Below, piece after piece: positions 1 through 64,000 of a stretch of 64,000 nt of DNA. Numbering within the stretch: position 1 is the stretch's first letter; every line of letters starts with the position of its first letter. The position numbers and the translations under genes are program-made. The DNA is from an uncultured Crocinitomix sp. GTDB taxonomy: Bacteria > Bacteroidota > Bacteroidia > Flavobacteriales_D > Crocinitomicaceae. The notes under the pieces are model-generated. The model was not told the origin of the DNA. It saw only the letters and a list, made by a program, of their open reading frames with translations, and did no database searches. The stretch covers positions 186,001 to 250,000 of the forward strand of contig CAKZON010000020.1 of the NCBI GenBank assembly GCA_937136425.1, given 5' to 3'.

Positions 1-5
1 GCTCA

Positions 6-1451
6 TTATAACTCAAAAATATAGTTCAACATAAAGGCGGTACAACTAATACCCAACAAGCCTATTGAAATGATATAAATCAAGCCAATAAAATTTGGGA
101 ATTTAATTTGGCTCGAATTGAACCCCATACCAAACGCCCCACCAATCAATAAAATCAATGTATAAAGGAAACCTGTTGGTATATTTAAACAAAAACTTAA
201 TATGGGGTGGTGCAACTTGAATCGAGCCTTTATTTTTTCATAATTAAGAAAACTTATCTCATAGATTTTACCCATTAAGACATTTATAAAGAGTGTATTA
301 ATTACAGTTAGAATAGAAACAATCCACAATACCCAGGCAAATATTGCTCCTTTATCATAACCATAATTCCACCAGATTTTTTGAAAATGATTTCTTAATT
401 TATGATCGTTCTCTATGAATTTAAATTCCTGAAATTCAATGTCTAATTTTTCATAACTTGTTTGAAATCCGTAGTTTTGAAAGCTTGTTAAAAGAGCATT
501 GTACACATTACATTTTGCATCATAACTCGTATTTTCTGGAAACCACAAGATAAAATTATCATACCTCATTTTTATTTTGGATATATCTGTGTTGAGCAAA
601 TTAATTTCGCAAATTCTGTATTTTTCACTCGGCTTTACCTCTGTTAAATCCAAGGTATTTTTAATGGTAGAAATATTCGATAAATCAAGAAAACTAGGCA
701 AAGTTACATTATCAAAAATGAGATCGCCATTAATTGAACTGCCAGAAAAATCAACTATTGAATCGAATTGCGTACCAGAAAAATCTACGATTGAATTTAG
801 TTCCGAATTATTAAATAATGCGTTATCGCTAAACTCTGCATTTCTAAAATTTGCATCTCCATTGAAAATGGCAAAGGAATAAATTGCGGCTGCATAAAAG
901 TTAGAATTAATGAAATTAAGATCTTTATTAAACTTAGTTCCATAAAAATCTGCAACACCATGAAAATTTGATTGAAAAAAATCAGCATCCTGATCAAAAA
1001 CAATTCTTATAAAATCGACATTTTTCTTAAAAGTAGTTCTTGAAAAAACAACCTCATCATCAAATTTAGACCATGTAAAAAATGCTTCACTATAGAAAAC
1101 AGATTGGTGCCAATTTACGGACTTAAAACAATGCGATAAAGAAAAGTCAAAAACGTCCTGAAATTCAACGCGGTTAAAATCAACTGGGCTTACAAAATGA
1201 TAATTGTAATAATCCTTAGGTTCGCTAAAGCTCTTATTTGAATAAGCAAGCGTATCCGTTTTTACAATTGTAGATCTGCTTGTAATTCGATTATAGATAT
1301 CGAAATGATTATCAATACCATCCTTATTTTCTAAATTGCCCAGAGCAACCGACTTATCCAAAACCAATTCGGAAAAGTTAGCCTGCGCCCAACTACCAAA
1401 ATGGCCAAGGTGCACTAATAATAGTATCAATAATAAGTTAGGTCGTATCAT
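6..1451 (-). CDS. Pentapeptide-repeat membrane protein with channel-like C-terminus
   Basis: 481 aa. The N-terminus has a hydrophobic signal peptide ending near a WAQA cleavage motif. Residues of about 75-270 carry degenerate pentapeptide-type repeats with a recurring ADF/NF...F spacing, as in right-handed beta-helices. The C-terminal third has three hydrophobic segments (about 365-395, 420-445 and 455-480). The arrangement resembles proteins in which pentapeptide repeats precede a two-helix ion channel, but the expected GYGD filter is not present; a GMGF occurs in roughly that place. The repeats before the membrane part would be periplasmic if the signal peptide is used. Function unknown; the channel resemblance is my inference only. 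Confidence 0.75.
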   Translation of the reverse strand: MIRPNLLLILLLVHLGHFGSWAQANFSELVLDKSVALGNLENKDGIDNHFDIYNRITSRSTIVKTDTLAYSNKSFSEPKDYYNYHFVSPVDFNRVEFQDVFDFSLSHCFKSVNWHQSVFYSEAFFTWSKFDDEVVFSRTTFKKNVDFIRIVFDQDADFFQSNFHGVADFYGTKFNKDLNFINSNFYAAAIYSFAIFNGDANFRNAEFSDNALFNNSELNSIVDFSGTQFDSIVDFSGSSINGDLIFDNVTLPSFLDLSNISTIKNTLDLTEVKPSEKYRICEINLLNTDISKIKMRYDNFILWFPENTSYDAKCNVYNALLTSFQNYGFQTSYEKLDIEFQEFKFIENDHKLRNHFQKIWWNYGYDKGAIFAWVLWIVSILTVINTLFINVLMGKIYEISFLNYEKIKARFKLHHPILSFCLNIPTGFLYTLILLIGGAFGMGFNSSQIKFPNFIGLIYIISIGLLGISCTAFMLNYIFEL

Positions 1452-1613
1452 TCTTTAACGTACTTGGGTAGTCTGTAAAGAAATTGTAAAAATTAAGTTT
1501 TGGGTTGGATCAATAAAATCCAGTCCGGTTTCATAGCTGTCAGTGAATATAGTAAAATCTAAATGATAATGAGGTTATTATGGAAAACAAGTTAATGAAG
1601 AATGTTAGGACAT

Positions 1614-2264
1614 TCACAATTGTGACTTAAAATTTCTTGACTTGGGAATTTTATGTTCTCCAATGAATATATAGGATGCATTTTCAGACTTTATTCGCTG
1701 TTTATTAATAATGTATGAACGGTGCACACGAATAAAATAATCTGGCAGTTCAGATCGAAACTCTTTTAATAATTTCCGTTGAACAATTGTACGTTCCTCC
1801 ATAATAATCTCAACGTAGGTATTATCAGATTTAACAAAAAGAATTTCTGACGGATCAATAAATTCATAACCATTTGAGGTTTTAATTTTTATTGGCGGAA
1901 TTTGATTTAACGCAATAATCTCCAAGGCAACTGAAATATCATTGATTTTAAAGGGTTTACTTATATAGGCTGCTGGTTTAAGCTTTGCTGCTTCTAACAA
2001 AATTTTATGCTCATTATTTGCTGTTAGAAAGACAAATGGCTTCCCATTCTCATTCAATGTTCTTGCAACATCTAATCCTGAAATATTATCTGAAAGTTGA
2101 ATATCTACTATAGCTGCATCATAAACGAGGTTTTCCTCTTTAAGAAATGCACCACCTGAATGAAATACTTTAACAGGTTCATGCCCCACTTCTTTCACAA
2201 CTCGCATTAACTGGTTAGCTGCAAAAAACTCATCTTCAATAATTATTACTTTTAAATCAGGCAT
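1614..2264 (-). CDS. LytTR-family response regulator
   Basis: About 216 aa from the ATG at 2264; an earlier in-frame ATG at 2300 is less likely because it lies deep inside the kinase gene. The receiver domain (IIIEDE near the start, conserved VDIQL phospho-acceptor region and a later SKP lysine) is followed by a LytTR DNA-binding domain (about residues 115-216) with the typical FIRVHRSYIIN signature. The start overlaps the end of the upstream kinase gene by 8 bases, so the two are probably translationally coupled. It likely activates genes carrying paired LytTR sites; see the direct repeats at 6517-6548. Confidence 0.9.
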   Translation of the reverse strand: MPDLKVIIIEDEFFAANQLMRVVKEVGHEPVKVFHSGGAFLKEENLVYDAAIVDIQLSDNISGLDVARTLNENGKPFVFLTANNEHKILLEAAKLKPAAYISKPFKINDISVALEIIALNQIPPIKIKTSNGYEFIDPSEILFVKSDNTYVEIIMEERTIVQRKLLKEFRSELPDYFIRVHRSYIINKQRIKSENASYIFIGEHKIPKSRNFKSQL

Positions 2265-3900
2265 TAAATGAAAATTTATACTGTCCATTTTGATAATCAA
2301 TTCGCAGGTTATCCCCCTCTACTCTAGCAACCAAATCCTTAATAAGTTGAACACCTGTACCCATTTCAAATTTTTCAGGTAATTGCTGCTTGTCTTGATA
2401 TACAAATATGAATTTATCAAGGTCATTTAAAACATGAATTTTAATTCGAATAGTTGAATTGTCATTGTGCTTAATTGTATTCGCCATTAACTCATTAAGT
2501 ATCAATCCGAAATAAATCAATCGTTCACTATTAATACCAACCTCGGCAACATTAAACTGGATTGGTAATTGCCCATCATGTATAGTTTGGTAATTATCTA
2601 CAATTTCTTGAAAATAAACACGCATAGAAATTTGCTCATTATGAATATTAAAGTGCAAATGCCTATGAAGCGCGCTAATGGTTTGAATTTGTCCTGAAAT
2701 GTTTTCTAATAATGCTTGATTCTCAACTGAAGCTTTTGCTCCTGAATAATCTACCATAGAAGCAATCATTTGTAGATTATTCTTTATTCTGTGATTACTT
2801 TCTCTTATGAGCATTTGATAATCATTATTTGATACGTTGAGCTGATAATTTGTATGCTTCAATTGTTTTCTTCTTTTGCGCTCACGCATTATAATTACAA
2901 CCGATAGCAGAACAAATACTAAAGCTATTATAACATAATAAATAAGTCGATTTTTGGATTCTCTTTCCTCTACCAAAGCCAATTCATTTTTTCGACTTTT
3001 CTCCTCTTCTCTCGCAATGTTTTTTTCTAATTTTTCATGTTCAAATTGTTCACGCAATGCAACCATATTTTCATCATAAATGTGCGTGTTCAATTCATAA
3101 ATATTCTTAGTTTTAAAAAACTTGTACTTCCAATAAGCCGTGCTATCTCCGTCAATTTCGGCTTGCAAAATCTGAGAGTTATACATTCTGACATTTGTAT
3201 GTAACCAAGAATTTCCCTTTGTTAAATCTGCCAATATAGCCAAAATAGAATCCGCCTGAACTGTGTTTTCGAGTACAACTTCTAATTCCAATAAGTTATT
3301 CAGCACATCAGCATAGTACTCTGCATCTCCTTGACCTTGGTAAATAGTTGCAGATTCTGTATAGAGTTTACGCGCAGCATCATTAAACCCTCCACGAAAA
3401 CGGTAAAACCCCAATTCATTTTTTAATCCGGCTATTTCTTTTTGATATTTTTCTGGATGGGCTTCTGCAATAGTCAAAGCGGCGTCAATAAAAAATAAAA
3501 CACTATCAGTTCCATTTACATTTTTATAACCAATAAACTCATGATGTAGAGCTGCTAATCTGCCCAATCGGCGAATATTGTATATTTCCAGTTCGTCATT
3601 TTCTGTTTCTTTTATAGACCATAAAAGCTCAAACGCCTTAGGATAATCAGCAGTAATTCGAAAGATTTCTGCAGCTTTTATTTTCAATTGATACTCATGT
3701 TGCGGCACTTTTATGAACGAGGCAGCCTTCTTTAACTCTGCCAGTGCCTCGGCATATCTATATTCCTTTTTTAAAATACTCGCTTGGTTAATCCTATATT
3801 CAAAAGGCTTTCGATTGACAGATGAGTCTAAATCAGATTGGCACAGCACTGTTACTGGAAATGCAAATAAAAAAATTAATAAAAGGTGCGGACTCTTCAT
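2257..3900 (-). CDS. Sensor histidine kinase (HisKA_2 type) with periplasmic helical repeats
   Basis: 547 aa from the ATG at 3900. Signal peptide, then about 280 residues of alpha-helical, TPR-like sensor region, a charged coiled coil, one transmembrane helix (about 320-340), a HisKA_2-type dimerisation box (ESNHRIKNNLQMIASM, phospho-acceptor His in NHR) and an HATPase with the N box LNELMANTIKHN. The G-rich lid is short (GTGVQLI). This layout is the usual partner of LytTR regulators in Bacteroidota. It is co-transcribed with the regulator that it overlaps by 8 bases. Signal unknown. Confidence 0.9.
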   Translation of the reverse strand: MKSPHLLLIFLFAFPVTVLCQSDLDSSVNRKPFEYRINQASILKKEYRYAEALAELKKAASFIKVPQHEYQLKIKAAEIFRITADYPKAFELLWSIKETENDELEIYNIRRLGRLAALHHEFIGYKNVNGTDSVLFFIDAALTIAEAHPEKYQKEIAGLKNELGFYRFRGGFNDAARKLYTESATIYQGQGDAEYYADVLNNLLELEVVLENTVQADSILAILADLTKGNSWLHTNVRMYNSQILQAEIDGDSTAYWKYKFFKTKNIYELNTHIYDENMVALREQFEHEKLEKNIAREEEKSRKNELALVEERESKNRLIYYVIIALVFVLLSVVIIMRERKRRKQLKHTNYQLNVSNNDYQMLIRESNHRIKNNLQMIASMVDYSGAKASVENQALLENISGQIQTISALHRHLHFNIHNEQISMRVYFQEIVDNYQTIHDGQLPIQFNVAEVGINSERLIYFGLILNELMANTIKHNDNSTIRIKIHVLNDLDKFIFVYQDKQQLPEKFEMGTGVQLIKDLVARVEGDNLRIDYQNGQYKFSFNA

Positions 3901-3982
3901 GTACAAATCAAAGATATAAATTTCAACTAGCTTGCTGAAAATAGTTATTCTACTGGGTTAATTACATTTTAAATAAGTTGAA

Positions 3983-4018
3983 AATTCCCCAAGTAACACT
4001 TTGGCCACTTGAGGAATT
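3983..4018 (-). terminator. Hairpin downstream of the T9SS adhesin gene
   Basis: Arms of 12 bases (3983-3994 and 4007-4018) pair throughout in the minus-strand RNA with one G-U pair, around a 12-base loop. A short U-run follows. It lies 35 bases after the stop codon of the minus-strand gene at 4053. Confidence 0.55.
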
Positions 4019-4052
4019 TATCAGTTAATTAAGAATACACCTTGTTTTCCAA

Positions 4053-6434
4053 TTATTGCTTAATTATTTTTAAAATTTGAGATTGACCGTTTGAAACAAT
4101 CTGCAACAAATATTCTCCATTACTCAAAGTACCCATAGAAATATATTCTGAATCTACAGCCACTCCGTTCAACAACATTGCTCCATTCATGGTGAATAAT
4201 GTATAGTTAAATTCACCCTCAAATGTCACCGTAATAAAATCTGTTGTTGGGTTAGGATATACAGCAATCATATCCGTCTCAAAGCTTGTAATTCCTGCTT
4301 GATCAACCAATACTAATTCTTCTATTAACTCACAACCCTCATCATCAATAATGTGAACGGTGTAAGTTCCTTCAGCAAGACCTGTTAAGTCCTCAGTGTC
4401 ATCAAAATCTCCTGTTCCGTCATTATCCCAATCAAACGTATAATCAGGCATTCCTCCTGTTATGGTAATGTCAATTTCCCCGTCATCACCAACTGTTTCT
4501 GGCATTATTACTGAAGTCATTTCTAATGTGTTTTCAGTTACTTCGAGATCAACACTCGCTGTATTTTGGCAACCAAAAACATCTGTCCCAATAACGGTAT
4601 AAGTTTCTATTCCAACAGCATCTGGAGTAAAAGCTTCTCCATCTATTACACCCATATCCCATTCATATGTGAAAGCCCCTGAGCCTGCAAAATAAGTTGA
4701 ACTACCCAGGCAAATAACTTCATCTTCTAAGTATGTATCAACTGTCGGTAAGGCATACACTTCAACCGTAATTTCAGCTTCACTCTCACAGCCATTATCA
4801 TCTGTTCCTGTTACTGTGAAGGTGTGGAAACCAAGCTCATCCATTGTATATGGTTCTCCATCAGTAATTACTACTGGATCCCAAACATAAGTTGTAGCCC
4901 CTGTTCCTGACAATACTATGTCAGATCCAATACAGATGATTTCAGAATCCGCAGTTGCTTCCACTTCTGGTAAAGCATTTGCTGTAATATCAATTGAAGC
5001 TGTATTTTCACAACCATTATCATCTGTTCCAGTAACCGTATATGTAGTTGTACCTACAGCCGGAGCAAATGCAACACCGTCATCCGCAGTTGGATCCCAA
5101 GAATAGGTTGTTGCTCCATCTCCTGTAAGTGTCACTATTTCGCCTTCGCATACCTCCGTTAAATCTGCTACTGCAAATACTTCTGGAAGTGCATTTACTG
5201 TAATCTCGATTTGGAAATGACAATCCTCAGTGCTAATTGTAGATCCCGTATAAGTTGTTGTTCCAACAGGAGGTGCAAATGCTACTCCATTTTCTACACC
5301 CATATCCCATGTTACGTCTAGTCCAGTTTCAGCCGTACCGTCCAAAACAAGCTCTTCACCTTCACAAAATTCCGTTTCAACAGCTTCCACGGTAATTGGG
5401 TCGCACAGTAGCATAATTGTAATATATCCATGTCCACTATTTCCAACTACATTTTCTTGGTCAAGTCCGCTATTGTAAGAACCGCCGCCGCCGCCAGATT
5501 GCGCACTTCCATTGTTTCCGCCGCCGCCAGAGTAGCCGCCACCGCCGCCAGACCCCATATTGTCAGATCCACCGCCGCCTCCGCCGCCAAATCCGCCATC
5601 ACCACCTTCGTTTCCGTCTTCTACATCACCCCCATCAATCCATCTTTCTCCTCCAACTCCACCTTCTGCAGGTCTTAAACCTCCACCAGCACTAGAAAAT
5701 TCAAGAGGTGTTGCCTCATATAAAGTAGGTACATTGCCCGCAGTACCATTCGTCAACCAACCACAGCCTCCGCCAGCCCAGTAACTTCCTCCACCAGTAT
5801 TCAATCCACCTCCGTTACCGTCAGTTCCTCCATTACCTCTTCCCAATCCTTCATTTCCGTCAATTGTTGTGTTGGCATTTCTCCCATCAAAATTACCAGG
5901 GCTAGTGCCACCACCACCACCGCCAGCAGCAATTAAAGGTAAACCATCAGGATCAGTAGGGTCCCATACGAAACTACCTCCGCCACCACCAGGAGCAGCA
6001 TTATCATAACCAAAATCGCCACCCTCTGCAGAATTTACGCCTTGTTGGCCTACTATAAGGTAAAGTATTTGTCCTTCAACTAAAGAAAATCTTCCCGCCA
6101 TTACAGCACCTAATCCTCCATCCTCCGGATCTACTGTATAAAGGTGATCTCCACCTTGAGCACCAGCTGCTTCGATCAAATAATCACCCGTAGTTGGTAC
6201 GGTCCACTCTTGAATTCCATTCGTAGTCATATTAAATAAGGCTGGATCAAGCTCCCACGTTTCAGCAGCGTATGCTACTTGACAATCGGATAAAGAAGGT
6301 CCATCTTTACCTTCGGCACTTGCATTGGTAAAGGTATGTTCTTCAAAATCATACAACTGAGCAACGCTATTTGTTGACATAGCAAAAGTTGATAAAATTA
6401 TCCCCAATAATTGAGGTTTAAAATGTAGTTTCAT
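4053..6434 (-). CDS. T9SS-secreted glycine-rich, Ig-like and SprB-repeat surface protein
   Basis: 793 aa. Signal peptide (cleavage after about residue 26, NSVAQ). A long glycine-rich domain (about 70-345) resembles the ALK/LTK-type Gly_rich family, with many GGGGG runs. About four Ig-like/PKD-like repeats of some 75 aa follow (about 350-645), each with a conserved C-x-G...L-x-G pattern and ending in a TYTV-type strand. A SprB-like repeat (about 650-720, GGMPDYTFDWDNDG) and a Por secretion sorting domain (VYPNPTTDFITV... ending KIIKQ) close the protein. Known biology: such C-terminal domains direct export by the type IX system and surface attachment. Probably an adhesin or matrix protein. A promoter and paired direct repeats lie upstream. 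Confidence 0.92.
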   Translation of the reverse strand: MKLHFKPQLLGIILSTFAMSTNSVAQLYDFEEHTFTNASAEGKDGPSLSDCQVAYAAETWELDPALFNMTTNGIQEWTVPTTGDYLIEAAGAQGGDHLYTVDPEDGGLGAVMAGRFSLVEGQILYLIVGQQGVNSAEGGDFGYDNAAPGGGGGSFVWDPTDPDGLPLIAAGGGGGGTSPGNFDGRNANTTIDGNEGLGRGNGGTDGNGGGLNTGGGSYWAGGGCGWLTNGTAGNVPTLYEATPLEFSSAGGGLRPAEGGVGGERWIDGGDVEDGNEGGDGGFGGGGGGGSDNMGSGGGGGYSGGGGNNGSAQSGGGGGSYNSGLDQENVVGNSGHGYITIMLLCDPITVEAVETEFCEGEELVLDGTAETGLDVTWDMGVENGVAFAPPVGTTTYTGSTISTEDCHFQIEITVNALPEVFAVADLTEVCEGEIVTLTGDGATTYSWDPTADDGVAFAPAVGTTTYTVTGTDDNGCENTASIDITANALPEVEATADSEIICIGSDIVLSGTGATTYVWDPVVITDGEPYTMDELGFHTFTVTGTDDNGCESEAEITVEVYALPTVDTYLEDEVICLGSSTYFAGSGAFTYEWDMGVIDGEAFTPDAVGIETYTVIGTDVFGCQNTASVDLEVTENTLEMTSVIMPETVGDDGEIDITITGGMPDYTFDWDNDGTGDFDDTEDLTGLAEGTYTVHIIDDEGCELIEELVLVDQAGITSFETDMIAVYPNPTTDFITVTFEGEFNYTLFTMNGAMLLNGVAVDSEYISMGTLSNGEYLLQIVSNGQSQILKIIKQ

Positions 6435-6470
6435 AACAATATGGTATTTTGTTTTTATAGTTTAACAATA

Positions 6471-6501
6471 CAAGCATATTACATTTTTTAAAAACCACAA
6501 T
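6471..6501 (-). promoter_or_regulatory. Predicted Bacteroidota-type promoter of the adhesin gene
   Basis: On the minus strand ATTG (6498-6501) is followed after 19 bases by TATGCTTG (6471-6478). Each differs by one base from the Bacteroidota consensus TTTG / TAnnTTTG, and the spacing is the preferred one. It is 37 bases or more upstream of the ATG at 6434. Confidence 0.45.
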
Positions 6502-6516
6502 GTATCTTGCTAAGGG

Positions 6517-6548
6517 TTGTAGTAAACTACATTTTATTGTAGTAAACT
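6517..6548. promoter_or_regulatory. Paired 12-bp direct repeats, candidate LytTR activator site
   Basis: TTGTAGTAAACT occurs at 6517-6528 and again at 6537-6548, a 20-base period (about two helical turns). The first copy is also part of a palindrome TGTAGTAAACTACA. The pair ends 16 bp upstream of the predicted -33 element of the adhesin gene, a normal place for an activator. Two direct repeats one face of the helix apart is the known layout of LytTR sites, and each copy read on the minus strand contains AGTTTAC, reminiscent of the GTT core. The link to a LytTR regulator is inference. Confidence 0.4.
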
Positions 6549-6814
6549 GCTTGAACGCCCATTCAATATTGAATGAAATTTGTTAATTCATAGAAATTAA
6601 TATTGGAGAATTATGGACAAATTATCATTTCAGATAATGCCTTATTCTTTCTATAAAGTCTAGATGAATAATCTATATTTTCAATTTGCCCTACCTTTTT
6701 AAAGCCAAACTTTTTATAAAACCAAAAATTCACCTCTTTGCGGTTGCATTGATTAGGTATTACTAACAAATAAATAATTTCAGTTCAGGCATATATCTTA
6801 TATTGCATAGTAGT
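6549..6814. other. Spacer without a recognised gene
   Basis: AT-rich divergent region between the adhesin gene (whose upstream region totals about 380 bp) and the plus-strand gene at 6815. I see no convincing small gene, repeat or RNA in this part. Confidence 0.5.
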
Positions 6815-8446
6815 ATGAAACCCTATTCGAAATTATTTATATCGCTGTTTGTTTTTTGGCTTATTGGTCAAGGTAAAGCCTTAACCCAGCTTGACAGCAT
6901 TATTGTAAACTATAAATTAGATAGCATTAAATTCATAGATCTTAAATTCGGTGAGTTTCCTGAAAAAACCAGTTTTATTAAAGTTAAAATCCTAGACTTT
7001 TCGAGTGATAAATTCGATAATTACCAACCTTATCGTCTCTATCATAATGATCCTTTGTTTTCATTTAAGCCTTCTAGTTCAGTTCGGTTAAAAGATGTCA
7101 ATAGAATCGAATTCAGCAGCTATTTACTTTTCTACATTCAGTATTATTCCAGTGACAGTCTTAAAATTTCAGAGCAATATTATCGGCATAAAAACGCAAA
7201 AAACCGAGCTATAATCACTGTTGATGTTGACCCTGTTATTCTTAAAAACAAAAATGAGACACACAGTTTTATTTGGAGTTGGGAATCGGGGAAAGACCTT
7301 TATTGGCGTTTTTATTTAGACAAAAGTTTTGAGACTGCGGTTATGCTAAATCTAGGAGAAATTCCTGCATATCAATTACATTGGGTAACTTCTGATAAGG
7401 TTATTGATAGTATTCCATTTTATGCTGAATTATTGGATAAAGAAGGGATTGGTTCTGAATCTGTTTTCAAAATCCCTAAAAAACAACTTTCCTTTTCGAT
7501 TAACCATTCTGATACAGTTAAAATTTCGCATCAATCCTTGTCAAAACCTTGCGATTTTCTATTCCGAATTGTCCCAGTTAATGAGGTTCCAATTAGTGAA
7601 ATCTTTGACCACCCAAAGATACAGGCTTTAAAATATGTTAATCAAAAAGACACCTTGATAAACGGCAGTTTATTGCGAAAAATTGACTTTGAAATACATT
7701 CATCCTTAGATAGTGTTTCTGCTAGACTGAAATCTAATCAATATCTTTTAGGCTGGTACATGCAAAATGGGATTTATGCTCACAAGGTGAAGGTTAACTC
7801 AGGTATTACAAAATTCTCATTGGTTTATCCCACCAGATACCATGGCGAAAACATGAAAACATTACGTGTTCAATTAACAGACGGATCCTTCACACCTTTT
7901 AAACCCTCAATCAATATTCCTTATTTACCAGCAAATTTAGAGGAGTTTGAATTCCTTAAAATTTCTAGAGGCTCTAGTCGTAAAAAATTTAGACTTTATC
8001 AATGGAGCGTATTTATAGGAAAACATGACAGTATTGCAAAAAACGGTTTTAATGATTTTGAATCAGGCTTGCATTTCGGATGTGAAAATCACGACCCTGA
8101 GCATTATGATCAATCTCCTCAAATCAATGTACACAAAAGTGAATATTTAACTTTCGTTATTACGAATAAAAGAACAAAAGAAATACTCAAAACATTGGTT
8201 CTTCCTGTAACCTCAGAAAGACTCTATAAAAGGAAAATAGTCTTGAAAATCAATGACGATTTAAAATTGAAGTTTAAGATTGAAAGAGTCCCCTATTTAG
8301 TTCCAAAATTTGATATTGATCATAGGACGTTTAGTGATTTCCGAACAGATATGAGCAATGCAATGGATATTCCAACTCTTTATCGAAACAGCGCAGTTAG
8401 TTATTTAAATAAAACACGTGATATTTATTTAACTCCTCGTTATTGA
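6815..8446 (+). CDS. Secreted or periplasmic protein of unknown function
   Basis: 543 aa from the ATG at 6815; an in-frame TTG twelve bases upstream is less likely. A signal peptide (MKPYSKLFISLFVFWLIGQG) is followed by a mixed beta-rich sequence without further membrane segments, low-complexity stretches or recognisable catalytic motif. It is rich in Lys, Asp, Ser and Tyr as is normal for envelope proteins of this group. It stands alone on the plus strand. I do not recognise a family. Confidence 0.75.
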   Translation: MKPYSKLFISLFVFWLIGQGKALTQLDSIIVNYKLDSIKFIDLKFGEFPEKTSFIKVKILDFSSDKFDNYQPYRLYHNDPLFSFKPSSSVRLKDVNRIEFSSYLLFYIQYYSSDSLKISEQYYRHKNAKNRAIITVDVDPVILKNKNETHSFIWSWESGKDLYWRFYLDKSFETAVMLNLGEIPAYQLHWVTSDKVIDSIPFYAELLDKEGIGSESVFKIPKKQLSFSINHSDTVKISHQSLSKPCDFLFRIVPVNEVPISEIFDHPKIQALKYVNQKDTLINGSLLRKIDFEIHSSLDSVSARLKSNQYLLGWYMQNGIYAHKVKVNSGITKFSLVYPTRYHGENMKTLRVQLTDGSFTPFKPSINIPYLPANLEEFEFLKISRGSSRKKFRLYQWSVFIGKHDSIAKNGFNDFESGLHFGCENHDPEHYDQSPQINVHKSEYLTFVITNKRTKEILKTLVLPVTSERLYKRKIVLKINDDLKLKFKIERVPYLVPKFDIDHRTFSDFRTDMSNAMDIPTLYRNSAVSYLNKTRDIYLTPRY

Positions 8447-8697
8447 TTAATAAATTTCATTGATCATAAAGGTGCGTTAAAAGAGGTATTTTGTTTGCTC
8501 GCTATTTTGCAAATTTATTAGGTCAATGGATGAGTTAGTAGGAAATTCAGCATTACAGCAATTACGAAGCGGGTATCCCTAAATAACCTCATAAAGTCAA
8601 AACAGTAACACATAAACTCGAACCTGCCATACATAAGGTGGCTATTGGAAAATTCACGTTTAAGCGCTCTCTTTGAAGAAAATTAAAATTTATACTT

Positions 8698-9072
8698 ATG
8701 AAAACATTTTTTGTATTACTAACATTGACATTACTATCATCTTCAGCACTTGCAACAGAAGTGATAATGGAGGTGGCAGGGAGAAAAATTGTGGTTAACA
8801 ATGACGACAGGTTTCCTTGTGACTGCCCATGTATGAGAAGAAAGCTTGACGTAAAATATGGAGGCAGATATACTATTGATAGCTGGAAATGTGACCTTGA
8901 TGGAGTAAGACCTCCAGGCGGTGGTGGAGAAGACCATGACATATCTGTTACTTTCTTTATTGCAGAATACGAAAGCCCAATTGAAGTTCAAGCTGAGTAT
9001 GCAGAATTAATAGACATCTTAACATCTGAAGGTCAGTCAATATTTATCACGTTTACAGTTTCAGAGGATTAA
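8698..9072 (+). CDS. Small secreted protein with a CDCPC motif
   Basis: 124 aa. Signal peptide MKTFFVLLTLTLLSSSALA, then a mature domain with the closely spaced cysteines FPCDCPCMRRK and one more Cys further on, suggesting disulfides or metal binding. A GGGGE turn lies in the middle. No family recognised. A clear intrinsic terminator follows about 45 bases after the stop codon, supporting it as an independent expressed gene. Confidence 0.7.
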   Translation: MKTFFVLLTLTLLSSSALATEVIMEVAGRKIVVNNDDRFPCDCPCMRRKLDVKYGGRYTIDSWKCDLDGVRPPGGGGEDHDISVTFFIAEYESPIEVQAEYAELIDILTSEGQSIFITFTVSED

Positions 9073-9114
9073 AAGTATTGCAATTAACAAGTTTTAATTG
9101 TAAATCGTCACTCC

Positions 9115-9147
9115 AAACCAGCAGTAAATTACTGCTGGTTTTTTTGT
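9115..9147 (+). terminator. Intrinsic terminator after the CDCPC protein gene
   Basis: Perfect inverted repeat with 11-base arms (ACCAGCAGTAA / TTACTGCTGGT around a single A) followed directly by a run of seven T. In RNA the innermost pairs open to give a normal loop. Confidence 0.85.
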
Positions 9148-9150
9148 TGT

Positions 9151-9339
9151 TTGAAAATTAGCTGTGAATTGAAAAATAACGTTTTGGAAAGGTGGTACGG
9201 GCTGTTTATGGTTACGACCAAGACCAACAGCAAATGGTACAACCAGTATTTTGAATCTGTGCCTGTGGAGGCGGTAGAAGCTTATGAAATTGAATTTTGG
9301 GAGGGTAGGATTAGTTCGGTTTGGTTTCCTGAATATTAA
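9151..9339 (+). pseudogene. Gene fragment related to the 58-aa gene at 11918
   Basis: The open frame begins with TTG at 9151; an internal ATG at 9208 is an alternative. From about 9201 to the stop the DNA and protein closely match the 3' two thirds of the gene at 11918 (shared core MVTTKTNSKWY, later VPVE, AYEIEF and GRISS). The sequence upstream of the match is unrelated and starts only a few bases after a terminator, so I read it as a truncated, probably unexpressed copy. It could be a real short protein of about 43 aa starting at 9208. Confidence 0.45.
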
Positions 9340-9579
9340 AATGATTAAAGTCGATAGCAAAGGAGGAACTTACGTGCGGTCTCACATAGCTTTTATTAAA
9401 AATAATTCATACCTTACCACTATCAAAAGCCCAAAATAAATCTTCTAGAAAAATTAGATGAACGTAAATAGATTACGTTCTAATAAGATATATTTGAACA
9501 AATAATTCTTTATTATTTTAACATAAATGAAGAATTCACATTATAATTAATTATTAATTTTAAAAGAGATATTACAGTT
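9340..9579. other. AT-rich spacer
   Basis: Very AT-rich stretch between the gene fragment and the small membrane protein. No open frame, repeat or convincing hairpin stands out; it probably contains the promoter for the gene pair at 9580-10962. Confidence 0.4.
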
Positions 9580-9822
9580 ATGGACAACAAAACGATAGAT
9601 AGAATATTAGCGGTGGTAAGTGTACTACTTGTCATTGGTATTATCTTGAACTTGTTTAAGCAACTGAATAAATCTACGCAGACCAATGTTATTTCCGACG
9701 AAGGACTAAAAGCTCTTCAAGACCCAGATAAGAAAAAGCAAATAAATCAGGCAATTGAAGATGCTAAAAAGAATCAACTCGAGACTGGTGTTTGGAAAGA
9801 TCCTGTTGTAGATCTATCATAA
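9580..9822 (+). CDS. Small single-span membrane protein
   Basis: 80 aa. One hydrophobic helix near the N-terminus (about residues 8-26, RILAVVSVLLVIGIILNLF), then a soluble, charged tail with a helical DPDKKKQINQAIEDAKKNQ segment. Ends nine bases before the start of a larger membrane protein, so the two form an operon and may act together. No family recognised. Confidence 0.7.
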   Translation: MDNKTIDRILAVVSVLLVIGIILNLFKQLNKSTQTNVISDEGLKALQDPDKKKQINQAIEDAKKNQLETGVWKDPVVDLS

Positions 9823-9831
9823 TCTCTTAGT

Positions 9832-10962
9832 ATGAACATTACTGTTGGCTTTATAGCAATCTTCATATCGGTCGTAATTCCTGGATTACTTTTCTTGAGG
9901 TTTTATTACTTCGGTGAATTTAGCAAACAATTTACCACCAAAGAGCCAATTGCCAGATCCTTGTTGTATTCTATAATTCCAGGAGTTCTGATACAAATTC
10001 TTGGACTTACTCTTTATCGAGTTCAAGTCAATTCAGAATTAGAGATGAGTCATGTGTTCGCAGTACACCACAACTTATTGAGTCAAGATAATTTTACGAA
10101 TATCACAACTGGATTTTTAGATGATGGACTTGCAGAGTTTTGTATATACTCTCTTTGCATTTTCATCCTTGCGATTGTTTTAGGTTATCTACTATCAAGA
10201 GTAATCAGACTGATCGGATTAGATCTTCGAATAAAGTTATTCAGGTTTAAAAATCAATGGTACTACATTCTAAGGGGGGAACTGTTAGGTTTTAAAAAGT
10301 TCAAACAAGCAGTCAATGTACTCAATAGGCCTGATCTTAATAACAAGAATATCGATATGGTTTTTGCTGATGTCCTTATAAATTCGGCAGGTAAAACAAA
10401 ATTATATACTGGATTCGTTGTTGATTATGACCTAGACAGCACTGACATAAGTAAATTGGATAAAATATATTTGTTTGATGCCCATAGATATAAACAAGTA
10501 AAAGAAGAAGATCCAGAAAATTCTGAAAAAGAAATAACAATAACTAAAAAAATCGCCATACCAGGTTCAGTGTTTATTTTGGATGTATCGAACTTGGTTA
10601 ATATTAATCTTTTATATGTTACTTCCCCGAGAAAAAACGACATTCCCAAAATAAACAAATGGAAATTACTCCTAGTAATAGTGGTCGCTATTTCCACGCT
10701 TTTTGTCTTAGGCATGGTATTTTACATTTTTAAAGAAGCTACTTGGATTAATTTTTCATGGTATAAATCTTATATGGAAAATGCGCATTGGTACGACAAA
10801 TTATTAGTAGCGTCTATTTATATTCAAACTATTCTTCTTCTATTGCCAAAAAAGAACGAAAAAGATGAATTTCGCTTTTTTTACAATCTTCAAGGTCGAT
10901 TTATTGTACTATTAGTTATGATAGCGCTTTTCACTGCGCTAAATCACGCTTGGATATTTTAA
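9832..10962 (+). CDS. Multi-span membrane protein of unknown function
   Basis: 376 aa. Two or three hydrophobic helices in the first 135 residues (including about 5-25, 45-65 and 105-130), a soluble domain of about 140 residues (about 137-277) with alternating strands, and three further helices (about 283-303, 320-338, 355-373). The soluble part contains IDMVFADVLINSAGKTKLYTGFV-type beta hairpins. Co-directional with and nine bases after the single-span protein at 9580. No recognised family or catalytic motif. Confidence 0.75.
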   Translation: MNITVGFIAIFISVVIPGLLFLRFYYFGEFSKQFTTKEPIARSLLYSIIPGVLIQILGLTLYRVQVNSELEMSHVFAVHHNLLSQDNFTNITTGFLDDGLAEFCIYSLCIFILAIVLGYLLSRVIRLIGLDLRIKLFRFKNQWYYILRGELLGFKKFKQAVNVLNRPDLNNKNIDMVFADVLINSAGKTKLYTGFVVDYDLDSTDISKLDKIYLFDAHRYKQVKEEDPENSEKEITITKKIAIPGSVFILDVSNLVNINLLYVTSPRKNDIPKINKWKLLLVIVVAISTLFVLGMVFYIFKEATWINFSWYKSYMENAHWYDKLLVASIYIQTILLLLPKKNEKDEFRFFYNLQGRFIVLLVMIALFTALNHAWIF

Positions 10963-11208
10963 CCCGAAAACTTTTTTATCCTTACGCAATTGACAATCGC
11001 ACTATAACGCACATAGATTCTTTTATTTTCTAAAATCTTCACCCACCCCACCTTTCACCTACCCAGCTGATCCTCTAGCAATTAAATTTGTCCAACCGTT
11101 ACAAGTCGGTGGCTAAATAAATCCTATTCTTGATACCAATTTTCAAAGTATCGCCTTTCCAACCAATATGAATTTTATAACGTTATAAGTTTAAATTCCC
11201 AATACAGT

Positions 11209-11853
11209 ATGAAGACGACAACCATCATTTCTATAATTTGTGTTGTTTTATTTGCGCAATGCAAAAAACACTCTAGTCGTTGGTTAACAGCCGAAATTCA
11301 TATAATTGATGCAGAATCAGGAGAGCCAGTAAAAGGACGTTTTAATTTACGTTATTATGAAGGGTTTTTGTTTGGTTCAGAAGAAAGATTTGTTGAACTT
11401 GGGTCGTCAGATGACAATGGTTTATTTGAAATAGAAAGGTCTATAAACCGAAAGGATAATAATTTTAAGTTAGAATTATTTGCCGGAGTCTTTTATGAAG
11501 GATTTAAGTGGCCATTACCTAGTGTTACTAAAGAACTAAGTCAGGGGTCTCATAATAAAATAACCTTTGAATTAGACCGTGCTTATGCTCTAAATCTCAA
11601 CTTTAGCAATACATCCTGTTATGATGAAACGGACTCGCTTTGGCTAGTAAGACCAGGCGGAACCCTGGAGAATCCACATTTATTCTCGACTGGCTGCTTT
11701 TGTGAATATGAACCAGAAACAGTTTTCCATCACTCTGATCAAGATACCGCAACTTTCATTTCAATTACCAAAAAAAATGGTGTGTACGACACGCTCTACC
11801 ATCATTATACTATGGAATTCAAAACCATTAATGAATTTGATCTTAATTATTGA
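11209..11853 (+). CDS. Lipoprotein with carboxypeptidase-regulatory-like fold (tentative)
   Basis: 214 aa. Signal peptide with lipobox-like ending LFAQC (Cys19), so probably an outer- or inner-membrane lipoprotein. The segment TAEIHIIDAESGEPVKGRF looks like the start of a carboxypeptidase-regulatory or transthyretin-like beta sandwich, a common module in this phylum. Isolated on the plus strand; function unknown. Confidence 0.7.
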   Translation: MKTTTIISIICVVLFAQCKKHSSRWLTAEIHIIDAESGEPVKGRFNLRYYEGFLFGSEERFVELGSSDDNGLFEIERSINRKDNNFKLELFAGVFYEGFKWPLPSVTKELSQGSHNKITFELDRAYALNLNFSNTSCYDETDSLWLVRPGGTLENPHLFSTGCFCEYEPETVFHHSDQDTATFISITKKNGVYDTLYHHYTMEFKTINEFDLNY

Positions 11854-11917
11854 TTGTTTATAACCAAAGGTGATTCTTCTTTGAATGTATTTATGAATAA
11901 AATCGGTTACAGAAGAA

Positions 11918-12094
11918 ATGCGTAAGGATAAACAGGTGCTTATAATTTCGGATAGAGCATTGTTTATGGTCACAACCAAGACCAATAGTAAATGGTATAA
12001 CCTCTATTTTGAAAGTGTGCCTGTAGAGGTAGAAGAAGCGTATGAAATTGAATTTAAGGAGGGTAGGATTAGTTCAGCGTTGTTTCCAAAGTAG
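11918..12094 (+). CDS. 58-aa protein, second member of a short repeated gene family
   Basis: ATG at 11918, TAG at 12092-12094. The protein reads MRKDKQVLIISDRALFMVTT and continues with the block shared with the fragment at 9151-9339 (TKTNSKWYN, YFESVPVE, AYEIEF, EGRISS). The two DNA copies are close to identical over about 130 bases, with many third-position changes. Either a small real protein or the remnant of a larger gene of which two 3' ends survive. No family recognised. Confidence 0.45.
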   Translation: MRKDKQVLIISDRALFMVTTKTNSKWYNLYFESVPVEVEEAYEIEFKEGRISSALFPK

Positions 12095-12151
12095 GTCGAT
12101 AATAGTTCAGAAACAACTATCTTTATTGACTTGTACCTAAAACAATCTCCT

Positions 12152-12718
12152 ATGAAATCGAAAAAACCAGAATCTAAATTTGTTAGAATTGCGAAAAAAG
12201 TATGGAAAGATTCTGTTGGTAGCAAGATTATCTCAATTGGACTGATTGCACTTATTCCATTAATTTATGGACTAATTAAGGATATTCCTTACGGGCAAGT
12301 TTGGGAAAAGATATATAACATTGAGATACGCTTGTTTTATGTAGTTTTAGTTTTAATTATAGGATACTTCATAAACCGACAATTGAAAAGAAGTAGAAAG
12401 AAGTTGGAAGAGTTAAAGACAAATGCTATTATAAAACCAACTTATGTTGAAGATGTATTCGGTGCGAATAAGACCAAATGGGCTTGGGACTATTCTTGGG
12501 ACAGTAGAATGAACCATTGGGCTATCGTACGGTTGACACCGTTATGCTCTGATTGTGGAACAAAAACAGATATCGTTGAAAGGTTTGATGGATTTAAAGC
12601 AGAATGTTCTAAATGTCGACTTGACGGTAACGGCTATGTTGATTCACTAAAAGAATATTTAGAAGATGTTGAAAAAGAAATTATTCGGAGATATGATAAA
12701 ATTCTAGAAAAAGGATAA
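12152..12718 (+). CDS. Two-helix membrane protein with C-terminal zinc ribbon
   Basis: 188 aa from the ATG at 12152. Two hydrophobic helices (about 24-42 and 56-74) are followed by a basic linker and a soluble domain with two CxxC knuckles, PLCSDCGTK and AECSKCRLD, separated by about 16 residues, a classic four-Cys zinc ribbon. The C-terminus is charged and helical. Cytoplasmic placement of the ribbon is expected. No named family recognised. Confidence 0.7.
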   Translation: MKSKKPESKFVRIAKKVWKDSVGSKIISIGLIALIPLIYGLIKDIPYGQVWEKIYNIEIRLFYVVLVLIIGYFINRQLKRSRKKLEELKTNAIIKPTYVEDVFGANKTKWAWDYSWDSRMNHWAIVRLTPLCSDCGTKTDIVERFDGFKAECSKCRLDGNGYVDSLKEYLEDVEKEIIRRYDKILEKG

Positions 12719-12787
12719 TACCATTTCTACATCAATCCATCACAATTGTCGTATTGTCGATTTCTTCAGAACACCATACCGCACTCA

Positions 12788-12960
12788 AAAAGCCTCATCC
12801 TTCGACATGCTCAGGAGTCGCCTTTTAGATGAAGCTTTCTTGTTGTCCCACTTCCCCTTCGATTAAATCTTCGGAGAAGAACTAGGGCTTACTTCGACTA
12901 CACTCTGTTTCGCACAGCATAAACCCTTCGATTAACTCAGGGCATGCTTCTTAACCTTTG
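12788..12960. repeat. Cluster of dispersed CTTCG...CTCAG repeats and a second copy of the tRNA-Gln 3' end
   Basis: Positions 12825-12851 repeat 12982-13009 (tRNA 3' end plus downstream sequence) with one mismatch at an offset of 157 bases. Around and inside this copy are several CTTCGA-type motifs: 12800-12815 (TTCGACATGCTCAGGA), 12857-12875, 12892-12920 and 12935-12951 (CCTTCGATTAACTCAGG). The same motif family recurs at 31897-31923. These look like short dispersed palindromic repeats of the kind common between genes in Bacteroidota. Confidence 0.6.
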
Positions 12961-12963
12961 AGC

Positions 12964-12998
12964 AAAAAAAAAGCCTCACCGTTAGATGAAGCTTTATT
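12964..12998 (-). terminator. Terminator of tRNA-Gln
   Basis: In the minus-strand RNA AAAGCUUCAUC pairs with GGUGAGGCUUU (two G-U pairs) around a four-base loop and is followed by a run of U (plus strand A-run at 12964-12972). It begins a few bases after the tRNA 3' end. Confidence 0.75.
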
Positions 12999-12999
12999 G

Positions 13000-13072
13000 T
13001 TGTCCCACTAGGGCTCGAACCTAGACTCTTTTGTACCAAAAACAAACGTGTTGCCAGTTACACCATGGGACA
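13000..13072 (-). tRNA. tRNA-Gln (anticodon UUG)
   Basis: 73 bases. The acceptor stem UGUCCCA pairs with UGGGACA. The anticodon stem UUUGU/ACAAA encloses the loop UUUUGGU, giving anticodon UUG for glutamine. The T arm carries GGUUCGAGCCC. CCA is not encoded, as usual in this phylum. Confidence 0.93.
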
Positions 13073-13402
13073 GTTTTAATATTTTTTCATGATGTTTTCG
13101 ATCTAAATCTCAACCCTCATGAAAGAATATACATTTCGTTAAATGCGAGGGCAAATTTAAGTACTTTTTTTGATACAACAAATAATAAGTTGAGATAAAA
13201 TTTAAAAAATGTTGTTTTGACTGAAGAAATATGCTTTTTCAGTGGCTCTTAAAATCCTAAAAAACCTTAATAAATCTAATCCGAAGCAACCATCTTGCAG
13301 GAATTACAGTTTTTTAGGAAAATTCATCAAAATATATTTTTAAATTCGCAGTGCCTTCGCTAAAAAAGCTACAGCGATTGCGAACTGCTATAATTATTAC
13401 CT
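13073..13402. other. Spacer between tRNA-Gln and the DUF2723 gene
   Basis: About 330 bases, AT-rich. It must hold the promoters of the divergent tRNA and the plus-strand gene at 13403, but I see no decisive element and no small gene. Confidence 0.4.
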
Positions 13403-16400
13403 ATGGATTATAAAAGAATTAATACAATTGTCGGGTGGATGGTGTTCATCTTTGCCACTACCGTTTACTTTATGACAGTTGAACCCACTACAAGTTTATG
13501 GGATTGTGGAGAGTACATTACAACTGCTTATAAATTAGAAGTTGGTCACCCACCAGGAGCACCACTCTTTATGATGTTGGGCCGTTTGTTTACCATGTTC
13601 TCTGGACCTGAAGGTGCAGCAATGATGGTCAATCTCATGTCTGCTTTGTCCAGTTCATTTACTATTTTGTTTTTGTTTTGGACCATTACTATGTTGGGGA
13701 AAAAAGCAATCTTAAATCCAGGGATATCTTTATTTTCTAGCGATTCTGCTTCTAACGACTTTGATGATGTTGAAGAAGGAGCTGAAAAATCAAGTTCTAC
13801 AAAAAATTCACGTGCTTTAACTAAAGGGCAACAATGGGCTATTTTAGGAAGTGGATTAATTGGTGGAATTGCTTATACATTTACTGATTCATTTTGGTTC
13901 TCAGCTGTTGAGGGTGAGGTTTATGCCATGTCTTCTTTCTTTACTGCAATTGTAGTTTGGGCTATTTTTAAATGGGATCATGAATTGGCTGACCAAGATG
14001 CATTTCCAGATGATGAGGAATTACAATCATCAAATGCTGACCGTTGGATTGTCTTAATCTTTTTCATGATTGGTTTATCAATTGGGGTTCACCTTTTGAA
14101 CTTATTGTGTGTACCGGTTATTGCTTACGTAATTTATTTCAGAAAATACAAAGAGGTTACCCCAATGGGCTTCATCTTAACAGGTGTTATTGGTGTTGTT
14201 GCATTAGGAATGATTCAATCTGTATTGATACCAAAAACAGTACAAATTGCAGGTTGGTTTGAGCGTTTCTTCGTGAATGACTTAGGAATGAGTTTTAACA
14301 CAGGAACAGTATTCTTTTTCCTTTTAATGTTAACCATTATTGTGGCTGTGCTCATGTGGTCTAAACGCAGTGGAAACTCTATTGTAAACACCATTACATG
14401 GAGTGCAACAATGATCTTTTTAGGATATTCTTGTTTTGCAATGATTGTTATTCGTTCAAATGCCAACACACCGTTGGATGAGAATGACCCTGAGAACTTA
14501 GTAAGTTTAGAATCATACCTAAAACGTGAGCAATATGGAGATTGGCCCATTTTATACGGACAATACTTCAACTCTGACATTAACGAAGATAGTGATGCTT
14601 GGGCGGATAGAAGTGACGTTTACCTTAGACGTTTTGTTGTTATCGACAAAATGGGGAATGAGCTAAAAGGATTCAAAACTGAAGCTGCTGCCATTAATTT
14701 TGTTGGAGACAGAGCTTTATCAATAGAAGAAAAATATTTTAAAACCTTTGACGGTACTAATAAAAAATACACCTATAAATCATCAGAAAGTACCTTCTTT
14801 CCGCGAATGTATAGTTCGGAAGCACGCCACGTAAGCGGATACAAAAGTTGGTCAGGTCATACGGGTGATGGTATTCCAACCATGGGCCAAAACCTTTCCT
14901 ATTTTGCAACCTACCAGGTTGACTGGATGTATTGGCGTTACTTTATGTGGAATTTCTCTGGTAGGCAGAGTGATGAGCAAGGACACGGTAATGCAAGAGA
15001 TGGAAACTGGATTTCTGGTTTAAACTTTATTGACAAATTGCATATTGGTGATCAAACCAATGCACCATCTGTAATAACAGACAATCCTTCGCATAATGAA
15101 TATTATATGCTACCATTTATTTTAGGATTAATTGGTTTCATATTTATGCTCACAAAATACACCCGTGGCTGGTGGTTAGTGATGTTATTATTCTTACTCA
15201 CAGGTTTTGCAATTATTATCTACCTGAATCAAAAACCAATTGAGCCACGTGAACGTGATTATGCCTATGCAGCATCCTTCTATGCTTTCTCAATTTACAT
15301 TGGAATGTCAGTACTTGCGTTGTACGAAGCATTTAAATCAATGATTTGGAAAGAATTGGCTTATATAGCTGGTGGACTTGTATTATTAGGACTAGCCTTA
15401 TCAGTTGGTGATTTAACTGCATCAGTTAGTGTATTCTATATGACAGGTGTTATTGTAGGATCATTTGCACTCATGATTTTGTTACGTGAGGTAATTAAAC
15501 AAGAAATGCAAGGTGCTGTTATTGCCATTGCACTTACTTTACCTGTTCCTATTTTAATGGGAATGGAAGCCTGGGATGATCATGACCGTAGTAATAGATA
15601 TACCGCACAGGCATTAGCACAAAACTATTTAAACAGTTGTGATGATAACGCGATTATCTTTACAAATGGTGATAATGATACTTTCCCACTTTGGTATTTA
15701 CAAGAAGTTGAAGGAACTAAAACAAGCGTAAGAGTTTGTAACCTTAGTCTCTTAAATACAGATTGGTATACAGAACAAATGACGCGTAAAGCTTATGACT
15801 CTGAACCATTGCCAATTTCATTTACTGAAGAGCAATATCGTCAAAATGGTTACCGTGATTACATGTACGTATTAGGTACCAACCAATTGACAATGGGAAG
15901 ACAAACATTGGATCCTAAATGGGAAAGAGTGTTACAAAAGAAAATAGAATCAAATCAGGATTTATTCCAACCTGCATTTACACTTGCAACGGATAATTTA
16001 TATGCCATCCTTGCAGGAACTAAATTTGCAGAGTTAAAGCCTGACTTCTTAGCCTTTATTCCAACAATGGATTCTGCGTCTACTTATTTTGACTTTAGAA
16101 CGGTTGTATTCAACATTTTGAAACAAGCACCTGAGTATGGATTAAGCGAGCAAGCACAACAAGCTGTTCAAAACACGCTAATTACCTTTAATGATGCCTT
16201 TGATTATTTACCTGCAGATTATGCAATGGATTTCTTAGGAAATGATGCTAATATCGAAGACAGAGGTAATGGTCAAAAACTATTCATTTTACCAAGTTCT
16301 GGATTAAGAGTACCGGTTGATAAACAAAAGGTTCTTGACAATGGAATTGTTGCTCCTGAACATGCAGATAGAATTGTTGAATCAATTGCTTGGAACATTC

Positions 16401-17368
16401 CAAAATCAACGATTTTCAAAGCAGATTTAATGATTTTAGATATGGTTGCACATTTTGATTGGGAACGCCCAATTTATTTTGCAAGCTCAGCTGACCGTGC
16501 TACTTATTTAGGATTAGATAAATACTTCTTTGCTGAAGGATTGGTTTACAAACTAGTTCCTATTGAGGTTGACGGAAGTAGAAACCCTAACTCATTAGGT
16601 GAGGTGAACAAAACTAGAATGTACGAAAACTTGATGACCACATTTAAATGGGGTAACATGAATCAAGACGGTGTATTGGTTGATTATTATACAAGAAGAT
16701 TAACAAACAACTACCGTGTTCAATTTAGCGTATTGGCTGATGCTTACGGGTCAAGCATTGACAATAATCAGCAACGAATTGAAATCATGAAACAAATTCA
16801 AGCTGGTGGAGTTGGTTTAGATACTAATGAGCCGATTCAAACTCCTCTAGGTGAATTCATTCCAAGTCAAATTGATGCGGACATGAAGAAAGCAGAAGCT
16901 GAAATTGAAGAAGCAAAAGCAAAAATTACAGAAGTAATTAATAAGAGTATTGAGGTAATGCCGCACCACAACGTTCCGTTTGGTAAAGTATTCCCATCTT
17001 ATGTATCTGCATACTACGTTGGTGGTAATGAAGAAAAAGCGCAAGAATATTCAGATACAATGTTTGTTTTATTTGAAGAAGAAATGGATTATTACCTAGA
17101 CGTAGATCCTAAATTCAGTTCAAACATGATTGAGGATATGTACTCGGCTTACAGAAGCATCTTTAGCTTGTATCAAGCATCTGCAGTATTTGGTACTGAT
17201 AAAGAGCATCAAGAAAAAGTAAGCAATGATTTCTTCCGTATTACGCAAGAAGTACAAGATGGCCTAGTTGATATTAAGAAATACAATAGAACAGTGAAAA
17301 ACTACTCTGCACTACAACGCATTGAGTCAACGTTTGAAGCTTTCTTTAATAGAATAAACGGGCAATAA
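13403..17368 (+). CDS. DUF2723 protein, TMEM260-like protein O-mannosyltransferase family
   Basis: 1321 aa, an inner-membrane protein with about ten or more hydrophobic helices in the first 740 residues and a large soluble C-terminal part. The start shows the family hallmark EPTTSLWDCGEYI followed by LEVGHPPGAPLFMM. Known: DUF2723 proteins belong to the GT-C superfamily, and the human homologue TMEM260 transfers O-mannose; many Bacteroidota carry a very long version. The acidic WDCGE motif fits the catalytic Asp/Glu of the first periplasmic loop. The C-terminal part (about 1120-1175) contains a Glu/Ala/Lys-rich coiled coil. The natural acceptor here is unknown. The next gene starts seven bases downstream. 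Confidence 0.9.
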   Translation: MDYKRINTIVGWMVFIFATTVYFMTVEPTTSLWDCGEYITTAYKLEVGHPPGAPLFMMLGRLFTMFSGPEGAAMMVNLMSALSSSFTILFLFWTITMLGKKAILNPGISLFSSDSASNDFDDVEEGAEKSSSTKNSRALTKGQQWAILGSGLIGGIAYTFTDSFWFSAVEGEVYAMSSFFTAIVVWAIFKWDHELADQDAFPDDEELQSSNADRWIVLIFFMIGLSIGVHLLNLLCVPVIAYVIYFRKYKEVTPMGFILTGVIGVVALGMIQSVLIPKTVQIAGWFERFFVNDLGMSFNTGTVFFFLLMLTIIVAVLMWSKRSGNSIVNTITWSATMIFLGYSCFAMIVIRSNANTPLDENDPENLVSLESYLKREQYGDWPILYGQYFNSDINEDSDAWADRSDVYLRRFVVIDKMGNELKGFKTEAAAINFVGDRALSIEEKYFKTFDGTNKKYTYKSSESTFFPRMYSSEARHVSGYKSWSGHTGDGIPTMGQNLSYFATYQVDWMYWRYFMWNFSGRQSDEQGHGNARDGNWISGLNFIDKLHIGDQTNAPSVITDNPSHNEYYMLPFILGLIGFIFMLTKYTRGWWLVMLLFLLTGFAIIIYLNQKPIEPRERDYAYAASFYAFSIYIGMSVLALYEAFKSMIWKELAYIAGGLVLLGLALSVGDLTASVSVFYMTGVIVGSFALMILLREVIKQEMQGAVIAIALTLPVPILMGMEAWDDHDRSNRYTAQALAQNYLNSCDDNAIIFTNGDNDTFPLWYLQEVEGTKTSVRVCNLSLLNTDWYTEQMTRKAYDSEPLPISFTEEQYRQNGYRDYMYVLGTNQLTMGRQTLDPKWERVLQKKIESNQDLFQPAFTLATDNLYAILAGTKFAELKPDFLAFIPTMDSASTYFDFRTVVFNILKQAPEYGLSEQAQQAVQNTLITFNDAFDYLPADYAMDFLGNDANIEDRGNGQKLFILPSSGLRVPVDKQKVLDNGIVAPEHADRIVESIAWNIPKSTIFKADLMILDMVAHFDWERPIYFASSADRATYLGLDKYFFAEGLVYKLVPIEVDGSRNPNSLGEVNKTRMYENLMTTFKWGNMNQDGVLVDYYTRRLTNNYRVQFSVLADAYGSSIDNNQQRIEIMKQIQAGGVGLDTNEPIQTPLGEFIPSQIDADMKKAEAEIEEAKAKITEVINKSIEVMPHHNVPFGKVFPSYVSAYYVGGNEEKAQEYSDTMFVLFEEEMDYYLDVDPKFSSNMIEDMYSAYRSIFSLYQASAVFGTDKEHQEKVSNDFFRITQEVQDGLVDIKKYNRTVKNYSALQRIESTFEAFFNRINGQ

Positions 17369-17375
17369 GCTTAAC

Positions 17376-18005
17376 GTGAGATATTATAAATTTCCCAAAT
17401 GGTTGAAACGGTTTTATCCGGGAGCCATTTGGGAATTTTTTTTGCCTGAAACTTCGCAAAAAATTATTTACCTCACCTTTGATGATGGCCCAAATCCGCA
17501 CACCACTGATTGGATTTTAAACTTGCTTAATCAATACCGAGCAAAAGCCACCTTTTTTTGCATTGGAAATAATGTTGAACAACATCCTGACTTGTTTAAA
17601 AAATTAACGGCTGGCGAGCACCAAATTGGCAATCACACCTATCATCATTTAAACGGAATGCACACAAATACGCAAACCTATATTAATGATATTGAAAAAG
17701 CGCAAACATTAATCAAGTCTAATTTATTTCGCCCGCCCTATGGTAAACTTACCCCAAAACAACATAAAATCTTATCTGAAAAAGGATTCAAAACTGTTTT
17801 TTGGAGTCATATTTCTTATGACTTTGACCCAACGCTTTCTTCATCCAAAAGAATGGAAAAGACACTTAAAGGAGTAAAAAACAATAGTATTGTTGTTTTT
17901 CACGACTCCACAAAAGCTTTTCTGCAATTAGAGAAAGAACTACCGCTATTGCTAGAAAAATGGACTCAAGAAGGGTACGTATTTAAAGCACTTCCAACGG
18001 ATTAA
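17376..18005 (+). CDS. Polysaccharide deacetylase (NodB homology domain)
   Basis: 209 aa with a GTG start at 17376; no in-frame ATG exists until well inside the conserved domain. NodB motif 1 is LTFDDGPNP (catalytic Asp pair), motif 2 is IGNHTYHHLN (metal-binding His pair), and motif 3 is FRPPYGKL. A later FWSHISYDFDP and VVFHDS match motifs 4-5. Carbohydrate esterase family 4 members remove N-acetyl groups from peptidoglycan, chitin or poly-GlcNAc; the substrate here cannot be told. No clear signal peptide, so it may be cytoplasmic or anchored by its neighbours. In an operon with the DUF2723 gene. Confidence 0.92.
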   Translation: MRYYKFPKWLKRFYPGAIWEFFLPETSQKIIYLTFDDGPNPHTTDWILNLLNQYRAKATFFCIGNNVEQHPDLFKKLTAGEHQIGNHTYHHLNGMHTNTQTYINDIEKAQTLIKSNLFRPPYGKLTPKQHKILSEKGFKTVFWSHISYDFDPTLSSSKRMEKTLKGVKNNSIVVFHDSTKAFLQLEKELPLLLEKWTQEGYVFKALPTD

Positions 18006-18130
18006 TGTTAACAATCCTTTGATGCAAAGCAATAATATCGAATTTAATTCCGTTTATTTAGAACCTCAATAAACTATTACATTGTGCTTTAATCAAAAAA
18101 CTAGCACAAACTCACTCACACCATGAAAGC

Positions 18131-19579
18131 ATGAAAAAAGGATTTTTCATATTAATGTTGTGTTGCATACTCATTCCAACATGGGCGCAGGAAACCTATG
18201 GTGCATTAAACACCAATTTTTCGCCCACCAATAGTGTGCACATCAATCCATCTTCAATGTTGGATGCAAAAACGTGGCTTGATATTCACGTAGTTGGTGC
18301 AGGTGCTTATGTCAATAACGATTTTGCATATGCCGAAAATACGACCTTAATTCGGTTAGCTCGCCAACGTGATTTCTCTGAAGAGAGCTTTTTATATGAA
18401 AGTGGTACAGCTAACTATCATGCTTATAATCGCAATTTCGTACAAGTTTTATCTGGCGTTTGGAGCCAAGGTAATCATGCAGCAGGATTAAGTTTTGGAG
18501 CCTATTCTTATACTGATGCACGGCGTATTGACGAACCAATGGGGCGTTTCATTGAAAACGGAATTACACTTTATACCGCTCAACATTTAACGGATTACCA
18601 ACTCCAGCGTTTTAGAGCTAATAGCTTAGCTTATGGTGAGGCAAAATTAAGTTATGCGTATACATTTCATAAAAGACGCCGTAACATGTTTATGGCCGGA
18701 ATCTCTTATAAAAAAATCTTTCCTTTAGCTGGTGCAGCTGCAAGTATCCGTAATTTAGAATACAATGTTTATAACGATTCTGTTTTGCATATTGAAGATT
18801 TTACGGGTGATGCAATGGCCAATATTCAACCTGAATTTTCAATGAAAGGTGGTTGGGGATTTGATCTTGGGTTTACATACCAACGCATGTATAGTGGTTG
18901 CGAATCATACTACCCAAATTCGCGCAAAGGTGGTTGCAGTCGTTTATATTATAAATACAAAATTGGTGTTTCAATCAATGATTTAGGCTACGCTAAATTT
19001 AATCCAGACAATGTGAGTTACGTTGGTTATAACTTGTCAGATGTTGACATTCTAAACTATGATCAATTAACTGCTGAGGCTGGTACTTTTCCAACAGTAT
19101 TAGCCGCAAATGAAGCAACACCTGATGAAGGAGAAATTCGTGACCCAAACCGCATGAGTTTGCCTACATCTATTTCTATTCAATACGACAGAAATATATT
19201 ACCTCATTTCTTCTATTTTAACGCCACTATTATTCATGGCATTCCACCAACAAAAGGTGCTTTTGGTCCGCGTAGAGCGCATTCATTAGCATTAACACCC
19301 CGAATTGAAACCAAATGGTTTGATGCTGCTCTACCCGTTTCATTATACGAATATCAAAAACTACAATTGGGCTTAAGCTTGCGTTTTTATGTTTTAACTA
19401 TTGGAACAGATAAATTGCTGAACTACTTTGTACCTTCTGATATTTATGGAGCCGACTTCTATTTCCATTTAAAAGTGCCCTTATTTAGAAATCCAAAATG
19501 CGGTAATTCAAGAGCTTTTGGTAGCGACAGAAAAGGTGGATTTGGAAAGAAATTTCCTAAATGTGACGCCTACCGTTAA
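18131..19579 (+). CDS. Outer-membrane barrel-like protein (DUF5723-like)
   Basis: 482 aa. Signal peptide cleaved near PTWAQ. The mature start ETYGALNTNFSPTNSVHINPSSM matches the pattern of Bacteroidota barrel proteins that begin with a conserved N-P-S segment (DUF5723 type). Alternating aromatic/hydrophobic strands run throughout, with a cysteine-containing loop near residue 257-278. Likely an outer-membrane protein of unknown role. Stands alone. Confidence 0.7.
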   Translation: MKKGFFILMLCCILIPTWAQETYGALNTNFSPTNSVHINPSSMLDAKTWLDIHVVGAGAYVNNDFAYAENTTLIRLARQRDFSEESFLYESGTANYHAYNRNFVQVLSGVWSQGNHAAGLSFGAYSYTDARRIDEPMGRFIENGITLYTAQHLTDYQLQRFRANSLAYGEAKLSYAYTFHKRRRNMFMAGISYKKIFPLAGAAASIRNLEYNVYNDSVLHIEDFTGDAMANIQPEFSMKGGWGFDLGFTYQRMYSGCESYYPNSRKGGCSRLYYKYKIGVSINDLGYAKFNPDNVSYVGYNLSDVDILNYDQLTAEAGTFPTVLAANEATPDEGEIRDPNRMSLPTSISIQYDRNILPHFFYFNATIIHGIPPTKGAFGPRRAHSLALTPRIETKWFDAALPVSLYEYQKLQLGLSLRFYVLTIGTDKLLNYFVPSDIYGADFYFHLKVPLFRNPKCGNSRAFGSDRKGGFGKKFPKCDAYR

Positions 19580-19690
19580 TACAATACACGCACTTATTTC
19601 ACGCCTGTCAGTTTGAAGAAATATGCAAAATGTACTGCATATCAACAATTAAAGTTTAATTTTAACTGAACGCATTTAATAAAAACATTT

Positions 19691-19969
19691 ATGGAAAAGC
19701 CCAACACGTTAGAACTGTATCGTATTGCAACCTCAATGAAAAAGGAAGGAAAAACCGATTATGATATTGAGCAGGCATTGTTAATGAAGGGGCTGAACCA
19801 AGATGAGGCGCGCAAAGTTATTTCGCGAGCAAATGCTACAACTGTATCGGCATCTGGACAAGATGAAGAAAAGGGGAATGGTGCTTGGGGTTGGTTATTG
19901 TGGTTAGGATTGCTGGGACTTGTTAATTTATTAAGTTATTTGTTTGATTGGTCCTTCTGGATTTACTAA
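19691..19969 (+). CDS. Small protein with C-terminal membrane helix
   Basis: 92 aa. The N-terminal 50 residues are helical (LELYRIATSMKKEGKTDYDIEQALLMKGL), a short UBA- or SHOCT-like helical pair, followed by a Gly/Gln linker and a Trp/Leu-rich transmembrane helix (about 67-90). Three bases separate it from the methyltransferase-like gene, so they are an operon. No named family. Confidence 0.65.
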   Translation: MEKPNTLELYRIATSMKKEGKTDYDIEQALLMKGLNQDEARKVISRANATTVSASGQDEEKGNGAWGWLLWLGLLGLVNLLSYLFDWSFWIY

Positions 19970-19972
19970 AAA

Positions 19973-20578
19973 ATGGATTATAAGGAGCGAATTCTTAATA
20001 TTTCTCTTGGATTAAGTCTCATTTATTGGTCATTTGCAGGTTTTTATGCCGCCTATAACGCAGCAGAAATTACGCGGCTGGCCTTATTAATTAGTCTCTT
20101 AAACTTTACCGTTGGACTTTTAATTATTTTTAGAATGCCGCTTATAAAAGCGGCCAGCAATTATGCATTGCTCATAAGTTTACCTGCATTTATAGCTGGA
20201 GGTGTGCTTTTTAAATTCTCTAAACCACTTATAGATTGGAGCTTAGCAACAGAAGTTATTTTTACTTGCGGTGCAATCATTACCATTTTCTCTTTTTTGT
20301 TTTTAGGCAAAAGCTTTGCTATTTTACCTGGTATGCGCAACGTAGTTTCTAAGGGAATGTATCGGTTGGTTCGTCACCCGGCCTATTTAGGCGAATCTTT
20401 AATGGTAGTTGCGTGTTTAATTTCTGCAGAAACTTATTGGTCGTTTTTAGTTTTTGCTTTTTTCATTCCAGGAATTGTTCTTAGAATTAGGGCGGAAGAG
20501 TCGCTACTTTTCGAAAGTCCTTATTATAAACAATACGCCAATCAAGTTACTCGGCGATTGATTCCATTTGTTTGGTAA
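19973..20578 (+). CDS. Isoprenylcysteine/phospholipid methyltransferase-like membrane protein
   Basis: 201 aa, five or more membrane helices. The C-terminal half shows the ICMT/PEMT signature: YRLVRHPAYLGE, then EESLLF...YYKQYANQV and a closing R-L-I-P. In the family, RHPxY and the distal Glu pair bind S-adenosylmethionine at the cytoplasmic face. The actual substrate (isoprenoid, lipid or other thiol/amine) is not determinable. Directly downstream of a small membrane protein. Confidence 0.8.
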   Translation: MDYKERILNISLGLSLIYWSFAGFYAAYNAAEITRLALLISLLNFTVGLLIIFRMPLIKAASNYALLISLPAFIAGGVLFKFSKPLIDWSLATEVIFTCGAIITIFSFLFLGKSFAILPGMRNVVSKGMYRLVRHPAYLGESLMVVACLISAETYWSFLVFAFFIPGIVLRIRAEESLLFESPYYKQYANQVTRRLIPFVW

Positions 20579-20586
20579 AATTATAG

Positions 20587-21192
20587 CTACTTAATTCCAA
20601 CTTCAAACCCAAACAAAAACATCATATGCCGATTTGTAGGTTCAAGAAATTCAAAAGTATCTCCGTTCTCTAATTCATAAGCGCGCTCTCTTGCAAAAGA
20701 AAAAGTAACTGCAGGGCCAAGGTTCATATAAATTGAAAATCGATCTAGAAATTTATAACGCGCACCTAATAAAACAGCTTCTGTTAACTGGTGCATTCTT
20801 TGTGAAAAAGTTCCATTGATATGCAAGCGAGTAAAGCTGTGTTGCACATAATTTTCTAGATAAAAAGAAAATGATTCGCGAGGACGAAAAGGGTAAATAC
20901 GATAGAATAAATGGCTCCCCCTTATTCTTATACCCGTTTGCCCAAACAAACTGTATCTATATCCATACGAATATGGGCCAGTATATTCTACAAAATCATA
21001 CCTAGGAATTTTATCGATATTAACACCAGCTCCAATTTGATGGCGTCCCAAATTGAGTGTAGAATGCAACCTCACATCAGAAATTCTTGAATGCAATCCT
21101 ACGGACCATTTTTGATTAGAATAGTTTAAACTATCACCTGCATTGGCAAAAAAGGAAAATATTAAAAGCGAGAAAATTAAATAAGGCTTCAT
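20587..21192 (-). CDS. Outer-membrane beta-barrel-like protein
   Basis: About 201 aa from the ATG at 21192 (another ATG nine bases upstream). Signal peptide MKPYLIFSLLIFSFFANAG. The rest is short amphipathic strands (for instance YSYGYRYSLFGQTGIRIRG and FYLENYVQHSFTRLHI), with a hydrophobic last strand MMFLFGFEVGIK typical of small barrels. Convergent with the methyltransferase-like gene. Function unknown. Confidence 0.65.
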   Translation of the reverse strand: MKPYLIFSLLIFSFFANAGDSLNYSNQKWSVGLHSRISDVRLHSTLNLGRHQIGAGVNIDKIPRYDFVEYTGPYSYGYRYSLFGQTGIRIRGSHLFYRIYPFRPRESFSFYLENYVQHSFTRLHINGTFSQRMHQLTEAVLLGARYKFLDRFSIYMNLGPAVTFSFARERAYELENGDTFEFLEPTNRHMMFLFGFEVGIK

Positions 21193-21290
21193 ATTAATCA
21201 TTAAATATAACCCCTTTCATTGAACGGCTTAAGTATTATATCCAAAAAGTCTTTGAGATTGAGTTTTATAGACTTGAGTTAATACAAAAA

Positions 21291-21326
21291 AATAATCCCG
21301 ATCACTTTGGCGAATGATCGGGATTC
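21291..21326 (-). terminator. Intrinsic terminator of the 21512 barrel gene
   Basis: Perfect 11-base arms (AATCCCGATCA / TGATCGGGATT) with a ten-base loop. On the minus strand the stem is followed by TTATTTTTTTG. It lies about 190 bases after the stop of the porin-family gene; the rest of the 21202-21511 spacer shows nothing convincing. Confidence 0.8.
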
Positions 21327-21511
21327 CATGAAAAATCTACTATTTTACTACGCTTACTTAATGAAATAGTTTCTTTTGAATTAAGTAGCCCGATTCGTTA
21401 ACCTGCGACTTGCTTAATGATGTATCAAAGATCGTTCCTTTCTTTCGAAAATTGTGTTAATGAAACGTTAAACAATCTTTGTATTAAGTTAAAACTTGTT
21501 AAAATCGTTCT

Positions 21512-22327
21512 TTAAAAATGGAAGCTAAGTCCAAATGATAAAGGGTATGCAATTTCAGATTTGTCTTCTTCAAACAATGAAAGGACGTCGTAATTTGCAA
21601 ATAAACCAAAGTCATTATATCCCATTCTTACTGTTCCTAATACCTGGAATGCATTTAGGTTGTAACGGCCTTTTTCTTTTGTTTTATTATCTCCGCCACC
21701 TTCTAAATCATACTTGTATTTTACGTTAGATCCTATTCTAACACCTCCAATTGCTCCAAAAGCTAAATGAAAGTTTTTATCCTCATTTTTAGAAGTGTTT
21801 ATTTGAAACAATAAAGGCACATTAAAAGTATTTACTCTCAATTGGTTTTTAGAAAATCCGTTGAATAAAGTGGTGTCTCTTACTCCAAAAGTAGAATCTG
21901 AATTTGCTGCTAGTCTCAAGTTATTATCCTTAAACCCATAACGACTATTAGTAAAGCCAAGTCCCGTTACAATTCCAAAATAATCGTTTATGATTCTAAT
22001 TCGTTTTTCAAATAAATTAAAATTGTACACGAATGATTGCGCTGGGTCAATTTGTAAATGTTGTGAATCAAATGAGTTTGCAAAATCACCATTAACAGGC
22101 AAATTAATTCCAACCTCAAACCCTGACCAATAAGTCAAATCGTCACTACTATATTTATTGTGATGATCATCTCTATCGTCTCCTCCTGTTTCAATCATAG
22201 TGGTGTCACCACCAATGATTATAATTTCTTTTGTTCCAATTTTAAATCGAGTTGTATCAGGTTCTTCCTGCGCAATTCCCGCAGTTCCTGCGAAGATGGT
22301 TAATGCTATTAGTAATAATCGTTTCAT
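21512..22327 (-). CDS. Porin-family outer-membrane beta-barrel protein
   Basis: 271 aa. Signal peptide (MKRLLLIALTIFAGTAGIAQ). After an acidic/His-rich linker (GGDDRDDHHNKYSSDD) come barrel strands with turns typical of the PorT/OmpA-like outer_membrane_beta-barrel family (WSGFEVGINLPVNG, GIVTGLGFTNSRYGF, LSFGLSFHF at the end). Located downstream of an ECF sigma and anti-sigma factor pair on the same strand, a common arrangement in which the barrel is a regulon member. Confidence 0.8.
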   Translation of the reverse strand: MKRLLLIALTIFAGTAGIAQEEPDTTRFKIGTKEIIIIGGDTTMIETGGDDRDDHHNKYSSDDLTYWSGFEVGINLPVNGDFANSFDSQHLQIDPAQSFVYNFNLFEKRIRIINDYFGIVTGLGFTNSRYGFKDNNLRLAANSDSTFGVRDTTLFNGFSKNQLRVNTFNVPLLFQINTSKNEDKNFHLAFGAIGGVRIGSNVKYKYDLEGGGDNKTKEKGRYNLNAFQVLGTVRMGYNDFGLFANYDVLSLFEEDKSEIAYPLSFGLSFHF

Positions 22328-22483
22328 ATCTTAACTTTTAAATTTTCCGTGTGTTGCCGAAGCGTTAACGGTGGTTCAGTTTTTCTTTTATTTAATCTGC
22401 AGAAATTTCTTTTTTCGGAATCAAACAATGGTTTTTGTTTGTGTTCATTAGTGGGACGGAACAAGTATTTAATTTGTTACAGC

Positions 22484-23512
22484 TTAACGTGATTTTTTTC
22501 GTTCAAATTCAAATTTTCCCACTTTAAAGCTATAAGCCACGTAGTCATTAGAAGCTGTACTACGGTCTCTTGTGAATTTAACATCTCTGTTTACAATATT
22601 TGCAGCAGCATCTGTCACAATTTTATATGGCTCTTCAGTTTTTACAGATGCCAATGTTACATCTAGCTCTTCATCCTCAACCACCTCATCAATATCTGGG
22701 TTTGTTGGTTGCTTGTCTGGATCTTCCTCTACTACATCATCCTTTGGAGTTTCCCATTCAAACGGAATTGCAGTGGCAGTATCTATTACAACAGGAGAAT
22801 CTTCCATTGCAATATTATCGTCATTAATATCTGGTAGTATTTGCTTGTTTTGACGTGGTGGATTATTTAAATTCTGTCCATCTTCAACAACAACATCAGC
22901 CTCATCATTCAATACTCTTGTTTTGTCAAAATCAAACATTGATTTGATTCGAGCATCAGATGCAAAAATAGTACTAGGTTCATCTGTATTTACAACATCC
23001 TGTCCATCCCAATTTTTAAATGCAACCGTTAATAAAACAATTCCTACTGCTGCAATTGCCCCAATGCGTGTAATTAATGGCAATGAAATAACAAGTCCTG
23101 TTTTAACTTTTAGTTTTTGCTTTTCAGGATAACGAATTCCAGTATCAGGTTGTAGCACTGTTGCTTTATAATAAGCAAACGTTTCTTCTAAATTATTTGC
23201 AGCTACATAAGTTGCTAATTGAGCATCATGCTCAGGTGATAATTGCCCTTCAACAGAAGCAATCATAATATCATCAACAGTGTTTGCAGTTAAAATCAAT
23301 TCTGCTTCGTCAATTTTTAATTGGGCTTTTCCATCATAAGTAACAGGTTCAGGATTCAATTCAAATAGACCAAAATCTTCTTCCATTTCGGCCTTTAATT
23401 CAGGATGTAATTCTAAAAAAGCAAACAAATCGTGTTTCTCTTCCGCACTCAAAGTTCCTTCCATTAAATCTAGGAAGTACGCTTCGTAATTATTTAAATC
23501 TATCTTCTCCAT
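22484..23512 (-). CDS. Anti-sigma factor-like membrane protein
   Basis: 342 aa. The N-terminal cytoplasmic part begins MEKIDLNNYEAYFLDLMEGT with the helical anti-sigma pattern (LSAEEKHDLFAFLELHPEL, repeated as LSPEHDAQLATYV). One membrane helix (about 149-166, ITRIGAIAAVGIVLLTVAF) follows. The periplasmic tail is acidic and disordered, then ends in a short basic segment. The position 36 bases after an ECF sigma gene supports the role: it would hold the sigma factor at the membrane until a signal releases it. Confidence 0.8.
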   Translation of the reverse strand: MEKIDLNNYEAYFLDLMEGTLSAEEKHDLFAFLELHPELKAEMEEDFGLFELNPEPVTYDGKAQLKIDEAELILTANTVDDIMIASVEGQLSPEHDAQLATYVAANNLEETFAYYKATVLQPDTGIRYPEKQKLKVKTGLVISLPLITRIGAIAAVGIVLLTVAFKNWDGQDVVNTDEPSTIFASDARIKSMFDFDKTRVLNDEADVVVEDGQNLNNPPRQNKQILPDINDDNIAMEDSPVVIDTATAIPFEWETPKDDVVEEDPDKQPTNPDIDEVVEDEELDVTLASVKTEEPYKIVTDAAANIVNRDVKFTRDRSTASNDYVAYSFKVGKFEFERKKSR

Positions 23513-23548
23513 TTCGCTTTTTATCTTTTCCTCAATCTTGCTTTCGCA

Positions 23549-24037
23549 TTAATCCAACACTGCTTCTATACTCACTAATATTTCTTTTAATTTTTTTCTT
23601 GCTCTAAAGATATAAACCTTTACTTGGCTTTCTTTTAGATTTGTTATTTCTCCAATTTCATCATATGCATACCCTTCATAGTCTCTCAACAAAACCACAG
23701 TTCGTTGAATTTCTGGTAATTGATCTAGGGCTTCGTGCAATTGTGTTTGAAGATCCAAATTTTTAATTGGACTCTGGCTGTATTGTTTATCAATACTTGT
23801 CTCATCATCCATGTACTTTTCTTTTCTCACCAAATCTATTAATGTATGGTGGGCAGTTGTAAAAAAGTACGATCGCGCCTTCGAAAAATCAACTCCTTCT
23901 CGTTTCACCCAAACCTTAGCAAATGTTTCTTGCACAATGTCCTTTGCTGCATCCACATTTTTAATGTGTTTCAACACAAACCGATAAATATTATCAGCAT
24001 AATTGTCAACGCAGTTATTGTACTCTTTAGTTGTCAT
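23549..24037 (-). CDS. ECF RNA polymerase sigma factor
   Basis: 162 aa. Sigma region 2 (YADNIYRFVLKHIKNVDAAKDIVQETFAKVW) and region 4 (LDQLPEIQRTVVLLRDYEGYAYDEIGEITNLKESQVKVYIFRARKKLKEIL) are both intact. It is the first gene of an operon with the anti-sigma factor and the porin-family barrel. Confidence 0.93.
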   Translation of the reverse strand: MTTKEYNNCVDNYADNIYRFVLKHIKNVDAAKDIVQETFAKVWVKREGVDFSKARSYFFTTAHHTLIDLVRKEKYMDDETSIDKQYSQSPIKNLDLQTQLHEALDQLPEIQRTVVLLRDYEGYAYDEIGEITNLKESQVKVYIFRARKKLKEILVSIEAVLD

Positions 24038-24155
24038 TTTTCTTAGGTCTCAATTGTGGGACGCCTTATTAATCTAAAAGTTACAGCTAAACTAAACTTT
24101 TTCACAAGTTTTTCCTAACGATTTGCTTTTTAGACAATTAGACTAAATAATTATC

Positions 24156-24509
24156 TTACTGCAAATTGAATTTAATTGGCAATAAAAATCGAGTTCCCTC
24201 AATAAAACCATTTGAATATAAATGTTCAATTGGCATTTCTTGAATCATTTCAATTGCTTTTTCATTTAATGATTCTGACACTTGAGATTCAACTATAATA
24301 TTTTTCATATCTCCATATTCATCAATTTCGAATGAAACCATAACCACACCTTCTTCCATTTCAGAAACAGATTGATTAGGATAAGAAACAAATTCTTTTG
24401 TCCATTTTTCAAATGATCTTTTTGCAGGATCAATTCCATGGTTTTCATTTCCTGCGAATGACGTTAAGTTAAAAACGACGAATAATGTAAGGGCAAATAT
24501 ATTTTTCAT
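24156..24509 (-). CDS. Secreted TonB C-terminal-domain-like protein
   Basis: 117 aa. Signal peptide MKNIFALTLFVVFNLTSFAG, then a single TonB-C type domain (VVMVSFEIDEYGDMKNIIVE, LNEKAIEMIQEMP, TRFLLPIKF). It has no membrane anchor or Pro-rich linker, so it is not a classical energy transducer; short secreted forms like this are frequent in Bacteroidota and of unknown role. Confidence 0.75.
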   Translation of the reverse strand: MKNIFALTLFVVFNLTSFAGNENHGIDPAKRSFEKWTKEFVSYPNQSVSEMEEGVVMVSFEIDEYGDMKNIIVESQVSESLNEKAIEMIQEMPIEHLYSNGFIEGTRFLLPIKFNLQ

Positions 24510-24722
24510 TTTACTAATTTTTAATTGGTTTGATATTAGGACACGAATTCACGTACATTTGTTACACCAAATCAAAAAAACATTTCAAAACGCTGCCAAA
24601 CAGCTACTTATCAACTGTTATTTTTAATTTATAATTGATTCTTAAAATATTTATTCACATTTTTTTGGGGGAAAGTAAGCAGCTGCCTGTAATAATAGCA
24701 AGTAAGTAGTATCGGATAAAAC

Positions 24723-24773
24723 ATGAAACAATTATCTGAACTAGATTTTAAACCTCAAAATACAATGCTATGA
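24723..24773 (+). other. Possible 16-codon leader peptide
   Basis: ATG at 24723 encodes MKQLSELDFKPQNTML and stops at a TGA that overlaps the ATG of the next small gene (ATGA). The coupling is neat but the frame is short enough to arise by chance. Confidence 0.3.
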
Positions 24774-24925
24774 ATATTACAAACTCAGCAAACGGAAAAG
24801 TCAACGCAATAGCACTAGAAGTAATGCAAGCTGTTAATTCAGAAAGAGAAGACCATACTAAAACAATGGAACTTTTAAAAAACTTGCAATTAGCCATTCA
24901 AGAAACTAGAAAAAAGGCCTCATAA
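24770..24925 (+). CDS. Small helical protein, 51 aa
   Basis: ATG at 24770, TAA at 24923-24925. Sequence begins MNITNSANGKVNAIALEVMQ and is predicted helical throughout (AVNSEREDHTKTMELLKNLQ), without membrane segment or signal. A hairpin followed by T-rich sequence at 24959-24990 lies just downstream, which supports it as an expressed unit. No family recognised. Confidence 0.5.
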   Translation: MNITNSANGKVNAIALEVMQAVNSEREDHTKTMELLKNLQLAIQETRKKAS

Positions 24926-24958
24926 TTCCTTTACTGCACCATAGATTACATTAGGTAT

Positions 24959-24991
24959 TTGCTTCATTATACCTGAAGCAAGCCTTTTTTA
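24959..24991 (+). terminator. Probable terminator, embedded in the end of the convergent regulator gene
   Basis: Eight-base perfect arms TTGCTTCA/TGAAGCAA with a seven-base loop, then GCC and six T on the plus strand. It overlaps the last codons of the minus-strand NarL-type regulator. Confidence 0.5.
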
Positions 24992-25620
24992 ATCGCTTTC
25001 AATATTAAACCGGCAGAATTTTTAACGCCCATTTTCATTAATAAGTTTTTGCGATACCCTTCAATAGTTCGCTCACTCAAGAATAGTTTTTCTGCAATTT
25101 CAGCCGTTGTAAATTCTTGAGAAATTAATTCCAATACTTCTTTTTCTCGATTAGTTAAATTAATTCCAACTCCTACCTCAGGAATTGTTTTAGATTTATT
25201 CTTCAATCCTTTTAGCATAGCCTCAGCTATTCTTGGATTAAAATAAAAGCCTTGCAAATGCACTTTATTTATTGCTTCTGAAAGTTCACTTTGATTGGTG
25301 TCTTTTAATAAATAGCCATGCGCACCTATTTCCATCATGTAAGAGATCATTCGATCCTCTTTGTGCATAGTTAAAATAATGATTTTTATTTCAGGAAACT
25401 CTTTTGAAAGTTTGATAGTTGCGTCCATTCCGTTGCCATTTTCCATATCAAGATCTAGCAATAGTACATTGGGCACCGCATGTTTTAATTGATCAAATAA
25501 CTGACTTCCGCTTGTAGCCTCCAATACCAACTCAACATTTTGCACATTTCCTAAAAGTGATTTTAAGCCCTCCCGAAACAGGTTATGATCATCCACCAAT
25601 CCAATTTTTATTGTGTCCAT
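24967..25620 (-). CDS. NarL/LuxR-family response regulator
   Basis: 217 aa. Receiver domain (KIGLVDDHNLFREGL, phospho-acceptor region NVLLLDLDMENGNG, ILTMHKEDRM, YLLKDTN) and a C-terminal LuxR helix-turn-helix (LTNREKEVLELISQEFTTAEIAEKLFLSERTIEGYRKNL). Six bases after the kinase gene; last gene of a four-gene operon with a 246-aa unknown protein, a multi-span membrane protein and the kinase. Confidence 0.93.
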   Translation of the reverse strand: MDTIKIGLVDDHNLFREGLKSLLGNVQNVELVLEATSGSQLFDQLKHAVPNVLLLDLDMENGNGMDATIKLSKEFPEIKIIILTMHKEDRMISYMMEIGAHGYLLKDTNQSELSEAINKVHLQGFYFNPRIAEAMLKGLKNKSKTIPEVGVGINLTNREKEVLELISQEFTTAEIAEKLFLSERTIEGYRKNLLMKMGVKNSAGLILKAIKKGLLQV

Positions 25621-25625
25621 TTCTG

Positions 25626-26426
25626 TTAATTATTTATTGCTGTATGATTTGGAAATTCTATTTCAATTTCCGTTCCTTTAGTAACCTTATTAAAAACGAT
25701 TGCACCACTTAAAATGGATACTCGGCTTTCTATGTTTTTTAAACCAATTCCTTTTTTATGCTTTAGTTTAATATGATTAATCCCCTTTCCGTTATCATAA
25801 TAATACAGCTTGTTTGCATTGTCAATTGTCTTTAATTCTAATTTAACCTCAGTTGCTTGCGCATGTTTTAAGGCATTATTCAACAATTCTTGCACAATGC
25901 GGTAAAGGTTTAGCTCTTTTTGTTTATGCTCCAATTGAACAGATTCATATTTGAATGTCACCAGTAATTTTCCTGCATCATTAATAGTAGACACCAAATT
26001 TTCAATCCCCTCAATTAGTCCTAATTTTTCCAAAATCACTGGGCGTAAGTCTTGCGATATTCGGCGGGTGTTTTGAATCATATCATCAAAAAGCAAATTC
26101 ATTTTATCCGTTACCACATTCAAGTCTGTATTACTTAGCTCTGCATTAATTTGACCTGCATATAGTTTGGTAGTTGTTAACATTGCACCAATTTCATCAT
26201 GCAACTCTTTGGCTATCCTATTTCGTTCGGCTTCTTGACTATTTATGGTGTTTTTTAAAAGATCCCGTTGATATTCCTCCGCATCTTTTTGTCGTGCTTT
26301 TTGTTGTGCCAACAACCTACGCTGATACTTAACAAAGAAAAGTATAACAAAAACTGACAATAAAAAGACTATTGCCATACTCACGATAAAAACTTGCAAG
26401 GCTATTCCGTTTTGGGTTGAATCCAT
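25626..26426 (-). CDS. Sensor histidine kinase (HisKA_3 type)
   Basis: 266 aa from the ATG at 26426 (an upstream in-frame start at 26447 would extend it by seven residues). One N-terminal membrane helix (about 8-33), a linker coiled coil, the dimerisation box EAERNRIAKELHDEIGAMLTT with phospho-acceptor His, and an HATPase (N box VQELLNNALKHAQA, GKGIN, GIGLKNI). It lacks an extracellular sensor of its own; the overlapping upstream gene encodes a multi-span membrane protein that may supply one. Partner is the NarL-type regulator downstream. Confidence 0.92.
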   Translation of the reverse strand: MDSTQNGIALQVFIVSMAIVFLLSVFVILFFVKYQRRLLAQQKARQKDAEEYQRDLLKNTINSQEAERNRIAKELHDEIGAMLTTTKLYAGQINAELSNTDLNVVTDKMNLLFDDMIQNTRRISQDLRPVILEKLGLIEGIENLVSTINDAGKLLVTFKYESVQLEHKQKELNLYRIVQELLNNALKHAQATEVKLELKTIDNANKLYYYDNGKGINHIKLKHKKGIGLKNIESRVSILSGAIVFNKVTKGTEIEIEFPNHTAINN

Positions 26427-27049
26427 AAAGCGTATGTGTAAAAGCAAAATAATATAATATTGACAATGGCATGAATGCTCCAGATTGTATGTCTATTTTC
26501 AAAAACAAAAAGCTCATAACTTGTTATGAAAAACAGCGCCAAATTAGTTGTGTAATAAAGAGTCATACCTGCTCCAATCCAAAACATTGGAACTATATGC
26601 AACGGTTGTAAACTCTCTTTTTGCAAGAGGGAAGAAAAATAAATGAATACTAAAACAATAATTATAAGTGAAGATGCTGTTGTGACATTTGAATTAAATG
26701 AAAAGACATCTTGCACCCAAATGGCATTTGCAATGGCGAATCCAAAAAATGTAATTATTAATAAATTGAAGATTTTATTACTCAGTAAATTGTTCAATTC
26801 AAGCTTAAAAATTCGTAAAATCATATAAAACTCTAGTACCGCATAAATATGATAGACAGGATTATTATTAAGCTGTTGCAGCCACATTACATTTGCCGTA
26901 ATTTCAGTTACAAAAACCAAAACAATCAAGGTAGTAAGTCTTCGTTGAGTAGGAATTAACCTCCGAAATATGAAAAGAAAAAGTACAAGGGGTATTAAAG
27001 ATATGAATGTTGAGGCATGGCCTAAATACCAAAAGAATGTGTAATCCAC
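26402..27049 (-). CDS. Multi-span membrane protein, possible sensor partner of the kinase
   Basis: 215 aa with about seven hydrophobic helices and little else, no recognised family. Its 3' end overlaps the kinase start by 25 bases and it begins six bases after the 246-aa protein gene, so all four genes are one transcript. Comparable seven-helix proteins next to short kinases in Bacteroidota are thought to sense signals for them; that role here is inference. Confidence 0.75.
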   Translation of the reverse strand: MDYTFFWYLGHASTFISLIPLVLFLFIFRRLIPTQRRLTTLIVLVFVTEITANVMWLQQLNNNPVYHIYAVLEFYMILRIFKLELNNLLSNKIFNLLIITFFGFAIANAIWVQDVFSFNSNVTTASSLIIIVLVFIYFSSLLQKESLQPLHIVPMFWIGAGMTLYYTTNLALFFITSYELFVFENRHTIWSIHAIVNIILFCFYTYALWIQPKTE

Positions 27050-27055
27050 ACCCTA

Positions 27056-27796
27056 TTAGTTTCTAGATCTGGGATAACAAGTAGGTGGGCACGGCATTGA
27101 GTATTCAAGCAACACTTCCCCCCTCAAACAATTAGCACTTCCTGATGCTCGATACGAATTAATCGTTTCTTTTGGCAATTTAAATCCTAAAACGGGTGTA
27201 AATGAAATTGTTTCTTTGTTTGGGAATTTGTTTAGATCCAAACCTGCATAAATCTTAACATCCAAAATATTATGAGAACAATCCTCTAACATTTTATCAA
27301 TAAACGTGGTCATTGCGTCTCCAATCAAAAAATAATGTACTCGCTCAAGCACGTTTTGGTTCTTAGCAATAAATAAATCATCAATTAAATGATTATCTAC
27401 CTCATCCCAATTGGTTGCAATCATCTGTTTAAAGATAGGCGGAACAATAGCGGTATTTGGCAAATGAATTTCAGGGTTTGGCTTTTCAAAAGGATTTAGT
27501 TTAAAATTAGTGGGATCTGACTCGCCATGATAAACCGACATATACATGCAAGAAGTAAACGTATTTATGTTTACGGCTCCCTCTAAAGCCATGTGCATTT
27601 CAATTCGCGTAATCTTATCATCTCTCACAATACGATTAAATTCTGTAAGCTCTTCTGCATCATCCAATTGGTATTCGCTGAGCCGCTTTTGTTGCCCCTC
27701 TTCTACCTTTAAATAGTGGAAGTGATCTGCTAAACTGAGAATGGGTTCCATTTTCCAGTTATGGGTATGCAATGTAAAGTGATTGTTTTGAGACAT
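27056..27796 (-). CDS. Uncharacterised cytoplasmic protein heading a two-component operon
   Basis: 246 aa, no signal peptide or membrane helix. Notable are an N-terminal His-rich stretch (MSQNNHFTLHTHNWKMEPIL), a C-terminal Cys pair (MPCPPTCYPRSRN) and a mixed alpha/beta composition. First gene of the operon with the multi-span protein, kinase and regulator, and divergent from the VapA-like gene. I do not recognise a family. Confidence 0.7.
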   Translation of the reverse strand: MSQNNHFTLHTHNWKMEPILSLADHFHYLKVEEGQQKRLSEYQLDDAEELTEFNRIVRDDKITRIEMHMALEGAVNINTFTSCMYMSVYHGESDPTNFKLNPFEKPNPEIHLPNTAIVPPIFKQMIATNWDEVDNHLIDDLFIAKNQNVLERVHYFLIGDAMTTFIDKMLEDCSHNILDVKIYAGLDLNKFPNKETISFTPVLGFKLPKETINSYRASGSANCLRGEVLLEYSMPCPPTCYPRSRN

Positions 27797-27921
27797 GCTT
27801 TTGGGTTTTTAGGTTAAACGATCATCTAATAATAGTGAAAATTTTGCAGACCCGTATTTTCCACATACTGGAATTCACGTAATTATGGTCTGTTTTTAGG
27901 CTTTCATTCTCGCGACATTTG

Positions 27922-27941
27922 CCTTGTTGATCAACCCAAGG
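27922..27941. promoter_or_regulatory. Palindrome in the divergent region
   Basis: The ten-base perfect palindrome GTTGATCAAC is flanked by CCTT on one side and AAGG (after CC) on the other. It lies about 50 bp before the VapA-like start, in a region that serves both this gene and the divergent sensor operon. Candidate operator; regulator unknown. Confidence 0.35.
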
Positions 27942-27992
27942 TGTTCTCCGAAAAGCCTTTAAAAGAGTAGGATTTTATTCTAAATCAAAAAA

Positions 27993-28484
27993 ATGACAAC
28001 TAAAAATCAAGTAAACGAAGCAGTTGAACTTAGTGCAGCTGAAATTGCTAACTATCAAAAAATAGCAGAGGAAGAATTTATCAAAGTACAGCAAAAAATG
28101 CTACCAGAAGACGCAAGCAATTCGAAAATTAAAGCCCCTTTTCCGTTTGGTGCAACTTTCACAATTGGTGGGGCTGGATATTTTACATTGCATTCATCAA
28201 CTCCACTAGAATTTACAAATGGAGTTCAATTGAACTTTAAAGGAGAAGGTGGAGGAATTATCATTGGCGGAGGAGTATATGCGGGTGCTGGATTCTTCCT
28301 TGTTGATCCTAAATCACTTCCTCAAAAACGTGTTGGTTTTCATGTTGTTGCTGGCCCTGGAATTCTAGCACCATTAATCATCACTTGGCTTTACAATAAT
28401 CGTCCAATAGGCTCTTTTGCTGGTGCTGGGGCTGCTGCTTTTGTCGGAACTGGTGGTGGGCCAGGAACATTTACACATGTATAA
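27993..28484 (+). CDS. VapA-like glycine-rich beta-barrel protein
   Basis: 163 aa without signal peptide. After about 50 helical residues the rest is a Gly-rich series of strands (GGGIIIGGGVYAGAGFF, then GFHVVAGPGILAPLI and a last block GSFAGAGAAAFVGTGGG). The order and the final A-G-A...G-x-G-G-G pattern recall the virulence-associated protein A (VapA) barrel of Rhodococcus equi, whose family has scattered members elsewhere. The resemblance is by eye. It is followed by a terminator and then a decarboxylase gene. Confidence 0.6.
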   Translation: MTTKNQVNEAVELSAAEIANYQKIAEEEFIKVQQKMLPEDASNSKIKAPFPFGATFTIGGAGYFTLHSSTPLEFTNGVQLNFKGEGGGIIIGGGVYAGAGFFLVDPKSLPQKRVGFHVVAGPGILAPLIITWLYNNRPIGSFAGAGAAAFVGTGGGPGTFTHV

Positions 28485-28501
28485 TTCAATTTACAACGAA
28501 G

Positions 28502-28536
28502 AAAGAGGTTGTTCTCACAAAGAATTACCTCTTTTT
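28502..28536 (+). terminator. Terminator between the VapA-like and decarboxylase genes
   Basis: Eight-base arms AAAGAGGT/ACCTCTTT with a 17-base loop, followed by further T. Moderately strong; partial readthrough into the decarboxylase gene is possible. Confidence 0.6.
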
Positions 28537-28570
28537 AACCTCCATTTAAATCAAACAAAAACTTATTATT

Positions 28571-30475
28571 ATGAATGAACTGATTTTACAAGTTGATGAA
28601 GTTGAATTATACCTCATCAAAACCAATCCAGCCAAGTTACACATTAGTGCTAAGGGAACAACCACCAGCATGAACTGGGAAAATGCAGAGTTATTATTAT
28701 CCAAAGCACTTCCAGTTGATGGGATATACGAATTTGAATTTAGGGCAACTCCACCAGGAATAATACGCCCCGTTTTATCGCCAATTGAAGCCGAGTATTT
28801 ATTTGACGTTTTGCCTGAAGATTTAATTGGTGTGCGTATAATTAGCCAAACCAATTCTATTGAAACGCCATTAGAAAAAGCAATTGAACAGGATAGCGAA
28901 GAGAAAAGGCCGAGTGGTTATTGGACACCAAACAACATTGATTATCGTCTTTTTCAGCTTTCAAAAAATGCGCTACCTGAAAGACAACAACGCTTAGCTC
29001 TCCGCCAATTGTCCAGTTTTGTTGAAAACGGTAAAAAATTCTTTTTAGGTTTTCAAGCCACACAAAAATTGCAATTCAGTCACCTTAGCGAATATTTAAA
29101 CGTATCAGTTAATAATATTGGGGATTCATTTTCAAACCCAAACAAACCTGGAGTAGTTCCGCCAGACGGTTATTATACACTAAATTGTAAATGGATGGAA
29201 CGCGCCGTTTTGGACTATTATGCTGAACTATGGAATGCAAAATATCCGCGCCTTACTAAGGATGATGATCCTGGCGGAAAAGAATGGCCTGAAACATATT
29301 GGGGATACATTGTTTCAATGGGCAGCACAGAAGGCAACTTACTTGCCATGCGAAATGGTAGAGATTATTTGAACGGAACTCGCTTAGAATATGACGAAAA
29401 AAAAGCCAATGCAAAACGTTTAAGTGTAACTAATGATGCTTGTCCAGATGCACACTTCCTTGAATATTTAAATTACCAGGCACCAGAAAGCGATAATGAG
29501 AATGAATATATTCCTGTCTTGATCTATTCAGAAGCAACACATTATTCTGTAAAAAAAATAGGTGAAGTATTACAAATTGATGATTTCAATAAATTGGGTA
29601 AAAAGAAATATCCTGGCCAATGTCCTATTACCAGAGATGGCAAATGGACAAATGAACCTGCCCCAATAAATGCAGATGGAAGTATTGATTTAGAAGCATT
29701 AAAAAAGTTAGTAGATTTCTTTGCAGAGAAAAAACATCCGATTCTTATCAACTTCAATTACGGAACAACATGGACAGGTGCTTATGACAACGTAGGTGAA
29801 GCCATTAAAATTTTGGTGCCCATTCTTAAAAAGCACGGCATGTATGAACGTGAAGTAGTTTGGAAAGATGAGGATGGAAAAGAACATAAAAGTATTCGAA
29901 ATGGATTTTGGTTTCATGTGGATGGTGCCTTAGGTGCAGGTTATGTTCCATTTCTTAAATTAGGTGAAAACCCAGAGCAACCATCTATCTTTCCTGAATT
30001 CGATTTTAAACAAGAAATTCATTCCATTGCAATGAGCGGGCATAAATGGGCTGGGGCACCTTGGCCGTGCGGAATTTATATGACAAAGAATAAATTCTTG
30101 ATTTCTAATGATGTACCTAGTTATGTTGGCTCAATGGATTCAACATTAGCTGGATCTCGAAATTCATTCTCTGCAATGATTATGTGGGATTATTTATCAA
30201 AAACATCATACGCCAAACAAAGCCGAGAAATTCAGACGGCACTTGCATTGGTTGAACGCGTTTACAATCAACTTTCTCAAATTTATAAGCCAGGTGAAGT
30301 TAAAAAAGTACCCGGCTCGGTAATGATTCGTTTTCCAAAACCAAATATCGAGATTGTTAAAAAATATGCTTTGAGTTCTAAAGGAAATGAAGCTCATATT
30401 TTAATGATGCGAACGATAGATGAAAAGCAAATAAGCGCTTTACTTAAAGACTTACGAAAGTCGCTTAACAAATAG
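28571..30475 (+). CDS. PLP-dependent group II decarboxylase with N-terminal beta domain
   Basis: 634 aa. Residues 1-95 form a small beta-rich domain (LHISAKGTTTSMNWENAELL, PVDGIYEFEFRATPPG) of a type seen alone in other proteins. The rest is an aspartate-aminotransferase-fold decarboxylase resembling histidine decarboxylases: SMGSTEGNLLAMRNGR for phosphate contacts, EATHYSVKK, the cofactor Asp in HVDGALGAGY and the Schiff-base Lys in AMSGHKWAGAPWPCG. The amine product cannot be assigned; an amino-acid or peptide substrate is possible. It is downstream of the VapA-like gene and is followed by a strong terminator. Confidence 0.88.
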   Translation: MNELILQVDEVELYLIKTNPAKLHISAKGTTTSMNWENAELLLSKALPVDGIYEFEFRATPPGIIRPVLSPIEAEYLFDVLPEDLIGVRIISQTNSIETPLEKAIEQDSEEKRPSGYWTPNNIDYRLFQLSKNALPERQQRLALRQLSSFVENGKKFFLGFQATQKLQFSHLSEYLNVSVNNIGDSFSNPNKPGVVPPDGYYTLNCKWMERAVLDYYAELWNAKYPRLTKDDDPGGKEWPETYWGYIVSMGSTEGNLLAMRNGRDYLNGTRLEYDEKKANAKRLSVTNDACPDAHFLEYLNYQAPESDNENEYIPVLIYSEATHYSVKKIGEVLQIDDFNKLGKKKYPGQCPITRDGKWTNEPAPINADGSIDLEALKKLVDFFAEKKHPILINFNYGTTWTGAYDNVGEAIKILVPILKKHGMYEREVVWKDEDGKEHKSIRNGFWFHVDGALGAGYVPFLKLGENPEQPSIFPEFDFKQEIHSIAMSGHKWAGAPWPCGIYMTKNKFLISNDVPSYVGSMDSTLAGSRNSFSAMIMWDYLSKTSYAKQSREIQTALALVERVYNQLSQIYKPGEVKKVPGSVMIRFPKPNIEIVKKYALSSKGNEAHILMMRTIDEKQISALLKDLRKSLNK

Positions 30476-30488
30476 TAAAAGTCATTTT

Positions 30489-30523
30489 TTAAAACCGTCT
30501 TGGATTATTCAAGGCGGTTTTTC
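30489..30523 (+). terminator. Intrinsic terminator of the decarboxylase gene
   Basis: Twelve-base arms AAAACCGTCTTG/CAAGGCGGTTTT with one G-U pair, seven-base loop, then T residues and a T-rich tail. Confidence 0.85.
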
Positions 30524-30590
30524 ACTTTTTTACTGATTAAATGGTTGCGACTAGGATGCAAATTCGAGCAATAATTCTTAATTTTGCGAC

Positions 30591-31487
30591 ATGTTAAGTA
30601 TCGATCCTAAAGAACTTCCTATTCCAAAATTGCATGGTTATTTATTGGGCGCAGTTGGCCCAAGACCCATTGCATTTGCCAGTACTATTGATGCCGAAGG
30701 GAATCCGAATTTAGCTCCCTTTAGTTTTTTTAACGTATTTAGTGCAAACCCACCTATTATGGTTTTTTCTCCTGCGCGCAGTGGAAGAACGAATACGACT
30801 AAGGACACTTATAACAATGTAAAAAACATTGCAGAGGTTGTTATTAACGTAGTTAGTCATGATATGGTTCATCAAATGTCATTAGCTAGCTCTCCATATT
30901 CACCTGGTGTAGATGAATTTGCAAAAGCCGGGTTCACTAAAATAGCTTCTGAAACTATTCAACCTTTTCGCGTAGCAGAATCACCCGTTCAATTTGAATG
31001 TGTGGTGAATGAAGTAGTTGAATTAGGTCAAAATGGTGGCGCTGGAAACTTAGTGATTTGTGAAGTGAAAAAAATTCACATTAATGAGGATGTCTTAGAT
31101 GCTGACGGCAAAATTGATCAACATAAAATTGACCTTGTTTCACGAATGGGTGGAAATTGGTATTGCCGAGCAGATGAAAATTCAATGTTTGAAATTACAA
31201 AACCAATTACTACTGTTGGAATTGGTGTAGATGCTATACCTGAAGACATCCAAAACAGTTCTCTATTATCTAAAAATGATTTAGGGCAATTGGGTGGAAT
31301 TGAGGAATTACCAAATGAAACGGATGTAAATGAATATAAATTACTTGAGTTAAGCGATTTATTCGTTTCTTTGGAAGACGAACAGACAAAATTGGAGTTT
31401 GAACTCCATAAAAGAGCAAAGGAATTATTAACTGAAAATAAACTGGATGAAGCATGGATGACGCTTCTATCCTTCAACAACAACTAA
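30591..31487 (+). CDS. Flavin reductase-like, FMN-binding split-barrel protein
   Basis: 298 aa. The N-terminal about 200 residues show the flavin-reductase-like pattern (GAVGPRPIAFASTIDAEGN, LAPFSFFNVFSANPP, SGRTNTTKDT, and the NVVS...SPYSPGVDEF part). The C-terminal about 90 residues are acidic and helical with no match I can name. Enzymes of this family bind FMN and reduce flavin or other electron acceptors. Twelve bases upstream of the DUF3127 gene. Confidence 0.88.
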   Translation: MLSIDPKELPIPKLHGYLLGAVGPRPIAFASTIDAEGNPNLAPFSFFNVFSANPPIMVFSPARSGRTNTTKDTYNNVKNIAEVVINVVSHDMVHQMSLASSPYSPGVDEFAKAGFTKIASETIQPFRVAESPVQFECVVNEVVELGQNGGAGNLVICEVKKIHINEDVLDADGKIDQHKIDLVSRMGGNWYCRADENSMFEITKPITTVGIGVDAIPEDIQNSSLLSKNDLGQLGGIEELPNETDVNEYKLLELSDLFVSLEDEQTKLEFELHKRAKELLTENKLDEAWMTLLSFNNN

Positions 31488-31499
31488 ACAAACCAAATT

Positions 31500-31853
31500 A
31501 TGTACACATTAAAAGGAGAGCTAAAAGTGATCGGAGATGTTCAACAAATTTCTGATTCATTTAAGAAGAGAGAATTTGTGGTAGTGGACGCTTCCGGACA
31601 ATACGCACAAACAATTATGTTTCAAGCCGTGCAAGACAGAACGGATCTTTTAAACAATTTTAAATTAGGCGATAATGTAGAAGTTACGTTCTTTTTAAGA
31701 GGACGTGAGTGGACAAATCCTAAAGATGGCGCAGTGCGTTACTTTAACTCATTAGATTGCTGGAAAATTGAACCAATTGGTGGTGGAACTGCAGCTACAG
31801 CTGATAATGCTGAAACTTTCGTTGCTGAAGGTGATGATGACTTACCATTTTAA
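31500..31853 (+). CDS. DUF3127 protein with SSB-like acidic C-terminal tip
   Basis: 117 aa. OB-fold-like sequence of the DUF3127 family (SFKKREFVVVD near the start, then TNPKDGAVRYFNSLDCWKIE). It ends with a disordered linker and EGDDDLPF, the same kind of acidic tip by which single-stranded DNA-binding proteins recruit partners. A role in nucleic-acid binding is likely but unproven. The last codons are duplicated 102 bases downstream (31924-31953), separated by a dispersed repeat. Confidence 0.88.
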   Translation: MYTLKGELKVIGDVQQISDSFKKREFVVVDASGQYAQTIMFQAVQDRTDLLNNFKLGDNVEVTFFLRGREWTNPKDGAVRYFNSLDCWKIEPIGGGTAATADNAETFVAEGDDDLPF

Positions 31854-31955
31854 TATAAAAGTGGATTAAAAAATTAGACCTAATTTAAATCCCTTAGAAG
31901 TTTATACTGAGCTTGCCGAAGTATTGCTGAAAGTGATGATGACTTACCGTTCTAA
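31822..31955. repeat. Duplicated 3' end of the DUF3127 gene around a dispersed repeat
   Basis: Copy 1 (31822-31853) is the real gene end; copy 2 (31924-31953) still encodes AESDDDLPF and a stop in an isolated frame. Between the two last codons the differences are mostly third-position (CCA TTT TAA against CCG TTC TAA). Between them lies a CTTCG-type repeat (31897-31923; on the minus strand it reads CTTCGGCAAGCTCAGTATAA). Confidence 0.85.
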
Positions 31956-31972
31956 TTAAATAATAAAATTTT

Positions 31973-32007
31973 AAAAGGTGTTTGTCAGTAGCAAACGCCT
32001 TTTTTTT
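31973..32007 (+). terminator. Intrinsic terminator downstream of the duplicated DUF3127 tail
   Basis: Twelve-base arms AAAAGGTGTTTG/CAAACGCCTTTT (one G-U pair), seven-base loop, T-run. The next start codon is only five bases further on. Confidence 0.85.
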
Positions 32008-32012
32008 GGCTT

Positions 32013-32525
32013 ATGCAAAAAATCTATTTCATATTACTCGTTTTTTTACCGCTGTTTAATTTTGGTCAAATCTCTAAAAAATGGGAAGGTCATTATGTGG
32101 GGAAATTAGAAATCCAATCAAGTGACAAAACCAGTCATTTTCATATGGAGCTTATTTTTAAAAAACAAGATGACGTCACTTATGATTGGACCATTGTGTA
32201 TGGAGAAGATAGCTTGAGACAAGAACGTAATTATTTATTGCGAAAAATAGATGCTCATCACTATGAAGTAGACGAGCGAAATGGTATTGTCTTGTCAACG
32301 AATTTGTTTAAAAACACTTTTGTAAGCGTTTTTGAAATGCAAGGAAATTTGATTCATGCTACCTACACCTTTAAGAAAAACAAACTGTATTTTGAATTAA
32401 CTTCTTCCTCTTCCAGCTCTCCCACTGGAGTTATTGCTCCCAGAACAGAAGATGAAGAGGTTGTTCCTCTCGCACACACATACACTACTGTAACCCGTCA
32501 AACTGCGGTATTGAAAAAGAAATAA
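32013..32525 (+). CDS. Secreted protein of unknown function
   Basis: 170 aa. Signal peptide MQKIYFILLVFLPLFNFGQ. The mature part is a small beta-rich domain (KWEGHYVGKLEIQSSDK, FHMELIFKKQDDVTYDWTIV) reminiscent of lipocalin-like or META-like sheets, and ends in a Ser-rich and charged tail. No family assigned. Confidence 0.7.
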   Translation: MQKIYFILLVFLPLFNFGQISKKWEGHYVGKLEIQSSDKTSHFHMELIFKKQDDVTYDWTIVYGEDSLRQERNYLLRKIDAHHYEVDERNGIVLSTNLFKNTFVSVFEMQGNLIHATYTFKKNKLYFELTSSSSSSPTGVIAPRTEDEEVVPLAHTYTTVTRQTAVLKKK

Positions 32526-32584
32526 ATCGAAATAATTGTTCAAATAGATGTTTAAACATATATTTGTAGTCTAAAGTTGAAAAA

Positions 32585-33262
32585 ATGATAAAAAAGATAA
32601 TAATCGGCGTAGCTATTGCCGCAGTAATTGGAGTAGGTGTTGTAATGTATGCACTTTCTGGGGAATACGAAAGTAAGTTAGATAAATCAGATGTTGATTC
32701 TGAAGTAGCAGTAGATTCAACTGGTAACGAAGTTCCATCATTGTCTTTGATTGAAGGAAATTACCATGTAACAAGCGGCGAAGGTATTCAAGCAGAGCTT
32801 TTGTTTGATGCAGATGGAATGAAAACTGCTAAAGGTGCTTTTGAAAAATTTAGTGTCGATTTTGATATTACAACAGACTATCATCAGTCAACTTTAAACG
32901 TTAACATTGAATCTGCTTCTTTAAATACTGGAAACAGTATGCGTGATGAGCACTTGGCGGAAGCTGATTTCTTTGATGTTGCAACATACCCTACTATTAC
33001 ATTCTTATCATCAATAATTGAAGATACTGATACAGGATATGTGGCTAAAGGTGATTTAACTCTTTTAAGCAATACTAAACCAATTGATGTTCCTTTTAAA
33101 CACATAGGTAGCGGTACCAACTCAGAAGGAGCAGCTTTTGAAGCGTTCGAAGGAAATTTTGTTTTTGATAGAGTAGAATACGGAATGGAAGAAATTTCAG
33201 GTGCTGGAAATGTAGTGACAGTTAACTTTTATTGCGAGCTAGGAATAGTTGCTGCTAACTAA
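32585..33262 (+). CDS. YceI-family protein
   Basis: 225 aa. An N-terminal membrane helix or uncleaved signal (IIIGVAIAAVIGVGVVMYAL) precedes an acidic linker and a YceI lipocalin-like barrel with the hallmark motifs AKGAFEKFSVDFDI, SLNTGNSMRDEHLAEADFFDVATYP and DRVEYGM near the end. The family binds isoprenoid-type lipids in periplasm or membrane surface; the ligand here is not known. Confidence 0.9.
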   Translation: MIKKIIIGVAIAAVIGVGVVMYALSGEYESKLDKSDVDSEVAVDSTGNEVPSLSLIEGNYHVTSGEGIQAELLFDADGMKTAKGAFEKFSVDFDITTDYHQSTLNVNIESASLNTGNSMRDEHLAEADFFDVATYPTITFLSSIIEDTDTGYVAKGDLTLLSNTKPIDVPFKHIGSGTNSEGAAFEAFEGNFVFDRVEYGMEEISGAGNVVTVNFYCELGIVAAN

Positions 33263-33329
33263 AACAAAACCATTTGCTTATTAACCTGCTAACAGCATAA
33301 TATTTTTCAGGTTTTCAAGTTATTGATTT

Positions 33330-34193
33330 ATGCGTGTTCGTATTCATGCTTACGGTTTAATATTGGTAATGGCTTTTACTTCAATTGCGATTAGTTCATG
33401 TAAAAACAAGCCAAAATTTAAGCTGAGATCTAAAAAATACCTGCACATTTCTCACACTAAATCAGATTCAATTGAGTTCATTAACGCTAATGCAACAGCA
33501 ATTGATTATAGCAAATACGATTTATTGATGTTGGGCGGAGACATGGGTTATTCTAGTTCAGAAAACGCACCAAGTTTAAACCGATTGGATGCTGTTTTTG
33601 ATTTAGACAATCCTAACACTTTATGGGCATTAGGTAATCATGATTATGCCAACTTATCATTACTTACTGATTATACACAACGCCCAACATACTATGCATA
33701 TGCCAAGAACGGAATCACATTTGTTGTTTTAGATTCGCAAGACAGCTTATGTTATATTACTGGTGATCAATTCGTATTTTTAAATGAAGTGTTAGACACG
33801 ATTGAAAATTCATCTCACTTGGTTTTGCTACATCATAAATTAATATGGATGCCAAACAATGAAACGCTGAGCCCACAAATTGCATCTGTATCTAACGGTC
33901 CACTTGGCGATTGTCATTATTGCTTAAACCCAAACAATTTTTACGCAGATATTTATCCGCGCCTAGTTAACATTCAAAATAACGGAACCAAAGTGCTATG
34001 TGTTGGAGGCGATTTAGGTTTTAACAGCACTACTTTTTCTTATCAAACTCCTGATGGAATTGAATTTTTAGGTTCAGGAATTTCTGCTGAAAATGAAGAG
34101 AATCATGCCATTTTATTTCATCATGACGTTAAAAACCAAGTAATGACTTGGGAGTTTAAACCAATTCGAAAATTAAAACAAGTCAAAGACTAG
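33330..34193 (+). CDS. Lipoprotein metallophosphoesterase
   Basis: 287 aa. Signal peptide with lipobox AISSC (about Cys24). A calcineurin-like fold is indicated by GGDMGYS, ALGNHDYANLS (GNHD), LLHHKLIWMPN and GGDLGFNST. The usual first D-x-H motif is replaced by SHTKSD, so the metal site may be altered. A related lipoprotein (60891-61733) has the same order of motifs. Role unknown; probably periplasm-facing. Confidence 0.8.
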   Translation: MRVRIHAYGLILVMAFTSIAISSCKNKPKFKLRSKKYLHISHTKSDSIEFINANATAIDYSKYDLLMLGGDMGYSSSENAPSLNRLDAVFDLDNPNTLWALGNHDYANLSLLTDYTQRPTYYAYAKNGITFVVLDSQDSLCYITGDQFVFLNEVLDTIENSSHLVLLHHKLIWMPNNETLSPQIASVSNGPLGDCHYCLNPNNFYADIYPRLVNIQNNGTKVLCVGGDLGFNSTTFSYQTPDGIEFLGSGISAENEENHAILFHHDVKNQVMTWEFKPIRKLKQVKD

Positions 34194-34256
34194 TGCTGTT
34201 TAATTGAATCCTTATTTTTCTAATCAAATTGGAGATTAATGCATTAAATTTGCGCC

Positions 34257-34823
34257 ATGCAACACCACCATTATATCCTTTTTAAACCCCACGGTTATTT
34301 AAGCCAATTTATATATAATGGCAAACGCAAAAACCGTAAAAAGTTATTGGGCGAATTACACGATTTTGCTGAAGGAACAATGGCGGTAGGTCGATTAGAT
34401 GAAGATTCAGAAGGGCTTATTTTTTTAACAACTGACGGTAAAGAGAGTTACAATATTTTAAGTCAAAAATACGAAAAAGAGTACCACGTTCAAGTTGACG
34501 GAATCATTACTGAAGAAGCAATTGAATTGATGCGAAACGGCATTGAAATTGGAATTCAGGGAACAAAATATCTTACCAAACCTTGCAAAGCAACAATTAT
34601 AGATACACCTGTTTTTCCTCCAAGAGCAAAACCCATAAGAGACGAAAGACATGGCCCGACTAGTTGGGCATCTATTATTTTAAGAGAGGGGAAATTTAGG
34701 CAAGTAAGAAAAATGACTGCAGCTGCAGGATTTCCAACTTTAAGGTTAGTACGTGTGCGCATAGGCAATAGATGGTTAAATCAAATGCAACCAGGCGAAG
34801 TACAAGAAGTTGACGCATTTTAA
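34257..34823 (+). CDS. Pseudouridine synthase, RluE/RsuA-type
   Basis: 188 aa, a catalytic domain without S4 domain. The catalytic motif is VGRLDEDSEGLIFLTTDG (Asp in GRLD). FNPHGY-like KPHGYLSQF opens the protein, and GKFRQVRKMTAAAG is the RsuA-family C-terminal RNA-binding loop. RluE modifies U2457 of 23S rRNA; the length and lack of S4 domain fit RluE best. Confidence 0.88.
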   Translation: MQHHHYILFKPHGYLSQFIYNGKRKNRKKLLGELHDFAEGTMAVGRLDEDSEGLIFLTTDGKESYNILSQKYEKEYHVQVDGIITEEAIELMRNGIEIGIQGTKYLTKPCKATIIDTPVFPPRAKPIRDERHGPTSWASIILREGKFRQVRKMTAAAGFPTLRLVRVRIGNRWLNQMQPGEVQEVDAF

Positions 34824-34858
34824 AATCAACTTAGAAAATTTTCTATCTTTAATCCATT

Positions 34859-35464
34859 ATGGAAATAGTTATACTTGTTGGCTTTTTTGCCTTGCTTATT
34901 GGAGTTATTGTGCTTTCTATTCGTTTTGTCAAAAAACAGAATAATAAAAAAATAGTCTTGTTTCAAGAATGGGCTTTACGACTGAATTTGCAGCACGAGC
35001 ATAAAAAACAATTATTAGCCAAACTCAATACTTTATCTGGAGAATTAGATGGTGTACCGGTTGTTATTTATGAGCACATAGTTGGCTCAGGGAAAAACCA
35101 AGTATTATACACCACCGTTACTTTTGCTCCTAACCCATTTGACTTTGATTTTAGAATTGGAAAAGAAGGTTTTTTTAGCAAAGTAGGAAAAGCTTTTGGA
35201 GGAAAAGACATTGAATTTGGTGATGAAGAATTCGATAAAAAATTCCTACTAAAATGCAAAGAAGAAAATCGTTTTAGAAGTTTGATGGATTTTAGAATGC
35301 AAGGAGAATTGCGCGCTATTGAAAAGCAATTAAAAGGTAATATTTTAAGTACAAATGCAGGTTTTACCTACAGCCTTGTTGGCGGATTCAGCAAACAAGC
35401 AAAACTGGAAGAATTCGAGAAAGTGATGAGTTTCATGCGCACTTTAATAAAAAACTTGCGATAA
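34859..35464 (+). CDS. Membrane-anchored protein, first of a paralogous pair
   Basis: 201 aa. One N-terminal membrane helix (about 3-24), then a soluble domain. Shares with the next gene the pattern EWALRLNLQH, LLAKLNTLSGEL, FAPNPFDFDF and the closing KLEEFEKVMSFMRTLIK. No named family. It starts 35 bases after the pseudouridine synthase gene. Confidence 0.75.
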   Translation: MEIVILVGFFALLIGVIVLSIRFVKKQNNKKIVLFQEWALRLNLQHEHKKQLLAKLNTLSGELDGVPVVIYEHIVGSGKNQVLYTTVTFAPNPFDFDFRIGKEGFFSKVGKAFGGKDIEFGDEEFDKKFLLKCKEENRFRSLMDFRMQGELRAIEKQLKGNILSTNAGFTYSLVGGFSKQAKLEEFEKVMSFMRTLIKNLR

Positions 35465-35479
35465 CCTACTGATCAATTC

Positions 35480-36067
35480 ATGCTCTACCTTTACATTAGC
35501 ATAGGTGTTTTAATTGCAGTAATCCTCCTTTATCTACTTTTTCAAAATGGGAAAAAAGCTAGTTTAAAAAAAGTGGAATGGTATAAAGCTTGGGCTTATA
35601 AAATGAACTTCAACCACAGTTCTGAAAAATATTTAATGGCGCAACTCAACACCGTTAATGGAAATGTAGCAGGTTGTGATTTTAAGATAATTGAAAAAAT
35701 TACTGGCAGTCATCATGAGAGTCAATACTTGCATACTTTTATTCAATTTGAACCTAGTCCGTTTGATTTTGAATTTGACATTTCAAGAAAAAGTTTAGGC
35801 AGTAAAAGTAATTTTAAGCTAGGAGATTCAACAATAGATAATCATTTTACCTTTCTAACGAACGATACCGAAAAATTTCGGTCACTTTTAACGCCAGACG
35901 CAATCAATAAACTCAAATTAACCACAGCTTTTTTTGGCACTGGCATTAAATGCGATAATGAAAAATTGGAGCATTACTTTTTAGGTGGATTAACGAAAGA
36001 AAGTCAAACAGAAGAATTAGAAGCTATTTTAAATGTAATGCAAGCATTTATTAAAGCCAGAAAGTAA
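35480..36067 (+). CDS. Membrane-anchored protein, second of a paralogous pair
   Basis: 195 aa. Same architecture as the preceding gene: one helix (about 4-22), then KAWAYKMNFNHS, LMAQLNTVNGNV, FEPSPFDFEFDI and TEELEAILNVMQAFIKARK. The two are 15 bases apart and diverged tandem duplicates. Function unknown; the soluble domain may be cytoplasmic. Confidence 0.75.
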   Translation: MLYLYISIGVLIAVILLYLLFQNGKKASLKKVEWYKAWAYKMNFNHSSEKYLMAQLNTVNGNVAGCDFKIIEKITGSHHESQYLHTFIQFEPSPFDFEFDISRKSLGSKSNFKLGDSTIDNHFTFLTNDTEKFRSLLTPDAINKLKLTTAFFGTGIKCDNEKLEHYFLGGLTKESQTEELEAILNVMQAFIKARK

Positions 36068-36069
36068 AT

Positions 36070-36642
36070 CTAACTTTCGGCAATTGTATAAACCTCTTCT
36101 TTGGGTAAAAGGTACTCGGCCTCTTTTATTCTACCATTCAAAATTAGGTCATGTATGTTTTTGCATTCTTGACCAATATCCTCAATTGAAACAATCCAGT
36201 CATTTACATATTTTTCAACTGCAATTCCGCTCAAACCAATTTGGATGGATTTATAATCCAATGCGTTGAGATGAATATCCTTTTCAGGATCCCATTGGAC
36301 ACGAATGGGTGAATTTACTAGAGCGGTTTTCCACGCCTCATTTGTGCCATGTATCTCTTTTACAAAATGAGATAAGCAAGCATTTTTGCAAGCCCAATCC
36401 CAACCTTTGCGTTTAATTTTAATGGCTAACACATGTTCTTGATCCTTTTTAGTAGACCAGCCACTGCGATACATCATCCATAAAAATGAAGGTTTAATCC
36501 AGGTCATTCGTTCCATTTTAAACGGAGCTACAAATTTTTGATTTTGTACTGCAGTTATAGCAATTGCTTTAGAATAGGCTTGATACACCGTTATTGTATG
36601 CTCATCAAATACTGCACGAATAGTCTGTTTATTCGAATTCAT
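36070..36642 (-). CDS. DUF4291 protein
   Basis: 190 aa, cytoplasmic. DUF4291 hallmarks are complete: IRAVFDEHTITVYQAYSKAI, FVAPFKMERMTWIKPSFLWM, then MMYRSGWSTKKDQEHVLAIKI. The conserved Tyr, Arg/Met/Trp and Lys residues suggest an enzyme, but no activity is established to my knowledge. Last gene of the ADP-ribose operon, six bases after the phosphoesterase gene, which suggests a link with nucleotide or NAD chemistry. Convergent with the paralogous pair. Confidence 0.85.
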   Translation of the reverse strand: MNSNKQTIRAVFDEHTITVYQAYSKAIAITAVQNQKFVAPFKMERMTWIKPSFLWMMYRSGWSTKKDQEHVLAIKIKRKGWDWACKNACLSHFVKEIHGTNEAWKTALVNSPIRVQWDPEKDIHLNALDYKSIQIGLSGIAVEKYVNDWIVSIEDIGQECKNIHDLILNGRIKEAEYLLPKEEVYTIAES

Positions 36643-36648
36643 TTTTAC

Positions 36649-37377
36649 TTATTTATTTCGACCTATTTCTTTTGGATAAAGCTCCATTACAGGATCGCTT
36701 TGCCAAAATTCTTTTGTGTCTATATCCAAGGCAGATAATTTTCCTTTAAATGCTGCTCCAGTGTCCAAATTCCAAATGTTTGCGCGATTCCAAGGGTGAT
36801 CAATTCCCCAACCTGTTGTTGGCGTATGACCAATAAAAATTTCTGAAAATAGTTTTAACCGTCCAGGATATGAATCCTCCTCTTTCTCTACTCTTCCATG
36901 TATGGCAACAGCCATTTCCCAAAGCGTGCGATCCCAGCCATAATTAGAAGCATAATGTTCTTTTTCTGGTCCGTGCATAGACGTGTACCCGGCATGAATA
37001 AACAACCTATTTTTATCATCAACATAATAGTTTTTCATTTTCATAAAAAAACCAATATGTTCATCTTTTTGATTGTCAGTATGTCCTGCATAACTCTCAA
37101 TGGTTTCTTTACCGCCATGCTTTAACCAAATGTTATTCTCAGTTCCTCTTGTTAACCAATCATAACACCAAGCATCATGATTACCATAAATGAAATGGCA
37201 GTTTTGCTGATATGAAAGTTCAATTAAAAAATCAATCAACTGTGCTGATTCACTCCAACCATCCACATAATCGCCCATAAATATAAGCTCATCCTGAGCG
37301 GTAACATTTGCACGTTCTAAAACTTGTTTAAGTCCTTTTAATCCTCCGTGTATGTCTCCTATTGCTATTGTTCTCAT
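36649..37377 (-). CDS. Calcineurin-like metallophosphoesterase (PPP/Ap4A-hydrolase-like)
   Basis: 242 aa. All metal-site motifs are present: GDIHGGLKGL, GDYVDGW, IYGNHDAW, and FIHAGYTS and GHTPTTGW further on, as in bacterial PPP-type protein phosphatases and symmetrical diadenosine tetraphosphatases. No signal peptide. In this operon a role on ADP-ribose phosphates, cyclic phosphates or nucleotides is as likely as protein dephosphorylation. 46 bases after the oxygenase gene, the largest gap of the operon. Confidence 0.88.
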   Translation of the reverse strand: MRTIAIGDIHGGLKGLKQVLERANVTAQDELIFMGDYVDGWSESAQLIDFLIELSYQQNCHFIYGNHDAWCYDWLTRGTENNIWLKHGGKETIESYAGHTDNQKDEHIGFFMKMKNYYVDDKNRLFIHAGYTSMHGPEKEHYASNYGWDRTLWEMAVAIHGRVEKEEDSYPGRLKLFSEIFIGHTPTTGWGIDHPWNRANIWNLDTGAAFKGKLSALDIDTKEFWQSDPVMELYPKEIGRNK

Positions 37378-37423
37378 TGTTGTAATTAATTAGACTTCTA
37401 CATAATAAAAAGCCTGCCTAAAT

Positions 37424-37987
37424 TTAAGCATCTAAATCATTTGATGTAACTCGAAACATTACATCCGTTCTTAAAACGTACTTTGTTCCTTTCTCTAAAC
37501 TCTTTCCCTCATGGCGTACATTATGATCAAATATTACGGCGCGTCCTTGCTTTGGCCGAATATCAAATTCACGCATAAAACCAGTTTCACCTCCCTTAAA
37601 ATCTTCGTTTAAATAAATAATCAAAGTCAATAAGCTCTGCTCGGATGCATTTCTTCTATGACTTCCGTCACGGTGCATTTTAAACCTTTCTCCGGGCACA
37701 TATTTATAATAACGAAACATCTCATTTAGCCCTATGGGCTTGGCATATGGGTAATCATCAATAAAAGGACATAGTTTGTTCCAAATTTCAGCTGCAAGTT
37801 CTTCATCCAACATTAAAACACGTTGATTATTTCGAACGGAAGCCATTACGGTTTGCTTACCATCAATATTGACTTTAGCAAATTCATAACCTATAGTTTC
37901 GCTTGCTTTAATATGGAACTTACATTCTTCCTTAGTTAAGAAATCATCTATAATCCAAACGTCTTCAGTAATTTTTTCTTTTTGCAT
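37424..37987 (-). CDS. 2-oxoglutarate/Fe(II)-dependent oxygenase (prolyl-4-hydroxylase-like)
   Basis: 187 aa. The double-stranded beta-helix core shows the iron triad His105-x-Asp107 (KMHRDGSH) and His159 (NVRHEG), and Lys169 or Arg173 for 2-oxoglutarate (GTKYVLRTDVMF). FKGGETGF is typical of the P4Hc family. It hydroxylates or demodifies an unknown substrate. Its place among ADP-ribose genes is noteworthy, as this family is also linked to nucleic-acid and protein repair. Confidence 0.88.
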   Translation of the reverse strand: MQKEKITEDVWIIDDFLTKEECKFHIKASETIGYEFAKVNIDGKQTVMASVRNNQRVLMLDEELAAEIWNKLCPFIDDYPYAKPIGLNEMFRYYKYVPGERFKMHRDGSHRRNASEQSLLTLIIYLNEDFKGGETGFMREFDIRPKQGRAVIFDHNVRHEGKSLEKGTKYVLRTDVMFRVTSNDLDA

Positions 37988-38010
37988 TAGTTAAAATTTA
38001 GATTGTTCAA

Positions 38011-38487
38011 TTAATCAAAATCATATACTATTGTTCCTATATTTTTTTCACTTAGCCTTGCCATTATGAGCGGCTCAATCTTAGACCACTTACCTCCTGC
38101 TAAACCGCAGCCAATTCTTGGCAGGTGCACACTTGCTCCAAGTTTTTCAGCCTCATTTTGTAATTTTTCTAAACACTTATCCACTGCATCATATCTTATT
38201 GGCGCACCGTTACTTCCTGTTTTCATCCCACGTTGCCCAATCATATTTGCAACATAAGTATCTGCCGAGACTTGGATAATTTGAATGTTTCCCAATTCAA
38301 AATCATTTTTAGATCTTTCTCTATGCCATTGGCGGTATTCCTTTTCCGGTTTGCTCCATCTTTTTGAAATTGCTAACACAAAACCTTTCCCCCATCCGCC
38401 AAGGTCATTACAAATATGCCCGATAATTTTTGGCCCTTTCGCCTGTGGAGATGTTGCATCTCCTTTTATGTATTCAATATTTTTCAT
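38011..38487 (-). CDS. Macro-domain protein, Poa1p/ALC1-like
   Basis: 158 aa from the ATG at 38487; the frame is open to a TTG at 38514. Macro fold: IEYIKGDATSPQ, then IIGHICNDLGGWGKGFVLAIS (the N-D-x-G-x-W-G-K-G phosphate loop), YVANMIGQRG and HLPRIGCGLAGGKWSKIEP. This subclass includes yeast Poa1p, which removes the 1''-phosphate from ADP-ribose 1''-phosphate made after tRNA 2'-phosphotransferase action, and ALC1-type glutamate-ADP-ribose hydrolases. The KptA gene two genes upstream fits the first role. Confidence 0.88.
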   Translation of the reverse strand: MKNIEYIKGDATSPQAKGPKIIGHICNDLGGWGKGFVLAISKRWSKPEKEYRQWHRERSKNDFELGNIQIIQVSADTYVANMIGQRGMKTGSNGAPIRYDAVDKCLEKLQNEAEKLGASVHLPRIGCGLAGGKWSKIEPLIMARLSEKNIGTIVYDFD

Positions 38488-38529
38488 CTTAAAAATAGTA
38501 TTCGCTTCAGTCAATGTTTAAATGAAACA

Positions 38530-39162
38530 TTATAAATCATCCACCCCTACAAGTTCATACTGCAAAATCAATTCTTTTACCGCTCTGGACACTACTTGAC
38601 ATTTATCTATCGTTTGAAACATTGCCGGTATATTATATAAATTATCCGTCACAAAAGGAACCCCTAGTACTTTGCTAAAATCCTTCTCAAAGCCTTTCTC
38701 TTCAACCACCCAAATAGATCCTTTAGAGCACGACATGGTATGAAAATCTTCTGTGCCTAAATGAATTTGACTGCCTATTGGTAATTTATATTCATTGGTT
38801 TTGATTTTCACCTCTGCGCTATACTTTAAACCATTGCCTCCATTCAAAACACTTCTGTATTCATACTCAGATATCGACACTAAATCATTTGAATCATTAC
38901 TCGCATTTTTTTCTGCAGTATGATGCGTGATATTACCTTTTAGAACGGTTATTGTAATTGGGTATCTATGTGTATGATATTGAACATCAAATGGATTTAG
39001 CTTTTTATCAGCAATAAAAACTCGCGTTAATTTTCCAAACTCAGTTCCCTTAATAACCAACGAGAAAATTCCTTCTGCATGAACATTTCTCATTGATAAA
39101 TTTAAACTTTCATTATTTGGTTGTTTAACAAGTTGATCTAGTTCTTTCAAAAATTTGTACAT
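38530..39162 (-). CDS. Cupin-like protein of the ADP-ribose operon
   Basis: 210 aa. A predicted beta-barrel with YHTHRYPITITVLKGNITHH (two His pairs) and a later HLGTEDFHTMSCSKGSIWVVEE resembling the two cupin motifs, so metal-binding is plausible. The C-terminal 60 residues are helical. I do not know a named family. 14 bases after the KptA gene, so likely in the same pathway. Confidence 0.65.
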   Translation of the reverse strand: MYKFLKELDQLVKQPNNESLNLSMRNVHAEGIFSLVIKGTEFGKLTRVFIADKKLNPFDVQYHTHRYPITITVLKGNITHHTAEKNASNDSNDLVSISEYEYRSVLNGGNGLKYSAEVKIKTNEYKLPIGSQIHLGTEDFHTMSCSKGSIWVVEEKGFEKDFSKVLGVPFVTDNLYNIPAMFQTIDKCQVVSRAVKELILQYELVGVDDL

Positions 39163-39176
39163 ACCCTTTAGTTTTA

Positions 39177-39710
39177 TTATTCAATAAATTTGGGAGGAAC
39201 GTTTTCAGTTAACCACACGCCATTTTCAGATTTATAAAAATTAAATCCTTGTTCATGCATTAGCTTGGCTGAAACTTTCAATATAACAGGTTTACCGCGT
39301 CTTGATCCAACTGATATTGCCGTATCTTTTGTTTCACTTAAATGCACATGATGTCGAGTTCCTTTTATCAGTCCTTTTTCACGAATTGATGCCATAAACT
39401 TATTCACCGTTCCGTGATATAGCGTGTGCGGCGGTTCAATTACTTTGAGGTTTAGGTTCACCTCAACAGAATGACCTTGGTTAGCACAAATTTTAGTTTT
39501 ATCCGCATTGAAGCGATATCTTTTCTTGTCATTAGTCTCAACCAAATGGGTCAATCGTTCCATATCCATTTGAATCTGTTTCCTGTTCAATCCTTTTATC
39601 AATTCATCAACGGATACCCATCCGTTTTCATCTAGTTCTATATTTAGCACCTTTGGATTATGTCTGAGTGCAAGACTCATTAATTTACCAATGCTTTTAT
39701 CTGTTCTCAT
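39177..39710 (-). CDS. kptA: RNA 2'-phosphotransferase, KptA/Tpt1 family
   Basis: 177 aa. The N-terminal winged helix (LMSLALRHNPKVLNIELDENGWVSVDELI) and C-terminal ADP-ribosyltransferase-like fold (LYHGTVNKFMASIREKGL, RHHVHLSETKDTAISVGSRRGKPVILKV) are complete. Known reaction: NAD-dependent removal of a 2'-phosphate from RNA, giving ADP-ribose 1'',2''-cyclic phosphate; bacterial members can also ADP-ribosylate 5'-phosphate ends. Arg and His of RHHVHLS are the catalytic pair. Its partner could be the Poa1-like macro protein downstream. Confidence 0.93.
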   Translation of the reverse strand: MRTDKSIGKLMSLALRHNPKVLNIELDENGWVSVDELIKGLNRKQIQMDMERLTHLVETNDKKRYRFNADKTKICANQGHSVEVNLNLKVIEPPHTLYHGTVNKFMASIREKGLIKGTRHHVHLSETKDTAISVGSRRGKPVILKVSAKLMHEQGFNFYKSENGVWLTENVPPKFIE

Positions 39711-39741
39711 TTTAATTTTTTTAATCGCTAGTGATTCGTTA

Positions 39742-40266
39742 CTAGCTTATTTCATTCGCGGATGATATAGCCTCATAAATTATGAGGTTTTCAACATCAT
39801 AACACACGAAAATTATTTCTTCTATTTCATTTTTACTGGGATAATTCATCACAGTACTGATTGCGATTTCGCAAGCCTCCTTTTTTGGAAACTTATAAAT
39901 ACCTGTACTAATATTTGGAAATGCAACTGTTTTAATTTGGTTTGCAATGCATAAATCCAAGACAGACGTATAACATGAAGCAAGCAACTCTCTCACATTA
40001 CCTTTTCCATTGTTCCAAACGGGGCCAACTGTATGAATTACAAAATTAGCATTGAGGTTTCCTGCACTTGTAATAACAGCATTACCAGTTTTACAACCTC
40101 CTTGTTTTGCCCTTATTGCCATGCAATCATCCAATAATTGAGATCCAGCTTTGCGGTGAATTGCACCATCTACACCTCCACCACCTAGCAAAGATGAATT
40201 TGCTGCATTTACAATTGCATCAACCTTTACTTGTGTTATGTCTCCAGATTGGATTTTAATTTTCAT
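39742..40266 (-). CDS. MacroD-type macro-domain ADP-ribosyl hydrolase
   Basis: 174 aa. MacroD/YmdB signatures: [43 protein letters not shown] and [13 protein letters not shown]. Such proteins release ADP-ribose from Asp/Glu side chains and deacetylate O-acetyl-ADP-ribose. The catalytic loop [14 protein letters not shown] is intact. Located in the ADP-ribose operon between KptA and a second macro domain. Confidence 0.93.
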
Positions 40267-40303
40267 GTTTTTAGTATCAAGTTCAACCTCTAGTCACAAA
40301 CAT

Positions 40304-40915
40304 TCATTCATTTATGCGGCCTTGGGGGTTAATATTCCAATGGTATTTTTGCGCTTCAGCAAAATTTTTAAAATTCATTTTTTCACCTTTTTCAATTTCT
40401 ACAAATGCATTATACATCTGCCTTGCGGAAACAATTGGCGACATTTTACCAACTCCAGTACAAAATCCAGAAATGGCAACAGTACTTATTTCATCATTCT
40501 TCTGTGCAACAATCATTGTCGCTTTCATTGCGAGATAAGCATTTATCGAAGTATCAATATTGAAACTCATTGGTACCCTCATAGTTGGTGAAACAATAAG
40601 AAATGGAATTAAACCATCTCCTGTTTTCATCACCAAAGATTTTCCAATGAGTAGTTCCCCTTCTGGTAAGTCTTTAATTCTTTCCTGCAATTCACTTTGC
40701 AACTCCCAACCTAGTCTTTGTGAAATAGCATAATCAACACCACCGTCCATAAAGCCAAATGAATTGGCTGGGCTCACAATTGCGTCACACTTTAGCTTAG
40801 TTATATCAGCATGCAGAATGGTTACATTTTCTTCATTTTGAAAAAACAGCTTCCAAGCATCAATCATTCTAGGATCAATATCTGCTAATACATATTTCAT
40901 AACCTTATTATCCAT
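40304..40915 (-). CDS. Macro-domain protein of a divergent subclass
   Basis: 203 aa. The ADP-ribose pocket is indicated by ILHADITKLKCDAIVSPANS followed by FGFMDGGVDYAISQRLG and a distal AISGFCTGVGKMSP. This loop form (FGFMDGGVD) is that of the phage-tail-type or AF1521-distant macro group, not MacroD. An ATG at 40900 is an alternative start that would avoid the eight-base overlap with the upstream glycohydrolase gene. Role probably binding or hydrolysis of an ADP-ribose derivative. Confidence 0.82.
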   Translation of the reverse strand: MDNKVMKYVLADIDPRMIDAWKLFFQNEENVTILHADITKLKCDAIVSPANSFGFMDGGVDYAISQRLGWELQSELQERIKDLPEGELLIGKSLVMKTGDGLIPFLIVSPTMRVPMSFNIDTSINAYLAMKATMIVAQKNDEISTVAISGFCTGVGKMSPIVSARQMYNAFVEIEKGEKMNFKNFAEAQKYHWNINPQGRINE

Positions 40916-41858
40916 TTATTTTCTCACCAAATCGTTCAATCAAATTCTCTATTTCTTCAAACTTTGCTAATTGTGCTCTCCAAAAATCAAACTGATTATC
41001 TCTTCCAAAATACACTCCTGCTAATCCGCCAGTTATAGCGCCAGTTGTATCAGTATCTTCACCCAAATTAACCGCCCTTAACACAGCCTCATCATAAGTT
41101 TTGGACGAAAGTAGTGCCCAAAAGCTTGCCTCAAGTGAATGCAATACATAACCTGATCCACTTATTTCAGCCCGTTCCAACTCTCCAATATTTCCGTTTA
41201 ATACCCGTTTGAACAAATCAACCTCTGCCTTATTTATATCAAGTTCAACCAAATGTTTTATCACCGATTTTTGGATAATTTGCAAGGCTTCTAACTTATC
41301 AAACCCTTCAATCAACTTTATGGCATATTCTACATAAATAAAGCACGAAATGATTGACCTTACATGAGCATGCGTTATGGATGATACTGCCTTTACTTTT
41401 TCAAAACGAACATTGATGTCTGATTCGTTATATAAGTAAAAAGCCATTGGTAAAATACGCATCAAAGATCCATTACCATTACTCCACTCATTCATTCCTC
41501 CGCACAGTTCAGGTTTTGTACCCTTCTTTATTTCATGAATGGCTTGGCTTGTTGCCATTCCTATATCAAAGACAGAACCATGTGGCGTCCAATAACTATG
41601 ATACTTCCATTGCGCAAATTTTGCGGCAATATCCTCCAAATTATAACCATTACATAAACCCTCCATTAAACAAAAGGTTAATGAACTGTCGTCAGACCAA
41701 GTTCCTTTTGGTTGATGATAGGTACCATACTCCCGCATATTGGTAACAGGGTTTTTATCCAAATCTCGGCGGCTTGTAAATTCAACAGGAACACCAAGCG
41801 CATCTCCAACGGCTACGCCAAATATTCCTGCTACTATTTTTTCATTCAATTCACTCAT
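40908..41858 (-). CDS. ADP-ribosylglycohydrolase (DraG/ARH family)
   Basis: 316 aa, all-helical. Binuclear Mg/Mn site motifs: GVAVGDALGVPVEF, TWSDDSSLTFCLMEG and NLGEDTDTTGAITGGLAG, plus SNGNGSLMRILP. DraG releases ADP-ribose from arginine; ARH3-type members act on serine or on O-acetyl-ADP-ribose. The start overlaps the upstream stop as ATGA, so translation is coupled. Confidence 0.93.
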   Translation of the reverse strand: MSELNEKIVAGIFGVAVGDALGVPVEFTSRRDLDKNPVTNMREYGTYHQPKGTWSDDSSLTFCLMEGLCNGYNLEDIAAKFAQWKYHSYWTPHGSVFDIGMATSQAIHEIKKGTKPELCGGMNEWSNGNGSLMRILPMAFYLYNESDINVRFEKVKAVSSITHAHVRSIISCFIYVEYAIKLIEGFDKLEALQIIQKSVIKHLVELDINKAEVDLFKRVLNGNIGELERAEISGSGYVLHSLEASFWALLSSKTYDEAVLRAVNLGEDTDTTGAITGGLAGVYFGRDNQFDFWRAQLAKFEEIENLIERFGEKING

Positions 41859-42679
41859 CCTTCTAATTTTTTAAATGCCCGATAAACTCCTCGATCATTC
41901 CGATCTAACACTGCAAACACAATTGTATCAAAAACACCTTCATACTTTCCCTCTTGCTTTAGAAATTGTTTAAAGTAATTTGCAATATCCTCCGGGTTAT
42001 TTCTAAACACGCCACATCCCCAAGCTCCTAATATTAAATTTTCGCATCCTTTTTCAGCAAATAACCCCAACATTTTATCAATTCTTTGCAACATCACCTC
42101 TTCCACTCTTTTCATCTCTTTTGGTTTATTGCTCAAAATTGCTCCAATATTAACAGCAGGGCTCGTAACAATGTCCACCAAATAAGGATTCTCTAATAAG
42201 TCTCCATCATCATTTTTAAAAACTACTACATCTGGAGAATAGATCATATAATCCGAATACAAATAGGTTTTATATGCACGATTGTGCTTATACATTTCCT
42301 GAAATTGATCAATTGAAGGATATAACGAGGATGAACGCGCAATGCTTTCTTCTTGCGATTGCGCACCATTCATAAACCCTCCACCTGGATTTTTTGCAGA
42401 AGCAAAATTAAGTACACCTAATTTTTCAACTACTTGAACCCACGTTTTAGCAGCGTTCAATGTTGACTCATTCGTAACTATAATTTTAGTTTCATTGTTT
42501 TTATTCAACTCAACACGGTCTAATAAACCCGTTAACTGATCAGGATTATACAAAGTTGCGTTTGAAATTGAAGTTGCAACTTGATTGGCAACATTTACTT
42601 GTTTAGTATCTATTTCATAAAATCCTTTATCTAAAATTTGCAAGGTGTTATTTGCGATATTTATTCTTTCTTTTTTCAC
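41855..42679 (-). CDS. Microbial PARG-like protein (TIGR02452 family)
   Basis: 274 aa. A macro-like fold carrying the catalytic PARG signature GGG-x7-QEE (NPGGGFMNGAQSQEESIARS), with a preceding VLNFASAKNPGGG beta strand and a second conserved NLILGAWGCGVFRNNP. Known family members cleave ribose-ribose bonds in poly(ADP-ribose). The N-terminal 70 residues form the microbial-type helical cap. Overlaps the glycohydrolase by four bases. Confidence 0.92.
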   Translation of the reverse strand: MKKERINIANNTLQILDKGFYEIDTKQVNVANQVATSISNATLYNPDQLTGLLDRVELNKNNETKIIVTNESTLNAAKTWVQVVEKLGVLNFASAKNPGGGFMNGAQSQEESIARSSSLYPSIDQFQEMYKHNRAYKTYLYSDYMIYSPDVVVFKNDDGDLLENPYLVDIVTSPAVNIGAILSNKPKEMKRVEEVMLQRIDKMLGLFAEKGCENLILGAWGCGVFRNNPEDIANYFKQFLKQEGKYEGVFDTIVFAVLDRNDRGVYRAFKKLEG

Positions 42680-42690
42680 TATTTACATTT

Positions 42691-43176
42691 TTACTCTTCC
42701 CAAACGGCAAGGCATTTTTTATCTTGCCAAAACTTTTCTAAAGTCATTTTTGGGTTTCCAATTACTTTAATTGTTAGTGGGCTAAGGCGTACACTAATTT
42801 TATGCGATCGGCTACCAAAAGTGCCAATATCTACAACCTCTTTTCCTTCTAACTTTAATTCATGACGATCTAAATATTTCATTATCGCCGGAACTTGCAA
42901 ATCCACCCCACCAGTCAATTTTGCATGGGGGTTATCCAATTTCTTGGCTGTCGCAATTAGTTCCTTTAAATCATCTGGATTTTCATTAAAGTGGAATTTA
43001 TAACTCTCATAATACACACTTTCTAATGCATCCATTTGCGAAACAAACTCTCCTTCAATCATATAACCAATCATCCAATTTTCGTCATATTTTTTATCCC
43101 ATTCGCGTTGCCTTTTTTCCCTTTGCTTTTGGTTGCCAGCTTTGCCAATTTTTCTTTCTACAATTTTCCAACTCAT
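42691..43176 (-). CDS. Uncharacterised protein of the ADP-ribose operon
   Basis: 161 aa, no signal or membrane part. Begins MSWKIVERKIGKAGNQKQRE and has a long charged helix, a central segment YYESYKFHFNENPDDLKELI, a conserved-looking AKKLDNPHAKLTGGVDLQVP and a C-terminal VDIGTFGSRSHKISVRLSP and KFWQDKKCLAVWEE. One base separates it from the preceding gene. I recognise the sequence pattern as recurring in bacteria but know no function; association with erasers of ADP-ribose suggests a related enzyme or substrate adaptor. Confidence 0.7.
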   Translation of the reverse strand: MSWKIVERKIGKAGNQKQREKRQREWDKKYDENWMIGYMIEGEFVSQMDALESVYYESYKFHFNENPDDLKELIATAKKLDNPHAKLTGGVDLQVPAIMKYLDRHELKLEGKEVVDIGTFGSRSHKISVRLSPLTIKVIGNPKMTLEKFWQDKKCLAVWEE

Positions 43177-43177
43177 T

Positions 43178-43594
43178 CTATTCTGATTCTTCTTTTTTAA
43201 AAAATTGATCTAAAAGGGAATGAACACCTGGCTCAAACTTCTCTCCGAAAAAGACCTTTACTATTTCAATTTTTCCAATAATATTATCATTAAATGTATC
43301 CATTTCTGCTGCGGGCACCCACAACTCGTTATGGTTTTTGTCTCCTACATTTTCTACTTTAAATGTTGCAGCATACTCAGCATTTACATTAAATTTTGTT
43401 ACTGCTCCAACATAGCCCGAAAATTCATCCTTAGTATTCCAATCTAACGCTATTTTATTGGCATAAGCTTGATTTAATACGGGGTAAAAAATCGGTTGCC
43501 AATCTAACCTTGGAGGAAAAGCTTCAAAGTTTAATCCTTCAATCAGCATTAACTCTCCTTTACCAATTGGTCGATATAATGTTAGTGTTTTCAT
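43178..43594 (-). CDS. ADP-ribosylation/crystallin-J1-type small protein
   Basis: 138 aa. Pattern MKTLTLYRPIGKGELMLIEG, AFPPRLDWQPIFYPVLNQ, YANKIALDWNTKD and ELWVPAAEMDTFND matches the small family that databases label ADP-ribosylation/crystallin J1; the biochemical activity is not established. It sits between NADAR and the 161-aa protein in the operon, six bases after the former. Confidence 0.78.
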   Translation of the reverse strand: MKTLTLYRPIGKGELMLIEGLNFEAFPPRLDWQPIFYPVLNQAYANKIALDWNTKDEFSGYVGAVTKFNVNAEYAATFKVENVGDKNHNELWVPAAEMDTFNDNIIGKIEIVKVFFGEKFEPGVHSLLDQFFKKEESE

Positions 43595-43600
43595 TTTCTC

Positions 43601-44146
43601 TTATTTAATTCTGTCTCTGACTTCCATCAATGCGAAACCCAGTAAATTTTGTCCTCTCCACAACAAAGGATTTTCTGCATGCGGATTATTTTTCCACATT
43701 CCAATACCCCAAATTCTATCTCGTGGACTTGCCTCAACAATTGTTCTTTTTCCGGTTTTAATCAAATATTCTTTCAATTCGTCATGTTGTTTAAACTTAT
43801 GCAAATTACCATCCACTACAATTTGAAATTTATGATTATTCCATATTTCAGGATCAAAACTTGCAACTTTACGTCCTAAAGCTTTTGCCTCCATAGGTGA
43901 ATTAACAGTTAATACCTTTTCTGCAATAGTTTTGTCACCAAATAAAATTGCTTTTTGATACATCATCCAATGTTCAGCAGTTAGAAATACATTTCCGTCT
44001 ACTTCAAAAGATGACTTCCACCATTGGCTAAAGCATGATGCCGAAACCGACCCATCCTTAGTGGGCTGATGTCCCCAAAAGAAAAGATACTTTATTCTTT
44101 CTCCTTTTTGGAATTCTTCTTTTAATATTTCTAAACTGTATTTCAT
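43601..44146 (-). CDS. NADAR/YbiA-like protein, first gene of the ADP-ribose operon
   Basis: 181 aa from the ATG at 44146; the frame stays open further upstream but that part is promoter and operator. NADAR hallmarks: FLTAEHWMMYQKAILFGD, MEAKALGRKVASFDPEIW, then EASPRDRIWGIGMWKN and LWRGQNLLGFALMEVR. YbiA-type proteins hydrolyse the N-glycosidic bond in riboflavin intermediates; NADAR proteins in DNA-modification systems remove ADP-ribose from guanine. Leading gene; short 5' leader with overlapping operator. Confidence 0.9.
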   Translation of the reverse strand: MKYSLEILKEEFQKGERIKYLFFWGHQPTKDGSVSASCFSQWWKSSFEVDGNVFLTAEHWMMYQKAILFGDKTIAEKVLTVNSPMEAKALGRKVASFDPEIWNNHKFQIVVDGNLHKFKQHDELKEYLIKTGKRTIVEASPRDRIWGIGMWKNNPHAENPLLWRGQNLLGFALMEVRDRIK

Positions 44147-44153
44147 TTCTATA

Positions 44154-44172
44154 TTGTGTAATTTGGACACAA
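44154..44172. promoter_or_regulatory. Operator 1 of the ADP-ribose operon
   Basis: Perfect inverted repeat TTGTGT-N7-ACACAA, ending seven bases before the ATG at 44146. It overlaps the predicted -7 element and transcription start, so a bound protein would block initiation. Confidence 0.75.
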
Positions 44173-44201
44173 ATATATATGAACAAAACAGAACACCCAA
44201 A
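44170..44201 (-). promoter_or_regulatory. Predicted promoter of the ADP-ribose operon
   Basis: Minus-strand TTTG (44198-44201), 20-base spacer and TATATTTG (44170-44177) match the Bacteroidota consensus TTTG / TAnnTTTG exactly. Flanked by the two operators. Confidence 0.7.
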
Positions 44202-44206
44202 TTATT

Positions 44207-44225
44207 TTGTGTTTTTTTTACACAA
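44207..44225. promoter_or_regulatory. Operator 2 of the ADP-ribose operon
   Basis: TTGTGT, seven T, ACACAA: same arms and spacer length as operator 1, centred 53 bases further upstream (about five helical turns), just behind the -33 element. Confidence 0.72.
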
Positions 44226-44330
44226 TAAGTTTAAAACACCCACCATTTAAGGCTTAAACAGACAATAATTATAGTGCAACCCTTTAGCAATTTCATGCAT
44301 CAGTATAGAAACTACCTTAAATTTTCAATT

Positions 44331-44687
44331 ATGCGCACTTTAATTCTCAGCATTATTTTAATACTACCACTTGTAATAAGCAGCTGCAAAAAAGAGCCAG
44401 CTTTGTGCATGAAAGGTACTGTTATCGGTAAAATTCGATCAGGCGGAGGTGGGCTTGCCGTATCGCTTGACAAAAACTACAGTGGTGCAGTTAAATGGAA
44501 TGACGAAAAAAATGTAATAGAGCTGCTTAACATTCCTACAGAATTAAGAGCCTCTGGAGCAACATTTTACTTTTCATCTAGAAAAGCAACTGACAGCGAA
44601 CAAGGAATTATTACTGCAGACGGAGATGAATCAATTAAAACCGTTTTGTACGGAATGAAGTTTAGCACAACGGAATGTCCAAACTAA
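44331..44687 (+). CDS. Small lipoprotein
   Basis: 118 aa from the ATG at 44331; an earlier frame start at 44274 gives no signal peptide. MRTLILSIILILPLVISSCK has a lipobox with Cys at residue 19. The mature domain is a small beta-rich sequence (GTVIGKIRSGGGGLAVSLDK). Its last four bases overlap the end of the convergent NrtR-type gene. No known function and no obvious link to the ADP-ribose operon. Confidence 0.72.
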   Translation: MRTLILSIILILPLVISSCKKEPALCMKGTVIGKIRSGGGGLAVSLDKNYSGAVKWNDEKNVIELLNIPTELRASGATFYFSSRKATDSEQGIITADGDESIKTVLYGMKFSTTECPN

Positions 44688-45364
44688 ATATCGAAATTCA
44701 TTCCTTGCTTTTTTAAATCGAAATACTTTTTTTGATTGAAGCGAAATAAAGAACCAGGACGTCCTTTGCCTTGAGATACTTTCTCATCTAATTCCTCTAA
44801 AATATTAAGCTGCAAGAACTTTTTTTTGAAGTTACGGCGGTCGATTGACATTCCATAAACAGTTTCATATAACTTATGCAGCTCTGAAAAGGGAAATTTT
44901 TCACCCAAAAGTTCGAACCCAATAGGTTCGTATGAAATTTTACCTTTTAATCGCTCAATTGCCACATCCAAGATTGCATCATGATCAAACGCTAACTTTG
45001 GTAACTCGGCTACATTAAACCATTGGGCTTCTTCAGCATCCGTGTCTGCATAAAGCTCAAAATTACCTTGATTAACTAAGCCATAATAAGCCACTGTTAC
45101 TACTCTATTTCTAGGGTCGCGACCAGGTTTACCAAACGTATATAACTGCTCCAAATAATTAACATGAATACCTGTTTCTTCCTGTAGCTCTCGCTCAACG
45201 GCGTTTTCCAAAGATTCATTTTCTAAAACTAAACCTCCAGGAATAGCCCACTGTCCTTGAAATGGATCATATTTCCGTTTAATTAGCAAAACGGAAAGTC
45301 CGTGTTTAGAATCATAACCAAATACAACAGCATCAACACTTAAACGGATGGTAGGTTTACTCAT
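44684..45364 (-). CDS. NrtR-type Nudix/winged-helix transcriptional regulator
   Basis: 226 aa. An N-terminal Nudix domain with an exact Nudix box (G-x5-E-x7-RELQEETGI, in GLVLENESLENAVERELQEE) and a C-terminal winged helix (FPFSELHKLYETVYGMSIDR, then GKGRPGSLFRFN). Known NrtR proteins repress NAD-metabolism operons and are released by ADP-ribose; others of this fold regulate sugar genes. The intact box means it may also hydrolyse its ligand. It lies upstream of the ADP-ribose operon on the same strand, with one small gene between them, and its own 5' region has a related operator. Confidence 0.87.
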   Translation of the reverse strand: MSKPTIRLSVDAVVFGYDSKHGLSVLLIKRKYDPFQGQWAIPGGLVLENESLENAVERELQEETGIHVNYLEQLYTFGKPGRDPRNRVVTVAYYGLVNQGNFELYADTDAEEAQWFNVAELPKLAFDHDAILDVAIERLKGKISYEPIGFELLGEKFPFSELHKLYETVYGMSIDRRNFKKKFLQLNILEELDEKVSQGKGRPGSLFRFNQKKYFDLKKQGMNFDI

Positions 45365-45373
45365 AACTTCTTT

Positions 45374-45390
45374 TTGTGTATTCTATACAA
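45374..45390. promoter_or_regulatory. Candidate operator of the NrtR-type gene
   Basis: TTGTGTATTCTATACAA, an inverted repeat with one mismatch, located nine bases upstream of the start codon of the regulator. It resembles the operators at 44154 and 44207 in its TTGTGT half but is two bases shorter overall. Suggests autoregulation. Confidence 0.45.
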
Positions 45391-45495
45391 TAATAAGGAG
45401 AAAGTTTCAATGATTCAAGAATTGAATGCACCATTATATGATTTACTTGTGCCATCATGTATTTTAATTAAATTAGAAGAAAGTTAAACAGCTGC

Positions 45496-46890
45496 ATGTC
45501 ATTTACTGAAGGATTCGCAAAGACGTATAAAAAACTATTGCCAACGCCATTTACAATTGCGCTTTTATTAACACTGCTCACATTTTTATTGGCACTAATA
45601 TTTACCAAACCTGCAGATACTGGAACAGGTGCCTATATATTAGACATTGCAGGCTATTGGGAGAACGGTTTGTGGAATGATGGAAAAGGAGGTCTTTATT
45701 TTGCTTTTCAAATGATGTTAATGCTGGTTTTGGGCCACATTATTGCGCTTTCAAGACCCATTTCAAAAATAATTGAAACACTATTAACACCTTGCACAAC
45801 AACAGCCAACACAGCATTTATTGTGACTTTTGCAACCATACTAGTTAGTTTATTCAACTGGGGCTTAGGTTTAATTTTTGGTGCAATATTAGCCCGAAAA
45901 GTAGGCGAAAAATTTGCCAATGAAAACAAACCTTTAAATTATCCTTTAATTGGCGCAGCTGCATATGTTGGCCTTATGGTTTGGCACGGCGGCATATCAG
46001 GTTCAGCACCAATAAAAGCGGCGGAAGAAGGAAATCTTAAAAACTTAGTTGAAAATGTTCCAGGCATAGACTTATCTTCATTACCGAACCAAGTTGGAAT
46101 GAACGAAACCATATTTTCAAGCATGAATATTACGGTGACATTATTGTTGTTAATTGGTGTTCCTTTATTCATGTATTGGGTGGGCAAACGAAAATTCACC
46201 TTTACCAATTTACCACAACCCATTTTAACTACTACCAACGAGGAAAAAGAATACGAGGGGGCTGAAAAACTGGACCACTCAAAAATATTTAGCTTTATTA
46301 TTGGTGGATTAATACTCCTATACGCATTTTATAAAGCGGCTATTTTACCGGAAGAATTAAGCTTGAAATTTTTGAATCCAAACTTTATCAATTTTACGCT
46401 TTTAGGGGCTGCCATTTTATTACATAAAAACATAGCCAAATTTTTAGAAGCCGCGGGAAATGCTATTTCGGGTGCAACTGGAATTTTACTGCAGTTTCCA
46501 TTATATTTTGGAATACTCGGGATTATGGTTGGTTCAGGGTTAATAGGACAAATATCTGACGCGTTTGTTTCATTTTCATCTGCAAATACTTTTCCTATTT
46601 ATAGTTTTTTCTCGGCTGGGCTTGTCAATGTTTTTGTGCCGAGTGGTGGTGGTCAATGGGCAGTGCAAGGACCAATTATAATTGCATCAGCACAAGAATT
46701 AGGTGTGTCTTACCCCAAAGCAATTATGGCGCTTGCCTATGGCGACCAATTAACCAATATGATTCAGCCATTTTGGGCTCTGCCGCTATTAGGCATAACT
46801 GGGCTTAAAGCAAAAGATATTTTACCTTATACGCTTTTACTATTTTTGGTGGGAGGCGCCATTTTTTTATTAGGTTTAGTTTTATTCTAA
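45496..46890 (+). CDS. AtoE-type short-chain fatty acid transporter
   Basis: 464 aa with about eleven hydrophobic helices. Family signatures: FNWGLGLIFGAILARKV, LVWHGGISGSAPIKAAEEG and VNVFVPSGGGQWAVQGPI (the re-entrant GGG loop), and YGDQLTNMIQPFWALPLLGI. The AtoE (TIGR00366-type) family moves short-chain fatty acids. One base separates it from the downstream lipoprotein gene. Confidence 0.9.
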   Translation: MSFTEGFAKTYKKLLPTPFTIALLLTLLTFLLALIFTKPADTGTGAYILDIAGYWENGLWNDGKGGLYFAFQMMLMLVLGHIIALSRPISKIIETLLTPCTTTANTAFIVTFATILVSLFNWGLGLIFGAILARKVGEKFANENKPLNYPLIGAAAYVGLMVWHGGISGSAPIKAAEEGNLKNLVENVPGIDLSSLPNQVGMNETIFSSMNITVTLLLLIGVPLFMYWVGKRKFTFTNLPQPILTTTNEEKEYEGAEKLDHSKIFSFIIGGLILLYAFYKAAILPEELSLKFLNPNFINFTLLGAAILLHKNIAKFLEAAGNAISGATGILLQFPLYFGILGIMVGSGLIGQISDAFVSFSSANTFPIYSFFSAGLVNVFVPSGGGQWAVQGPIIIASAQELGVSYPKAIMALAYGDQLTNMIQPFWALPLLGITGLKAKDILPYTLLLFLVGGAIFLLGLVLF

Positions 46891-46891
46891 A

Positions 46892-47332
46892 ATGAAAGCT
46901 ACAATCATAATTACTTTATCAATTCTATTTTTTATAACGAGTTGCAGCAGCAATATTCGGGAAGGAAATGAAATAACTGAGAGCGAACTAAGCTATATAA
47001 AAGAACTAGGATTATTAGACGAAGATGAATCAATTGTTTTGTTTGATTCACAAAGTAGCTTTGAAATAAGTGGCAACTTTTTTACAGACAGGCGCATGGC
47101 TTGTTATTGGCAAAATAACAAGCCTAATGAGGATCATGCAACATTTGCCTACTATGAAGACATTGACAGCCTTACATTTGTAGATAGAATATCTGACATC
47201 TCCTACGCCTCATACATTGAAGTTTATGTAAACAATAGTTCACGCTTTAAAGTTTATATAGATGCAGATAGCACCAAAAGCTATAACTTTTACAATAAGT
47301 CAAAAGCCCAATGGAGCATAGTGAATGAATAA
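46892..47332 (+). CDS. Small lipoprotein downstream of the transporter
   Basis: 146 aa. Signal peptide with lipobox FFITSC (about Cys18), followed by a mature domain of alternating strands (ESIVLFDSQSSFEISGNFFT, SFRFKVYIDADSTKSYNFY-like). No named family. One base after the AtoE-type gene, so transcribed with it. Confidence 0.72.
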   Translation: MKATIIITLSILFFITSCSSNIREGNEITESELSYIKELGLLDEDESIVLFDSQSSFEISGNFFTDRRMACYWQNNKPNEDHATFAYYEDIDSLTFVDRISDISYASYIEVYVNNSSRFKVYIDADSTKSYNFYNKSKAQWSIVNE

Positions 47333-47339
47333 TTCAGAT

Positions 47340-47519
47340 TTAGCATTTTTCCTTATGTTGCGAAGGAATTAACATAGATCCAATTAAAACGATTCCGCTA
47401 AAAAAGCTTAACCAATAATCATCAAATGATTTTCCTGTAGACAAGAAATAAAAACCTGCAATAATAGCTATTGCACCAATGGCAATAACAGTAATTTTAG
47501 TTGACTTTGTTGTGTTCAT
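47340..47519 (-). CDS. Two-helix membrane peptide, 59 aa
   Basis: ATG at 47519, TAA at 47340-47342. MNTTKSTKITVIAIGAIAII and a following AGFYFLSTG hydrophobic helix, then a second helix SFFSGIVLIGSMLIP and a short charged end. Small hydrophobic proteins like this are common and unassigned. The rest of the 47520-47682 spacer holds only a seven-base perfect hairpin (47631-47648) without T-run. Confidence 0.55.
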   Translation of the reverse strand: MNTTKSTKITVIAIGAIAIIAGFYFLSTGKSFDDYWLSFFSGIVLIGSMLIPSQHKEKC

Positions 47520-47682
47520 AATTTGTGTTTTACTTTAGAACAAAATTAAGGCAGCTGCTTTTTTAAAACTTGTACGTTTCAGCCAAATGTGAGCTATGAA
47601 GAAAAATGCAATAGGGACTGAAGTGACAGCGTTTGGCTACTGCCAAACCTATAATGAAAGGCCCGACCCGAAGGGAATTGCC

Positions 47683-48516
47683 CTAAACCAAATGATAAGG
47701 AAACTTGCCTACACCAATTGGAGGAACTTCATTAAAAAATGTGCGCGGTGACCTGCCTGTTAGTTTTTTAAACTCTTTTGTGAAGTGCGGCGAATCAAAA
47801 TAACCGTTATCAAAACAAAGTTCTGTTAGGTTCAGGTTTTGCTCACTAAAAAATTTTGCATGAATAGTATTGCGAAAACGAACAATACGCCGATAAACCC
47901 TGGGAGAACATCCGATACATAAATTAAAATTACGATTTAATGAACGCTCGCTCCAACCAACTTGTGCTGCAATTGTTGCAATAGGCATTTCAGTTTTGGC
48001 ATGTAATAAGTTGATTGCTTTGTCTATTTGTTCTGGTGGACTTTGGATAAAAAGCTGCTCTAGAGCATTTTCTAGCGCCGTAATTTGTTTTGAGAAACTA
48101 GTTGTAGAAAAAACATGCTGCGTAGCATTTAGCCACCTTTGATTATTTAAAACCTGCACATTTTCAGGCGCTAGTTTTGAAAACGCTTGTTTGAAAAATG
48201 CATTGATGGCGTTGGGTTTAAAATTAATACCAATGTGCATTGCTTTGTGCAATGAGATTTGAATTGGAACAGTGTATTTACCTGTAATAAAAATACCCAG
48301 CGGCGCAGTTTGTTTATAATGCAATGCGTTAACCCCATTGGAACTGCTAAAATCTGCATTTTTAAACAATGCAACGCTAGTGCCAAATTGTGGAAAAACA
48401 AAATAATTTATTGTAGACAATTCATTGAACTGCAATTGGGTAAAATTGTCAATATACTTTTTAAGTAATGGAGATGTTGGCGCAACAACTTTAATCATGA
48501 CAAGAAAATTAGTCAA
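47683..48516 (-). CDS. AraC-family transcriptional regulator
   Basis: 277 aa. A C-terminal AraC/XylS double helix-turn-helix (about 170-265): MPIATIAAQVGWSERSLNRN, GCSPRVYRRIVRFRNTIHAK, NLTELCFDNGYFDSPHFTKE and FKKLTGRSPRTFF. The N-terminal domain is a cupin-like AraC sensor with the DUF6597-type YFVFPQFGTSVALFK feel; I do not assign it firmly. Target genes unknown. Confidence 0.88.
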   Translation of the reverse strand: MTNFLVMIKVVAPTSPLLKKYIDNFTQLQFNELSTINYFVFPQFGTSVALFKNADFSSSNGVNALHYKQTAPLGIFITGKYTVPIQISLHKAMHIGINFKPNAINAFFKQAFSKLAPENVQVLNNQRWLNATQHVFSTTSFSKQITALENALEQLFIQSPPEQIDKAINLLHAKTEMPIATIAAQVGWSERSLNRNFNLCIGCSPRVYRRIVRFRNTIHAKFFSEQNLNLTELCFDNGYFDSPHFTKEFKKLTGRSPRTFFNEVPPIGVGKFPYHLV

Positions 48517-48534
48517 ATTACATAAAACAACGGA

Positions 48535-49584
48535 TTAGCTCCACCGTTTTTCTTTTCCGAAATTAAAACTTAAAAGTATTGCATAGATTGGATACCACAT
48601 TTGATGAATTAAGAGCACAAATACATGTGATGTATTTCTTTTGATAAACGACCAAGCTGCAATAAATTCTGCCATAAATTTTAGTCCAAAAAGCAAAAAA
48701 TAGATTGGATTAAAAATGCCTAACATTATTGTAAAAATTGTAGCAAATAGCATTAAAATATTTAGCATTAGCGGCAATGATGAAGCTAATGATATAATGG
48801 ATGACATTTTGCCTTTCCAACGTTGCCTTTGACGAATAACCGCCGAAAAAGTAGTGGGCGCCGAAGTTGAAACGGAGAGTAAACCACTTTTGTAAATTGC
48901 CACATTTTTTTGTTGTTTTAACATGGCTTGCAATAAAAAAAGATCATCTCCAGAAGGAATGTTATAATCTGTTCGTGTGGCATTTAATTCTAAAAATACG
49001 GATTTACGAAAACCAAGATTGGCACCATTACACACAATTGGTTTTCTTAACGCGGAGAACCCTAAATTGAAAGTTTCAATAAAAGTAAATTCAACACAAG
49101 CCAGCTTACCTGCCAAGGTTTTTGACTCCATATTAACTGGCAAAACAAGAAGATCTGCCAATGGTAATTCGAATAGGCTTTGAATGTAATTTGATTTGAA
49201 ATGAACATCAGCATCCCACGTGACGATAAACTCATATTGGGCGTTTAACACACCTGTTTTTATGGATCTTTTTTTTCCTCTGTCATCCTGATTATTGATG
49301 CAAGTAAAAGGCACTTTAAGGTGTTTATTTATAAGGCTGACCGTTTCGTCTGTTGAATAATCATTAACAAAAATAAATTCGCATTTTCCAGTAAACAGAC
49401 TTTCATTGATGGATTCAATTAAAGGAAGTATACGCTCTTGCTCATTATGAAATGGTATGATAAAAGCTATTGCTTCTATTGGCGAATTACCAGCTTTTTT
49501 TGGAAGCTTATACTTTGCCAATTGCATAAGAATTGCTGCCAATAATTCTACAGTAAAGACCGCTATACAAAATACCTCCATCAT
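48535..49584 (-). CDS. Glycosyltransferase family 2 with membrane helices
   Basis: 349 aa. GT2 pattern: AFIIPFHNEQERILPLI, FVNDYSTDETVSLI (DxD-like region TWDADVHF) and QRQRWKGKMSS (the RxxRW motif). N-terminal hydrophobic helix and two or three at the C-terminus place it at the inner membrane. Its ATGA overlap with the preceding flippase-like gene suggests a shared pathway of glycolipid or glycan assembly. Confidence 0.9.
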   Translation of the reverse strand: MMEVFCIAVFTVELLAAILMQLAKYKLPKKAGNSPIEAIAFIIPFHNEQERILPLIESINESLFTGKCEFIFVNDYSTDETVSLINKHLKVPFTCINNQDDRGKKRSIKTGVLNAQYEFIVTWDADVHFKSNYIQSLFELPLADLLVLPVNMESKTLAGKLACVEFTFIETFNLGFSALRKPIVCNGANLGFRKSVFLELNATRTDYNIPSGDDLFLLQAMLKQQKNVAIYKSGLLSVSTSAPTTFSAVIRQRQRWKGKMSSIISLASSLPLMLNILMLFATIFTIMLGIFNPIYFLLFGLKFMAEFIAAWSFIKRNTSHVFVLLIHQMWYPIYAILLSFNFGKEKRWS

Positions 49585-50513
49585 TTTTTACGGAACAAAA
49601 AAATTGTGCCTACCAATGAAGGTACACCAATATTTATCAACCACAAAATAAAGCCTGTTGCTAAAATAACCGCATCTGGCACTCCAATTTGACCAAGGAC
49701 TAATAAGCCTGCTGCCTCACGTACAAATAGTTTCCCAAACAACAACCCTGGAATAATGGTCATGAGTAAATAGACCATGGAGACATTTACTACTAAAACA
49801 AACACGCCTTGGTTTTGCTCAAACAACAACAACAAAAGCACGTATTGCGCTAAAAAAACCAAATATCTTAGTGCACTTAAACCCAGTAAACTTAATTTGA
49901 TTTGCGCTGGTGTTTGCTCAATAAAATTGATTGCCTCAATTATTTTAGACGTAAACAAATAATTAAATGGTTTACGATTAGCATGTTTTGGGTGCATATA
50001 TAAAACCAACGCAAGTATGAGGAGTAAAATACCTGAGCAAAATATAATTAATTGCGGTTGCGACTGATAATTTGTTGTTATTGCTAAAAGCCCCAAACAA
50101 CCAAAAAACACGGTAGGAACGAATTGAGATAAGTTGGAAAGAAAGGTTAGTAATGTCGCCTTTGTTTTGATTTCTTTCTCTAAGAGCATTGTTCGTCCAA
50201 TAAAATTCCCTAATCGGTTAGGAGTTATAATTCCTGTTGAAATTCCGGCGAGAACTGAGGCAAAGGCTTCTTTAAACGTGAGTGGTTTTAACGTTTGCAT
50301 TAGAGCTTTCCATTTAACTGTTTCAATTGACCAATTGACAACCATTAATACTAAAACCACCGTTATTAACTGCCAAGTAAATTGCGTTTCAAAAGGACCT
50401 TTGTAAGATTCGCTTTTCATCATTTGATAGATTTTCCAACCTACAAATGCAATAACAACAAGCCCAATTATGAGCTTAACCCAAAAGTTTAAATATTTGT
50501 TTGGCTTAAACAA
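49581..50513 (-). CDS. Lysylphosphatidylglycerol synthetase/UPF0104-like membrane protein
   Basis: 310 aa with about eight helices and the sequence features of the UPF0104/AglD-type family (GNFIGRTMLLEKEIKTKATLL, LFGKLFVREAAGLLVLGQIG). Members flip or modify lipids and accompany glycosyltransferases. Overlaps the GT2 gene by four bases and starts one base after the oxidoreductase stop. Confidence 0.8.
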   Translation of the reverse strand: MFKPNKYLNFWVKLIIGLVVIAFVGWKIYQMMKSESYKGPFETQFTWQLITVVLVLMVVNWSIETVKWKALMQTLKPLTFKEAFASVLAGISTGIITPNRLGNFIGRTMLLEKEIKTKATLLTFLSNLSQFVPTVFFGCLGLLAITTNYQSQPQLIIFCSGILLLILALVLYMHPKHANRKPFNYLFTSKIIEAINFIEQTPAQIKLSLLGLSALRYLVFLAQYVLLLLLFEQNQGVFVLVVNVSMVYLLMTIIPGLLFGKLFVREAAGLLVLGQIGVPDAVILATGFILWLINIGVPSLVGTIFLFRKK

Positions 50514-50514
50514 A

Positions 50515-51534
50515 TTACCAAGTAACGATTACTTTACCGATAGATTTACGTGACTCTAAAAAGGAATGCGCCTCTGCAATTTTTGAAACGTCATATCTTC
50601 CACCAACATGTGGATTAACTTCACCGTTGATAACCATTTTTGCTACTTCATTCATGCAGCGTTGCAGCACTTGAGGACGGTTATCTCCAATTTTAAGCAT
50701 GTTTACACCAATGATAGATTTTGAACGCATCATAGTTCCAATTGGTAATACCAGCCCCATTTTACGCACAAAGTTAAGCGTTGAAAAAATACCCCATTTT
50801 TTACCCGAACGTTCAGAACCGCCGAATAAAATAATACGGCCACCAGATCCCATTAACTTAAAATCCTTTTTAAAAGTTGACCCTGCTATTGGATTGAAAG
50901 TGGCATCCAAACGCTCATTACCCAATAGTTTTTGTACTTCCGTTTCATAATCTGAATTACGGTAATTAATCACATGATCCGCTCCATGGCTTTTCATATA
51001 ATCCAATTTTTCTTGCGAACCTGCGGTAGCAAATACCTCACAACCTTTTAGTTTACACAATTGAATTAAAGCTGTTCCAACTCCGCCTGCTCCTGCATGA
51101 ATTAGAACCTTATCACCTTCAAAAAAATTGGTAACGTAATTTGCCATATAATAAGCAGTGACATATTGTGTAGCAATACTCAAGGCCTTACCTGCATCTA
51201 AATCATCAATAACAGTAAAAGCAAAATCTTTAGTAATAGCATACTGAGAATAACCTCCAAAACGTGTAAAGGCTACGACACGTTTTCCAATCAAATCATC
51301 CGCCATATCTGCACCAGCTTGATCGATTACACCCACTACTTCGTAACCAATTACGGATGGTAACGGTGGTGCTTCACGGTACAAACCATTTCGGGCCATA
51401 ACATCTGCATAATTCAAACCGAATGCCTCCACTTTAATTCGAACCTCTTTAGCTTGTGGGGCAGGAGTTTTATGATCACGTAATTCAAAGGCAGAAGAAG
51501 CTTCGCCGTTTTTTACTAAGTAAATTGCTTGCAT
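50515..51534 (-). CDS. Quinone oxidoreductase-like MDR protein
   Basis: 339 aa. Zinc-free alcohol-dehydrogenase/quinone-oxidoreductase pattern: FGLNYADVMARNGLYREAP, IGYEVVGVI, VLIHAGAGGVGTALIQLCK (NADPH-binding fold) and VINYRNSDY. No catalytic zinc cysteines. Reduces quinones or enones with NADPH by family knowledge. A separate metabolic function from its neighbours. Confidence 0.9.
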   Translation of the reverse strand: MQAIYLVKNGEASSAFELRDHKTPAPQAKEVRIKVEAFGLNYADVMARNGLYREAPPLPSVIGYEVVGVIDQAGADMADDLIGKRVVAFTRFGGYSQYAITKDFAFTVIDDLDAGKALSIATQYVTAYYMANYVTNFFEGDKVLIHAGAGGVGTALIQLCKLKGCEVFATAGSQEKLDYMKSHGADHVINYRNSDYETEVQKLLGNERLDATFNPIAGSTFKKDFKLMGSGGRIILFGGSERSGKKWGIFSTLNFVRKMGLVLPIGTMMRSKSIIGVNMLKIGDNRPQVLQRCMNEVAKMVINGEVNPHVGGRYDVSKIAEAHSFLESRKSIGKVIVTW

Positions 51535-51545
51535 GATTTTAATTT

Positions 51546-52220
51546 TTATTTGGCTTTCCCCTCAACCACCACTACAAATTCTCCTTTAATTGGATTATTA
51601 GTGAAATGATGTAACAATTCTGCTGTTGTTCCTCTTACAGTCTCTTCAAACTTTTTAGAAATTTCACGGGAAATGGATATTTGTCTATCTGCCTCAAAAT
51701 GTTCTTGAAATTGCTTTAATGCTTTTAAAATTCGGTGCGGAGATTCGTATAAAACAACTGTGCGCTGCTCTTCTGCAATTTGCATGATACGTGTTTGACG
51801 TCCCTTTTTGGTGGGTAGAAATCCTTCATAAACGAATTTTTCGCAAGGGAAACCAGAATTAACTAAAGCCGGAACAAAAGCTGTTGGCCCAGGTAAACAC
51901 TCTACCTCAATACCTTTACGCACACATTCACGCACCAATAAAAAGCCAGGATCTGATATAGCAGGTGTTCCAGCATCTGAAACAAGCGCATAAGTTAAAC
52001 CACTTTCTAACTCATTTACAATACGATCAACCGTTTTATGCTCATTATTTAAATGATGAGAAATGAGTTTATTTTCAATTTCGAACTTTTGAAATAATTT
52101 GACCGTTGTTCTAGTATCTTCAGCCAATACGGCATCTGCTTCTTTTAAAATACGAATGGCTCTAAAGGTCATATCCTCTAAGTTGCCAATTGGTGTAGGT
52201 ACGACAATTAGTTTACTCAT
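51546..52220 (-). CDS. rsmI: 16S rRNA (cytidine1402-2'-O)-methyltransferase RsmI
   Basis: 224 aa, tetrapyrrole-methylase fold: LIVVPTPIGNLEDMTFRAI, AEDTRTT, ALVSDAGTPAISDPGFLLV and LPGPTAFVPALVNSGFP are RsmI hallmarks. The start shares one base with the stop of the glutaminyl cyclase gene (TAATG), so the two are coupled. Confidence 0.95.
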   Translation of the reverse strand: MSKLIVVPTPIGNLEDMTFRAIRILKEADAVLAEDTRTTVKLFQKFEIENKLISHHLNNEHKTVDRIVNELESGLTYALVSDAGTPAISDPGFLLVRECVRKGIEVECLPGPTAFVPALVNSGFPCEKFVYEGFLPTKKGRQTRIMQIAEEQRTVVLYESPHRILKALKQFQEHFEADRQISISREISKKFEETVRGTTAELLHHFTNNPIKGEFVVVVEGKAK

Positions 52221-53302
52221 TATTCAAATTTGACTTCATAGAGTTTTGGCCATAATTTACCTGTAACGTAAGTTTTTCCAGTAGCAGGGTTATATGCAAT
52301 TCCATTTAAAACATCATTACCAACGTCGCTGGCATCCGCCACTAAATTTTGACAATAGATATAAGATAATACTTTACCAGTTGCAGTATCTATTTCAGCA
52401 ATTTTTGTGTCTCTATAAATATTAGAAAACAGGCGCCCATTAATCAATTCCAACTCATTAAGTTGATTAACGGATTGATCATCATCAAACACCTCTAATG
52501 ATTTTACAATTGCAAATGTTTGAGGATTTCTCCAAACAATTTCTGAATCGCCATTTGACATTATAAGATTTTCACCGTCATTACAAAGCCCCCAACCTTC
52601 GCCATCATAATTGAACTGTCCAATTTGATTAAACGACATATCATACATATAACAAGTTTGAGCGCGATAAGTGATTTGATAAATGGTATCATTTAAAATT
52701 GTTATCCCCTCTCCAAAAATTGAACCGTCTAAATCATGTTTTCTTATTTGCGTTCCTGTTGTTAAATCAACCTCTGCTAATACTGAACGGTTATATTGCC
52801 CAGTTCCTTCAAACAATTTTCCTTGATAAAACTCTAGCCCCTGGGTATATGAATCCTTTATGTGAGGATAAGTGTTTACAATTGTTGCATTAAGCGTTGC
52901 TGGTAAAATATTACTGAAGAAAACAACTTTACGATAATCAGATCTTTTTTTGCCGTCAGCGTCTGTATAAGACAATAAAATTTTAGTCCATCCAACTTTA
53001 CTTAAACTGTCTGTAGTAATCCAAATTGTCTGATCTTCTACTAAAAGATTTCCTGCATAAACGGTATCACTGACAAATAATTCAAGATCTGAAATTCCTT
53101 CAGATTCATTAATTTTTATAGCCACCTCAACAGAATCACCAATCGTGTATTGCGCCTCATTAGACGGTGAAGTTAATTGGGCTGGCACCACATTATTTAT
53201 AGGCTTGTCAATAGGGTCATCTTCTGGACTTTCACCATTGCACTGCACTAGCAAAAACGTAGTGGCAACAACAAAAATCAATAAAGGCAATAATTTCTTC
53301 AT
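52220..53302 (-). CDS. Glutaminyl-peptide cyclotransferase (beta-propeller type) lipoprotein
   Basis: 360 aa. Lipobox FLLVQC at residue 21. A short Ig-like N-terminal region is followed by the five-bladed propeller of plant-type glutamine cyclotransferases: YTQGLEFYQGKLFEGTGQYN, GWGLCNDGENLIMSNG and LNELELINGRLFSNIY. Converts N-terminal Gln to pyroglutamate on exported proteins. Confidence 0.9.
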   Translation of the reverse strand: MKKLLPLLIFVVATTFLLVQCNGESPEDDPIDKPINNVVPAQLTSPSNEAQYTIGDSVEVAIKINESEGISDLELFVSDTVYAGNLLVEDQTIWITTDSLSKVGWTKILLSYTDADGKKRSDYRKVVFFSNILPATLNATIVNTYPHIKDSYTQGLEFYQGKLFEGTGQYNRSVLAEVDLTTGTQIRKHDLDGSIFGEGITILNDTIYQITYRAQTCYMYDMSFNQIGQFNYDGEGWGLCNDGENLIMSNGDSEIVWRNPQTFAIVKSLEVFDDDQSVNQLNELELINGRLFSNIYRDTKIAEIDTATGKVLSYIYCQNLVADASDVGNDVLNGIAYNPATGKTYVTGKLWPKLYEVKFE

Positions 53303-53310
53303 TTTTGGGA

Positions 53311-54036
53311 TTAAAAGTTTTGAATCATTTCCATTAACACCTGTTTTTTTCTTGTAGACACAGGCACTTTAGTGCCATCCTTCATGATAATGTATCCGTC
53401 AGACTTGGTGAATTCTTTAATAAATCTTGCATTTACTAAATGTGACTGGTGCACACGTATGAAATAATGGTCTGTTAAAAGTTTATCAAACTCTTTTAGC
53501 GTTTTAGTAACTAACAATTTAGTTCCATCTAAAAAATAGAACATGGTATAATTAATATTGGATTCGCAACGTAAAATCTCCGCTACTTCAACAATATGAA
53601 TCTTATCTAATGTATTGAGTGCAATCCGTTTAGGCTGGTCAAAGTTTTCTTTTAACAATCCAATACGTTCAGCAGGTTTATCTTGCTGCTCAACTTTGCT
53701 TACTGCGTCCATTAATTCATCAGGATCAATGGGCTTTAGTAAATAATCAACAGCACTAAACTTAAATGCCTTAACGGCAAATTCATCCGAAGCAGTTGTA
53801 AAAATCAATTTAAAATCCTTTTCAGGCAGAATCTCCAGTAAGTCAAAACCTGTTCCATCCTGCATTTGAATGTCCAAAAAAACCAAATCAGGCTTTAACT
53901 CCTTAATCACTTTTGCTCCAGAAACCACCCCTTCGGCCTCACCAACAACATTAATATTTACACAATAGTTTTCAAGATCTGCTTTTAAAACAGTTCTTGC
54001 TTCTGGAATATCATCAATGATTATGGCGTTTATCAT
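53311..54036 (-). CDS. LytTR response regulator, orphan
   Basis: 241 aa. Receiver (AIIIDDIPEARTVLK, VFLDIQMQDGTGF, TASDEFAVKAFKFSAVDYLLKPI) and LytTR domain (FIRVHQSHLVNARFIKEF). No histidine kinase adjacent, so the partner lies elsewhere. Overlaps YtxJ by four bases (ATGA). Confidence 0.92.
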   Translation of the reverse strand: MINAIIIDDIPEARTVLKADLENYCVNINVVGEAEGVVSGAKVIKELKPDLVFLDIQMQDGTGFDLLEILPEKDFKLIFTTASDEFAVKAFKFSAVDYLLKPIDPDELMDAVSKVEQQDKPAERIGLLKENFDQPKRIALNTLDKIHIVEVAEILRCESNINYTMFYFLDGTKLLVTKTLKEFDKLLTDHYFIRVHQSHLVNARFIKEFTKSDGYIIMKDGTKVPVSTRKKQVLMEMIQNF

Positions 54037-54416
54037 AAGTTTTGTTTTATGTCTTCTACATCAATTTGGTTATGTGATGCTTGATACGTACATTTTCCGT
54101 TTTTAACTATTAAAACTTGCGGAGACTGGTGTGTTACACCCAAATCTGCAGCAATTTTATTTGAAAGATTACGATATGCAATTAAGTCTAAATAAACAGG
54201 TTGCAAAGCTTCTTCATCAATGTCCCAATAATTTTCCAATCTACTTAAAGCCATGGAACTTATAGAGCATCTTGTACTATGCTTAAACAACATTACAGGT
54301 TTTTCAAAAGACTCTTTTTGAATCAATTGATCCAAGTCTTCACTTGTATTTAGACGAAGCCAATTTACACTTCCCTTTTCCTCTGACTTTTTACTTCCGA
54401 ATCCAAAAAACCCCAT
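54033..54416 (-). CDS. Bacillithiol-system YtxJ-like thioredoxin-fold protein
   Basis: 127 aa. Monothiol thioredoxin-like protein with KHSTRCSISS (active Cys) and HQSPQVLIVKNGKCTYQASH. The pattern fits YtxJ, the glutaredoxin-like partner in bacillithiol metabolism. One-base overlap with the pheS stop and four with the LytTR gene. Confidence 0.85.
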   Translation of the reverse strand: MGFFGFGSKKSEEKGSVNWLRLNTSEDLDQLIQKESFEKPVMLFKHSTRCSISSMALSRLENYWDIDEEALQPVYLDLIAYRNLSNKIAADLGVTHQSPQVLIVKNGKCTYQASHNQIDVEDIKQNL

Positions 54417-55450
54417 TAAAATGCTGATTTAAATTGATCTAAAAACCGAACATCATTCTCTGAATATAAACGTAAATCACCCACTCGATATTTTAGCTGA
54501 GCAATTCTTTCTACACCCATTCCAAATGCAAATCCGGAATACACATTACTATCAATATTTGCTGATTCTAATACCGCCGGGTCTACCATGCCGCAACCCA
54601 AAATCTCTAACCAACCAGTATATTTACAAACATTACATCCTTTTCCGTTACAAATAGTGCAAGAAACATCTACCTCAGCACTTGGTTCTGTAAAAGGAAA
54701 ATAAGATGGTCTCAATCTAATCTTCGCTTTTTCACCAAACATTTCTTTAGAAAAGTAATCCAATGTTTGTTTCAAATCTGCAAATGAAACCCCTTTATCT
54801 ACATATAATCCTTCAACTTGGTGAAAGAAACAATGTGCCCGAGCTGAAATTGCTTCATTACGATAAACACGCCCTGGTGAGATTGTTCGAATTGGTGGTT
54901 TACTACCTTCCATAACACGCACCTGAACAGATGATGTATGCGTACGCAATGCCATATCATTTTCACCTTTTTCAATGAAAAATGTATCCTGCATATCTCG
55001 TGCCGGATGTTCTGGCGGAAAATTTAAGGCAGAAAAATTATGCCAATCATCCTCAATTTCTGGTCCTTCAGAAACGGTATAACCAATTCGATTAAATATT
55101 TCTATAATTTCATTTCGAACCACCGCCAATGGATGACGCGAACCTAATGCCATTTCTTCAGCAGGTCTTGTTAAATCAACTTGGTTTGAAGCTGCTTTCT
55201 TTGCTCCTCCACCAACATTTGCTTTAAACTGCTCAAAAGCTTTTTCACTTTCTTGCTTTAAAGCATTAATTTTTTGACCAAAATCTTTCTTTAATTCATT
55301 TGGAACCTCTTTCAACTCCTGATAAAGCCCCTTAATAATGTTTTTTGATCCTAAAAACTGAATACGAAAAGCCTCTAACTCCTCAACTGATTTCACCTTT
55401 GCTTGGCTCATTTCAGCTTTAATTTCTTCTATTTTTTCTTTTAAACCCAT
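54416..55450 (-). CDS. pheS: Phenylalanine-tRNA ligase alpha subunit
   Basis: 344 aa. Class II synthetase motifs: HPLAVVRNEIIEIFNRIGY, EIEDDWHNFSALNFPPEHPA, HTSSVQVRVM, FHQVEGLYVDKGVSF, RLRPSYFPFTEPSAEVDVSC and GFAFGMGVERIAQLKY. N-terminal coiled coil for tRNA binding. A zinc-like set CTICNGKGCNVC is a lineage feature. First gene of the operon with ytxJ and the LytTR gene. Confidence 0.97.
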   Translation of the reverse strand: MGLKEKIEEIKAEMSQAKVKSVEELEAFRIQFLGSKNIIKGLYQELKEVPNELKKDFGQKINALKQESEKAFEQFKANVGGGAKKAASNQVDLTRPAEEMALGSRHPLAVVRNEIIEIFNRIGYTVSEGPEIEDDWHNFSALNFPPEHPARDMQDTFFIEKGENDMALRTHTSSVQVRVMEGSKPPIRTISPGRVYRNEAISARAHCFFHQVEGLYVDKGVSFADLKQTLDYFSKEMFGEKAKIRLRPSYFPFTEPSAEVDVSCTICNGKGCNVCKYTGWLEILGCGMVDPAVLESANIDSNVYSGFAFGMGVERIAQLKYRVGDLRLYSENDVRFLDQFKSAF

Positions 55451-55657
55451 GGTAGGCCTGTAACTTTTATAAATGCTTAACTGTTATAACTCTTGCACGC
55501 CGCTTTTAGCGCTACGCGAAATTACAAAAAAAACGCGGATAGAAATGTATGAACGCCCAATGTAAAAAATAGGTGTAAAACTAAATAAAACCGCAGCCAG
55601 ACAACCTTTTACGTGGCATTTTGTATTAATTAACAAATAAACTTATTAAAGCTAAAG

Positions 55658-56032
55658 ATGAATCGAATTAAATTAATACTGTTATTCTTAATTGCTTTTG
55701 GCACAAGTTTTGGCATTTCTTCTTGTAAAAAAGAGGATCCTACTGTGGCTAGCATTAAAGTTGTTGACACCGAAGGACAACCTGTTTCTAACGCCTTTGT
55801 AAGACTTTACGGAACTTCAACAACGAGTCCGCCACGTGCTAATATTATAGACGATACTCTTTATACCAATGCACAAGGAATTGCAAATTTTGACTATACT
55901 GACCATTTTAAATTGGGACAGGCAGGTTTTGCAGTGTTAGATATTGATGTTACTTATGAAACATTTATTGGAACTGGTATTATAAAAATAGAGGAAGAAA
56001 AAATGAATAATGAAACTGTAATCCTTCAATAA
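55658..56032 (+). CDS. Small lipoprotein, first of a tandem pair
   Basis: 124 aa. Lipobox SFGISSC. Mature part a carboxypeptidase-regulatory-like beta sandwich (VASIKVVDTEGQPVSNAFVR, LYTNAQGIANFDYT, GQAGFAVLDIDV, GIIKIEEEK). Likely a surface-exposed lipoprotein. A diverged tandem copy follows at 56155. Confidence 0.78.
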   Translation: MNRIKLILLFLIAFGTSFGISSCKKEDPTVASIKVVDTEGQPVSNAFVRLYGTSTTSPPRANIIDDTLYTNAQGIANFDYTDHFKLGQAGFAVLDIDVTYETFIGTGIIKIEEEKMNNETVILQ

Positions 56033-56154
56033 ATTATTGATTAATAGCATTATTGAGTGGAATTAGCAGCATGAAAAACAAGTAAGAAGAAACCTTTATT
56101 TAAAAAAATCGTATTTTTGTAAAGGTTGTTCTTATTGGGAATGATATAAAACAG

Positions 56155-56544
56155 ATGAAAATGAATAAAATTATTGGAAAAGCAGGATTGGTATTAATGG
56201 CTGGAGCTTTTATAGCGCTTACAGCAGGATCTTGCAGAAAAGAAGGAGAAACAGTTGCGAAAATTACAGTTGTAGATACTGGTGGAGTTGTATTCCCTGA
56301 CGCAATGGTTCGTTTATACCCAAGCCCAACTATTGAAGAACACGGAGCAATTGTTATTGATGACACAATTTGGACTGGAGTTGATGGAATTGCATCATTC
56401 GATTTTTCAGATAATTATAACCTTGGTCAAGCTGGTGTTGCAGTATTAGATATTGAGGTTAGAAGTGGAGACACTTTATACGGAGAAGGAATTATTAAAA
56501 TTGAACAAGAGGTTACTTCGCAAGAAACTGTAGTGATTCAATAA
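56155..56544 (+). CDS. Small lipoprotein, second of a tandem pair
   Basis: 129 aa from the ATG at 56155. Lipobox ALTAGSC. Aligns throughout with the preceding gene (ITVVDTGGVVFPDAMVRL, IDDTIWTGVDGIASFDFS, GQAGVAVLDIEV, GEGIIKIEQE). Followed by a strong terminator. Confidence 0.8.
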   Translation: MKMNKIIGKAGLVLMAGAFIALTAGSCRKEGETVAKITVVDTGGVVFPDAMVRLYPSPTIEEHGAIVIDDTIWTGVDGIASFDFSDNYNLGQAGVAVLDIEVRSGDTLYGEGIIKIEQEVTSQETVVIQ

Positions 56545-56562
56545 AAAAATAGCATTTATTTT

Positions 56563-56596
56563 AAAGCCCCAGGTTCATTAGAGCTTGGGGTTTTTT
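56563..56596 (+). terminator. Intrinsic terminator of the tandem lipoprotein genes
   Basis: Stem CCCCAGG against CUUGGGG-type with G-U pairs and AA/TT extensions, nine-base loop, then six T. The next start codon (56608) is only 12 bases on. Confidence 0.75.
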
Positions 56597-56607
56597 ATTT
56601 TTGTACC

Positions 56608-57204
56608 ATGATTGAGGAAACCTTATCCGCCATAGACCCAAAGTTGGAAATATCCACCATGCACGAAAACGTGCAATATGACTTCCGAATAAAATGGGTG
56701 CACATACCAGAATGGGGATGCCAACTGATGTTTACGGAAGGATTATCTTCAAAAACACAAGAAGTAAAAGAAGGATTTGAACCTTTTAAAAAAATAGAAC
56801 TGTATTTTTGTTTGCCTGATTTTTGGAATATTGAAGTTGAAAATTGGCCATTAGAATGGTTAGACCGTTTAGCATGTATCCCGCAAAAAAATGACACTTG
56901 GTTTGGCCCTGGAGACACAATTCCGGCAGGAAACCCGCCACAAGAACTATCGGATCGTTTTAAAGCAAACCATTTTATGCTAGTGGAACCAATTACTTTA
57001 GGGTCATTTTTTGAAAACGCACATTGGAAAGCTTTAGATATCCGTTTCTTAGGTGTTGTTCCTATTTCTCAAGACGAATTAGATTATAAAATTAGAAATT
57101 CGGCCACGGTATTAACCGAAAGACTAAAGAAAGCCAATCATACAGAGAAAGTAGATTTATTTAGAACCTCTGTTTGTAGAAGAAGGTTTTTAGGTTTGTT
57201 TTAA
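56608..57204 (+). CDS. SUFU-domain (suppressor of fused) protein
   Basis: 198 aa. SUFU-type pattern: YDFRIKWVHIPEWGCQLMFT, EGLSSKTQEV, KKIELYFCLPDFWNIEVENWP with EWLDRLACIPQKNDTWFGPG and NPPQELSDRF. Members occur in many bacteria, often in toxin-immunity settings, but no toxin neighbour is seen here. Function unknown. Confidence 0.82.
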   Translation: MIEETLSAIDPKLEISTMHENVQYDFRIKWVHIPEWGCQLMFTEGLSSKTQEVKEGFEPFKKIELYFCLPDFWNIEVENWPLEWLDRLACIPQKNDTWFGPGDTIPAGNPPQELSDRFKANHFMLVEPITLGSFFENAHWKALDIRFLGVVPISQDELDYKIRNSATVLTERLKKANHTEKVDLFRTSVCRRRFLGLF

Positions 57205-57285
57205 TTTATCTCTTGATTTTAAAGAATAGAATTGCCATCTGCTGCATGAACCTGTTTTGAATTAATTTTTTAGTTTTACAGTATT

Positions 57286-57609
57286 ATGCTAAGATTAACG
57301 CAGGCAGAAGAACAAGTAATGCTAAGACTATGGGGGCTTAAAGAAGCTACTGTAAAAGATATAATTCAATTTTACCCAGCACCTAAACCAGCATATAATA
57401 CTACCTCAACCATTGTTAGAATTCTTGAAAAAAAGAAATTCATTGGTCACAAAAAAAAGGGGAGAGGATTCATTTATTTTGCTTTAGTTAGCAAAGAAGA
57501 GTATCGCAATTATTTAGCGGATTGGATGTTGAATAATTATTTTGATTGTTCCAAACAAGAGGCCATTAATTACTTCAACCAGAACAAGCGCTTGGATGAA
57601 TTATTGTAA
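57286..57609 (+). CDS. BlaI/MecI/CopY-type transcriptional repressor, orphan
   Basis: 107 aa. Winged helix of the Penicillinase_R family: LTQAEEQVMLRLWGLKEATV, YNTTSTIVRILEKKKFIGHK, RGFIYFALVSKEEYRNYLAD. No BlaR-type sensor or beta-lactamase adjacent, so its inducer is unknown. Convergent with the acyltransferase gene. Confidence 0.85.
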   Translation: MLRLTQAEEQVMLRLWGLKEATVKDIIQFYPAPKPAYNTTSTIVRILEKKKFIGHKKKGRGFIYFALVSKEEYRNYLADWMLNNYFDCSKQEAINYFNQNKRLDELL

Positions 57610-57612
57610 TAC

Positions 57613-58755
57613 TCACCTTGGAAACAACTTCTCTTTAAACTTTAATATTGGCACTTCAAAATAACGATAGGAAAGGTAGCTTGTAATAAGCGTTCCGATA
57701 AAAGTTATTGCAAAAAACACCATATAATCAGGCCAATTATCTAACTTAATTTCATTATTTCTAAAAATACGTAGCACCACATGAATCCAGATGATATGGT
57801 ATACGTAAAGGCCGTAACACATTTTGCCAAGCCTTGAAAATATATTGCTTTCAGATATTCTCCAGCGCATGTCACCCGGTAAATAAAGCAAAACTAAGCC
57901 CGTAAATATTATTGCTTGAATGGTAAACTTAAAAATATCAAGCCACCAAATATCATGCATAAAAATGCTCTTTAAATTAAACAGCATTATAATTACAGCA
58001 AGCAAATAAAGGTTTTTTACAACTGAAGGAATACTCTTAACAAAAGCTACTACTCGCTCTCTGTTAAGCGCTGCATAATAACCCAACAAACCACTAATTG
58101 CGAAATAATCTAAATTGGTAAAAATATCATTATTGGTAATGTTTTCGTTGTGCCAAATCTGATGATCATAAATTCTAAAAATCCAGGCTAAAACAATTGC
58201 TGTTATTAAAAAATACGGAATCCATTTGCCTTTAATAAAATACAATACCACCATCCAAAGCAAATAAAAATGAACCTCAATACATAAAGACCAAAACACA
58301 GGAAGGGGAGTTGTTTTCGGAGGCAAATCCATAATTAAGGATTTATAATTATCAGCAAAAGCTAATGAAAACCGCCAATCAGGATCATAACCGCCCCAAT
58401 TTGTATGAAAACCGGCAGATTGCGCCCAATCATATGGTAAAGTGAGCGCAACAATGACTAAAAAGTAATATAAAGGCCAAATTCGAAAGGCTCTTCGAAC
58501 AAAAAAACGTTTCAAATCTATCGTTCCTGTTCGTAGCTTTTCTTTCGCTAAAATATTGGTGATTAAAAACCCACTTAACACAAAAAAGAAACTGACACCA
58601 ATTCCGCCGCCATGCCGGATGTGATCGCTAAACCATTGTTTAAAAGGCTCATTTTCGGCCACAAAAATTAATGGAATATGAAAAATAAAAACTTTTAAAA
58701 AGGCGAAAAACCTAAGTGCATCTAGTGAATGGAAATAGTTTTTTGACCCTTCCAT
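57613..58755 (-). CDS. Acyltransferase family 3 (OafA/YrhL-like) membrane protein
   Basis: 380 aa with about ten hydrophobic helices. Family pattern: SLDALRFFAFLKVFIFHIPLI (catalytic His in the first helix), GGGIGVSFFFVLSGFLITN and FWSLCIEVHFYLLW. Transfers acyl groups to surface glycans or lipids. Immediately downstream of gldH on the same strand (seven bases). Confidence 0.92.
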   Translation of the reverse strand: MEGSKNYFHSLDALRFFAFLKVFIFHIPLIFVAENEPFKQWFSDHIRHGGGIGVSFFFVLSGFLITNILAKEKLRTGTIDLKRFFVRRAFRIWPLYYFLVIVALTLPYDWAQSAGFHTNWGGYDPDWRFSLAFADNYKSLIMDLPPKTTPLPVFWSLCIEVHFYLLWMVVLYFIKGKWIPYFLITAIVLAWIFRIYDHQIWHNENITNNDIFTNLDYFAISGLLGYYAALNRERVVAFVKSIPSVVKNLYLLAVIIMLFNLKSIFMHDIWWLDIFKFTIQAIIFTGLVLLYLPGDMRWRISESNIFSRLGKMCYGLYVYHIIWIHVVLRIFRNNEIKLDNWPDYMVFFAITFIGTLITSYLSYRYFEVPILKFKEKLFPR

Positions 58756-58762
58756 CCTTGTT

Positions 58763-59257
58763 TTAATCCTCCTTTATCTCAATGCGCATTCCAACATCAA
58801 TTACCTCAGGCAATTCTTTTTCGCGCATGGCGTGTTGAATTTGGAATTGATATTTACCAGCGGTAGAAAAACGGCCGCCACTTGCTATTAAACCTTTAAA
58901 CTCTACCACAGTTCCTGTGTTTTCTCCATACCATTCACCATCTGGTTTTGCCAATAAAAACTCCAAAGTGTCCTTATTTGTTGTGCCGTTTGGATATTCG
59001 CTGTATAAAAAGACGTAGATATTACTGTATTGATAATCCGTTGTTGTCCGCAAATTCACAAAAATATTGACTGCCGACATAGTGTCTGTTATGTCAAACT
59101 CAAAAGTTTTAATATCGTCACTTAACCATACATTGTCTGCAATGGCAATATTTTCATCATAAATTTTATTGCTATCACAAGAGTTTAGGCCGAGTAGCAT
59201 TACCAAGCACATTACGCCCCCCACACTACGTACAATATTAAGCGTCTTTCTTTTCAT
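58763..59257 (-). CDS. gldH: Gliding motility lipoprotein GldH
   Basis: 164 aa from the ATG at 59257: MKRKTLNIVRSVGGVMCLVM followed by a lipobox LLGLNSC. GldH pattern IADNVWLSDDIKTFEFDITD, FLLAKPDGEWYGENTGT and MREKELPEVIDVGMRIEIKE. The frame stays open 149 codons further into the ricT tail on the same strand, but that is low-complexity sequence and not part of the protein. Overlaps ricT by 20 bases. Known partner in the gliding/type IX secretion machinery. Confidence 0.93.
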   Translation of the reverse strand: MKRKTLNIVRSVGGVMCLVMLLGLNSCDSNKIYDENIAIADNVWLSDDIKTFEFDITDTMSAVNIFVNLRTTTDYQYSNIYVFLYSEYPNGTTNKDTLEFLLAKPDGEWYGENTGTVVEFKGLIASGGRFSTAGKYQFQIQHAMREKELPEVIDVGMRIEIKED

Positions 59258-60791
59258 TATTTTCAACGGGTTTATTCGCCTTAGTCTTGTTATTTGGTCT
59301 CTTTCTATTCCGATTACGGTTAGTATTGTTCGGCTTTTTATTTCCACTGTTTTCAGAACGTGGGTTCTTATTTTCGTTACCCGATTTTGTTCCTTGCGGA
59401 TTATTTTTTTTCTGGTTTGGATTATTATTTGGGCGTTTTTTCTTTTGCGGATTTGGTTTGCCCTGTTGGTTGTTTGGCTTATTTTGGTTTTTGTTATTAT
59501 CCGTTTTTTTCTGATTCGGATTTTGTTTCTTTTTCTGGTTCGGGTTTGGCTTACGCTTTTGATTATTAGGGTTGTTTCCTTGTCCTTGCGGTTTTTTGTT
59601 TCCCTGAGCCTGAGGCTGCTTTTTGTTATTTTGCGTTTGCTGTCCTCCTTTACTTGGTTTTTTCTTGCGCTTTTTCTTTTTATTGCGTTTGAAAACATGC
59701 TCAAAACGATTCAAGTCATCTTGACCAACCACATCTGTATAATCTGGAATTTCAACTTCAACCTCAATCATGAAGTCTTTCAAATCAACAGGTAATTCAC
59801 CTGCCTTATTGAGCTTAATAATTTCATGAACCCTATCAGGCGTTAATGGAATAAATCCACCAGCACCAGGATTCTTTTTATCCTCTTGGATATACCACAT
59901 TTGCTCTTTAAATACGTCCGTTTTAACGTGAAAAGCAATTCCTTTTTGTGTTTTTAAGCGTACATCAGAACGTGGAAATTTCTTTAAAGCCTCTAAATAA
60001 GCATCTAGCTCATAATTTAAGCAACACTTTAACTTACCACATTGTCCCGCCAACTTTTGCGGATTTAATGACAGCTGCTGATAACGTGCTGACGCTGTCG
60101 AAACCGATCTAAAATCAGTTAACCAAGTTGAACAACATAATTCACGCCCGCAAGAACCAATTCCGCCCAACCGAGCAGCCTCTTGACGAACACCAATTTG
60201 TTTCATCTCAATTTTCAACTTAAACTCATCTGCTAAGTTCCGAATCAGTTGTCTAAAATCCACTCTTTCTTCTGCCGTATAATAAAAGGTGGCTTTTGCT
60301 CCATCCCCTTGGTATTCAACATCAGAAATTTTCATTTCCAACCCTAATTCAGAAGCTAACCTTCTTGAAGCAAACATAGTTTCAGACTCCTTCGCGCGAA
60401 ACTTCATCCACTTGTCAACGTCTTCTTTAGTTGCTTTTCTTATAATAGAGCGCGCCTCATGCGCTTTAAAGTTTTGTGTTTTTTTCCTTACTTGAATTCT
60501 GGCTAATTCTCCTACAATAGATACCACACCAATGTCGTATCCAGGACTTGTTTCTACTGCAACAACATCCCCAACCTGCAAGTTCAATCCTTTTATATTT
60601 CTGTAAAAACCTTTACGGCTACTCTTAAAACGAAGTTCAACAACGTCATAAGTGCTTTGGCCATTTGGTAATTCTACGTCTGCCAACCAATCAAATACGG
60701 ATAATTTACCACAATTGCCTGTCCCACACGAACCGTTGCTTTTGCAACCATTAGGTACCCCTCCTCCATTCGAACAATTACTGCATCCCAT
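59238..60791 (-). CDS. ricT: RicT/PSP1-domain protein
   Basis: 517 aa. Begins with a Cys-rich head (GCSNCSNGGG, SCGTGNCG), then PSP1 domain (about 50-330) with DVVAVETSPGYDIGVVSIVG, FRQLIRNLADEFKLKIEMKQ, GSCGRELCCSTW, CGKLKCCLNYELD. Such conserved Cys bind an Fe-S cluster in the RicT/RicAF complex. The last 120 residues are a Lys/Asn/Gln/Pro-rich disordered tail unlike most family members. Upstream of and overlapping gldH. Confidence 0.9.
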   Translation of the reverse strand: MGCSNCSNGGGVPNGCKSNGSCGTGNCGKLSVFDWLADVELPNGQSTYDVVELRFKSSRKGFYRNIKGLNLQVGDVVAVETSPGYDIGVVSIVGELARIQVRKKTQNFKAHEARSIIRKATKEDVDKWMKFRAKESETMFASRRLASELGLEMKISDVEYQGDGAKATFYYTAEERVDFRQLIRNLADEFKLKIEMKQIGVRQEAARLGGIGSCGRELCCSTWLTDFRSVSTASARYQQLSLNPQKLAGQCGKLKCCLNYELDAYLEALKKFPRSDVRLKTQKGIAFHVKTDVFKEQMWYIQEDKKNPGAGGFIPLTPDRVHEIIKLNKAGELPVDLKDFMIEVEVEIPDYTDVVGQDDLNRFEHVFKRNKKKKRKKKPSKGGQQTQNNKKQPQAQGNKKPQGQGNNPNNQKRKPNPNQKKKQNPNQKKTDNNKNQNKPNNQQGKPNPQKKKRPNNNPNQKKNNPQGTKSGNENKNPRSENSGNKKPNNTNRNRNRKRPNNKTKANKPVENNEKKDA

Positions 60792-60890
60792 TTTCCGTAG
60801 TATATTACTGTCAAGTCAGAAATACATTATTTCCGACAATCACTAGTTAATTTATCAACTTGTAAAGATAAGCGTTTAGATTTAAACCTC

Positions 60891-61733
60891 TCAGAAATCA
60901 ACCCGTTCAATTTTAACAGAGCCGTCTTGAAAAAGTTGACCATAAATTAAATTATCCTCAACTGCACCACCCATGCCGCTTCCATAGAAATGATAATTTT
61001 CAAAATGATCCTCATAATAACCAGGCAAGCCAAAATAACAGCCCATATCGCCCGCAAAAAAATATATTTCTTGCTCTAAATCCTCAAAATATGGAAATGC
61101 ATCTTGCCAAAAATCCGTTGGGCCATCAAATAATGCGAAAGAATTAGGACGCAATGAGTCCAATTCAAAATGAGCCGGAGGATTTTTCTCCCACCAGAGT
61201 TGATGCGTAAAAACAAAAATTTGGTCATAGTTATTTGCATTTGCCAAAGTTGTATCAATAAAATTAGCTTGTACAGAATCAACTGTCCACCCTGCACGCG
61301 TAGTATTTAAAAGTAAAAACAAACTATTGGCGCGTTGCAAGGCCATGTATTTAACTGGCTGAATGTGCTCATCCATATAAGGGCTAATGTCATGATTACC
61401 TGGAGCAATGTTCCATTCTGTTATTTCTAAACTATCTAATTCATGTCGCACAGTTTCCCAATTTTCTTCTGTAGGATGCGCCACCACATCTCCCATTAAA
61501 ATTAACTGGTCAATTGGACGAACCTGAATTAAGCTATCCAACTTGTTTAAAAGCGGCGGATAAACTGAGGACGTATAAGTATCCGGATTACCATATGCAT
61601 GACCTGCAGCAACAAAAGTATGAATAGGCTGTTCTTCAATTACAATCTCCTCAGGTTCATCAGCACCAGTGCAGGCACCAATAATTCCTGACAATAAAAA
61701 AATAACTAAGAGCAATTTTATTTTTTCAAACAT
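60891..61733 (-). CDS. Lipoprotein metallophosphoesterase
   Basis: 280 aa from the ATG at 61733. Lipobox SGIIGAC (about Cys20). Calcineurin-like pattern: FVAAGHAYGN, LILMGDVVAHP, IAPGNHDISP, VFTHQLWWEKN and FFAGDMGCYFG. It shares motif order with 33330-34193 (paralogues). Probably periplasmic or on the outer membrane; substrate unknown. Confidence 0.82.
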   Translation of the reverse strand: MFEKIKLLLVIFLLSGIIGACTGADEPEEIVIEEQPIHTFVAAGHAYGNPDTYTSSVYPPLLNKLDSLIQVRPIDQLILMGDVVAHPTEENWETVRHELDSLEITEWNIAPGNHDISPYMDEHIQPVKYMALQRANSLFLLLNTTRAGWTVDSVQANFIDTTLANANNYDQIFVFTHQLWWEKNPPAHFELDSLRPNSFALFDGPTDFWQDAFPYFEDLEQEIYFFAGDMGCYFGLPGYYEDHFENYHFYGSGMGGAVEDNLIYGQLFQDGSVKIERVDF

Positions 61734-61817
61734 AGGTTTAAAATTAACCATTAATGTTGGATTTTAACTCCACAAAAGTACAGCTGATTTTAACTGAGTT
61801 CAGTGGCGCAATACGAA

Positions 61818-62948
61818 TTACACTCCTTTTTTGATGAGCTTTGTCAATTTAATAACCAAGTCTGCAAAAAGAATTTTTGCATTGGCATTTCTTTCTAAGT
61901 GATAATGCGCCTCATTAAACTCCGTCATTAACTCAGTTATGTTTTGATTGTTGATAAAACGAGCAAATTTATTTAAGAAATCTCGTTCTTCATCACGTAA
62001 ATTTCCAAGTTCACCTTTCATGTAATTTAAAATGATGCTTTCTCTAAAAATATGTAAGCCGTATTTCACGAAATTCTTCTGGTTTTCCTTGTCTAAACCA
62101 GCTGCCTCATCACTTACATTCATCAGTTCAATTGGATTGGCAGTGTATGCTGCACGCATAACTTTAACAAAAAGGTCAAAAAACAAATGTTGTGACTTAG
62201 CCCCTTGTAAAATTTCAATTGCCTCAGCCATATTGCCTTGGCTCAGTCCTGCTGCTGAACTAGCCGCACCTGCTTCAACTTTATATGTTTTGGTCAAATA
62301 CTCTTGAATATTATCAACAGATAAACTAGGAATACGAATTAATTGAGTTCTAGATAAAATAGTTGGCAAAATATATTCAGCATTATCACTAACCAAGAAA
62401 AACAAGGTGCTTTCTGGCGGTTCTTCTAATAACTTAAGTAGCTTATTTGCCGATTGAGGATTCATTTTTTCTGGCAGCCAAATAATCATTATTTTATACT
62501 TTCCACTATATGATTTTAGTGCAAGGCGCTTTAATATTTGACGGCTTTCTTCTACCCCAATTGCGGCATTTTTGCCCATTTCGTCCAATGATTGTTGCCA
62601 TTGTTTTAAGTTGAAATACTTCTGTTTTAACACATATTCATTCCATTCCTTAATACGATCTTTCGAAGAACCTACTTTATTGGTTTTATTGGCAACAACA
62701 GGAAAAACAAAGTGTAAATCTGGGTGCGTTAGGCTACTAACCTTTAAACAATTAGGACATTTATTACACGAATCTGTTTTAGATGGTTGATCGCATAAAA
62801 GGTATTGTGCAAAAGCAATTGCCAAAGGTAATTTTCCCGACCCTTCTGGTCCTAAAAGCATCTGCGCATGGCTTACTCTGCCCGCTTTTACCTCATGAAT
62901 GAGTGCTTTTTTTGTCTCGCTATTTCCTACAACGTCTTTAAACTGCAT
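61818..62948 (-). CDS. holB: DNA polymerase III delta' subunit
   Basis: 376 aa. Clamp-loader AAA+ protein: Walker-A-like LLGPEGSGKLPLAIAFAQYL, zinc module SCNKCPNCLKV, RLALKSYSGKYKIMIIWLPE and a CTD with collar helices. The start is MQFKDVVGNSETKKALIHEV. Stands alone between a divergent secreted protein and the phosphoesterase. Confidence 0.92.
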   Translation of the reverse strand: MQFKDVVGNSETKKALIHEVKAGRVSHAQMLLGPEGSGKLPLAIAFAQYLLCDQPSKTDSCNKCPNCLKVSSLTHPDLHFVFPVVANKTNKVGSSKDRIKEWNEYVLKQKYFNLKQWQQSLDEMGKNAAIGVEESRQILKRLALKSYSGKYKIMIIWLPEKMNPQSANKLLKLLEEPPESTLFFLVSDNAEYILPTILSRTQLIRIPSLSVDNIQEYLTKTYKVEAGAASSAAGLSQGNMAEAIEILQGAKSQHLFFDLFVKVMRAAYTANPIELMNVSDEAAGLDKENQKNFVKYGLHIFRESIILNYMKGELGNLRDEERDFLNKFARFINNQNITELMTEFNEAHYHLERNANAKILFADLVIKLTKLIKKGV

Positions 62949-63075
62949 TTCGTCGTAAAAATAGTCATTTTCATAGGATGAGTCGTGTCTAGAAGGTTAC
63001 AAATGCTTATTTTTATTAAAACTTTGAAGCGGACAAAATAATTGTTCTCACTTCCCAAAAATAAAAATACATAGC

Positions 63076-63729
63076 ATGAAAAAAATAACCACCCTTATAA
63101 TTGCACTAATGACATTTGGTGCATTCGCACAAGTATCAGTTGAAGAAAAAAAGGTAAATATTGATGGAACAAAAGAAGGATTCTATGTTTCTATTCCATA
63201 CGGTACGCTTAAACAAATTGAAAAAGAATTAAAAGACGAATTGAAAGATTGGAAAGGAAAATATAAAGGAGGTTCTTTTGTATTTGTTGACGATTGTAAA
63301 TTAAAAGAAATGGGAAAAAACACTTTTGATGTTTATGCAAAAGTGGAAGAAAATGGAGATGGCGGTGCTTTTGTATCAGTGGCTATTGATTTAGGAGGCG
63401 CCTTTTTAAACTCTGGAGAACATAGTGCGCAGGCAAAAGTAATTAATGCTCGTTTGCAAAAATTTGGCGTTAAAGCAGCAAAAAGTGTAGTAGATGAAGA
63501 AATTAAAGCGGAAGAAAAAGCTTTAAAAGAACGACAAAAAGAGTTGGAAGATTTGGAAAAAGAAGAAGAGAAGATGAAGAAGGCAATTGAGGATTACAAG
63601 AAAAAAATTGAAGAGACAGAAAAATCAATTGAAGAAGGAAAGAAAAGCCAAGAGTCTAAAAAAGGAGAGATAACGGAACAAGAAGAAAAGGTAAAAGCAG
63701 TAATTAAGAAAAAAGAAGCTGTTAAATAG
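63076..63729 (+). CDS. Secreted protein with C-terminal coiled coil
   Basis: 217 aa. Signal peptide MKKITTLIIALMTFGAFAQ. A mixed alpha/beta domain (about 25-145) is followed by an extended Glu/Lys-rich coiled coil (about 150-217, EEIKAEEKALKERQKELEDL). Probably periplasmic and oligomeric. No known function. Followed by a strong terminator. Confidence 0.78.
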   Translation: MKKITTLIIALMTFGAFAQVSVEEKKVNIDGTKEGFYVSIPYGTLKQIEKELKDELKDWKGKYKGGSFVFVDDCKLKEMGKNTFDVYAKVEENGDGGAFVSVAIDLGGAFLNSGEHSAQAKVINARLQKFGVKAAKSVVDEEIKAEEKALKERQKELEDLEKEEEKMKKAIEDYKKKIEETEKSIEEGKKSQESKKGEITEQEEKVKAVIKKKEAVK

Positions 63730-63755
63730 TAGGCTCAATAAAACTAACTAATTTT

Positions 63756-63802
63756 AACCGCAACAAATCTGTAGAACATGCAGTGTTTGTTGCGGTTTTT
63801 TT
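63756..63802 (+). terminator. Intrinsic terminator of the coiled-coil protein gene
   Basis: Twelve-base perfect arms AACCGCAACAAA/TTTGTTGCGGTT, long loop, then seven T. The next start codon is at 63803, directly after the T-run. Confidence 0.85.
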
Positions 63803-64000
63803 ATGGGCGGAACTTTAAAGCATTATTTAATTCTCAACCTCATTGTATTTGTATGGGGGTTTACAGGAGTGTTGGGTAAAGAAATAGATTTGTCAGCAGA
63901 CAAAATTGTTTTCTTTAGAATGGGTATTGCCTTCACCTCACTTTTACTCATTGGTTTTTTCTACACAAGCAAACGGAGTGTTACGCCTGTTCAACTTACT
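63803..64000 (+). CDS. EamA/DMT-family transporter, 5' part
   Basis: 66 codons, truncated by the right edge. MGGTLKHYLILNLIVFVWGF starts the first helix and TGVLGKEIDLSADKIVFFRM continues the typical EamA pattern, with the second helix begun. Substrate unknown. Confidence 0.85.
   Translation, partial: MGGTLKHYLILNLIVFVWGFTGVLGKEIDLSADKIVFFRMGIAFTSLLLIGFFYTSKRSVTPVQLT

Follow-up and report, generated by a model that had tools for sequence, protein, structure and literature searches.

The window analysed here, a stretch of 64,000 nucleotides from an uncultured Crocinitomix sp., contains an operon of 13 same-strand genes (36070–44146, minus strand, with gaps of at most 46 bp in the ORF table), many of which encode proteins with domains linked to ADP-ribose. 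The first gene encodes a NADAR domain protein (43601–44146; Pfam NADAR, 1.9e-56), whose start was placed at the ATG at 44146; an alternative TTG start in the ORF list, at 44200, would cross the operator described below. It is followed by proteins of 138 and 161 residues with no Pfam or NCBIfam match (43178–43594 and 42691–43176), a microbial-type PARG catalytic domain protein (41855–42679; Pfam 1.6e-48), an ADP-ribosylglycohydrolase (40908–41858; Pfam 2.4e-71), a Macro-like domain protein (40304–40915; Pfam 2.9e-08), a Macro domain protein (39742–40266; Pfam 2.5e-46), the RNA 2'-phosphotransferase Tpt1/KptA (39177–39710; Pfam 1.1e-48), a 210-residue protein with no Pfam or NCBIfam match (38530–39162), a weak Macro domain protein (38011–38514; Pfam 8e-05, at 23 bits just above the cut-off of 22), a 2OG-Fe(II) oxygenase (37424–37987; Pfam 1e-12), a calcineurin-like phosphoesterase (36649–37377; Pfam 2e-15) and, as the final gene of the run, a DUF4291 protein (36070–36642; Pfam 7.3e-74). 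No nuclease effector was found among the Pfam domains identified in the operon. Upstream lie a small plus-strand gene of no family, lipoprotein-like by eye (44331–44687), and nrtR (44684–45364, minus strand), which encodes a predicted repressor.

Two exact copies of the palindrome TTGTGT-N7-ACACAA precede the operon, the proximal operator 1 at 44154–44172 and the distal operator 2 at 44207–44225, neither of which is assigned to a strand. Bacteroidota sigma-A promoters have a TTG -33 box about 19–21 bp upstream of a TAnnTTTG -7 box. A promoter of this type lies between the operators on the minus strand, with a -33 element TTTG at 44201–44198, 20 bp of spacer and a -7 element TATATTTG at 44177–44170 that agrees with the consensus TAnnTTTG (PMC9723704) and whose final three bases are the first three bases of operator 1. 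These elements and the operator distance of 53 bp, centre to centre, are as the sequence-only reading had described them. Operator 2 lies 5 bp upstream of the -33 TTTG. Taking the flavobacterial -7 box to span -12 to -5, as reported in PMC9723704, the transcription start is predicted by hand at ~44165, relative to which operator 1 extends from -7 to +12 (centre +3), overlapping the 3 terminal bases of the -7 box and spanning the start site, and operator 2 from -60 to -42 (centre about -51).

The exact motif was found twice in the window against 0.04 expected, a count reached in none of 100 shuffles. Genome-wide it occurs at three places in 6,094,286 bases (reversed-pattern control, one), where roughly 4 would be expected by chance (0.04 per 64 kb, scaled by hand), while four random sites would give about 2e-4 pairs within 100 bp (by hand). 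A single exact motif is no rarer than chance in this genome; it is the pair and its placement that count. In this genome scan, which the sequence-only reading had named as a possible refutation, the 53-bp pair and the placement of the third copy, before nadV, are above chance level, and the lone motif is not. A chance origin was rejected for the pair and retained for exact single copies inside genes. The third exact copy stops 24 bp short of the nadV ATG, with TATATTTG again entering the operator and, by eye, no partner at 53 bp. The nadV gene was called from NCBIfam PRK09198 (9.2e-167) and the Pfam domains NAPRTase and NAMPT_N (nicotinamide phosphoribosyltransferase-like), and is followed by a PRPP-synthetase-like gene (prs; TIGR01251, 99.5 bits, below the cut-off of 113). 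The wider form of the motif, TTGYGTN7ACRCAA, occurs at five places in the genome, and the two extra sites, both inside ORFs, are probably due to chance. Palindromes upstream of NAD genes, a feature of NrtR regulation, were found at nadV in this genome and at prs/nadV loci in relatives.

An NrtR orthologue with 91–100% identity is present in three of nine genomes of the genus, all three of which carry the 53-bp pair. All 19 bases of operator 1 are identical in two congeneric genomes, G060 and G097; the arms of operator 2 are identical in G097 and have one mismatch in G060, where operator 1 is unchanged and the stretch between the operators has diverged. In G097, too, the small plus-strand gene lies between nrtR and the operon. 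No pair was found in the other six genomes, which were scanned for exact sites only, and one of them has a single site. A weak operator-like site with two mismatches, again without strand, lies at 45374–45392, 9 bp upstream of the nrtR ATG. It was found in three congeneric genomes (including G097 and G060), and several other NrtR loci have a better operator-like site near the same place upstream of nrtR. Autoregulation of nrtR is possible. G060 has a second pair, also at 53 bp, that precedes genes for an SPFH protein (Band_7, 7.9e-16) and then a NAD-kinase-like protein (L037, 6358–8297, minus strand). The latter scored far below the cut-offs of the NCBIfam NAD kinase models, has no Pfam family and had no match in the window's genome in a search run without a positive control. 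Genes of the SPFH and NAD-kinase-like types also adjoin NrtR or an operator pair in other Bacteroidota and in Pseudoalteromonas.

To determine how widely the pair recurs, 84,980 species were scanned for near-exact sites lying, two together, 38–68 bp from each other. A total of 66 stretches were obtained, 32 assigned to Bacteroidota by record title (three of them from the window's own genus) and 34 not. The spacing was 51–54 bp in 25 of the Bacteroidota stretches and 38, 38, 43, 56, 62, 62 and 63 bp in the other seven. Matches to 18 query proteins, comprising NrtR, prs, nadV, SPFH, the NAD-kinase-like protein and operon genes, were identified in 28 of the 32 Bacteroidota stretches versus three of the 34 others, and those three belong to Enterovibrio (two) and Pseudoalteromonas (one). 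A search of 394 genomes for more gammaproteobacterial pairs recovered only the known pair. Pairs at 57–60 bp in Actinomycetota and Gaiella MAGs (JACCRW, JANDLU) matched none of the query proteins, have a core rich in GC and occur many times in each genome; they were set aside as another repeat family. Repeats of high GC content around CTTGTGTTG...CAACACAAG, mostly 57–60 bp apart, were seen in many copies in two Actinomycetota MAGs (L054, L055, L061, L065, L072–L075 and others).

A protein-led set comprised 52 NrtR loci of at least 52% identity, taken from the best 30 matches of each search, a limit that holds for every count in this paragraph made on these loci. Exact TTGYGTN7ACRCAA sites were present in 40 of the 52 loci (68 sites in all), versus at most 13 sites for any of 59 other arm orders, the next best of which (13, 12 and 12 sites) are near-variants that shift the Y only. 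In a set of 29 NrtR-homologue loci, 24 sites matched TTGTGTN7ACACAA with at most one mismatch, versus 0, 0, 1, 1 and 4 for five control palindromes. Two sites 51–55 bp apart were found in 29 loci, and partners within 120 bp of an exact site lay 51–55 bp away in 49 of 53 counts, in which a pair of two exact sites is counted twice. No exact site was found in 12 loci and no 51–55 bp pair in the flanks covered for 23. The Y and R letters had been read off the first 19 loci, and the other 33 were recounted separately: exact sites occur in 27 of these (48 sites, with no other arm order above 10) and a 51–55 bp pair in 22, the figures for the 19 refinement loci being 13 and seven. Twelve loci of 43–50% identity, counted apart from the 52, contained no exact site and one 53-bp pair of near sites, and six of the 12 adjoin prs, nadV, NADAR or KptA. 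As judged from these loci, the operator code belongs to one NrtR group and not to every NAD-linked NrtR in the phylum. The 12 homologues, together with eight congeneric ones, are not all sugar-type paralogues: with six of the 12 next to NAD/ADP-ribose genes, some are NAD-linked NrtR proteins with an impaired Nudix box. A second NAD-linked Bacteroidota NrtR type with an impaired box and no exact site was observed at L137, L138, L139, L140, L179 and L180.

The relation between operators and promoter was assessed for pairs of 50–56 bp only, oriented by the nearest downstream ORF; there were 54 distinct pairs, four of which could not be oriented and were dropped, leaving 50. TAnnTTTG enters the proximal operator in 42 of the 50 (wrong strand, three), and in 39 it is accompanied by a -33 TTG 17–23 bp upstream (wrong strand, none). 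The proposed bracketing of the operon promoter by the operators is supported, and it recurs in many Bacteroidota. Operator 2 is separated from the TTG by 6 bp in 30 and by 5 bp in seven of the 39 pairs. Operator spacing in these 39 follows the length of the -33/-7 spacer (r 0.72): 52 bp goes with a 19-bp spacer in 14 of 17 pairs, 53 bp with 20 in seven of nine, and 54 bp with 21 in nine of nine. Looser rules, under which the TTG could lie in a broader window and pairs were not filtered by orientation, gave a permutation p of 0.006 for 42 pairs, one of them with a -33 match, at 15 bp, that is probably false. Related genomes are not independent, and four pairs from the window's genus are among those counted; after collapse to 25 family-by-spacing combinations rho was 0.41 (p 0.04), with p 0.19 in a variance test. 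Promoters are also bracketed by the three gammaproteobacterial pairs, at 57–58 bp or about 5.5 turns. The pairs of Enterovibrio and Pseudoalteromonas adjoin NrtR and prs-nadV, and by eye their bracketed promoter is of the TTGATC / TAAATT or TACATT type. As far as can be judged from three loci, two of which belong to the same genus, these pairs favour the bracket and count against phase as a strict rule.

The reading that we consider probable is that adjacent NrtR dimers on both operators clamp the promoter and are released by ADP-ribose, with nadV under the same control. We infer binding and repression from the sites, the promoter, their spacing and recurrence, and the co-occurrence with NrtR, all of which were observed; the neighbouring Nudix/winged-helix NrtR is the likely binder, as the sequence-only reading had supposed. 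A dimer on operator 1 would mask the predicted start at ~44165 as well as the last bases of the -7 box, and one on operator 2 would be placed immediately upstream of the -33 element. In combination the two would clamp the promoter, exclude RNA polymerase and keep the 13-gene ADP-ribose operon off. If free ADP-ribose rises, it would bind the Nudix domain and the dimers would leave, allowing production of enzymes that remove and recycle ADP-ribose, and through the operator at the -7 box upstream of nadV the same NrtR would also control NAD salvage by nadV and the PRPP-synthetase-like gene. A BtAraR dimer is reported to cover 25 bp (PMC4666351). With footprints of that size about 28 bp would be free between the dimers (by hand), a gap in which RNA polymerase would not fit and across which the dimers could touch only if the DNA bent. 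The simplest reading is that the core promoter is clamped at both ends. The role of ADP-ribose as inducer is taken by analogy from characterised NrtR proteins, DNA binding of SoNrtR and MsNrtR being reportedly lowered by it, and would fit the content of the operon. It is put forward by analogy because the window protein missed NF050029, the NCBIfam equivalog model for the ADP-ribose-responsive repressor, by far (147.6 bits against a cut-off of 400), and because BtAraR is its closest solved relative and SoNrtR only the third; the Corynebacterium NrtR is reported to respond to NAD instead. The lower-identity NAD-linked loci without the motif make us slightly less sure of the clamp as a whole.

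A different use of the same two sites had been favoured by the sequence-only reading, namely that the dimers, in helical register five turns apart, repress by mutual contact through bent or looped DNA. Nearly all NrtR-linked Bacteroidota pairs are indeed 51–55 bp apart (4.9–5.2 turns), and among the few other pairs those at 43–44 and 62–63 bp are near four and six turns. However, the spacing tracks the -33/-7 spacer in the 39 pairs, albeit more weakly after the family collapse, contact across the ~28 bp left between two 25-bp footprints would need sharp bending, and the gammaproteobacterial pairs lie at about 5.5 turns. Additional pairs that do not fit are one of Paludibacteraceae at 56 bp and two of Bacteroidota at 38 bp, although one of the latter is beside a 37% homologue and the other has no match, so that both are perhaps outside the present NrtR group. 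The argument from phase and five-turn spacing to looping or cooperativity is therefore unsupported and we regard looping as unlikely, while the range of 51–55 bp is too narrow to dismiss phase as an extra constraint.

It is very unlikely that the palindrome belongs to some other regulator, for instance a Crp/Fnr-like one, and is near nrtR by coincidence. In favour of such a regulator we count that TTGTGT-N7-ACACAA is short and, we presume, loosely resembles other dyad sites. Against it, 40 of the 52 NrtR loci, and 27 of the 33 held out from refinement (best 30 matches of each search), have exact sites, and within the genus, whose other six genomes were scanned for exact sites, pairs of exact or near-exact sites were seen only in genomes with an NrtR orthologue. 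In a family scan of 200 genomes, which gave 29 single-site loci, four of the six sites outside ORFs adjoin NrtR, nadV, NADAR or prs (two of the four are from the window's genus), versus one of the 23 inside ORFs. The palindrome described for MsNrtR likewise has the form arm-N7-arm. Finally, it is extremely improbable that each operator serves a promoter of its own, operator 1 that of the NADAR operon and operator 2 that of the divergent plus-strand gene at 44331–44687, for although plus-strand TATTTTGT runs into operator 2 (by eye) and fits a minor TAnnTTGY class described in PMC9723704, G060 has no room for that gene between nrtR and the operon yet keeps the pair, and TAnnTTTG occurred on the wrong strand in only three of the 50 pairs, in none of them together with a -33 TTG.

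The predicted regulator itself has an N-terminal Nudix domain (Pfam NUDIX, 8.7e-24) and a C-terminal NrtR winged helix (NrtR_WHD, 9.2e-23), both above the Pfam cut-offs, as well as a match to AraR_C (5.8e-17), and on these scores is best filed under the NrtR domain family and not under the equivalog NF050029. Its Nudix box, scored at seven positions (G-x5-E-x7-R-E-x2-E-E-x-G), is complete, as is that of 41 of 55 NrtR loci (the 52 loci from the best 30 matches of each protein search plus three of the genus). In the same 55, the remaining 14 deviate solely at the last G and the catalytic residues are kept throughout. An intact box was found in none of the 20 lower-identity homologues and none of the three gammaproteobacterial NrtR proteins. 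Six of those 20 are NAD-linked by neighbourhood, so that an intact box marks the present NrtR group and not all NAD-linked NrtR proteins. NuhA, which may belong to the NrtR family, is reported to have both an intact Nudix motif and activity as an ADP-ribose pyrophosphatase. The NrtR proteins in the literature consulted mostly have an impaired box, and those assayed are reported as inactive. Repair of the box reportedly restored activity in one NrtR and not in another, and an intact box alone is thus no proof of activity. A tentative possibility, which we would not favour at present, is that proteins of this group combine a repressor with a working ADP-ribose pyrophosphatase, such that NrtR, once ADP-ribose had opened its two-dimer clamp, would itself destroy that inducer.

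Comparison with known systems places both the regulator family and the principle among what is already established. Like the locus described here, the NrtR systems of Shewanella, Mycobacterium and Streptococcus have a Nudix and winged-helix repressor with NAD gene targets, a palindrome reported as arm-N7-arm (GTTTTCGA-N7-TCGAAAAC in Mycobacterium) and, by analogy, ADP-ribose as the likely inducer. They differ from it in the sequence of the arms, and in having neither two operators that bracket a promoter nor a 13-gene ADP-ribose operon as target, and in the literature consulted their Nudix boxes are mostly impaired. The gal and deo systems of E. coli have two operators for one promoter, with looping over larger distances. 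In contrast, the operators here directly adjoin the elements of the core promoter. Among solved structures the nearest relatives are, in order, BtAraR (5bs6, 2.2e-52), the Nudix protein 2fml of unknown role, and 3gz5/3gz6, of which 3gz6 is the Shewanella NrtR–DNA complex. BtAraR represents the AraR/XylR branch of Bacteroides, from the same phylum, which differs in its sugar ligand, sugar genes and impaired Nudix box; the window NrtR has an intact box, and its three intergenic exact sites are at ADP-ribose/NAD genes and not at sugar utilisation operons. Tandem operators at the araM operon of that branch are reported to be 3 bp or 42 nt apart, and their description as available to us contains no promoter bracket. 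An NrtR/AraR-like fragment with one in-frame TAG was also observed at a contig end (L006 1–2053, G000:C15), immediately ahead of a gene for glucose-6-phosphate dehydrogenase (Pfam G6PD_C, G6PD_N).

Section 3.8 of PMC9503650 predicts a circuit similar to the one proposed here, directed against viral ADP-ribosylation, for operons centred on ADP-ribosylglycohydrolase with Nudix or WYL repressors. Those operons, described from actinobacteria, planctomycetes and proteobacteria among other lineages, resemble the present one in having ADP-ribosylglycohydrolase with an NrtR-type repressor and sometimes a calcineurin-like phosphatase, Macro or NADAR, and section 3.8 describes them without operators. 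The operon here differs by the addition of KptA, PARG and DUF4291 and by having no nuclease effector among its identified domains. None of the titles and abstracts surveyed described NrtR operators in pairs on either side of a Bacteroidota promoter; PMC4666351 came nearest, and prior publication of the motif is possible. What appears to be new is the recurring two-operator clamp, the link to an ADP-ribose operon and the intact Nudix box.

The operator code TTGYGT-N7-ACRCAA, often present in two copies around a promoter, would make the regulons of one Bacteroidota NrtR group readable from sequence. It ties a large operon for the reversal of ADP-ribosylation to NAD salvage under one predicted sensor, and it sets apart two testable ideas, promoter clamping and phase-dependent looping. 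In addition, the conserved catalytic box raises the question of whether the sensor ends its own signal. If it does, a pulse of ADP-ribosylation, for example from a phage or a toxin, would trigger ADP-ribose clean-up and NAD salvage in a burst that sets its own duration.
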